The notes beneath the pieces were generated by a model. The model was given only the letters and a program-made list of their open reading frames with translations. It made no database searches and was not told the origin of the DNA. From Pseudomonadota bacterium (GTDB taxonomy: Bacteria > Pseudomonadota > Gammaproteobacteria > Burkholderiales > JABEVD01), in contig JAJZTT010000012.1 in NCBI GenBank assembly GCA_021848705.1, positions 1 to 32,658 on the forward strand: a stretch of 32,658 nucleotides of DNA, read 5' to 3'. A program made the position numbers and the translations under genes. Shown piece by piece: positions 1 to 32,658 of the stretch; the stretch's first letter is position 1; every line of letters begins with the position of its first letter.

Positions 1-2
1 AA

Positions 3-1928
3 CGCCCGGAACACACCATGCGCATCCGGTATGGAGGAAGAACGGAATCCTATCGCAACGGAAACGGCGAAACCAGGGTGCGCTGGGTCGACACGCAGGA
101 CGTGCTCGCCGTTCCCTACGACGTCCCGGTTCCCGGCTACCGGAACGGAACGGTCAATACCTTGAGACTGTGGAGGGCGGCTGCGACCGACGAATTCGAT
201 CTCGCCGAATTCAATGCGGGGGGTTATGCCGAATCGGTTTCCGCGAAAAACGAGGCGGAGAACATCACCATGGTGCTCTATCCCAACGATGCGAGCGAAA
301 ACGGCAAGGAGCTTCGGCTCAGGCAGCAGTATTTCCTGGCATCGGCCAGCCTTCAGGACATCCTTTCGCGCTGGGTGGATCTGTACGGGGAAGATTTTTC
401 GGATTTCGCCGAAAAGAACTGCTTCCAGTTGAACGACACCCACCCCACCTGCGCGGTCGCGGAGCTGATGCGCCTGCTGATGGACGAGCACGGCATGGGC
501 TGGAATGAAGCATGGGCCATCACTTCGAAGACCATGGCCTATACCAACCACACGCTGCTTCCGGAAGCGCTGGAAAAATGGCCGGTGCGCCTGTTCGAGA
601 GGCTGCTGCCGAGGCTGCTGGAGATCATTTACGAAATCAATGCGCGCTTCCTCACCATCGTGGCGAGCCGCTGGCCGGGGGACAACGGAAGGCAGGCCAG
701 GATGTCCCTCATCGAGGAAGGACCGACTCAATATGTCCGGATGGCCTACCTCGCCATCGTCGGATCGTTCTCGGTGAACGGAGTGGCCGAGCTCCATTCC
801 GATCTGCTGAGAAAGGGGTTGTTCCGCGATTTCCACGAACTCTGGCCCGAGAAATTCAACAACAAGACCAATGGAGTGACCCCGCGCCGCTGGCTCGCAT
901 GGTGCAACCCGGGCCTGGCGAGGCTGATCTCTTCCAGGATAGGCGAAGGCTGGATCACCGATCTCTCGGAACTCAGAAAGCTCGCCCCCTTTGCAGAAGA
1001 CCCCGCCTTCAGGAAAGCGTGGCGGGAAGTGAAGCGAGGCAACAAGCTCCGGCTCATCGAATCGGTGGAAAAGCATTGCGACGGGGTGAAATTCAATCCC
1101 GATTCGATGTTCGATGTCCAGGTGAAACGCATGCACGAATACAAGCGCCAGTTGCTCAACATCCTGCATGTCATCCATCTCTACATCCGGATCAAGGACG
1201 GCGACACCAAAAACTGGACGCCCCGCTCGGTGCTGATCGGAGGGAAGGCGGCACCCGGATACTACATGGCGAAATGCATCATCAAGCTGATCTCCAATGT
1301 CGCGAAAATCGTGAATCAGGACGAATCGGTGAAGAAACACCTGCAGGTGGTGTTCATGCCCAATTACAAGGTATCGAGCATGGAAATCATCTGCCCTGCG
1401 ACCGATCTATCCGAACAGATCTCGACTGCGGGAAAGGAGGCTTCCGGAACCGGGAACATGAAGTTCATGATGAACGGTGCACTCACCATCGGCACGCTGG
1501 ACGGCGCAAACATCGAGATCCGCGAGGAAGTCGGCGAGGAGAATTTTTTCCTTTTCGGCCTGGATGCAGCCGAAGTCGAGGAGACCCGGAAGAATTACGA
1601 TCCGGCCGCCATCATCGCAGGGGACGAGGACCTCAAACGCGTTTTGCTGCTTCTCGAATCCGGACATTTCAACCAGTTCGAGCCGCATATCTTCGACGAC
1701 ATCCTACGCTCCATCCGGAGTCCCGGAGATCCCTGGGTGGTCGCAGCCGACTTCAGAAGCTATGTCGACGCGCAGGAACGCGCAGCGAAGGCATTCAAGG
1801 ACCAGGAAAACTGGACCAGGATGAGCATCCTCAATACCGCATCGAGCGGGAAATTCTCCACCGACAGGACCATGCTCGAATACAACCGGGAAATCTGGAA
1901 GCTGGAGCAGATCCCGCCGCTGCCGTAG
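3..1928 (+). CDS. glgP: Glycogen phosphorylase, C-terminal three quarters (5' end outside window)
   Basis: This PLP-dependent enzyme releases glucose-1-phosphate from glycogen or maltodextrin in the cytoplasm. The reading frame is open from base 3, ahead of the first ATG at 18, and family members are about 810-840 residues, so roughly 190 N-terminal residues lie upstream of the window. Family motifs appear in order: FQLNDTHPT, TNHTLLPEALEKWPV, FNNKTNGVTPRRW, VQVKRMHEYKRQ and MPNYKVSSMEIICPATDLSEQ. The PLP-binding lysine lies in EASGTGNMKFMMNGALTIGTLDGANIEI. The C-terminus looks intact. The gene is convergent with the helicase-nuclease gene, with 106 bp between the stops. Operon partners would be upstream and cannot be seen. 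The family assignment is secure. Confidence 0.96.
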   Translation, partial: RPEHTMRIRYGGRTESYRNGNGETRVRWVDTQDVLAVPYDVPVPGYRNGTVNTLRLWRAAATDEFDLAEFNAGGYAESVSAKNEAENITMVLYPNDASENGKELRLRQQYFLASASLQDILSRWVDLYGEDFSDFAEKNCFQLNDTHPTCAVAELMRLLMDEHGMGWNEAWAITSKTMAYTNHTLLPEALEKWPVRLFERLLPRLLEIIYEINARFLTIVASRWPGDNGRQARMSLIEEGPTQYVRMAYLAIVGSFSVNGVAELHSDLLRKGLFRDFHELWPEKFNNKTNGVTPRRWLAWCNPGLARLISSRIGEGWITDLSELRKLAPFAEDPAFRKAWREVKRGNKLRLIESVEKHCDGVKFNPDSMFDVQVKRMHEYKRQLLNILHVIHLYIRIKDGDTKNWTPRSVLIGGKAAPGYYMAKCIIKLISNVAKIVNQDESVKKHLQVVFMPNYKVSSMEIICPATDLSEQISTAGKEASGTGNMKFMMNGALTIGTLDGANIEIREEVGEENFFLFGLDAAEVEETRKNYDPAAIIAGDEDLKRVLLLLESGHFNQFEPHIFDDILRSIRSPGDPWVVAADFRSYVDAQERAAKAFKDQENWTRMSILNTASSGKFSTDRTMLEYNREIWKLEQIPPLP

Positions 1929-1937
1929 GCTACTTCG

Positions 1938-1960
1938 CGAGGCGCTGGCAAAGCGCCTCG
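1938..1960. other. GC-rich hairpin between convergent genes
   Basis: GAGGCGCT-GGCAA-AGCGCCTC forms a perfect 8-bp stem, extendable by one C-G pair, ten bases after the glgP stop codon. It sits between two converging genes, where a transcription stop is expected, but no T-run follows on either strand. It could be an intrinsic terminator lacking a U-tract or an RNA-stabilising 3' hairpin. Confidence 0.4.
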
Positions 1961-2034
1961 ATGATGCGACGCGAGAGTTTCGTGCTCTCGCCCACCAGCG
2001 CATCGAAGGTATCCGGAGAAAATTCGAAAACGAG

Positions 2035-5000
2035 TCATGAAACCTCGCAGAAGGTGCCGTCCCTGAAAACAACCGCGGCGCGCACCGGCTTCCCGAAAAC
2101 CGAGGACATCGCGACCCGGTAGCGTTCGAGCTGGCTTCGATGGGATTCCCGCATTTCCCCGCTCTTGTAATCGAGCACCCAAACCTCGCTTTCGAATTCG
2201 ACCAGCCTGTCGATCCGCCCGATCTCTCCTTCCCCTCCCGCATAGGATACTTCGTTCCACGCCCCGAGATGCAGGGAAGGATCGAAGAACCGGGCAAGAT
2301 GAGGGGAGGAAAGGATCCTTCGCGCATCCTTCACTGCTGGATCCTCGTCGGGAAGGAGGCTTTTCCCGCCGCGCTGCAAAATCTCGTGAAGCAGCGTTCC
2401 ATAACGCATCTTTTCGCTTTTTTCCTCGCGCCGCCCGAAACATGCAGGCTTTCCTGAAGCCTTCGCTTCGACCGAATCGCGCTTCTCTTCGACTTCGAGC
2501 GGAACGAAGGAAGCGGGCTCTGCCGCTTCCCGGATCCGGTGATACCAGGTATTTTCCCTCCCGCCGGGGATGCCGCTCACGAAGAGCGCCTGCGCCGCCC
2601 GGGTCATCGCGACATAGAGCAGGTTCTGGTCCTCGCGGCTCGCCCTTTCCGATTCCGCTTCGAAGTACCCCATCCTGGAAGCCCCCCTTTCCGCCCTGGT
2701 CGAATGGAGGGAAAAATGGGCGGGGCGATCCGCTTCCGGTGGCCAGTCGATGACGACGCCGTAACCCTCGTCCCGGGTCTCACGGGAAGGATTCGCTCCG
2801 AGCAGCCAGACGATGGGCGCTTCCAGCCCCTTCGCCCCGTGGATGGTGTAGAAGCGCAGGGCATTGCCGGTCTCTCCGATCAGGCCCTCGTCCGGAGCAT
2901 CTTCCCCGATGCGTTTCAGTTCCGCGAGTTCCCTCATGAATTTCGGCAGGCTCGGGTAGCGTCCCGCATCGACTTCCAGTGCAAGTTCCAGATAGGCGAG
3001 CAGATTGGCGGAAACGGAAGCCTTGAGCGCAGGCGGCGCAGCGTTGCGGTAGCGGGGGACGACATTTCCTTCATGATAGATCGCATCAAGCAGGTCGTGC
3101 ACCGGAAGGATCCCGGCCTTCCTCATCCAACCCGAGAGCATTTCCCGTGCTTCTTCCATTCCGGTTCCGGAAGGCGCTGCCTGCATTTTCTCCCACCAGG
3201 ATCGCCCCGGAAGAAGCGCCAGTTCCATAATTTCCCTGTCCGAAATGGCGAAGAGCGGGCTTTTCAACACCTGGGCGAGATGGAGGTCGGCAAAAGGCGC
3301 GATGAGAAAGGAAAGCAGGGCAGTGATGTCCGAAGCTTCCAGGGTATCGAGCAGACCGCCCCTTCCGGATCCCACATAGGGAATTCCCGCCGCCCTGAGC
3401 GCACGTTCGTAGGTCGAAAGCCCCGCACGTTTTCTGACGAGCACCATGATGTCCCCATATCTCGCGGGACGAAACCTGCCGTCCGGTCCGGCGACAGGAT
3501 AGCGGCCGACGATTTCGGCTATCCCGGAGGCGAATTCTTGCGCCTCCCGCTCGAGCCGCTCGTCCCTTGCCTCCTGCCTTGCCGCGAGCAGGGGATTCCT
3601 CAACCCTTCCACCGGCGCCACGGAGGGAGAAGACGCTTCCTCTGCAAGCGGGACCGCCACCACCATTCCATCCAGATCCTGGCGATGGGTCCGGTGATCC
3701 GGGAAGCCGGGGATTCCGGAAAAAACCCGGTTCACGCATTCGATCACAATGGGCGAACTTCTCCTCGAAACGTTCATCAACAAATGATGCGCGCCATATT
3801 CCCTTTTCAGAAATTCAGCCGCGATGTCGAAAAGCCTGGGCTCTGCCCGCCTGAACCGGTAAATCGACTGCTTGGGGTCCCCGACCAGGAACACCACCGG
3901 CTTCACGCCAGCTTCGCAGGATGCGGAAAGCCAGGATTGCAGGATCTGCCACTGCACCGGATTGGTGTCCTGGAATTCATCGAGGAGCAGATGGCGAACC
4001 CTGGAATCGAGCTTGTACTGCATGTATTCCGCATGCTCGGAATGCCGGAGCAGCCTCCAGGTGCGCCATTCCACGTCGGTGAAATCGATCACTCCGACTT
4101 CTTCCTTCAATCGGTCGTACGCTTCGAGGAAGGCGCATCCGGCAATGAGGCCGGATTCGTTGAAACGGTAGACCTTCTGGTGAATCAGCCTGTCTGCGAC
4201 TTGCTGCAGTTCCTCCCCCAGACTCCGATGGAGTTCGAGGAGCCGTTCTTCCCCGGATTCCCCTAGTCTTGCAGCCTGCGCCTTGCCCGCCTTCCTGGAT
4301 CTCAGCGTGCCTTCCCCTGTGAAGAAAACGCCGTGGATCGCATCGAAGTCGATCTTCCCGGAAAGCGCCATTTCCAGCCTTGTAGCATGGTTCCTGTCCG
4401 AATCGGTGTTCCTTCCGAGCAGACCCGCATACTCCAGGAGGAGCGAGACGAATTCGCTGCCGAAGGCTTCCCCCAATACGTCCTGTTGCGGATCGACTTC
4501 GAGTTCCTGAGCGAGCTGCTCCAGCGCATATCGGGAAGGATCGCTGCTTCCGGAAACATGGGCCCACCATTCCGCGCGCTTTTCGAGAAAGGTTTCGAGG
4601 AGCTTTCTGGTATTGTGGAGACCGTATTCCTCGAAAAGCCCGGAAAGATGGATTGCGACCGGGCTTTCCGGGTCCTTCAGCAGATCGTCCAGAAAACGCT
4701 GCCAGGCTTCCTCTACGAGCGCTGCAACCGATTCGGCAAGATTGGCTCCCGCCAGATTTTCCGAAAGAGGTGCGCGCCTCAGGATTTCCAGGAACCAGCC
4801 ATGGAAGGTGGTGATGGTGGGGGAGTCCTTCATGGAAGCCTCGAAAAGCCGCCTCGCTTTCGGCATCGCAGCTTCGATCTCCGCTTTCGTTAGTCCGCGC
4901 TCCCCGAGGAAACGTGCCAGATCGGGATCCTCCATCAGCGCCATTTCCTTCAGCCACTTCGCGAGCCTCTCCTCTATTTCACGGGCAGCCTTGCGGGTGA

Positions 5001-5136
5001 AGGTGATGGCGAGGATTTCCGAAAACCCGACCCCGGACAGAAGCAGGCGAATGATCCTGGAAACCAGGGTCCAGGTCTTGCCGCTGCCCGCGCAGGCTTC
5101 CATCACCACGCTCGAATGCGGATCCAGTTGCCTCAT
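2035..5136 (-). CDS. addA: AddA/RecB-like UvrD-family helicase with C-terminal PD-(D/E)XK nuclease
   Basis: This is an SF1A ATP-dependent helicase-nuclease predicted to process double-strand DNA ends for RecA recombination, together with the AddB-like protein encoded just upstream. The chosen start is the ATG at 5136, which overlaps the upstream stop as ATGA; the ORF-track start 16 codons earlier would run into the neighbour. The product is 1033 residues. Visible motifs are Walker A ACAGSGKT (about 14-21), AITFTRKAA (about 43), Walker B LLLDEFQDT (386-391), VGDPKQSIYRFR, YTIHGAKGLEAPIV and NLLYVAMTRA. A C-terminal nuclease follows with YGTLLHEIL, GRIDRL and VLDYKSG. The domain order matches AddA and proteobacterial RecB-like proteins. 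The symbol is by similarity; the strict AddA versus RecB-like subfamily was not resolved. Confidence 0.9.
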   Translation of the reverse strand: MRQLDPHSSVVMEACAGSGKTWTLVSRIIRLLLSGVGFSEILAITFTRKAAREIEERLAKWLKEMALMEDPDLARFLGERGLTKAEIEAAMPKARRLFEASMKDSPTITTFHGWFLEILRRAPLSENLAGANLAESVAALVEEAWQRFLDDLLKDPESPVAIHLSGLFEEYGLHNTRKLLETFLEKRAEWWAHVSGSSDPSRYALEQLAQELEVDPQQDVLGEAFGSEFVSLLLEYAGLLGRNTDSDRNHATRLEMALSGKIDFDAIHGVFFTGEGTLRSRKAGKAQAARLGESGEERLLELHRSLGEELQQVADRLIHQKVYRFNESGLIAGCAFLEAYDRLKEEVGVIDFTDVEWRTWRLLRHSEHAEYMQYKLDSRVRHLLLDEFQDTNPVQWQILQSWLSASCEAGVKPVVFLVGDPKQSIYRFRRAEPRLFDIAAEFLKREYGAHHLLMNVSRRSSPIVIECVNRVFSGIPGFPDHRTHRQDLDGMVVAVPLAEEASSPSVAPVEGLRNPLLAARQEARDERLEREAQEFASGIAEIVGRYPVAGPDGRFRPARYGDIMVLVRKRAGLSTYERALRAAGIPYVGSGRGGLLDTLEASDITALLSFLIAPFADLHLAQVLKSPLFAISDREIMELALLPGRSWWEKMQAAPSGTGMEEAREMLSGWMRKAGILPVHDLLDAIYHEGNVVPRYRNAAPPALKASVSANLLAYLELALEVDAGRYPSLPKFMRELAELKRIGEDAPDEGLIGETGNALRFYTIHGAKGLEAPIVWLLGANPSRETRDEGYGVVIDWPPEADRPAHFSLHSTRAERGASRMGYFEAESERASREDQNLLYVAMTRAAQALFVSGIPGGRENTWYHRIREAAEPASFVPLEVEEKRDSVEAKASGKPACFGRREEKSEKMRYGTLLHEILQRGGKSLLPDEDPAVKDARRILSSPHLARFFDPSLHLGAWNEVSYAGGEGEIGRIDRLVEFESEVWVLDYKSGEMRESHRSQLERYRVAMSSVFGKPVRAAVVFRDGTFCEVS

Positions 5137-6851
5137 TTCCAGAAATCCTTGCGGCAAAGGCCGCGAATTTCGCAATGTGCGCAAACTTCCTCGATTCCCT
5201 GCGCAGGAAGTCCCGCGCCTTGCCGCATCATGGCAAAGATGGACGAAAGCCTTTGCGCATTTTCATCCGGAAGCAGGTTTTCACTGGAAACCTTCGCCAC
5301 CTTGCCATCCAGGGAAAGAAAGGCCGCCTCCAGAACCGGTTCGCCCAGCAGGAGCGCATAGGCTGGGAGCTGAACCTCCTCTCCGGGATCGGCAAGCATT
5401 TTCCTCAGCGCATCCGGTGACTTCACCTTGTAGTCGAGAATGGAACATCCTTCCGCGGATCTTTCCACCCGGTCTATCCTCCCCTCCAGCCGCAATTCCT
5501 TCCCGTCCGGATGGAGCAGATGAGTTCCCTTCATCTCCATGGAAACGATCCTCCATCCCTCTCTTTCCCGCCCGACCTGCCAGGAAATGTATTCCGGAAT
5601 CATCGCCTTCCAGCGAAACAGCCAGGCTCTGGCGAGAAAATCGGATTCGACCGCATCCCGGAATACCGCTGCGCTGATTTCGGAGAGTTTCCCTTCCGGA
5701 TCAGCGAGCCGCGAAACCTCCCGGTATCTTCCATGAAAGACCTGCAGCGCCTCGTGGACGAGGCTGCCGTAATCGGCCTTGCCAATCTCCGTTTCCACGT
5801 CTTCCATCGCGGCAAGCCCCAGTATCCTTTCCGCATGATACTGGTAGGGACAGGAAAGCAGGCTTCCGTAACCGCTCGCCGTGATGCTTTTCGGGATCAG
5901 CTCCTCTAAAATCGCAGGAGAAGGACGGTTCGTTCCTTCCATCCCGGCAAAACGCGGGTTTTCCAGCCGCAGTTCGGGAATTTTCGCTGCAAAATCCCGG
6001 TCGATGAGATCGGATCCGCAGGCATGAAGGTGGAATGCATTCAACTGTTCGAGAAAAGGACTCAGCAGGTTGGGCTCGCCCGCCCTCGTCTGCTGCCAGA
6101 TGCCGAGCACCTCGTCGCATCGGCAAAGGAGCCCCTTCAGGTCTCCGATCTGGCGCAACGGGTTTTTCAGAGGCAGCCCGAGTTCTGCCCGCACCGACTG
6201 GTTGAAGAAAATGCCCTGGTTTTCTTCGGCAGGAAGATGATCCGCATCGCAGCCGAGCAACAATGCCGCTTCGAACCTGCGCAGGCGGGTTGCAAACAGA
6301 TGGGTGAAGGAGACCGGGCTCCTGATCCCGGAATCGCGGAAAGTCGATTCTTCCAGTTCCAGGTCGAGCCAGCGCCGCCAGGAGGAAAAGCCGAATTTCC
6401 CTTCTTCAGGGAGGAGCTCGAGTCGCAGATCTTCCAGCTTCTCGAGAAGCGCCTCCCCTGCCACGTCCGACTGCAGTGCGTCCTTCATGCCGAGTCTGTC
6501 CAGCGAGGCAAACAGCGCATCGAGCCATTCAGACAGGCGCCTCTTTCCTCCCTTCAGGGCGGATTCGACTTCCTTCAGTGCAACAATGGCTTCGCTCGCC
6601 TGTTCCGAATCTCCGCAATGAGCAAGGCAACGGTCGAGTCCCGAGACGATCCCCCGCCTTCTGACCACCTGCTCGATAAAATGCACGGCAGCCTCCCTGA
6701 AGCCTTCCTCCCGGTCGCGAAAGGCGAACGGGGATTTCAGGAAATCGAGGAGATCTGCGTGATAGAAACCGCTCGCGACGCAATCGACGAGTCGCATCAC
6801 GGCGGTGCTGGCCGAAGCGGTGGAAAGCGTCCAGCCGGTCTCGTCTTCCAC
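5133..6851 (-). CDS. addB: AddB-like nuclease, C-terminal part (downstream of an in-frame TAA)
   Basis: This segment holds the second two thirds of an AddB-like protein. The ORF-track start is the GTG at 6851, only five codons after the TAA that ends the upstream ORF and in the same frame. It begins VEDETGWTLSTASASTAVMR, which reads as mid-protein rather than as an N-terminus. Nuclease features include YGSLVHEAL, GRIDRVE and ILDYKVK. A cysteine in LLSCPYQYH together with C-x2-C-x5-C in CAHCEIRGLC fits the four-cysteine Fe-S cluster of AddB-type nucleases. A weak GGGA lies a few bases before the GTG, so re-initiation is conceivable. The stop overlaps the addA-like start as ATGA, so the two should be translationally coupled. 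If the TAA is real, the complex probably has a split or inactive AddB subunit. Confidence 0.8.
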   Translation of the reverse strand: MEDETGWTLSTASASTAVMRLVDCVASGFYHADLLDFLKSPFAFRDREEGFREAAVHFIEQVVRRRGIVSGLDRCLAHCGDSEQASEAIVALKEVESALKGGKRRLSEWLDALFASLDRLGMKDALQSDVAGEALLEKLEDLRLELLPEEGKFGFSSWRRWLDLELEESTFRDSGIRSPVSFTHLFATRLRRFEAALLLGCDADHLPAEENQGIFFNQSVRAELGLPLKNPLRQIGDLKGLLCRCDEVLGIWQQTRAGEPNLLSPFLEQLNAFHLHACGSDLIDRDFAAKIPELRLENPRFAGMEGTNRPSPAILEELIPKSITASGYGSLLSCPYQYHAERILGLAAMEDVETEIGKADYGSLVHEALQVFHGRYREVSRLADPEGKLSEISAAVFRDAVESDFLARAWLFRWKAMIPEYISWQVGREREGWRIVSMEMKGTHLLHPDGKELRLEGRIDRVERSAEGCSILDYKVKSPDALRKMLADPGEEVQLPAYALLLGEPVLEAAFLSLDGKVAKVSSENLLPDENAQRLSSIFAMMRQGAGLPAQGIEEVCAHCEIRGLCRKDFWK

Positions 6852-6866
6852 CAGAATCCCGGATCG

Positions 6867-7682
6867 TTACAGGAGCGCCTTCACCCTGCGCGCTGCAAGC
6901 CTGTCGAACGCGACGATTGCGATGCTTTTCCTGCCTTCTTCCAGCCAGCCTCGTACCGCGATTTCCGCCCTTTCCGCAGCTTCCTCCAGCCCGTTGGCAC
7001 CGAAAAGGGAAAAATTCGCTTCGAAAGGGGGAGCGGATTCCGCCCTCGTCTTGAGATCAGGGGCTTCCCCCTCCGGCCAAACCGATTCGAGAAAGGGGGG
7101 ATGGCACTCGTGAAGCACCATGACCCGATCCGACCAGGATTCGAGGAATTCCGTTTCGGCCGGATTGAGCGGATCTGGCGCGAGCACGTAAAGAGGCCCG
7201 GGGGCATTCCTTGCGATCCTCGAAAGTTCCATCCGGCTCGCAGCGATCCTTCCCGGCCCTTCGGACTCCATGACATGCCAAAGTTCATGCACGAGATGCG
7301 CTTCGAACATCATCGCGTCCCCTGCCTTCGCCTTGTACGCTCGCTCGAGTTCCGAGTAAAAATCCGCGAGATCCTCGGGAAGGCGCACCTTCCAGCGGGT
7401 CATTTCCTCGAAAAGCGCCACCAACTCGCGGCTGATTCTCCAAAGGTCCTCTTCGCGAAACCATTTTCTTTCCTTGAGCGCAAGGTGCACCCTGGTCGCG
7501 GCAAGGCTGGAAGGAAGGAATTCATCAGGATTCGCCAGGGAATCGAAGGTGTGCATTCCCGGAAGCAGCAAGAAGGGATGTCCGGAGGCTTCCTTCAGCT
7601 CCCTGGACAACCCGGATGCGGCATGCAGGTCGGGCAGCAGCACCGTGACCCTGGAAAGATCGCTTCCCGTGTTTTCGGACAC
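6867..7682 (-). CDS. addB: AddB-like protein, N-terminal part (ends at an in-frame TAA)
   Basis: This is the N-terminal part of the AddB-like subunit, with SRVTVLLPDLHAASGLSREL near its start and a degenerate helicase-like region ending AIVAFDRLAARRVKALL. It stops at TAA (6869-6867). Reading through gives ALL-*-RSGILVEDETGW without a change of frame, and AddB-like relatives as I recall them carry a glutamate or similar residue here, so a single G-to-T change (GAA to TAA) would explain the break. The start is uncertain. The GTG at 7682 is used here, but the frame stays open upstream with protein-like sequence (ALHSGRFLADAAGIIV) back towards fdxA, so translation may begin earlier from a non-ATG codon. 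It lies 64 bp downstream of fdxA on the same strand. Confidence 0.72.
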   Translation of the reverse strand: MSENTGSDLSRVTVLLPDLHAASGLSRELKEASGHPFLLLPGMHTFDSLANPDEFLPSSLAATRVHLALKERKWFREEDLWRISRELVALFEEMTRWKVRLPEDLADFYSELERAYKAKAGDAMMFEAHLVHELWHVMESEGPGRIAASRMELSRIARNAPGPLYVLAPDPLNPAETEFLESWSDRVMVLHECHPPFLESVWPEGEAPDLKTRAESAPPFEANFSLFGANGLEEAAERAEIAVRGWLEEGRKSIAIVAFDRLAARRVKALL

Positions 7683-7746
7683 GATGATCCCTGCCGCATC
7701 GGCAAGGAAGCGACCGGAGTGAAGCGCTGACCGCCCGATCGCCAGA

Positions 7747-8070
7747 TCAGCGCTCCAGATATTTCAGCTTGTCCTTCACATGAAGCCAGTCGTCCGCGTC
7801 TTCAGGCGGATCCTTCTTTTCCGTGATGGGCGCGAAAGTCCTGGCGAGTTCGGCATTGAGTTCGATGAAATGCAACTGATCCTCCGGAACGTCGTCTTCG
7901 GCATAGATCGCTTCGGCCGGACATTCGGCCACACAAAGTGTGCAATCGATGCATTCTTCAGGATCGATCACCAGGAAATTTTCCCCTTCCCTGAAGCAGT
8001 CCACCGGGCAGACATCGACGCAATCCGTATATTTGCAGCGGATGCAGTTTTCAGTCACTACATAGGCCAT
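7747..8070 (-). CDS. fdxA: 7Fe (3Fe-4S/4Fe-4S) ferredoxin FdxA
   Basis: This small cytoplasmic electron carrier has 107 residues, the usual length for FdxA. The N-terminus [25 protein letters not shown] supplies the cysteines of the 3Fe-4S/4Fe-4S pair, and [12 protein letters not shown] is the second ferredoxin motif. The acidic C-terminal extension ending [13 protein letters not shown] is typical of the proteobacterial 7Fe family. AGAGGA lies about seven bases before the ATG. It is divergent from trxA, with about 140 bp shared between the starts, and is followed on the same strand by the AddB-like gene, so read-through into addBA is possible. Its electron-transfer partner cannot be told from the sequence. 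Confidence 0.95.
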
Positions 8071-8149
8071 TGATCCATCCTCTGGAATATCTGGAGAATT
8101 GTTATTCTAGCAGCCCTATCCCCCTGTGGGGTTATTTTTGCCTGCGAGC

Positions 8150-8178
8150 TTCACACTTGGGTGCAATTTGGTTACGAT
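8150..8178 (+). promoter_or_regulatory. Predicted sigma-70-type promoter of trxA
   Basis: TTCACA (-35), a 17-bp spacer and TACGAT (-10) lie about 30 bases before the trxA ATG. Both hexamers are near consensus and the spacing is optimal. It is read by eye only. Confidence 0.45.
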
Positions 8179-8209
8179 ATTGCATTTTCCGATTTCCCAC
8201 GAGGCGCAA

Positions 8210-8536
8210 ATGAGCGAGCATATCCACCATGTGACGGACGAAACTTTCGAGGAAGAAGTGAAAAATTCACAGATCCCTGTACTGGTCGATTACTGGGCGG
8301 AATGGTGCGGTCCGTGCAAGATGATTGCACCGATCCTGGACGAAGTCGCGCAGGAGTATGCAGGGCGCCTCAAGATCGCCAAGCTCAACATCGACGACAA
8401 CCAGGAAACTCCGCCGAAATACGGCATCCGCGGGATTCCCACGCTGATGATCTTCAAGAACGGCGAAGTCGAGGCAACCAAGGTGGGCGCGCTGATGAAG
8501 TCCCAGCTGACCGCCTTTATTGACAGCCACATCTAA
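8210..8536 (+). CDS. trxA: Thioredoxin
   Basis: This is the cytoplasmic dithiol-disulfide oxidoreductase that reduces ribonucleotide reductase, methionine sulfoxide reductases and other targets, and is itself recharged by thioredoxin reductase. The start is the ATG at 8210, preceded by GAGG, giving [17 protein letters not shown] and 108 residues, the normal TrxA length. The ORF-track start at 8126 would add 28 residues of non-thioredoxin sequence that overlap the likely promoter. The active site is [13 protein letters not shown], and the conserved cis-proline lies in [15 protein letters not shown]. The gene is followed by rho on the same strand, a gene order also known from enterobacteria. 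Confidence 0.97.
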
Positions 8537-8556
8537 ACCGGATAACCTTCAAAACG

Positions 8557-8580
8557 GGTCTGCAGCAAGCTCTGCAGACC
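8557..8580 (+). other. Perfect 9-bp hairpin between trxA and rho
   Basis: GGTCTGCAG-CAAGCT-CTGCAGACC is a perfect inverted repeat 21 bases after the trxA stop and 44 bases before the rho start. No clean T-run follows (TCCGTCCGATTTTCC), so it is at best a weak intrinsic terminator. It could partly separate trxA from rho or form part of the rho leader, which is known to be autoregulated in enterobacteria. Confidence 0.5.
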
Positions 8581-8623
8581 TCCGTCCGATTTTCCGTCTC
8601 ACATCAGATATCTTCTTCCGCAA

Positions 8624-9883
8624 ATGCATCTATCCGACCTGAAATCCCTCCCCGTAACGCAACTCGTTGAAATGGCGATCGCCAACGAAATCGACGGAGC
8701 CAATCGCTTCAGAAAACACGAACTCATCTTCGCCCTGCTGAAGAACCAGGCGAAAAAGGGGGAAAGCATTTACGGCGAAGGAACCCTGGAAGTGCTGCAG
8801 GACGGATTCGGCTTCCTGCGTTCCCCGGACATCTCCTACCTCGCGGGACCGGACGACATCTATGTCAGCCCCTCCCAGATCAGGCGTTTCAACCTGCACA
8901 CAGGGGATTCCATCGAGGGCGAAATCAGGACCCCGAAGGACGGGGAACGCTATTTTGCGCTGGTGAAGGTGGACAAAGTCAACGGCGAACCCCCGGAAAA
9001 TTCCAAGCACAAGATCCTGTTCGAAAACCTCACCCCGCTGTTCCCCACCGAACCGCTCACCCTGGAGCGCGACAACCGCTCCGAGGAAAACATCACCGGC
9101 CGGGTCATCGACATGATCGCACCAATCGGCAAGGGGCAGCGCGGACTGCTGGTGGCCTCGCCGAAAAGCGGCAAGACGGTCATGCTGCAGCATATCGCGC
9201 ATTCCATCGCAAGCAATTTCCCGGACGTGCATCTCATCGTATTGCTCATCGACGAACGCCCCGAGGAAGTGACCGAGATGACCCGCTCGGTGCGAGGGGA
9301 AGTGGTTTCCTCCACATTCGACGAACCGGCCACCCGCCATGTCCAGGTGGCTGAAATGGTTCTGGAAAAGGCCAAGCGCCTCGTCGAGCACAAGAAGGAC
9401 GTGGTGATCCTGCTCGATTCGATCACCCGCCTCGCACGCGCCTACAACACCGTCGTTCCAGCCTCGGGCAAGGTGCTCACGGGCGGCGTGGACGCAAACG
9501 CGCTGCAGCGCCCCAAGCGCTTTTTCGGCGCAGCCAGGAACATCGAGGAAGGCGGCTCGCTCACCATCATCGCAACCGCACTGGTCGACACCGGTTCGAG
9601 GATGGACGACGTCATCTACGAGGAATTCAAGGGTACCGGCAACATGGAGATCCATCTCGACAGAAGGATCGCCGAGAAACGCACCTACCCGGCCATCAAT
9701 GTCAACCGCTCCGGTACCCGCCGCGAGGAGTTGCTCATCAAGCCGGATGTGTTGCAGAAGATCTGGGTGCTCAGGAAACTGCTCTATCCGATGGACGACC
9801 TTGAAGCGATCGAGTTCCTGCTCGACAAGATCAAGGCGACGAAGACCAATTCGGACTTTTTCGATTCGATGCGCAGGGGCTGA
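8624..9883 (+). CDS. rho: Transcription termination factor Rho
   Basis: Rho is the hexameric RNA-dependent ATPase/translocase that ends transcription at Rho-dependent sites. The 419 residues match the family length. The N-terminal domain begins [18 protein letters not shown], and the RNA-binding cold-shock-like domain includes [40 protein letters not shown]. Walker A is [10 protein letters not shown], Walker B is [16 protein letters not shown], and the Q/R-loop region is [34 protein letters not shown]. The C-terminal sequence [10 protein letters not shown]... as usual reads [20 protein letters not shown]. Identification is certain. It lies between trxA and rpmE. Confidence 0.98.
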
Positions 9884-9886
9884 TGC

Positions 9887-9915
9887 TTGCAAAGATCCGC
9901 CCGTTGAAAGATAAT
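9887..9915 (+). promoter_or_regulatory. Predicted sigma-70 promoter of rpmE
   Basis: TTGCAA (-35), exactly 17 bp and GATAAT (-10) begin four bases after the rho stop and end 34 bases before the rpmE ATG. Hexamers and spacing are strong, so rpmE is probably transcribed on its own as well as by read-through from rho. Confidence 0.6.
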
Positions 9916-9949
9916 AGCGAATTTACTGCGCCATTTTTAGGATTCCAAG

Positions 9950-10162
9950 ATGAAACCAGGCATACACCCCGTATATAACGATGTCACCGTGACCTGCAGT
10001 TGCGGCGAGGTTTTCACCACCCGTTCGACGATCGGCAAGCCGCTGCGCATCGAAGTCTGCGCAGCATGTCATCCTTTCTACACCGGAAAGCAGAAGATCG
10101 TCGACACCGCAGGGCGCGTCGAGAAGTTCCGTCAGAAATATGGCAAGAAGGCTGCCGTCTGA
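9950..10162 (+). CDS. rpmE: 50S ribosomal protein L31 (zinc-binding type)
   Basis: This 70-residue ribosomal protein bridges the large-subunit central protuberance to the 30S head. It starts [16 protein letters not shown] and carries four cysteines (CSC and CAAC) for zinc, followed by the signature [20 protein letters not shown]. It is therefore the zinc-containing C+ form, which in many bacteria is replaced by a C- paralogue under zinc limitation; no paralogue is visible here. TAGGA lies ahead of the ATG. An intrinsic terminator follows 27 bases after the stop. Confidence 0.97.
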
Positions 10163-10188
10163 GGAATTGTTTCGGTCAAGGTTTGACG

Positions 10189-10212
10189 AAGGCAGCCGCT
10201 GGCTGCCTTTTT
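10189..10212 (+). terminator. Rho-independent terminator after rpmE
   Basis: AAGGCAGCC-GCT-GGCTGCCTT is followed by TTT, giving a perfect nine-pair stem with a three-base loop that runs into a T-run. It ends 15 bases before the M48 protease start, so that gene probably needs its own promoter or terminator read-through. Confidence 0.85.
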
Positions 10213-10227
10213 CATTGGGAGCGCGAC

Positions 10228-11649
10228 ATGAAGGCCGTCCTGATTTTTCTTTTGCTCGCCCTTCTCCAGGGTTGCGCAGTCAATCCGGTGAGCGGAAGGG
10301 AGGATTTCGTCCTGATGTCCGAGTCCGACGAAATCGCCATGGGCAGGCAGTCGGACCTGGAAGTGCGCAAGCAGTATGGCGTATACGAATCGAAGCACCT
10401 GCAGGAGTACGTGAACAGGGTTGGACAGCGCCTTGCGGCCAACAGTCACCGTCCCAACCTCGCCTATCATTTCACCGTGCTGGACAGCCCCGAAGTCAAT
10501 GCATTCGCGCTTCCCGGCGGATATGTCTACATCACCCGCGGCATCCTCCCCTATCTGGGCTCCGAGGCGGACCTTGCAGCGGTGCTGGGCCACGAAATCG
10601 GACATGTCACCGCAAGACATTCGGTGAAACAGTATACGGCTGCGACCGCAACGCAGATCGGCGCAGAGCTCGCCTCCATCTTCGTCCCTGAAATGAACAC
10701 CCAGGCAGGATACAGCCTCATCAATGTATCCGGAAATGCGCTTCTTTCCGGCTACGGCCGCGAACATGAACTGGAAGCAGACAAGCTGGGAAGCGAATAC
10801 CTGGCGAGGACCGGCTACGATCCTCATGCGATGATCGAGGTGCTTTCCGTGCTGAAGAATCAGGAGGAATTCGACAAGGTGCTCGCCCAGGAGGAACATC
10901 GCCAGCCCCGTTCCTATCATGGACTTTTCGCCTCCCATCCGGATACCGACACGAGATTGCAGCAGGTGGTGAACGAGGCTGCCGCCCTGGAGGTTTCCCC
11001 CCATCCCGTGGTGGGAAGAAGGATCTATCTTCAGGAAATCGACGGTCTCACCTTCGGCGACAGTCCTGCCCAGGGCGTGGTGAGAAACAACGAATTCCTG
11101 CATGCCGGACTCGGCATCGCAATCAACTTTCCGCCGGACTGGATAGTGAAGAACAGCCCGAAAAAGCTGCAGGCGATCTCGCCCGGAGCCGATGCCGCAA
11201 TCGAACTCACCCTCGTCGATCAGTATGCCGGGGACCCCGCCCTGTATCTGCAAAAGCGCTTTTCCAGCCAGGAGGCTACCCGGATCGGCGCTTCGGGTTT
11301 GCAGGGGGCAATGACCATCGTCTCGCCGAAAGCGGAAGCGGCCGCCTTCTTGAAGGACGGAAACCTGTTCGTCATCACCGCGGTCGCAAAATCCGCCCAG
11401 GCATTTTCAGGCCAAAGAGCCGGGATGGAAAAGGCGATATACAGCTTCCACACGCTCTCCGCCGCGGAGAAGAAGCTGGCCCGGGGTCTCAGGATCAGCA
11501 TCCGGCATGCCGGGCCTCGCGACACCTTCGAGTCCCTTTCCCGTGGATCCCCGCTCGGAAAAAATGCCACTGGCTATCTGAGGCTGCTCAACGAAGCCTA
11601 TCCGAACGGTGAGCCGCACCCCGGGGAAGAAATCAAGCTGGTCGAATAA
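10228..11649 (+). CDS. M48-family metalloprotease lipoprotein
   Basis: This is a predicted periplasmic zinc metalloprotease of the M48 (BepA/LoiP-like) group, acting in envelope protein quality control. The ATG at 10228, preceded by GGGAG, gives a lipoprotein signal MKAVLIFLLLALLQGC with its lipobox cysteine at residue 16. The ORF-track start at 10000 is a frame shadow through rpmE. The zinc site is HEIGH (122-126), with the third ligand in EHELEAD (about 179-185). After the protease domain come about 200 residues including GLGIAINFPPDWIV and a C-terminal stretch GPRDTFESLSRGSPLGKNATGYLRLLNEAYPNGEPHPGEEIKLVE that looks like a LysM-type or lytic-protein-associated module. The product is 473 residues. 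Its stop overlaps the next start as TAATG, so it is coupled to the glycosyltransferase. Confidence 0.92.
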   Translation: MKAVLIFLLLALLQGCAVNPVSGREDFVLMSESDEIAMGRQSDLEVRKQYGVYESKHLQEYVNRVGQRLAANSHRPNLAYHFTVLDSPEVNAFALPGGYVYITRGILPYLGSEADLAAVLGHEIGHVTARHSVKQYTAATATQIGAELASIFVPEMNTQAGYSLINVSGNALLSGYGREHELEADKLGSEYLARTGYDPHAMIEVLSVLKNQEEFDKVLAQEEHRQPRSYHGLFASHPDTDTRLQQVVNEAAALEVSPHPVVGRRIYLQEIDGLTFGDSPAQGVVRNNEFLHAGLGIAINFPPDWIVKNSPKKLQAISPGADAAIELTLVDQYAGDPALYLQKRFSSQEATRIGASGLQGAMTIVSPKAEAAAFLKDGNLFVITAVAKSAQAFSGQRAGMEKAIYSFHTLSAAEKKLARGLRISIRHAGPRDTFESLSRGSPLGKNATGYLRLLNEAYPNGEPHPGEEIKLVE

Positions 11650-13274
11650 TGTATTACCTGGAACCGCAAGCAGAAGCCGAACCGCAGCTCGACAGGGTCG
11701 AGGCTGCCCTCATTTTCATCCTGATTCTTGCATGGATCCTGCCGGGCCTCATCGGCCACGAACCCTGGAAGCCGGACGAAGCCTACAATTTCGGCCTGAT
11801 CCATCACCTCATCGAATCCGGGAACTGGCTCACGCTCGGCTTGCCCGATGAAACCCCCTTCGTTCGCCCCCCCCTTTTCTACTGGACGGCGGCGCTTTTC
11901 GGTCAACTTCTTTCGCCGCTCATCGGCCTCCCGGATGCGGTCAGACTCGCGACCGGCTTTTACATGGGAATCGCCCTCCTCTTCCTCGTGCTTGTCGGGC
12001 GGATTCTTCACGGCAATGGAAGATATGCCGCGCTCATGCTGGTGGGCAGCTTCGGCCTGCTCGGGCACGCCCACCAGCTGATTGCCGACTCCGCCCTGTT
12101 CGCGGGATGCTCCATCGCCCTCTACGGTTTCGCGCTCAGGAGCCGCAACACCCTTTTCGCCGGCCTCGTCGCGGGAACCGGAATCGGCATCGGCTTCCTG
12201 GCCAGAGGTCCGATTGCGCTCGCATTTTTCGCACCTGTGCTCTTTTTGCTTCCCGTTTTGGGCGGGAGGATCCGCCAACAGATCCTCTTCGTTTTCATAC
12301 TGGCTGCCTCCCTCTCCCCGTGGATCCTGATCTGGCCATGGCTGCTCGGAGCGAACCATCCAGAACTTCTTTCCTCCTGGCTGAAAAAAAGCCTCGACAT
12401 CAATTTCGGACTGGTCAGGGCGCCCCATCCTTCGTGGTTCTTCTACGTCTCTCTCCTTCCCTGGTTCGCATGGCCGACCCTGCCGGTTGCCATCCTGGTC
12501 GCGTGGCGCGAAAGGACCAAGCTCCTCCAGGAAAGGTTTCTTCTGCCGCTCGCGGTCTTCCTTTCGATGCTGATTGTCCTGAGTTCGAGCCATACCACCC
12601 GGGAACTCTATGCCATGCCCATGCTCCTGCCGCTTGCGCTCCTTGCAGCCTCTTCGATGGAAAGCATGAAGCGCAACCTGGCGAGCGCCTTCAACTGGTT
12701 CGGAATCATCACATTCGGGCTTCTGACCCTGCTTTTCTGGACCGGATGGATCGCGATGATGACCGGATTCCCGCATTGGATCGCGGCCAGAATACACCAT
12801 TATCATCCAGATTTCGTGGCAAGCTTCCACCTCTTTCCGTTCATATTCGCTTTCGCAGCGACCCTGCTATGGATCTGGCTGATCACGCATACCGAGCATA
12901 ACGCGAAACGTGCAACCATCAACTGGGCAAGCGGAATCGTGACGGTCTGGATGATCCTGATGACCCTGTGGCTTCCCTTTCTGGACTCGATCAAGGGATA
13001 CCGGGAAATGTTCCTGGACATGAAGGCCGCGCTTCCCGGACAGTACACCTGTATCGAGGAAAGGCACCTGGGTGAAGCGCAGCGGGCAATGCTGGACTAT
13101 TATCTCGGCGTCGTGACCAGGAAGAGGCATTGCGATCTCGTCCTGGTGCAGACAGTTTCTTCCAACCGCAAGGAACCTGCCGGATGGAAGAAGCTCTGGG
13201 AAGGCGCCCGCGCCGGAGACCGCTTCGAGCGTTATCGACTCTACCGGATCACCACTTCGAAAGATAGCGGCTGA
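11649..13274 (+). CDS. ArnT-like / GT39-family integral membrane glycosyltransferase
   Basis: This is a multi-pass inner-membrane protein of the PMT/ArnT superfamily, which transfers a sugar from a lipid carrier to a periplasmic acceptor such as lipid A or a protein. The 541 residues contain about ten to twelve hydrophobic segments starting with AALIFILILAWILPGLI. The first periplasmic loop has the family signature: EPWKPDEAYNFG, then IESGNWLTLGLPDETPFVRPPLFYWTAALFG. The C-terminal soluble part is short. The start overlaps the M48 protease stop (TAATG), and the end overlaps the convergent membrane/TPR gene by 26 bp. No ArnB/C/A-type L-Ara4N genes are adjacent, so the sugar and acceptor are unknown. 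Confidence 0.85.
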   Translation: MYYLEPQAEAEPQLDRVEAALIFILILAWILPGLIGHEPWKPDEAYNFGLIHHLIESGNWLTLGLPDETPFVRPPLFYWTAALFGQLLSPLIGLPDAVRLATGFYMGIALLFLVLVGRILHGNGRYAALMLVGSFGLLGHAHQLIADSALFAGCSIALYGFALRSRNTLFAGLVAGTGIGIGFLARGPIALAFFAPVLFLLPVLGGRIRQQILFVFILAASLSPWILIWPWLLGANHPELLSSWLKKSLDINFGLVRAPHPSWFFYVSLLPWFAWPTLPVAILVAWRERTKLLQERFLLPLAVFLSMLIVLSSSHTTRELYAMPMLLPLALLAASSMESMKRNLASAFNWFGIITFGLLTLLFWTGWIAMMTGFPHWIAARIHHYHPDFVASFHLFPFIFAFAATLLWIWLITHTEHNAKRATINWASGIVTVWMILMTLWLPFLDSIKGYREMFLDMKAALPGQYTCIEERHLGEAQRAMLDYYLGVVTRKRHCDLVLVQTVSSNRKEPAGWKKLWEGARAGDRFERYRLYRITTSKDSG

Positions 13275-16065
13275 GCGCATACTGGATCTCGCGATTCTGC
13301 GGATCCAGGACCAGCGCCTGCCGGTATGACGCGACCGCTTCGTCCTTTTTCCCCAGCGCCTCCAGGATCCCCCCTTTCTGGTAATAGGCCATCCCCGCAG
13401 GATCGAGAGAGATCGATCTTTCGATCGCAGCCAGGGCTTCCTCCCTCCTTCCCGCAAGGAGATATGCCCCGGCGGCCGCATAGGGGACAGATGCATTTTT
13501 TGGCGACATTTTTTCGGCAAGCTCGAACTGGCTGATGGCCTGATCGACTCTTCCCAGCAATTCTTCGCACTCGCCGATATCGAATACCGTCGCCACATCT
13601 CCAGGCCTTGCTTGCAGCGCCTTCTGGTATTGAGTGAGCGCAGCCTGGTAAAAACCCTGCCTTCTGTATTCCCTTCCCAGGATGCGCAGCGATTTTGCGC
13701 TACCCGATTTTTCCGCCAGGATTTCGTAGAATCTCATCCGCTGTTGGGCCAGCCTGTTGTCGAAATTCCGCACATAGATGCGCCCCTGCTGCATCCATTT
13801 TTCGGTGATGCCGGCATTGCCGAGCATGAATTCCGCTTCCGCGACATGCTCCACAGGATCGTATTTCATCGCAGGCTCCACTGCATTCTGCACTGCAGAA
13901 AAGTCGAAGGTCGATTCGAGTCTTTTCCTGAATTCGGTCAGATCGCTTTTTCCCAGCCTCGCCATTTCGAATTCGAGAACCGGATCGTCGAGGGTGTTCA
14001 CCGGAGGATTCAGTCCCTCGAGTATCCGGTAGGCATCGGGAGTCATCAGATGGTAGGCGAGCATGCGGGGAATGATGCCGTGTTCCCCCATGAGGTCCTG
14101 TTCCAGCGGTTTCGACCGGTCTGCGAGTTCGGGATGATGCAGCCTCACCGGATCGTCGGATGCGATCACGAGAAAATACCCGGACTTGATGAAGACGAGC
14201 GCGCAATGGCGGTACACGCTTTTCACCGTCTGCAGAATGATTTCCGCTCCTTTCGAGCCCACTCTTCCGTCCATCCAGGTCAGGTAGATTCCGCCGGGCC
14301 TCAGCCTTCTTTTCGTCATCTGCAGGAAATCGACTGTGTAGAGCTTGGAGGAGCTGAAATACAGCGGGCTCGTCACCGTATTCAGGATCATGTCATAGCT
14401 TTTTTTCGAGCTTTTCGAATAGTGGATGGCATCATCCACGATGATGTGCACCCCCGGATTCTTCTCGATGTCGAAGTTCCATTTCTTCATCCGGTAGAGG
14501 TTCTCGCGGATCACGGGATTGATTTCGACGATGTCGGTATGGGAAAAAAGCTGGCCGACTGCGGAACCTGTCGAACCGCTCCCGAGCCCCAGCACCAGCG
14601 CATCGTTCGTATCCTTCGAGAACATCGGTCCGATGGTGCCGACCGTCTTTTCGGACGGGTTGTTCATCGGAAAGCTGATGTAGCCGTTGATGAAGAAATA
14701 AGGCTCCCCCTTCACCCAGTTGATCGAGAAAACATCCTGGTAACCCCTGAATTTTTCCGGGAAACTGAAATCCTTGCGTTCTTCCTCGAGCTTCCTTTCC
14801 GAATGGAAGGAAGTGTAGCTGAGATAGAGCAGATTTTCGTCCCAGAAGGAATGGTGCGCCCCGAGGGTGAGCAGCAGAATTGCCGCTGCGGGAACCAGTG
14901 TCCTTTTCCTGGCATAAGCTGCCTGCGCAGCCAGCACCAGGATGGCGATTGCGATGAGTTCGATGCCGTAATCGAAATACCTGTGCAACACGAAAGCCAT
15001 CAGCAGGAATCCGGCGACATTCGCCATCGAAGCGATGTAGAGCAGCGCGCCCGATTCGCGCGCCACTTCCCCTTCCTTCGCCAGAAGCGCAGGAACCGTC
15101 GCGCCGAAGGTCATCGCGGGCAGGCCCATGAGCAGCAGAAGCACGATCCCTTTCAGGATCAGCACCGTCACGCCGTGATCGACCGCACCCTGGTAAAGCG
15201 CCGCATAAACATACAGGATGTCCTGATAGAAGACCATGAAAAACAGCAGGCCAGAGGCGTTGGCGAGAAGCAGGGCCGGGTAACCGAGCTTCATCCTCTT
15301 CACCAGGAAGGATCCGGCAGAAATGCCGAACAGGACGATGGCGAGCACCAGTGCGAAGGATTCGCGGAAAGGACCGAACATGAGTTCGGAAATCTTCACC
15401 ATGAACAGCTGGAACACCGCGGAAGCCATGCTGATCAGAACCAGGGAGACGATCTGGTTGACAGGAAGTCCGGATGCCCTGCCCGGGGCAGGAGGTGCGC
15501 ATGATTCGTGCTTTCCTGCAGGATACAGCATGGCCGATGCGAGCAGATTCAGCAACCCGAAGAAAACCATGGTTCCGGTGATGCCGAACTTCCTGATCAT
15601 CCAGAATTCGATCAGGATTGCAGTCGCAGCCGCGGCGAGATTGTAGGTGGAATAGACGCCTGAAAATACCTTTCCCTTCGCGGAAAGATACCCGGCGAAT
15701 AGCGGCACGCTGCAGCCGATCAGAAAGGCCGGAAAAAGCAGCAGGATGATTGCCGGAAGGATGGCCCCGGAAAGCCCCGGAAACAGACCTTCCCCTGCGT
15801 AGAGCAGGCTGTCGATCGGTCCCTGCAGCAGCGCAAATGCGACCCCGTACAGGCCGATCGAACCCTCGATCAGCCAGAGATGGCGCCAGAACCTGTGCGC
15901 ATGCCTGGATCCCAGGCCTATGCCGAGCAGGAAGGTGATGAGGACGGCGCTGGAAACCGCGAACTGGTCCCCGAGCATTCCGCCGAGGATTCTGCCATAG
16001 AGGATTTCGTAGGAGATCCCGCACAGCCCGGAAAGCAGCAGTACGAAATTCAACATGCGGACCAT
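13249..16065 (-). CDS. Membrane-anchored spermidine-synthase-like protein with C-terminal TPR repeats
   Basis: The start is set at the ATG at 16065, which has AGGGGAG six bases upstream; the ORF-track ATG at 16089 lacks this. The product is 938 residues in three parts. The first 390 or so residues hold about ten to twelve hydrophobic helices (LLLSGLCGISYEILYGRILGG, LITFLLGIGLGS). Next comes a SAM-dependent methyltransferase/spermidine-synthase fold with DALVLGLGSGSTGSAVGQLF, DIVEINPVIREN, DDAIHYSKSS and RLRPGGIYLTWMDG. The last 200 or so residues are TPR units (YQAALTQYQKALQARPGDVATVFDIGECEE and following). The fold resembles polyamine aminopropyltransferases, but the fusion probably does not make spermidine; the substrate is unknown. 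It lies downstream of the pilin cluster on the same strand, behind a terminator. Confidence 0.85.
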   Translation of the reverse strand: MVRMLNFVLLLSGLCGISYEILYGRILGGMLGDQFAVSSAVLITFLLGIGLGSRHAHRFWRHLWLIEGSIGLYGVAFALLQGPIDSLLYAGEGLFPGLSGAILPAIILLLFPAFLIGCSVPLFAGYLSAKGKVFSGVYSTYNLAAAATAILIEFWMIRKFGITGTMVFFGLLNLLASAMLYPAGKHESCAPPAPGRASGLPVNQIVSLVLISMASAVFQLFMVKISELMFGPFRESFALVLAIVLFGISAGSFLVKRMKLGYPALLLANASGLLFFMVFYQDILYVYAALYQGAVDHGVTVLILKGIVLLLLMGLPAMTFGATVPALLAKEGEVARESGALLYIASMANVAGFLLMAFVLHRYFDYGIELIAIAILVLAAQAAYARKRTLVPAAAILLLTLGAHHSFWDENLLYLSYTSFHSERKLEEERKDFSFPEKFRGYQDVFSINWVKGEPYFFINGYISFPMNNPSEKTVGTIGPMFSKDTNDALVLGLGSGSTGSAVGQLFSHTDIVEINPVIRENLYRMKKWNFDIEKNPGVHIIVDDAIHYSKSSKKSYDMILNTVTSPLYFSSSKLYTVDFLQMTKRRLRPGGIYLTWMDGRVGSKGAEIILQTVKSVYRHCALVFIKSGYFLVIASDDPVRLHHPELADRSKPLEQDLMGEHGIIPRMLAYHLMTPDAYRILEGLNPPVNTLDDPVLEFEMARLGKSDLTEFRKRLESTFDFSAVQNAVEPAMKYDPVEHVAEAEFMLGNAGITEKWMQQGRIYVRNFDNRLAQQRMRFYEILAEKSGSAKSLRILGREYRRQGFYQAALTQYQKALQARPGDVATVFDIGECEELLGRVDQAISQFELAEKMSPKNASVPYAAAGAYLLAGRREEALAAIERSISLDPAGMAYYQKGGILEALGKKDEAVASYRQALVLDPQNREIQYALSRYLSKW

Positions 16066-16126
16066 CCCGATCTCCCCTGAAAAAAACACATTATCCCGTT
16101 TTCCTGGCAGGGTTGAAAAATATTAT

Positions 16127-16149
16127 AAAAAAAGCGCCCCGAAGGGCGC
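16127..16149 (-). terminator. Rho-independent terminator at the end of the minor-pilin operon
   Basis: Read on the minus strand, GCGCCC-TTCG-GGGCGC is followed by seven T's. The stem is perfect with a stable TTCG tetraloop, 19 bases after the stop of the Gly-rich secreted protein. It separates the pilin operon from the membrane/TPR gene downstream. Confidence 0.93.
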
Positions 16150-16167
16150 CATTCGATGCAGAAAAAA

Positions 16168-17190
16168 TCAGCGCAGGGTACGGATTCCGCCGCTGTTGGG
16201 GATCGCAACCGGGATCGTGCAGGATACTCCGGGGGCATTGCAACCTGCTCCCTGGTATTGTGTGCCGCCGCTTCCGCCGCTTCCGCCACTGCCACTGCCA
16301 CTACCGCCGCCGCTTCCGCCATTGCCGCCGCCGCTTCCGCCGCCGTTATTCCCGCCGCCGGTTCCGGTGCTTCCGCCGCTTCCGCCGCTGCCGCCGCCGT
16401 AAACAGTGACCGTCGAGCCTGCAGGTGCGGCCAGGCAGGCAGAAAGCGAGGTGGCGGCCGTGGTAATGGTCTGCCCCTGGGCTCTGGCCTTGAGGGACTC
16501 CCTTGGCACGGCATCGTTGTCGGGATTCGAATCATCCTCGTCCTCGCATTTTCCGATGCTGTCCATGTCGTGGTTTCCATGGCCGTGCGCCTTGACTCCG
16601 TTGACCTGGTCGTCCGGAACGTCGAGCGTCACTCTGGCGCCGCCCATGCGATGGCAGATGGTGATCTTGCCGTCCGGGGAAGTGCCTACGCGCTCGCTAT
16701 GATCGACGTGATGGTCGTTGCCCTGGGAATCCTTGTAGTCGAAATCGAAGTCCGATTCGTTCTCCTGACCAGCATAGTGACGAGGGGAGATCCTGTCGTC
16801 GTCGGAATAAGTGTCCGAATTGCCGTTCTTGTCCTTGTGGTTGCTGTCCTTGTCCTGGCCGCGACCGGAATCGTGATGCTCGTTTTCTTCGTCCTTGTCG
16901 GTATCGGTGGCGACGTTGGAAGCGGTGGTGCAGACGGTCCTGATGATGTTGGTTCCGCAAGCGGAAACGATCGAAGAGGTGCAGTTCGGAGTGGTCGTGG
17001 CCGTGGTGCCGGTCTTGTCGCCGCTGCTCTTGTTGTCACTGCTCTTGTTGTCACCGCTGTTGTCGCTGCTGCTCTTGTTGTCGCCATTGCCGTTGCCATA
17101 ACCATTGCCATTGTTGTCGGCATGGGCTGTGGCGAGCCCCAGGCCGAGCAACAGGGCCACGAGGAGTTTTGCCGGTTTAAAAGTGTTCAT
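16168..17190 (-). CDS. Secreted low-complexity Gly/Ser-rich protein with a CH...HGH...C motif
   Basis: The family is not recognised. The ORF-track frame runs back to 17715, but the true start is the ATG at 17190 with GGAAAGGGAAC upstream, giving 340 residues and a signal peptide MNTFKPAKLLVALLLGLGLATAHA. The mature N-terminus is rich in Asn, Gly, Ser and Asp (NGNGYGNGNGDNKSSSDNSGD). A charged middle region follows, then KITICHRMGGARVTLDVPDDQVNGVKAHGHGNHDMDSIGKC. That resembles a motif I recall from many extracellular proteins: ICHxPPGNPxN, later AHLxHGDxxGxC. A long Gly/Ser linker (GGGSGGSGGSTGTGGG...) precedes a short C-terminus with two cysteines (CNAPGVSC). It lies 86 bp after pilX, on the same strand, where pilY1 is often found, so a surface or pilus-related role is an inference. 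Confidence 0.75.
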   Translation of the reverse strand: MNTFKPAKLLVALLLGLGLATAHADNNGNGYGNGNGDNKSSSDNSGDNKSSDNKSSGDKTGTTATTTPNCTSSIVSACGTNIIRTVCTTASNVATDTDKDEENEHHDSGRGQDKDSNHKDKNGNSDTYSDDDRISPRHYAGQENESDFDFDYKDSQGNDHHVDHSERVGTSPDGKITICHRMGGARVTLDVPDDQVNGVKAHGHGNHDMDSIGKCEDEDDSNPDNDAVPRESLKARAQGQTITTAATSLSACLAAPAGSTVTVYGGGSGGSGGSTGTGGGNNGGGSGGGNGGSGGGSGSGSGGSGGSGGTQYQGAGCNAPGVSCTIPVAIPNSGGIRTLR

Positions 17191-17276
17191 GATGTTCCCT
17201 TTCCGTTGAATTGAGTTGGTTCCAAAGCACAGATTTCCTTCATACCATTCGCATCCCCCTCCCTGAACCCATACCG

Positions 17277-18125
17277 CTAGTTGACGGTATCCTCGGAGCC
17301 GATGAAATACTGCGCCATTCCGGTGGTGTTCCTCGGCCCCGTCACCATCACCGTCACCCTGAAATAAAGCCTTCCGGTTCCGGAAACCAGGGTGGTGGCT
17401 CCGGAACCGTCTCCTCCGTACAGGATCGCAATCGGGCCGGAGCCGTATCCTGAACCTCCGCTTGTGACGGTCACGCCGACCGTGCCTCCCGTGATGGTGG
17501 CCGTTGCGGTCGCTCCGCTGCCACCCGAGCCGGTATTGTCGAAAACCACAGTGGGCGGGGTGACGTTGTATCCGTTTCCGGTATTCTGCAAGGTGACTCC
17601 GTTCACCGCCCCGTTGCTCACCGAGGCCGGAAAATACACCGGAGCCGCCATGCAGTAGGCGAATGTAGGAGCCGCGCCGTTGGTATTGGCCGCAGCGCCG
17701 ACATTCGTCCCGCACATCCTCTCGATGATGTATTGCACCTGATATCCGGCAGGAACCCCGGTGGGCACAGGCGGGCTCCAGTTGAGCGAATTCCCCGTAC
17801 CGGGATTCGGAAGCTTGGTCTGACTGTCTATCGGCAGCGCATCGGGATAATAGAAGCTGGAGCCGCTACATGCGGTTCCGGGTGACTTCGACTGAATCAC
17901 CTGGCAACTGGTGGCCACGCTTCCGTTCATCATGTTGGAAGTGACCCACTGGTAGGCAGCCGCCTCGCCGACATCCTCCATCTGCACCGCAGCCTCTCCG
18001 AATGCGAGGTTTCCCGAAATGACATTGGTGGTATCGACCGTTCTCATGAGCGAGATGCCGGCAAGCGACATCGCGACCAGCGCGATCAGCGCAATGATGA
18101 GGACGATTCCTTTCTGATTGTTCAC
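17277..18125 (-). CDS. pilX: Type IV minor pilin PilX, with an inserted Gly-rich domain
   Basis: PilX is a minor pilin thought to prime type IV pilus assembly at the tip. The GTG at 18125 overlaps the pilW stop (GTGA) and has GGGGGAA ahead of it; the ORF-track start at 18755 is a shadow through pilW. The leader is VNNQKG, then IVLIIALIALVAMSLAGISLMRTV, with no Glu at +5, as is usual for PilX. GNLAFGEAAVQMEDVGEAAA matches the family's N-terminal helix. The C-terminal strand RVTVMVTGPRNT is also typical, but it is separated from PVYF by about 90 residues of Gly/Thr-rich sequence with two similar units (TGNGYNVTPPTVVF and GGSGYGSGPIAILY). The product is 282 residues. Confidence 0.85.
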   Translation of the reverse strand: MNNQKGIVLIIALIALVAMSLAGISLMRTVDTTNVISGNLAFGEAAVQMEDVGEAAAYQWVTSNMMNGSVATSCQVIQSKSPGTACSGSSFYYPDALPIDSQTKLPNPGTGNSLNWSPPVPTGVPAGYQVQYIIERMCGTNVGAAANTNGAAPTFAYCMAAPVYFPASVSNGAVNGVTLQNTGNGYNVTPPTVVFDNTGSGGSGATATATITGGTVGVTVTSGGSGYGSGPIAILYGGDGSGATTLVSGTGRLYFRVTVMVTGPRNTTGMAQYFIGSEDTVN

Positions 18126-19318
18126 AGGTTCCCCCAGATCACGTTCCTGAGCGGCACCACGGTCCAGTACACCTTGTAGCGGTAACACTTCCAGCTGGTA
18201 TCCGCAGTGAGATCCACGGTGGGCGGAGCACTGCTTCCAGTGGGCAACCCTGTCGAAGGCCAGGTCGCAGGCGCCGTGGTAGTGGTATTGCAGGCCAGGG
18301 CGCCGGTCGAGGAAGTGCCTGTGGCCTTTTCCTTCAGGGGACTTCTCGCCACCACCGCGATCCGGATCGCCTTGATGCGCTGGTAGTCGGACATGTTGGG
18401 GGTCGCCCAGTCTCCCGAAGAAGGAGAGCACTTGCTTCCCGTGGCATCGGTCCAGCAGTTGACGGTCTGCCCTCCCCCTGCCGCAGCCACGCCATACTGC
18501 GCCTGGATGTTGACGATATTGGCCGCCTGCGGAGTGCTGGTCGATGCGTAATTGTCGGTCTGGACCAGATTGCCGCTGGAGATGTTGAAGGTGGAGATCG
18601 TCAGGGGATTGCTCGGTCCGAGATCGATGACCTGGGCACCTGCAGTGTAATTCTGCGCGGTCGGGCTTCCGCTGGTGTTGCCGGCCGCATTGGATACGGA
18701 AGAAACATTGACCGTGGTCGGATCGCCGATGGTGATCGGGGCGGTTGTACCGCAATTTTGCGTGCAGTAATTGAAGCTCGAGGAAACCTTGAGCAGCGTG
18801 CAGTCGAGCGTACCCTGCGAAATCAGGATATAGTCATTCGCCTTCAACCCTCTTCCGGTATCGAGGGTGAGCGAGGAAGCCGTGCTGGAAGCGCTCGCAA
18901 TCAGATAGCCGTGGCCGGAACCTGTCGATATCCCCCCCAGGGCGGAATCCATTCTCGCCGTGATCAGGGTGTCGGAAAGACCGGTTCCGCCGTCGACGAT
19001 CTTGACCGGAACGCTCTGAAAAATGCTGTTCGGATTGAATGCATCGATCTGCGTGCAGGGAATGCTCCCCTGCTGCTGTGTTCCTCCCACGATGAGACCG
19101 CTCCTGATGAGGCCGAATCCGCCCAGGCGGATGTCCTGCTCGAGCGCGTAAAGGGCGGTAAGACCGCTTTGCTGCATGTCGGCGCCCGCCCCGGTCGTCC
19201 TTCTCTGCGACTCGAAAAGCGCGAGGGTCTGGAAGATCGCCAGCATGGCGACCAGACCGATCACGAGGCCTACCAGGATCTCGATCAGGCTGAATCCGCT
19301 TTGTTTGGTCTTGTCCAC
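18122..19318 (-). CDS. pilW: Type IV minor pilin / assembly protein PilW
   Basis: PilW is a prepilin-like component of the minor-pilin complex that initiates type IV pilus assembly. The GTG start gives VDKTKQSG then FSLIEILVGLVIGLVAMLAIFQTLALFE: a prepilin peptidase site after Gly, Phe at +1 and Glu at +5. QQSGLTALYALEQDIRLGGFGL is the PilW family sequence after the helix. The large C-terminal domain (398 residues in all) is rich in Ser, Thr and Gly, with several cysteine pairs. The ribosome-binding site is weak (GAAG). The gene lies 9 bp after pilV and overlaps pilX by GTGA. Confidence 0.9.
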   Translation of the reverse strand: MDKTKQSGFSLIEILVGLVIGLVAMLAIFQTLALFESQRRTTGAGADMQQSGLTALYALEQDIRLGGFGLIRSGLIVGGTQQQGSIPCTQIDAFNPNSIFQSVPVKIVDGGTGLSDTLITARMDSALGGISTGSGHGYLIASASSTASSLTLDTGRGLKANDYILISQGTLDCTLLKVSSSFNYCTQNCGTTAPITIGDPTTVNVSSVSNAAGNTSGSPTAQNYTAGAQVIDLGPSNPLTISTFNISSGNLVQTDNYASTSTPQAANIVNIQAQYGVAAAGGGQTVNCWTDATGSKCSPSSGDWATPNMSDYQRIKAIRIAVVARSPLKEKATGTSSTGALACNTTTTAPATWPSTGLPTGSSAPPTVDLTADTSWKCYRYKVYWTVVPLRNVIWGNL

Positions 19319-19327
19319 TGCTTTTCT

Positions 19328-19807
19328 TCAGTAAAGGTTGATCTGAGCCATGGTGGTATAGCTGTGCGTCGCGCCGCTCTGCGGGGATTTCCAGGAAAGC
19401 GTCACGGTCACTGTATGACCGGTCAGAACGCCCTGCGGATCGGTCACATTGCCCACCACGATGGTCGGCTGGTTTACCTTATCGGTCACGCCCGGAAGGT
19501 ACGCGCTCTGGCTGTTGGTGCTCTGGATCTGCGTCACCCAGGCCTGGACGGTGGTATTGGTCGTAGACGTAGTACAGGGACTGCATGCATAGCCCGTCAC
19601 GTTCAACCTGTCCGCCCAGATCAGGGAAAGGATCTGGTTGCCGAGAAATGCAGCATCCACCCGATAATGCGCCTCCATGGTCTGAGCGATCGACCTCGCC
19701 TGCATCCCGATCACGGCGAGAATACCCATGGTGAAAATGAGGAGCGCAATCAGGGCTTCCAGCACCATCACGCCGCCCTGTTTCGAAATGTCCGCGACTT
19801 GCCTCAC
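19328..19807 (-). CDS. pilV: Type IV minor pilin PilV
   Basis: This minor pilin of the priming complex uses a GTG start at 19807 with a perfect AGGAGG seven bases ahead, overlapping the fimT stop region. The leader MRQVADISKQGG is followed by VMVLEALIALLIFTMGILAVIGMQARSIAQT. It has Glu at +5, but Val rather than the usual Phe or Met at +1. HYRVDAAFLGNQILSLIWADRLN is typical of PilV after the helix. At 159 residues the length is normal. It is third in the pilE-fimT-pilV-pilW-pilX series. Confidence 0.88.
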   Translation of the reverse strand: MRQVADISKQGGVMVLEALIALLIFTMGILAVIGMQARSIAQTMEAHYRVDAAFLGNQILSLIWADRLNVTGYACSPCTTSTTNTTVQAWVTQIQSTNSQSAYLPGVTDKVNQPTIVVGNVTDPQGVLTGHTVTVTLSWKSPQSGATHSYTTMAQINLY

Positions 19808-19819
19808 TTCAGCCCCTCC

Positions 19820-20392
19820 TCACTGACAACCTTCCGGGTTCGACGCAAGGCTCACTGCAGGGTTGCACAACCTGATCTGCCCGAAAGCCGACACGATGAT
19901 CACCAGCCTCGTCGCGCTGCTGTCCGCCGTATTCGTCACGTCGATCCGGGTGAGATCCGTACCGGAATTGACTTCCTTTCCCAGCGCATCGAATGTCACC
20001 GATGCCGGCATCCCGGTTCCCGCCGAAATCGCGCTCGAATAATCCTGGGTCGAAGAGGAACTCGCCCCCACCCCAACGTTCTTCGCCTGCGCTCCGCTCC
20101 AGCTCTGTACCGGTACATTCAGATTGATTCCCGCGACGGTCGGATCGTCCGAAAGCACCGACCAGTCCGGGACACCGGAGGCCGAAGTGAGCTTGAAGAT
20201 CGCCTGCGTATTCTTCCGGATCGCTTCCGCCCTTGCGATCTGCAACCCGTTCAGGATCGACTCTGCGGCAGACCTCACCTGGGTGCTCGAAAGCCAGGTC
20301 TTGATGCTCGGCATGGCGAGCGCAAACAGCAACCCAAGGACTGCCAGCCCGATGAACAGCTCGATGAGGGTTGCGCCTTTCTGTCTCAACAC
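19820..20392 (-). CDS. fimT: Type IV pilus pseudopilin FimT (GspH/FimT family)
   Basis: FimT is a minor pilin; relatives in some bacteria take part in DNA uptake. GGAG is followed by GTG TTG, and the start is taken as the GTG at 20392 (the TTG at 20389 is the alternative), overlapping the pilE end by 7 bp. The leader MLRQKG precedes ATLIELFIGLAVLGLLFALAMPSIKTWLSS, with Glu at +5. TQVRSAAESILNGLQIARAEAIRKN is the characteristic FimT/GspH stretch. The C-terminus ends LVIIVSAFGQIRLCNPAVSLASNPEGCQ, with a cysteine pair. The 386-residue ORF-track entry is a frame shadow through pilE at its 5' end. The product is about 190 residues. Confidence 0.88.
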   Translation of the reverse strand: MLRQKGATLIELFIGLAVLGLLFALAMPSIKTWLSSTQVRSAAESILNGLQIARAEAIRKNTQAIFKLTSASGVPDWSVLSDDPTVAGINLNVPVQSWSGAQAKNVGVGASSSSTQDYSSAISAGTGMPASVTFDALGKEVNSGTDLTRIDVTNTADSSATRLVIIVSAFGQIRLCNPAVSLASNPEGCQ

Positions 20393-20820
20393 GAATCTCC
20401 GGATTTGGTGATCCAGCACGCATAATTGACCGTCGAGCCCGCGAATTTCGTCGTGGCCTGATTGTTGGAAGAATCCACCGTATACGTATAATCTCCGGAA
20501 TTTCCGAGACCCACGCCGGCATTTCCTGTGGCGGTCGCAGTATAGGAGTCGGTCGTCGTTCCCACGGCGCAACTGTAGGTGAAATACTTTCCGGTGGGAA
20601 CCGCCACGCCGCACGCACCGCCAGCCGTTCCATACACCCGGTTGTCCTGGTAATACTGTTCCATCTGGATTCTGAAATTCGCCAGATTGTTCGGAGCCTC
20701 GACCAGCTTCCCGCGCACGACATACGATCCGTACAGGGGCGCCGCGATCGCGGCGAGCAATCCGACGATGGCCACCACGATCATGAGCTCGATGAGCGTG
20801 AATCCCTTTTGCATTTGCAT
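20386..20820 (-). CDS. pilE: Type IV minor pilin PilE
   Basis: This is the first gene of the minor-pilin operon. The start is set at the ATG at 20820, preceded by GGGACGAA, giving MQMQKG then FTLIELMIVVAIVGLLAAIAAPLYGSYVVRGK: a textbook class-III signal with a very short leader, Phe at +1 and Glu at +5. The 19 extra N-terminal residues in the ORF track are unlikely. NNLANFRIQMEQYYQDNRVYG is typical of PilE-type minor pilins, and the C-terminal CWITKSGDSC forms the disulfide loop. The product is 144 residues. A major pilin is a weaker alternative, because all neighbours are minor-pilin genes. Confidence 0.9.
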   Translation of the reverse strand: MQMQKGFTLIELMIVVAIVGLLAAIAAPLYGSYVVRGKLVEAPNNLANFRIQMEQYYQDNRVYGTAGGACGVAVPTGKYFTYSCAVGTTTDSYTATATGNAGVGLGNSGDYTYTVDSSNNQATTKFAGSTVNYACWITKSGDSC

Positions 20821-20850
20821 TTCGTCCCGTGCGAGTTTGACCCAATTCAA

Positions 20851-20879
20851 ATCTAAACCAGCGCTCAGGTACATCACAA
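20851..20879 (-). promoter_or_regulatory. Predicted sigma-70-type promoter of the minor-pilin operon
   Basis: On the minus strand, TTGTGA (-35), 17 bp and TTAGAT (-10) end about 30 bases before the pilE ATG. Spacing is ideal and the hexamers are moderate. It lies in the 122-bp region divergent from thiO. Confidence 0.4.
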
Positions 20880-20942
20880 CATGAATCCGATGAGCGGTCG
20901 ATTTGATAGAATGAGCGGTAATTGCATAAATGGGGAGCGGCC

Positions 20943-21938
20943 ATGTCGGCGGACATCGCCATCATCGGGGCAGGGATCATCGGCCTTTCAAGCGCCTATG
21001 TGCTTGCAAAGACAGGCAGAAGCGTCATCGTCCTGGATCGCGGCGAAGCCGGAATGGAAGCTTCCTGGGCGGGCGGAGGAATCCTTTCGCCCCTTTTGCC
21101 CTGGGACTATCCCGAGGAAGTCGCCCTGCTCGCAGCGCGGGGAGCAGCGCTTTACCCGGAATGGACTGAAGAGCTTCGCGACGCCAGCGGAATCGATCCG
21201 GAATACCGGAAATGCGGCATGAAGATCCTGCCCGGAAGCCGCTCCCTGGAGAAGGCCCGACCCTGGTGCGAAGCGCACCATGCGCCTCACCTCGCCCTCG
21301 ACGACGGAGTCATGCTCCCCGATGTCGCGCAGGTGAGGAACCCCCGCCTCATCCGATCGCTCCGGAAGGCACTGGAAGGAATTGGCGTTTCCATCCTGAC
21401 GCACCATGAAGTCGTCTCATTCGAAAGATGCAGCGACCGCATCAGCGCACTCCTCACAGCGGGGGGGGAAAAATTCACTGCCGACAACTATGTCGTATGC
21501 GCAGGAGCATGGAGCAGGGTTCTGCTCGAACCGGAATTTTCCAGCCCGGAAATCTACCCGGTCAGGGGGCAGATGCTGCTTTTCGATGCGCCCGGGCTTG
21601 CCGACTCCATTCTCCTCAGGGATGAAATCTATCTCGTCCCCAGAAAAGACGGGCATCTCCTCGTCGGCAGCACGCTGGAATACGCAGGCTTCGACAAGTC
21701 GGTTTCGGCGGATGTGGGTCGACAATTGCATCGCAAGGCGGCCGGGATGCTGGCGGGACTCGAAAGGCTGCAGCCAGTCCGCCACTGGGCGGGGCTCAGG
21801 CCCGGATCTCCTGGAAATCTCCCCACCGTAGGAAAACACCCCGAAATCCAGAACCTCTACCTCAACTGCGGACATTTCCGCTACGGAGTCACGATGGCCC
21901 CGGAATGCGCAAGGATGCTTTCCTCGGCCTTCACGTAG
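20943..21938 (+). CDS. thiO: Glycine oxidase ThiO (FAD-dependent amino acid oxidase)
   Basis: ThiO oxidises glycine to iminoglycine for the thiazole moiety of thiamine. The ATG at 20943 is preceded by GGGGAG and begins directly with the FAD-binding motif SADIAIIGAGIIGLSSAYVLAKTGRSVIVLDRG. AGMEASWAGGGILSPLLPWDYPEEV is the ThiO/DAO signature. GQMLLF and YLVPRKDGHLLVGSTLEYAGFDKSV belong to the substrate-domain strands, and the C-terminus HWAGLRPGSPGNLPTVGKHPEIQNLYLNCGHFRYGVTMAP is highly characteristic. The product is 331 residues, a little shorter than the usual 350-370 or so. No other thi genes are visible, so the symbol rests on sequence signatures. It is divergent from pilE. Confidence 0.88.
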   Translation: MSADIAIIGAGIIGLSSAYVLAKTGRSVIVLDRGEAGMEASWAGGGILSPLLPWDYPEEVALLAARGAALYPEWTEELRDASGIDPEYRKCGMKILPGSRSLEKARPWCEAHHAPHLALDDGVMLPDVAQVRNPRLIRSLRKALEGIGVSILTHHEVVSFERCSDRISALLTAGGEKFTADNYVVCAGAWSRVLLEPEFSSPEIYPVRGQMLLFDAPGLADSILLRDEIYLVPRKDGHLLVGSTLEYAGFDKSVSADVGRQLHRKAAGMLAGLERLQPVRHWAGLRPGSPGNLPTVGKHPEIQNLYLNCGHFRYGVTMAPECARMLSSAFT

Positions 21939-21943
21939 AACAC

Positions 21944-21959
21944 CTGTCAGAGTTGACAG
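21944..21959. promoter_or_regulatory. Inverted repeat upstream of the Fur-like gene
   Basis: CTGTCA-GAGT-TGACAG is a perfect 6-bp inverted repeat six bases after the thiO stop and 37 bases before the Fur-like start. Its right half contains TTGACA, a perfect -35 hexamer, but no -10 sits at 17 bp. It is a possible autoregulatory operator. Confidence 0.35.
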
Positions 21960-21995
21960 ATGCGGCATGCGGATGCGAGTGCTATCCTTTCATCC

Positions 21996-22412
21996 ATGAA
22001 TACCTCCAGCACACATTCCATCGTATCCAGCCTGAGAAGCTACGGCATTTCGCCGACTTCGCAGCGGATAAAGATAGCGGAAGCCATCTTTTCCTGCATG
22101 ATGCATCCTTCTGCAGACCAGATCCTCGCGATGGTGAATTCGCACCGGACCATGGTATCCAAGGCGACCGTTTACAACACGCTGAGCCTGTTCGTGCAGA
22201 AGGGCCTGATCCGCGAAGTGATCGTCGATCCGACCAAGGTGCTGTACGACGCGAACACCAGCGCGCACCATCATTTCTACGATGTCGTCACGGGCGAACT
22301 GCACGATATCGATGCATCCGAAGTGACGCTACCTTCCCTGCCCCCCATGCCTTCCAACCGGGTTTTCGAGGGAGTCGACATCATCATCCGGACCCGCCCG
22401 GCCACGGCATGA
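21996..22412 (+). CDS. Fur/PerR-family transcriptional regulator
   Basis: This is a metal- or peroxide-responsive winged-helix repressor. The ATG at 21996 gives MNTSSTHSIVSSLRSYGISPTSQRIKIAEAIF (138 residues); the ORF-track start adds 12 residues overlapping the inverted repeat. The DNA-binding part is TSQRIKIAEAIFSCMMHPSADQILAMVNSHRTMVSKATVYNTLSLFVQKGLIREVIVD. The dimerisation part has YDANTSAHHHFYDVVTGELHDIDASEV, in which HHHFYDV..GE supplies the regulatory metal site. The CxxC pairs that bind structural zinc in classical Fur and PerR are absent. The pattern resembles the Irr-like and betaproteobacterial PerR-like branch. It lies 57 bp after thiO on the same strand, directly upstream of the tRNA-Thr gene. 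Confidence 0.88.
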   Translation: MNTSSTHSIVSSLRSYGISPTSQRIKIAEAIFSCMMHPSADQILAMVNSHRTMVSKATVYNTLSLFVQKGLIREVIVDPTKVLYDANTSAHHHFYDVVTGELHDIDASEVTLPSLPPMPSNRVFEGVDIIIRTRPATA

Positions 22413-22441
22413 TTGCCGTCCGCGGCCGAAGCCATTATAAT
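22413..22441 (+). promoter_or_regulatory. Predicted promoter of tRNA-Thr
   Basis: TTGCCG (-35), exactly 17 bp and a perfect TATAAT (-10) lie 11 bases before the mature tRNA 5' end. The GC-rich TTGCGCCGGG that follows resembles the discriminator of stringently controlled stable-RNA promoters. Confidence 0.7.
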
Positions 22442-22452
22442 TGCGCCGGGAT

Positions 22453-22528
<76 letters not shown>

Positions 22529-22689
22529 ATAAATCAATGTCTTACGATAAATTCGCAAGCCATTGCCCCCACCAAAAAAAGCGCCTAGGCTACATATGGG
22601 CTACCCCCCTCTCCACCCTCAAAATTTGGCCGGTTTACGCGCTGAAATCGGGCCGTTATAGCAGACCCTGATCATTATTTCAGGTCGCC

Positions 22690-23145
22690 ATGACACCAGG
22701 CGAACTGCTTTACATACTCAGAAACCTTCCGGCAGAGACGCCGATGACGGTCGAAGAAGTAGTCAACCTTCTCTCCTCGCTACAACCCTCCAAAACTGAG
22801 CCGGATCATCAAGAGGCATACAGCACATGGGACAACGACAAGCTCATCGACACGAAAACACTCGCCGCCCGGATCGGGGAACGACCGGAATTACTTTCAA
22901 GATGGAGAGTTGAAGGGAAAGGACCTAAATACATTTCCAAGCCAAGGTATGTCAGCTACAGGGTCGGCGACGTCAGGAAATGGCTCATCTCGCGAACGGT
23001 TCAACCGACCACCGAAGCCGATCATAAATTGGCGGCAACGCAAATTTCAAAGCATTCTCCAGGAAAATGGAAGCCCGATACAAATCTCATTAACCGACTC
23101 CATACCCTGTCAATGTTGACTGTCCCGGTCATGTCCAAAGCATGA
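22690..23145 (+). CDS. Excisionase/AlpA-like helix-turn-helix protein
   Basis: The product has 151 residues and belongs to no family I can name with certainty. The middle part, LIDTKTLAARIGERPELLSRWRVEGKGPKYISKPRYVSYRVGDVRKWLISR, has the layout of MerR-like HTH_17/excisionase domains: a helix-turn-helix, then a short wing with R-Y/V-x-Y-R and a final D-V-R-K-W-L helix. The N-terminal 55 residues look like a separate helical region, and the C-terminal 45 are unstructured in appearance. The ribosome-binding site is weak. As the first island gene, 161 bp from the tRNA, it sits where a recombination directionality factor or regulator of integration is often found. It could equally be a regulator of the R-M operon, which starts 25 bp downstream. 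Confidence 0.65.
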   Translation: MTPGELLYILRNLPAETPMTVEEVVNLLSSLQPSKTEPDHQEAYSTWDNDKLIDTKTLAARIGERPELLSRWRVEGKGPKYISKPRYVSYRVGDVRKWLISRTVQPTTEADHKLAATQISKHSPGKWKPDTNLINRLHTLSMLTVPVMSKA

Positions 23146-23170
23146 TACGATTGGGGAAAAGGGTTGAGGC

Positions 23171-25951
23171 ATGCCGAACGAACAGGACGCCAGGGGGAAT
23201 ATAGACAGGCAGCTTATTGCTGCGGGATGGGTCGTGTGTGACGCTGCGAAAGCGAACATCCATGCCTCGAAGGGCGTCGCCATCCGCGAATTCCCCCTGA
23301 AGAATGGTCACGGCTTCGCGGACTATCTTTTCTATCTGGACGGCAAGGCTGCCGGCGTGATCGAGGCGAAAAAGGAAGGCGTCACGCTTTCCGGGGTCGA
23401 AAACCAGTCGGACAAATACACCAAGGGGCTCCCCGACGGGTTGCCGAAATGGCACAATCCGCTCCCCTTTTCCTACCAGTCGACAGGTGCCGAGACCCGC
23501 TTCACGAACGGCATGGATCCCGAGCCGAGATCGAGAAGGGTTTTCTCCTTTCACAGGCCGGAAGTCCTCGCCGAGCTTCTTGAGAAGAAGAATTTTCTCG
23601 AAAATCTCCGGAGCATGCCCAAGCTTGTTACAGAAGGACTCTGGCCCGCCCAGATCCGGGCGATAGAAAATCTCGAAGGTTCGCTGCGGCAAAACAGGCC
23701 CCGCGCCTTGATCCAGATGGCGACCGGCTCCGGAAAAACCTTCACTTCCATCTCGTTCATCTACCGACTGATCAAGTTCGCAGGGGCAAGAAGAATCCTG
23801 TTCCTCGTGGACAGGGGAAACCTCGCAGACCAGACCTTGAAGGAATTCCAGCAGTATTCCTCCCCCTGCAACAATTACAAGTTCACCGAGGAATTCATCG
23901 TCCAGCGGCTCCAGGGCAACACGATAGACACGACGGCGCGGGTCTGTATCTGCACCATCCAGCGCATGTATTCCATGCTGAGGGGCAGGGAGCTCGATCC
24001 TGATCTGGAGGAAGAGTCCATCGACGGGATCGGCAGCCTGTTCAGGCAGCAGGAACCCATCGAATACAATCCGGACATCCCCATCGAGACATTCGACATC
24101 ATCGTCACCGACGAATGCCACCGCTCCATCTACAATCTCTGGGCACAGGTGCTGGAATATTTCGACGCCTACCTCGTCGGCCTCACTGCGACCCCATCGA
24201 AGCAGACATTCGGCTTCTTCAACCGGAACCTCGTGATGGAATACAACCACGAGATGGCCGTGGCGGACGGAGTGAACGTCAACTACGACGTCTACCGGAT
24301 CCGCACCGAGATCACGGAAAAAGGCTCCAAAGTCGAGGCGGGTTTTTCCGTGCAGATCCAGGAGCGCGACACCAGGAAAAAACGCTGGGAGCAACTCGAC
24401 GACGATTTTTCATATGACCCGAACCAGCTCGACCGCGATGTCGTGACCCCTGACCAGATCAGGAAGATCATCCAGACTTACCGCGACAAATTGTTCTCCG
24501 AAATCTTCCCCGGAAGGACGTGGGTGCCCAAGACCCTCATTTTCGCCAAGGACGACGCCCATGCGGAAAACATCGTGGAAATAGTGCGCGAAGTTTTCGA
24601 CAAGGGCAACGACTTCGCCCAGAAGATCACCTACCGAACGACAGGTGCCAGGCCGAAGGATCTCATCAACGAATTCAGGACCAGTCCAATGCCGAGGATT
24701 GCCGTGACCGTCGACATGATCGCCACCGGCACGGACATCAAGGCGGTCGAAGTCGTCATGTTCATGAGGGCGGTGAAATCGAGGGCCTTCTTCGAGCAGA
24801 TGAAGGGAAGAGGCGTCAGGGTGATTTCAAATGACGATCTCCAGAGCGTCACCCCCGATGCGGCATCCAAGGATCATTTCGTCATCGTTGACGCGGTGGG
24901 GGTTTGCGAGCAGGACAAGACCGATTCGCGCCCCATGGAAAGCAAGCCCACGGTGAGCTTCGAAAAACTCATGCAGGCCGTCGCTTTCGGCAATACGGAG
25001 GACGATGTGCTCACCTCTCTGGCGGGAAGGCTTGCCCGGATGGAGCATCGCATGAGCGCTGATGACGACAAGAAAATCCGCGCCATCTCCGGGGGCTTGA
25101 GCATCAAGGATTTGAGCCACGACATCATCGCAGCGTTGAATCCAGACCGTCATATCGAAGAGGCCAAGGCAGATCTGGGCATCCCTCCTGGAGACGACAC
25201 GCCGATTCCGGATGCGGCGCTCGAAGCTGCACGGCAGAAGATCATCATTGAGGCGGTCAAGCCCTTGCACGATCCGGCCTTGCGCGAACTCATCATCGAT
25301 ACCAAAAAGAAGAACGAAGTCGTCATCGACATCGTGAGTTCGGACGAAGTGCTGGAAGCGGGCTTTTCGCAGGATGCGGTCGACCGGGCAAAGGGAATGG
25401 TGAAATCCTTCGAGGAATTCCTGGAAAAGAACAGGGACGAAATCACCGCCCTCCAGGTGCTCTACGGCAAACCCTACAAACATCGGCTATCCTTCGAATC
25501 GGTGAAGGAACTCGCCGACAGGATCGAGGCGCCGCCCTACCTCTGGAACGAGTCGCAGCTCTGGAACGCCTATGCCGCGCTGGAAAAATCGAAGGTCAAA
25601 GGGGCCTCCGGCAAACGCATTCTCACCGACCTCGTTTCCCTGGTGCGTTTCGCGATCCACCAGGAAAACGAGTTGATTCCCTTCCCCGAGAAAGTGGATG
25701 CGAACTTCAGGGCGTGGCTGGCAAGCTTGCCTGCGCCCGAAGGGCAGTCAGGTCGGATGCCTTTCACGCCTGAACAAATGCACTGGCTGGAAATGATCCG
25801 CGACCACATTGCGGCGAACCTCGGAATCGAGCCGGAAGATTTCGAATACGCGCCCTTCTCGCAGCAGGGCGGACTGGGCCGCGTGCATCAGCTTTTCGGC
25901 GAAAAGCTGAATGACATCATCGAAGAATTGAACGAAAGTTTGGCGGCATGA
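23171..25951 (+). CDS. hsdR: Type I restriction enzyme R subunit (EcoEI-like)
   Basis: This is the ATP-dependent translocase/endonuclease subunit of a type I R-M complex; it needs HsdM and HsdS to recognise DNA and cuts unmodified DNA. TTGAGGC precedes the ATG. The N-terminal nuclease has GHGFADYLFYLDGKAAGVIEAKKEG (PD-(D/E)XK, residues about 43-68). Helicase motifs are QMATGSGKTFTS (Walker A), DIIVTDECHRS (DECH box) and GLTATP, followed by motif VI FEQMKGRGVRVI. The C-terminus FTPEQMHWLEMIRDHIAANLGIEPEDFEYAPF matches the EcoEI R C-terminal domain, pointing to a type IB-like system. At 926 residues the length is reasonable for this subgroup. The stop overlaps hsdS as ATGA. Confidence 0.95.
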   Translation: MPNEQDARGNIDRQLIAAGWVVCDAAKANIHASKGVAIREFPLKNGHGFADYLFYLDGKAAGVIEAKKEGVTLSGVENQSDKYTKGLPDGLPKWHNPLPFSYQSTGAETRFTNGMDPEPRSRRVFSFHRPEVLAELLEKKNFLENLRSMPKLVTEGLWPAQIRAIENLEGSLRQNRPRALIQMATGSGKTFTSISFIYRLIKFAGARRILFLVDRGNLADQTLKEFQQYSSPCNNYKFTEEFIVQRLQGNTIDTTARVCICTIQRMYSMLRGRELDPDLEEESIDGIGSLFRQQEPIEYNPDIPIETFDIIVTDECHRSIYNLWAQVLEYFDAYLVGLTATPSKQTFGFFNRNLVMEYNHEMAVADGVNVNYDVYRIRTEITEKGSKVEAGFSVQIQERDTRKKRWEQLDDDFSYDPNQLDRDVVTPDQIRKIIQTYRDKLFSEIFPGRTWVPKTLIFAKDDAHAENIVEIVREVFDKGNDFAQKITYRTTGARPKDLINEFRTSPMPRIAVTVDMIATGTDIKAVEVVMFMRAVKSRAFFEQMKGRGVRVISNDDLQSVTPDAASKDHFVIVDAVGVCEQDKTDSRPMESKPTVSFEKLMQAVAFGNTEDDVLTSLAGRLARMEHRMSADDDKKIRAISGGLSIKDLSHDIIAALNPDRHIEEAKADLGIPPGDDTPIPDAALEAARQKIIIEAVKPLHDPALRELIIDTKKKNEVVIDIVSSDEVLEAGFSQDAVDRAKGMVKSFEEFLEKNRDEITALQVLYGKPYKHRLSFESVKELADRIEAPPYLWNESQLWNAYAALEKSKVKGASGKRILTDLVSLVRFAIHQENELIPFPEKVDANFRAWLASLPAPEGQSGRMPFTPEQMHWLEMIRDHIAANLGIEPEDFEYAPFSQQGGLGRVHQLFGEKLNDIIEELNESLAA

Positions 25952-27381
25952 GCGTAGTTAGAGAAAGTCATGGAATCCCTGAAACCTGGCAACTGGTACC
26001 ACTGAAAGAACTCGGTGTGTGGTCGGGCGGAGGCACTCCGTCAAAAGCCAAACCGGAGTTCTGGTCGAACGGCTCCATTCCTTGGGTTTCACCCAAGGAT
26101 ATGAAGACGGACCACATTACCGACAGTGAGGATCACATCACCTGGGCTGCTGTTGAAGGTTCAGCAACTAAGTTGATTCCAGCAGGCTCAGTGCTGCTCG
26201 TTACTCGAAGCGGAATTCTGAGTCACACACTTCCCGTAGCGATTACCACCATTCCGGTGACGGTCAACCAGGATTTGAAGACAATCACGCCAAAAGTTGG
26301 AGTTTTGCCCGAGTATGTGGCATGGGCGCTTCGTTGTTTTGCTCGCGAGGTACTGAATACCTGCTCAAAGCAGGGGACCACAGTTGCTAGTATCGAGACG
26401 ACGGCCCTACATCGTTTCGAGATTCCAGTCGCCCCCCTCGACCAGCAAAAACTCATCGTCGAAGAAATCGAAAAGCAGTTCTCTCGCCTCGACGAAGCCG
26501 TCGCCAACCTGAAGCGCGTCAAGGCCAACCTCAAACGTTACAGGGCGTCCGTCCTGAAAGCCGCAGTTGAAGGCCGCCTCGTTGAACTTGAGGCCGAACT
26601 CGCCCGCCGTGAAGGCTGTAGTTATGAGACAGGCGAACAGCTCCTTCAACGTATCCTCATCGAGCGCCGTGAAAAATGGTCCGGCCGCGGAAAATACAAG
26701 GAACCCGCCGCGCCCGATATATCCAATTTGCCCGAATTGCCCGAGGGGTGGGTGTGGGCAACCTATGAACAAGTCAGTCGTCTACAATTGGGACGCCAAC
26801 GTGCACCGAAGTATCATTCAGGTCCGAATATGCGCCCGTATCTTCGGGTCCAGAATGTATTTGAGGACCGGATCGACCTCTCCGATGTGATGGAAATGGA
26901 TTTTCCGCCCGATGATTTTGCGAAGTATCAACTTAACCCAGGCGATCTGCTCCTAAACGAGGGCCAAAGTCCCGAACTTTTGGGGCGCCCAGCAATATAT
27001 CGCGGTGAATTGCCCGGTAGTTGTTTCACAAATACGCTAATTCGATTCCAAGCGATTGAGGGTATCAGAGTGGAATTTGCCCTTTTGGTTAGCAGAAACA
27101 ATATGCACGCAGGGCGCTTTGTTGATGAAGGCACGATTACAACAAATATTGCACACTTGAGCATAGGCAGGCTTGCAAAAGTTGAGTTTCCTCTGCCGCC
27201 TTTTGCCGAGCAACTCCGCATCGTCGCCGAGGTCGACTGCCGCCTCTCACTTCTACGCGAAACCGAAGCACAGGTGGACGCCAATCTCAAGCGCGCCGAA
27301 AAACTCAAGCAGGCCATCCTGAGTCGCGCATTTTCCGGAGGGCTTGTTCCGGGAGGAGAAATTCGGGAAGGCGCTGCCTGA
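25948..27381 (+). CDS. hsdS: Type I restriction-modification specificity subunit S
   Basis: HsdS recognises the bipartite DNA target for both methylation and cleavage. The 477 residues show the two-repeat design. TRD1 covers about residues 5-160 (IPETWQLVPLKELGVWSGGGTPSKAKPEFW). The central conserved helices are PVAPLDQQKLIVEEIEKQFSRLDEAVANLKRVKANLKRYRASVLKAAVEGRL. TRD2 covers about residues 265-420 (LPEGWVWATYEQVSRLQLGRQRAPKYH), followed by distal helices PLPPFAEQLRIVAEVDCRLSLLRETEAQVDANLKRAEKLKQAILSRAFSGGL. It overlaps hsdR by ATGA. The TRD stretches look more AT-rich than the conserved helices, as expected for exchanged specificity segments. The target sequence cannot be read from this. 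Confidence 0.93.
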   Translation: MSVVRESHGIPETWQLVPLKELGVWSGGGTPSKAKPEFWSNGSIPWVSPKDMKTDHITDSEDHITWAAVEGSATKLIPAGSVLLVTRSGILSHTLPVAITTIPVTVNQDLKTITPKVGVLPEYVAWALRCFAREVLNTCSKQGTTVASIETTALHRFEIPVAPLDQQKLIVEEIEKQFSRLDEAVANLKRVKANLKRYRASVLKAAVEGRLVELEAELARREGCSYETGEQLLQRILIERREKWSGRGKYKEPAAPDISNLPELPEGWVWATYEQVSRLQLGRQRAPKYHSGPNMRPYLRVQNVFEDRIDLSDVMEMDFPPDDFAKYQLNPGDLLLNEGQSPELLGRPAIYRGELPGSCFTNTLIRFQAIEGIRVEFALLVSRNNMHAGRFVDEGTITTNIAHLSIGRLAKVEFPLPPFAEQLRIVAEVDCRLSLLRETEAQVDANLKRAEKLKQAILSRAFSGGLVPGGEIREGAA

Positions 27382-27383
27382 CC

Positions 27384-28112
27384 TTGGAAATCGTCGAAAT
27401 ACTGGGGCGTTCGCAACAGGGAATCACCAAACCCTTCATCTGCCGGGCAGAGGATGGCCTTGTCTATTTCGTCAAGGGGCCTGGTGGCGGTGCGCGTAGC
27501 CTGATCTGCGAATGGATTGCGGGCCAGTTGGGCCGTATGCTGGGACTTCCCATCGCGCCTTTCGTGATCGTCGAAATTCCGCAAGAATTGCTGACTTTTG
27601 CCATGAGGAATGATCTGTCCGAACTGGGAACGGGCAAGGCGTTTGGATCGCGCAAAATGGCTGTAGTCGAATTGTCTGCATCTCATGTCGATTATGTGCC
27701 GGAAGAAACGCGGAGAGATGTGCTGGCTTTCGATTGGTGGGTGCGCAACGGTGACCGTACTCTCGGCGAAGCCGGCGGAAATCCCAACCTGTTTTGGGAT
27801 GTCGAATCTGATGGTCTTGTGGTCTTGGACCATAATCAGGCTTTCGACAGGGAATTTTCGGCAGAAGCTTTTGCCGCTACCCATGCTTTTCGGGATCAAT
27901 TCGGCACGATTTCCGGGGACTGGATTTTGCAGCAAGAGTACCGGAGCCGCTTCGAAAATGTGATGACAGCCTGGCAATCGATCTGCGATACTGTCCCACC
28001 CGACTGGTGGTTTGTCGATGTGGAAAGAACGGTGCCGACCGATTTCAACCTTGATGAAACGCATCAAATGCTGCTGCGCTGCCTGGCCGACGGGTTCTGG
28101 AGTTTGAGATGA
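27384..28112 (+). CDS. HipA-like kinase domain protein (HipA_2 type)
   Basis: This 242-residue protein has a minimal HipA/PI3K-like kinase core. It starts at TTG, two bases after the hsdS stop. Visible are KPFICRAEDGLVYFVKG (Lys31 as the likely ATP lysine), SLICEWIAGQLGRMLGLPIAPF, AFDWWVRNGDRTLGEAGGNPNLFWD (catalytic Asp124 in NGDR, Asn near 133-135) and LVVLDHNQAFD (Asp149, metal-binding). The spacing fits the HipA-like kinases listed in Pfam as HipA_2, which are about half the length of true HipA and lack its N-terminal subdomain. No HipB-like antitoxin is adjacent; the partner is instead the DUF3037 gene, overlapping by ATGA. The substrate is unknown, and a defence or toxin role is an inference. 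Confidence 0.8.
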   Translation: MEIVEILGRSQQGITKPFICRAEDGLVYFVKGPGGGARSLICEWIAGQLGRMLGLPIAPFVIVEIPQELLTFAMRNDLSELGTGKAFGSRKMAVVELSASHVDYVPEETRRDVLAFDWWVRNGDRTLGEAGGNPNLFWDVESDGLVVLDHNQAFDREFSAEAFAATHAFRDQFGTISGDWILQQEYRSRFENVMTAWQSICDTVPPDWWFVDVERTVPTDFNLDETHQMLLRCLADGFWSLR

Positions 28113-28951
28113 GAAGGATTCCCTGCCTTTATTCGATTGTACGTTTTGCCCCTTTCGTGGAAACGGGCGAGTTCGCCAACGTGGGCGTGATCATGATCGC
28201 CCCTGAGCAACGGTTTTTCGAATTCAGACTTCTCATTCAGCGTCATTCGCGGATCACCCATTTCTTCGAGCAACTGGACGCCGGGGTCTACAAAGCCACG
28301 ATGCGCAATCTCGAGGAGGAATTGAACCGGGTGGCGGGTGTGCTGCGCCGCCATGGTTTCGACAAGCGGCTCAAGGCAAACGATGTCGAGTTCGCCAAAA
28401 ACCTGTTTGCCGAAGTCATTCGTCCCAGGGAGACCATCATCAAGTTTGGCGAGCCAAGGGTTGTTTTGACTGAAGACATGAAAGCGACCTTGGAAGAGCT
28501 TTATGGCTTTTATGTGGAGCGCAATTTCGCGACCCGCGAATATCAGGAAGCGGTGCTGGAGCGGGGAATGCGGAAATGGCTGAGTCAGGCCGGAATCATC
28601 GAGCGTTTTACCCGCCAGGATATCGGCGACGAGGAGTACCATGTCGCATTTCCTTTCGTGGAACGCAGTGAACTGAACCCGGTGAAGGCGATCAAGCCTT
28701 TGCATCTGGCGCATGATCAGCCCAGCAAGATTCTCGATCATGGGGGGCAATGGCTCTTCCGCCTGGAACAGCTCAAGCGCCGCAAGCAACTGCCGGGGAA
28801 GATCCTGATTGCGGTCAGGGGGCCAGACGAAGATGGGGCAAGAGAGCGCGCTTACAAGGAAATCTTCGACAGCCTGGAAAACTCCGGAGTCACCGTGCTT
28901 CCCTACGCCGACAGGGAGCAAATTCTCGACTTTGCGTCGAAAGCGGCCTGA
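28109..28951 (+). CDS. DUF3037 family protein
   Basis: This 280-residue cytoplasmic protein starts in an ATGA overlap with the HipA-like kinase. The opening MRRIPCLYSIVRFAPFVETGEFANVGVIMIAPEQRFFEFRL is the DUF3037 signature: an SIVRF strand, then E-F-x-N-V-G-V. The middle is charged and helical, and the C-terminal 100 or so residues (GQWLFRLEQLKRRKQLPGKILIAVRGPDEDGARERAYKEIFDSLENSGVTVLPYADREQILDFA) form an alternating strand-helix pattern. The biochemical function of DUF3037 is unknown to me, but I recall it being frequently encoded next to HipA_2 kinases, so it is probably the functional partner (antitoxin, substrate or sensor). The end of the gene abuts a truncated AlbA_2-type fragment. Confidence 0.78.
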   Translation: MRRIPCLYSIVRFAPFVETGEFANVGVIMIAPEQRFFEFRLLIQRHSRITHFFEQLDAGVYKATMRNLEEELNRVAGVLRRHGFDKRLKANDVEFAKNLFAEVIRPRETIIKFGEPRVVLTEDMKATLEELYGFYVERNFATREYQEAVLERGMRKWLSQAGIIERFTRQDIGDEEYHVAFPFVERSELNPVKAIKPLHLAHDQPSKILDHGGQWLFRLEQLKRRKQLPGKILIAVRGPDEDGARERAYKEIFDSLENSGVTVLPYADREQILDFASKAA

Positions 28952-29382
28952 TCTTCCTCTGCTGGCTTGAAAAGGCCGGCGGACATGGCCGGGGAACTCG
29001 CTACCGCTGGCCCAAGGGAGGCATTGGGGATTTGTTCGAAGGTGACGTCGATGAGGTTGAAAGCTCCGAACATAACGGCGAAAGCTCCGAACATAACGGC
29101 GAAAGCTCCGAACATTCGGAGGCCGAACAACAATTGCTGGCCATCGCTGCACCGATCAGGGAAAAAGCGAGGGTTACCAGGGCATCGATGGAAGAGGCGA
29201 TCCTTGCGCTATGTTCAAATGACTGGCGAACGATGCGAACATTGGCCGAACTCCTCGGAAGGGAGTCGGATTCCCTGCGCAACCATTACATCAACCCTAT
29301 GCTGAGAGACGGCCGTCTGGTTGCCCGGGTGCCCGGCAATCCGAACCATCCAAATCAAGCCTACAAAACGAAACCGGAATGA
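28948..29382 (+). pseudogene. C-terminal remnant of an AlbA_2-type (RNA/ATP-binding) protein
   Basis: From the DUF3037 stop onwards the frame reads LIFLCWLEKAGGHGRGTRYRWPKGG, then three ESSEH repeats, then LLAIAAPIREKARVTRASMEEAILALCSNDWRTMRTLAELLGRESDSLRNHYINPMLRDGRLVARVPGNPNHPNQAYKTK. This is the winged-helix tail of AlbA_2/Schlafen-type ATP-binding proteins, which often sit in type I R-M loci. The N-terminal AlbA_2 and ATP-binding regions are missing, and there is no convincing start codon: upstream codons in this frame are a shadow of DUF3037, and only CTG or TTG are available. It is most likely a fragment left when the HipA-like/DUF3037 pair replaced the 5' part. It could be expressed as a small DNA-binding protein from a TTG. 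Confidence 0.6.
29059..29121 (+). repeat. Three tandem 21-bp repeats (ESSEH heptads)
   Basis: GAAAGCTCCGAACATAACGGC occurs twice exactly and a third time with a changed end (ATTCGGAG). It encodes ESSEHNG-ESSEHNG-ESSEHSE. As I recall, similar SSEH repeats are a hallmark of the linker in AlbA_2-type proteins, so this is coding rather than CRISPR-like. Confidence 0.9.
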
Positions 29383-29487
29383 ACGCATCCAACATCGTCC
29401 AAATTTCCGGAATCTTCTGCCACGCCGGTTCTTTCCGCAATGCGCGTTTCGCGGAAATTCGTGATTCCTGAATTGTGAATACCTTAT

Positions 29488-29509
29488 TTCGCTATTCGCG
29501 AATAGCGAA
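29488..29509. promoter_or_regulatory. 22-bp perfect palindrome, probable operator
   Basis: TTCGCTATTCG-CGAATAGCGAA is a perfect 22-bp palindrome five bases upstream of a -35 hexamer. A second partial copy of the core (TATCGCGAATA) lies at about 29548-29557, near the predicted transcription start. The layout suggests autoregulation by the winged-helix protein encoded next. Confidence 0.7.
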
Positions 29510-29513
29510 TATG

Positions 29514-29542
29514 TTGAATAATCAATTATCAAGTGTTATTCT
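29514..29542 (+). promoter_or_regulatory. Predicted promoter of the winged-helix/nucleotidyltransferase pair
   Basis: TTGAAT (-35), 17 bp and TATTCT (-10) in AT-rich DNA lie 32 bases before the chosen ATG. The 22-bp palindrome flanks it upstream and a CGCGAATA half-site flanks it downstream. This internal promoter would let the pair and hsdM be expressed without hsdR. Confidence 0.55.
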
Positions 29543-29574
29543 TATATATCGCGAATACACATGAAGTCCATGTC

Positions 29575-30108
29575 ATGCGCCGTGCCGTCAACAAACAACC
29601 CGTCCTCAAGGCGCAGGATTTTTACCTGCTGCTGGCGCTGCTCGCCCGTCGGGGCGAAGCGATGTCATATCCTGAGCTGGCCGCTTTTTCCGGGCTTTCG
29701 ATATCCGAGGTGCATGGTGCGCTGAAACGCGCCGAGCAGGCGCGGTTGCTGGCGTTTGTCGACAAGCAGCCGAGCGTCATCATCCCTGCGTTCAGGGATT
29801 TTTTGCTTTATGGGGCGCGCTATGCTTTTCCCGCATTGCGCGGCTCGATGGTGGGCGGTGTGCCCACGGCCTATGCGGCTGCGCCGCTCAATGCCCTGAT
29901 TGCGCCGTCGGCCGATCCGGTTCCCGTATGGCCGTATGCGGAAGGCAGTGTGCGGGGCATTGCGTTGATACCGCTTTATCCCAGCGCGCCGGCGGCAGCG
30001 CTACGAAGCCCTGCGTTGTATGAAAATCTGGCGTTGTTTGATGCCTTGCGCGTGGGCAATGCGCGCGAGCGTAACTTTGCCGAGAAACTGTTCAAGGAGC
30101 GGTTGTGA
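29575..30108 (+). CDS. Winged-helix-like protein paired with a nucleotidyltransferase
   Basis: The start is the ATG at 29575 (MRRAVNKQPVLKAQDFYLLLALLARRGEAMSYPELAAFSGLSISEVHGALKRAEQARLLAF), 177 residues; the ORF-track ATG 14 codons earlier lies within the promoter. Residues about 10-60 form a winged helix-turn-helix of MarR/Lrp-like layout. The remainder (DFLLYGARYAFPALRGSMVGGVPTAYAAAPL... NAREREFAEKLF-like ending) has no assignment from me. The stop overlaps the GTG start of the nucleotidyltransferase gene. The pair resembles in plan the AbiEi/AbiEii type (wHTH antitoxin-repressor plus nucleotidyltransferase toxin), though the C-terminal part is not recognisably AbiEi. Codon use is richer in T and TTG than in hsdR and hsdM, suggesting a separate origin. 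Confidence 0.72.
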   Translation: MRRAVNKQPVLKAQDFYLLLALLARRGEAMSYPELAAFSGLSISEVHGALKRAEQARLLAFVDKQPSVIIPAFRDFLLYGARYAFPALRGSMVGGVPTAYAAAPLNALIAPSADPVPVWPYAEGSVRGIALIPLYPSAPAAALRSPALYENLALFDALRVGNARERNFAEKLFKERL

Positions 30109-30815
30109 ATCCGCGCGACCCCAATATCCAGTTGCTGGAGGTTGTGGCGCATGCGTTGGATGAATTGTGCGAAGAACTGCTGTTTGTGGGCGGATGTGCG
30201 GTCGGCTTGTTGTGCACTTCGCCGAGTGCTGCACCTGCCCGTGTGACGTATGACGTGGATGTAGTGGCAGAGGTGCTTGCGTTATCGGCTTACCATGCGC
30301 TGGAGGAAAAATTCGCGGCACGCGGTTTTGTTCGCGATATGTCGCTGGATGCGCCTATCTGCCGCTGGCGTTTTGGTGAACTGGAAGTTGATCTGATGCC
30401 GACGGACGAACGGGTACTGGGTTTTGCCAACCGTTGGTATCCCCTGGCGAATAAGAGTGCTGCGCGCATGAAGCTTCCGAGCGGCAGGCAGATCAGGCTT
30501 ATTTCCGCCCCGGCGTTTTTGGCGACCAAGCTGGAGGCATTTGCCACGCGCGGTCATGGCGATATGATGTCCAGCCATGATTTCGAGGACATCATCAATA
30601 TTCTGGATGGGCGCCCGGAAATCGTGGATGAAGTGGCCCTTGCGGGGGGAGAACTGGCGGAGTATCTGGTGACCTGTTTTGGCGACATCGCACGCCATCG
30701 CGATTTTGAAAATACCTTGCCGGGACTGATTGAATTTGATGAGTTATATGAAGAAAGAGTGTGGCGGGTGCGTGAACGGATCAATGCAATTACAAGGATA
30801 AGAAATAATGAATAG
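30105..30815 (+). CDS. Polymerase-beta-fold nucleotidyltransferase (AbiEii-like)
   Basis: This 236-residue protein starts at a GTG overlapping the upstream stop. The nucleotidyltransferase core is readable: LLFVGGCAVGLL (GG at 29-30), TYDVDVVAE (Asp50 and Asp52 as the DxD metal pair) and GELEVDLMPTD (Asp96 as the third carboxylate). Next comes SAPAFLATKLEAFATRGHGDMMSSHDFEDIINILDGR, which matches the lysine/helix region of AbiEii-type enzymes. The family transfers nucleotides to RNA, tRNA or protein; AbiEii/MenT members act as toxins controlled by a wHTH partner. Here the partner would be the preceding gene. The 3' end overlaps hsdM by 8 bp. All catalytic residues appear intact. Confidence 0.8.
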   Translation: MNPRDPNIQLLEVVAHALDELCEELLFVGGCAVGLLCTSPSAAPARVTYDVDVVAEVLALSAYHALEEKFAARGFVRDMSLDAPICRWRFGELEVDLMPTDERVLGFANRWYPLANKSAARMKLPSGRQIRLISAPAFLATKLEAFATRGHGDMMSSHDFEDIINILDGRPEIVDEVALAGGELAEYLVTCFGDIARHRDFENTLPGLIEFDELYEERVWRVRERINAITRIRNNE

Positions 30816-32307
30816 CGCCAGCATCGTCCAGAAACTCTGGAATTACTGCAACGTGCTGAGGGACGACGGCATGTCCTACGGCGACTACGTCGAACAGCTC
30901 ACCTATCTGCTTTTCCTCAAGATGGCGGACGAGCGCACCAGGGCGCCCTACAACCAGAAGAGCCCTGTCCCGGAAGGATATGACTGGCAGAACCTGATCA
31001 AAAAGGACGGGGACGAGCTTTTCGACCATTACCGCCACACGCTCGAAGCGCTCGGGAGGGAAAAGGGGCTGCTCGGGCTGATCTTCGGAAAATCGCAGAA
31101 CAAATTCCAGGACCCCGCGAAGCTCAGGAGGCTCGTCGTCGACCTCATCGACAGGGAACAGTGGGTTTCGATGAGCTCCGACGTGAAGGGGGATGCCTAC
31201 GAAGGGCTGCTGGAAAAGAACGCGCAGGACACCAAGTCCGGCGCAGGTCAATATTTCACGCCTCGCGCCCTGATCCAGGCAATCGTCGACGTGGTGAATC
31301 CCAAGCCGGGCGAGACGGTATCGGATCCCGCCTGCGGAACGGGAGGATTCCTGCTTTCCGCTCACGATCATGTGGTGAAACACAATCCGAATTTGACCCG
31401 CGACCAGCGCAAGAAGCTCAAGGAGGAAAGCTTCAAGGGATGGGAACTGGTTCAGGCGACCGCGAGGCTTTGCGCGATGAACATGCTGTTGCACGGCATC
31501 GGCAGCCAGGAATTCGAACCCATCGTCGTCGGCGATTCCCTCGGAGCGGATCCGGGCGACCGGTTCGATATCGTGCTCACCAACCCGCCTTTCGGCAAGA
31601 AGAGCAGCACCACCATCGTCGGCGAGGAAGGACGGGCGACGAAGGAGCGCGACATCGTCGAGCGTGGCGATTTCTGGACCACCACTTCGAACAAGCAGCT
31701 CAACTTCGTCCAGCACGTCAAGACGCTTTTGAAGCAGAACGGCAAGGCGGCAGTCGTCGTTCCCGACAATGTGCTCTTCGAGGGCGGCGCGGGCGAGACC
31801 ATCCGCAGAAAGCTCCTCCAGGAATGCGATGTCCACACCCTTCTGCGCCTGCCCACCGGCCTATTCTATGCGCAGGGCGTGAAGGCGAACGTCATCTTCT
31901 TCGAAAAGAAGCCGGCAAGCGAAGCTCCCTGGACGAAAAAACTCTGGATTTATGACCTCCGGACCAACATGCACTTCACGTTGAAAACCAATCCATTGAA
32001 GCGCGAGGATCTGGACGAATTCGTAAATTGCTACCATCCGGAAAATCGTCATGATCGGAAGGCCACATGGTCGGAGCAGAATCCGGAAGGAAGGTGGCGT
32101 TCATACGACTACGAGGATCTGGTCGCGCGGGACAAGGCCAGCCTCGACATCTTCTGGCTGAAGGACGAGTCGCTTTCGGACTCAGACAACCTTCCCGCCC
32201 CCGACGTGATCGCCCAGGAAATCGTCGAAGACCTCGAAGCTGCGCTGGAACAATTCAGGGAAATTCTTTCCGATTTGAGCCCGCAGTCAATGCAGGATGA
32301 AACATGA
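30808..32307 (+). CDS. hsdM: Type I restriction-modification DNA methyltransferase subunit M
   Basis: HsdM is the N6-adenine methyltransferase of the type I complex; two copies with one HsdS methylate the target, and HsdR joins for restriction. The 499 residues start MNSASIVQKLWNYCNVLRDDGMSYGDYVEQLTYLLFLKMADERT, the HsdM N-terminal helical domain. GAGQYFTPRALIQAIVDVV precedes the SAM motif DPACGTGGFLLSAHDH, and the catalytic motif is NPPFGKK. The C-terminus is helical (LPAPDVIAQEIVEDLEAALEQFREILSDL). It lies about 3.4 kb downstream of hsdS rather than beside it. Its ATG is inside the nucleotidyltransferase gene (8-bp overlap), and its stop overlaps a small ORF as ATGA. Confidence 0.95.
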   Translation: MNSASIVQKLWNYCNVLRDDGMSYGDYVEQLTYLLFLKMADERTRAPYNQKSPVPEGYDWQNLIKKDGDELFDHYRHTLEALGREKGLLGLIFGKSQNKFQDPAKLRRLVVDLIDREQWVSMSSDVKGDAYEGLLEKNAQDTKSGAGQYFTPRALIQAIVDVVNPKPGETVSDPACGTGGFLLSAHDHVVKHNPNLTRDQRKKLKEESFKGWELVQATARLCAMNMLLHGIGSQEFEPIVVGDSLGADPGDRFDIVLTNPPFGKKSSTTIVGEEGRATKERDIVERGDFWTTTSNKQLNFVQHVKTLLKQNGKAAVVVPDNVLFEGGAGETIRRKLLQECDVHTLLRLPTGLFYAQGVKANVIFFEKKPASEAPWTKKLWIYDLRTNMHFTLKTNPLKREDLDEFVNCYHPENRHDRKATWSEQNPEGRWRSYDYEDLVARDKASLDIFWLKDESLSDSDNLPAPDVIAQEIVEDLEAALEQFREILSDLSPQSMQDET

Positions 32308-32435
32308 GAACTCCCAATACAACAACCACTTTGATCAGATCTCTCGAAACACACCTGGAGAAAAATGCTGCTCGCTGGAACGTGCAGGAACAAGAGCGGG
32401 CGTGGAAGGACACAAACGTTCACAAAAGCGCCTGA
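32304..32435 (+). CDS. Small 43-codon ORF coupled to hsdM
   Basis: ATG at 32304 overlaps the hsdM stop (ATGA), the same coupling seen at hsdR-hsdS and kinase-DUF3037. The product reads MRTPNTTTTLIRSLETHLEK then NAARWNVQEQERAWKDTNVHKSA. It is too short for the ORF track, and I recognise no family. It may be a true small gene, a truncated start of a lost gene at the island edge, or chance. The evidence is the overlap and operon position only. Confidence 0.3.
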   Translation: MRTPNTTTTLIRSLETHLEKNAARWNVQEQERAWKDTNVHKSA

Positions 32436-32533
32436 AAGGGTAAAAAACACCCGAAATTCACCGTTTTCACGCAAAACCACAAATAAGACAAATTTGCAAC
32501 ACATTGTTTATTATTAGTTTTATTATTCTAAAT

Positions 32534-32588
32534 GAGCTACTGTTTCGTAATCAGTAGATCGGAAGTTCGATTCTTCTCATCAGCGCCA
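32534..32588 (+). repeat. Right attachment repeat (copy of tRNA-Thr 3' end)
   Basis: GAGCTACTGTTTCGTAATCAGTAGATCGGAAG... to GCGCCA matches the tRNA-Thr 3' half at 51 of 55 bases. The D-stem 5' strand and acceptor 5' strand are missing, so it is not a tRNA gene. The 98 bp between the small ORF and this repeat are AT-rich with no gene, and the 70 bp after it to the window end show nothing assignable. Confidence 0.88.
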
Positions 32589-32658
32589 TACAGAATAGGA
32601 AAACCGCTTTGGGCCATGTTCGCAGGTCATACTCTCCAACGCCGACAGGAAGGGCCCT

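Follow-up and report, generated by a model that had tools for sequence, protein, structure and literature searches.

Among the systems closest to the one described here, the DUF1814 nucleotidyltransferases carry motifs I–IV (hG[G/S]..R...DhD, K...R, +DxxD), and motif III takes the form KLxAaxxR in COG4849 (PMC3985639). In AbiE, the operator is made up of two repeats of 23 bp with 3 bp between them (PMC3985639). In MenAT1 from M. tuberculosis, the phosphoacceptor of MenT1 is T39, and the partner protein, MenA1, is small and without a winged helix (PMC11375011). RptR, which binds TAGCTA direct repeats, is an earlier example of a small repressor that acts on restriction-modification (R-M) islands (PMC12255303).

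The two genes considered here, A and B, lie in a 32,658-nucleotide stretch of DNA (the window, i.e., the whole stretch that was analysed) in the order hsdR, hsdS, HipA_2 kinase, DUF3037, remnant open reading frame (ORF), A, B, and hsdM (Table 1), and they form a member of an already catalogued PADLOC candidate, PDC-M21. Both proteins match the corresponding models over most of their length (E 2e-35 for A against PDC-M21A; E 6.8e-66 for B against PDC-M21B), and the genes are adjacent and in the same order, with A first. PDC-M21 is a database candidate only and is not named in any paper of the literature searched; the operator family, the HepT/MntA link, and the hsdM junction, none of which was found in that literature, are additions of the present analysis. 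The sequences themselves show that A and B go together, how the operator is built, that the catalytic motifs are intact, that both genes are under purifying selection, that B is lost one-sidedly, and that hsdM can directly follow the pair. A-B is probably an autorepressed toxin-antitoxin-like unit whose regulator/antitoxin belongs to a new family, and in this locus it would feed into hsdM.

The reading frames of A and B overlap, as had been noted in an earlier reading made from the sequence alone (the sequence-only reading); the overlap is 4 bp (GTGA, 30105-30108), and the ATG of hsdM lies inside the 3′ end of B, with an 8-bp overlap. The start of A at ATG 29575 is backed by all relatives, and an upstream start near 29533 is unsupported. 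The HipA_2/DUF3037 pair, candidate PDC-M66, is cargo sitting between hsdS and A-B; it has been reported elsewhere in place of a retron effector (PMC12548924). The ORF at 28951-29382, just upstream of A-B, is a remnant with a weak Fic-like C-terminal match and a triplicated 21-bp stretch (∼29060-29120), and probably represents what is left of the 3′ portion of a cargo gene. Upstream of hsdR, an ORF at 22690-23145 (151 aa) has no Pfam match and resembles, by eye, a small DNA-binding protein.

Table 1. Features of the A-B locus, with coordinates in the window.
Feature	Coordinates	Strand	Description
hsdR	23171-25951	+	Type I R-M locus; Pfam for the hsdR/hsdS stretch: ResIII, EcoEI_R_C, Methylase_S
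hsdS	25948-27381	+	Same type I R-M locus as hsdR; Pfam
HipA_2-like kinase and DUF3037 pair	27384-28951	+	Pfam HipA_2 1.8e-87, DUF3037 1.3e-26; PADLOC candidate PDC-M66A/B
Second, imperfect operator-like site	29457-29480	none	24 bp, ATTCGTGATTCCTGAATTGTGAAT; 6 bp upstream of the main operator
Main operator (putative)	29487-29510	none	Four half-sites, TTTCG-CT-ATTCG/CGAAT-AG-CGAAT; includes the palindrome 29488-29509
Putative promoter	29514-29542	+	TTGAAT-N17-TATTCT; aligned by eye with the place where relatives have their better promoter
Degenerate O1 operator copy	29540-29563	none	Architecture score 7
Gene A	29575-30108	+	177 aa; winged helix ∼residues 12-70, conserved unannotated C-terminal domain ∼81-177
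Gene B	30105-30815	+	236 aa, nucleotidyltransferase; PADLOC model PDC-M21B
hsdM	30808-32307	+	Type I methyltransferase; Pfam N6_Mtase 3e-75

By its sequence, B is a divergent DUF1814 (AbiEii/MenT/COG4849) enzyme. The nucleotidyltransferase core recognized in the sequence-only reading is intact (G29G30...R46-x-T48-x-D50-V-D52...D96), and further motifs are present at 142-149 (KLEAFATR) and 158-162 (HDFED); B thereby has DUF1814 motifs I–III, with KLEAFATR fitting the COG4849 form of motif III, and a motif IV with His for Lys/Arg and a longer spacing (19). Twelve residues are invariant in 63 relatives of B, specifically G29, G30, R46, T48, D50, D52, D96, K142, A145, R149, D159, and D162, and T48 stands at the position of MenT1 T39. 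Against Pfam AbiEii (PF08843), B of the window scored 17 bits, below the 22.5 cut-off, and 38 of the 63 relatives matched at E ≤0.01, the best at 2.4e-7. The B profile scored 98.6 (hhalign) against nucleotidyltransferases encoded beside AbiEi_2 genes versus 87.5 against ordinary AbiEii proteins, and the predicted structure (pLDDT 96.9) found its best solved fold in MenT1 (8an5; E 2.9e-6, TM 0.5-0.6). The earlier assignment of B to AbiEii/MenT-like nucleotidyltransferases, a group with known toxins that block tRNA, was thus borne out by Pfam matches in the relatives, profile comparison, and fold.

The winged helix proposed for A was recovered as weak Pfam matches to MarR_2 and IclR HTH and is of the MarR/IclR type. 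The C-terminal half proved as unlike known domains as had been suggested, matching no Pfam family and no solved fold; structure prediction gave a confident model of A (pLDDT 94.8), which had zero matches at E ≤0.001 among PDB and viral models. Among relatives, G95, W119, G128, P133, and R159 of this domain are invariant, and its conservation is slightly above that of the DNA-binding part. The comparison with AbiEi-type antitoxins did not hold: A has no AbiEi Pfam match, AbiEi is absent from the Pfam families listed for 69 relatives of A, and the C-terminal domain has no detectable relation to AbiEi_2 (PF09952, which we take to be COG4861), its score of 17.7 lying beside 17.8 for the best shuffled control. 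Because A falls outside the AbiEi families, “type IV” is not inferable from homology, and the label “type IV-like” is in that respect unsupported.

The perfect 22-bp palindrome TTCGCTATTCGCGAATAGCGAA at 29488-29509 is real and very unlikely to be a chance occurrence; the assembly searched contains its core a single time. Scored for architecture (palindrome plus repeat, maximum 22), the main operator reached 20 and ranked first among all 24-mers of the 32.7-kb window, and the imperfect site upstream of it reached 17 and ranked second. Relatives carry upstream of A a site of the same kind, 24 bp long and built of a half-site, two bases, and a half-site, followed by the mirror image (for example, TTTCG-CA-TTTCG/CGAAA-CA-CGAAA). 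The letters of the half-sites vary widely among subgroups (TTTCG, ATTCT, TATTCC, GTTTCC, GTCCTC), with the geometry constant. A score ≥16 was found within ∼150 bp of A in 126 of 136 loci, in ∼0.6% of shuffled upstream regions, and in 19 of 1,493 control windows from the same loci (∼1%), at least one of which lay just upstream of an A gene. This recurring four-half-site architecture beside A supports the earlier proposal that the palindrome is an operator-type site, and points to the operator at its own promoter that an autorepressed toxin-antitoxin operon would possess. With ≤2 mismatches allowed, few genomes have the pattern of the window operator, each carrying it about once, and every copy examined lay next to an A gene, including an A of 49-54% identity; a dispersed repeat was ruled out on these grounds. 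In five loci (L002, L024, L031, L032, and L036), a further palindrome with the same geometry and other letters (ATATGCTGTTTGCATACAGCATAT type) lies ∼120 bp upstream of A; it is similar to the operators seen in other A subgroups (L058, L067) and may be a leftover from an earlier unit or serve a different A.

In most relatives, the O1 copy overlaps the −10 box and the start of transcription (score ≥15 near the start in 128 relatives); with the window's copy degenerate, regulation at this locus may be weak or otherwise arranged. The promoter, described earlier as near-ideal, is judged by its bases to be ordinary: the sole placement aligning with the relatives, TTGAAT (29514)-N17-TATTCT (29537), scores 8 of 12 consensus bases, a promoter scan requiring ≥9 of 12 reported none at 29514-29542, and many relatives have a clearly better promoter, TTGACA-N17-TACTTT. 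Operator divergence tracks A divergence (r ∼0.6), with partial r values of 0.22 for the recognition helix and 0.34 for the C-terminal domain; as the operator co-diverges with the whole of A and not with the helix in particular, A is a candidate binder. Covariation specific to the recognition helix was suggestive by eye, is confounded by ancestry, and is therefore not claimed.

The sequence-only reading had also regarded the R-M island as the host of the unit. This does not apply as a general home: 119 neighbouring proteins were scanned, four of which were type I methylases and most of the others housekeeping, so R-M is not the usual home of A-B, and the regular association expected of a type I R-M controller was not found. 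The link does stand for the window and 11 other loci (L008, L015, L018, L026, L030, L033, L046, L060, L061, L084, and L144), in which the start of hsdM falls between −8 and +7 bp from the stop codon of B and HsdM is 62-100% identical to that of the window. Locus L015 has a truncated 5′ part of hsdM ahead of A and an entire hsdM behind B, as expected if A-B-hsdM were acquired as a block; the two hsdM 5′ copies flanking the pair (7260-7367; 8693 onward) are clearly diverged from each other. This junction, the apparent movement as a block, and the example of RptR are what would be expected if A-B were a regulatory part of type I R-M, with A controlling hsdM in the manner of RptR or C proteins and B modifying an R-M component or tuning its activity instead of acting as an independent toxin; however, hsdM gave no match at that position in 116 of the 137 loci where B was matched, the scanned neighbours are mostly housekeeping genes, and the pair also occurs on plasmids (115 plasmid records carry B) and in viral contigs (four with B relatives), all of which makes this explanation unlikely. 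A collection of phage records contained no homologue of A or of B.

A lies directly upstream of B in the loci read, and in a class sample of 369 genomes B was present in 29, all among the 43 genomes with A, leaving 14 with A and without B. Both genes are under purifying selection, as estimated from their sequences (Ka/Ks ∼0.08 for A and ∼0.12 for B). Across all loci there were 95 intact pairs, 15 with intact A and broken B, and none with broken A and intact B, the order of loss expected of an autorepressed operon in which the toxin goes before the antitoxin. Errors of assembly may account for some of the frameshifts in B. When the count was restricted to loci retrieved with B as the bait, a search that works against finding broken B, it was seven to zero in the same direction (p ∼0.02 by gene length).

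Eleven loci with A and without B were read: three hold remnants of B, three hold a fusion of A with an MntA-type nucleotidyltransferase, followed by a gene for HepT (L103, L106, and L110; Pfam), and the rest hold A alone, one of them broken. HepT and MntA are a known type of toxin and antitoxin. The operator geometry of A precedes two of the three fusions (scores 19 and 17; the third, 14), and the occurrence of solitary A genes indicates that A has a life without B. Both the one-sided loss and the fusion of A to the antitoxin of HepT argue against a non-toxic B, acting for example on a small molecule or drug and controlled by a ligand-sensing A with its C-terminal domain as the sensor. The MarR/IclR-like winged helix, the slightly better conservation of the C-terminal domain, and the presence of ANT(2'') among the fold matches of B would all suit such a pair, but MenT1 matches B better than ANT(2'') does, and the DUF1814 toxin motifs III and IV are present, and we regard this alternative as decidedly unlikely. 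It is very improbable that the unit in the window is a decaying relic, its promoter operator already lost and its genes kept only because hsdM lies behind them, as the degenerate O1 position and the remnant ORF just upstream might suggest, given that A and B are both full length with all family-invariant residues and that the two best operator-type sites are still present.

As an autorepressed toxin-antitoxin-like unit, A-B would operate through binding of A to the four-half-site operator, probably as two dimers on interleaved half-sites, a stoichiometry suggested by half-site geometry, keeping the A-B promoter low. Excess B would most likely add nucleotides to an RNA, for example at the acceptor end of tRNA, and stop growth. 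Transcriptional repression would be the minimum by which A restrains B, with a possible further restraint at the protein level through the conserved C-terminal domain of A; a role of the unit in phage defence is conceivable. In the window, the transcript probably continues into hsdM, in which case A would also set expression of the methyltransferase.

The kind of system, a nucleotidyltransferase toxin with a winged-helix regulator, is ordinary, and the variant is clearly distinct. If the toxin-antitoxin-like reading is true, it would add to the widespread nucleotidyltransferase toxin systems an antitoxin/regulator family whose C-terminal domain matches no solved fold. A broader proposal is possible and decidedly more tentative, namely that A represents a new portable antitoxin/regulator family with a geometry-constant, drifting operator, joined to two unrelated effectors (the AbiEii/MenT-like nucleotidyltransferase, and HepT via the MntA fusion) and controlling hsdM from a toxin-antitoxin promoter in some type I R-M loci; DNA methylation would then depend on the state of the toxin unit. 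With an operator this regular, binding and change of specificity are directly testable in dozens of natural pairs. A concrete question raised by the hsdM junction is whether the repressor of a toxin-antitoxin unit governs the methylation half of a restriction system; the junction also bears on why toxin-antitoxin units are embedded in restriction loci.

Compared with described systems, A resembles RptR as a small repressor beside a type I R-M system in which toxin-antitoxin cargo is embedded, and differs from it in the binding site. HEPN-MNT (HepT-MntA) systems are approached through the three relatives with an A-MntA fusion and HepT, two of them with the same operator architecture, but the window pair lacks HepT, and its nucleotidyltransferase, B, is the presumed toxin and not the antitoxin. 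B has its closest solved fold in MenT1, whose Ser/Thr phosphoacceptor position is kept in B as the invariant T48, whereas MenA1 differs from A in its small size and lack of a winged helix, and sequence identity between MenT1 and B is ∼20%. Likeness to COG4861-COG4849 extends to motif and profile only, motif III of B fitting the COG4849 form and its profile lying closer to this group than to AbiEii, whereas A is without the long N-terminal part and the relation of its C-terminal domain is not above shuffled controls. With AbiE, A-B shares an upstream winged-helix regulator, a downstream DUF1814 nucleotidyltransferase with motifs I–III and a variant of IV, and inverted-repeat sites at the promoter; it differs in that A belongs to no AbiEi Pfam family, B of the window falls below the AbiEii cut-off, and the operator, in place of two spaced repeats, is a compact 24-bp palindrome of four half-sites.
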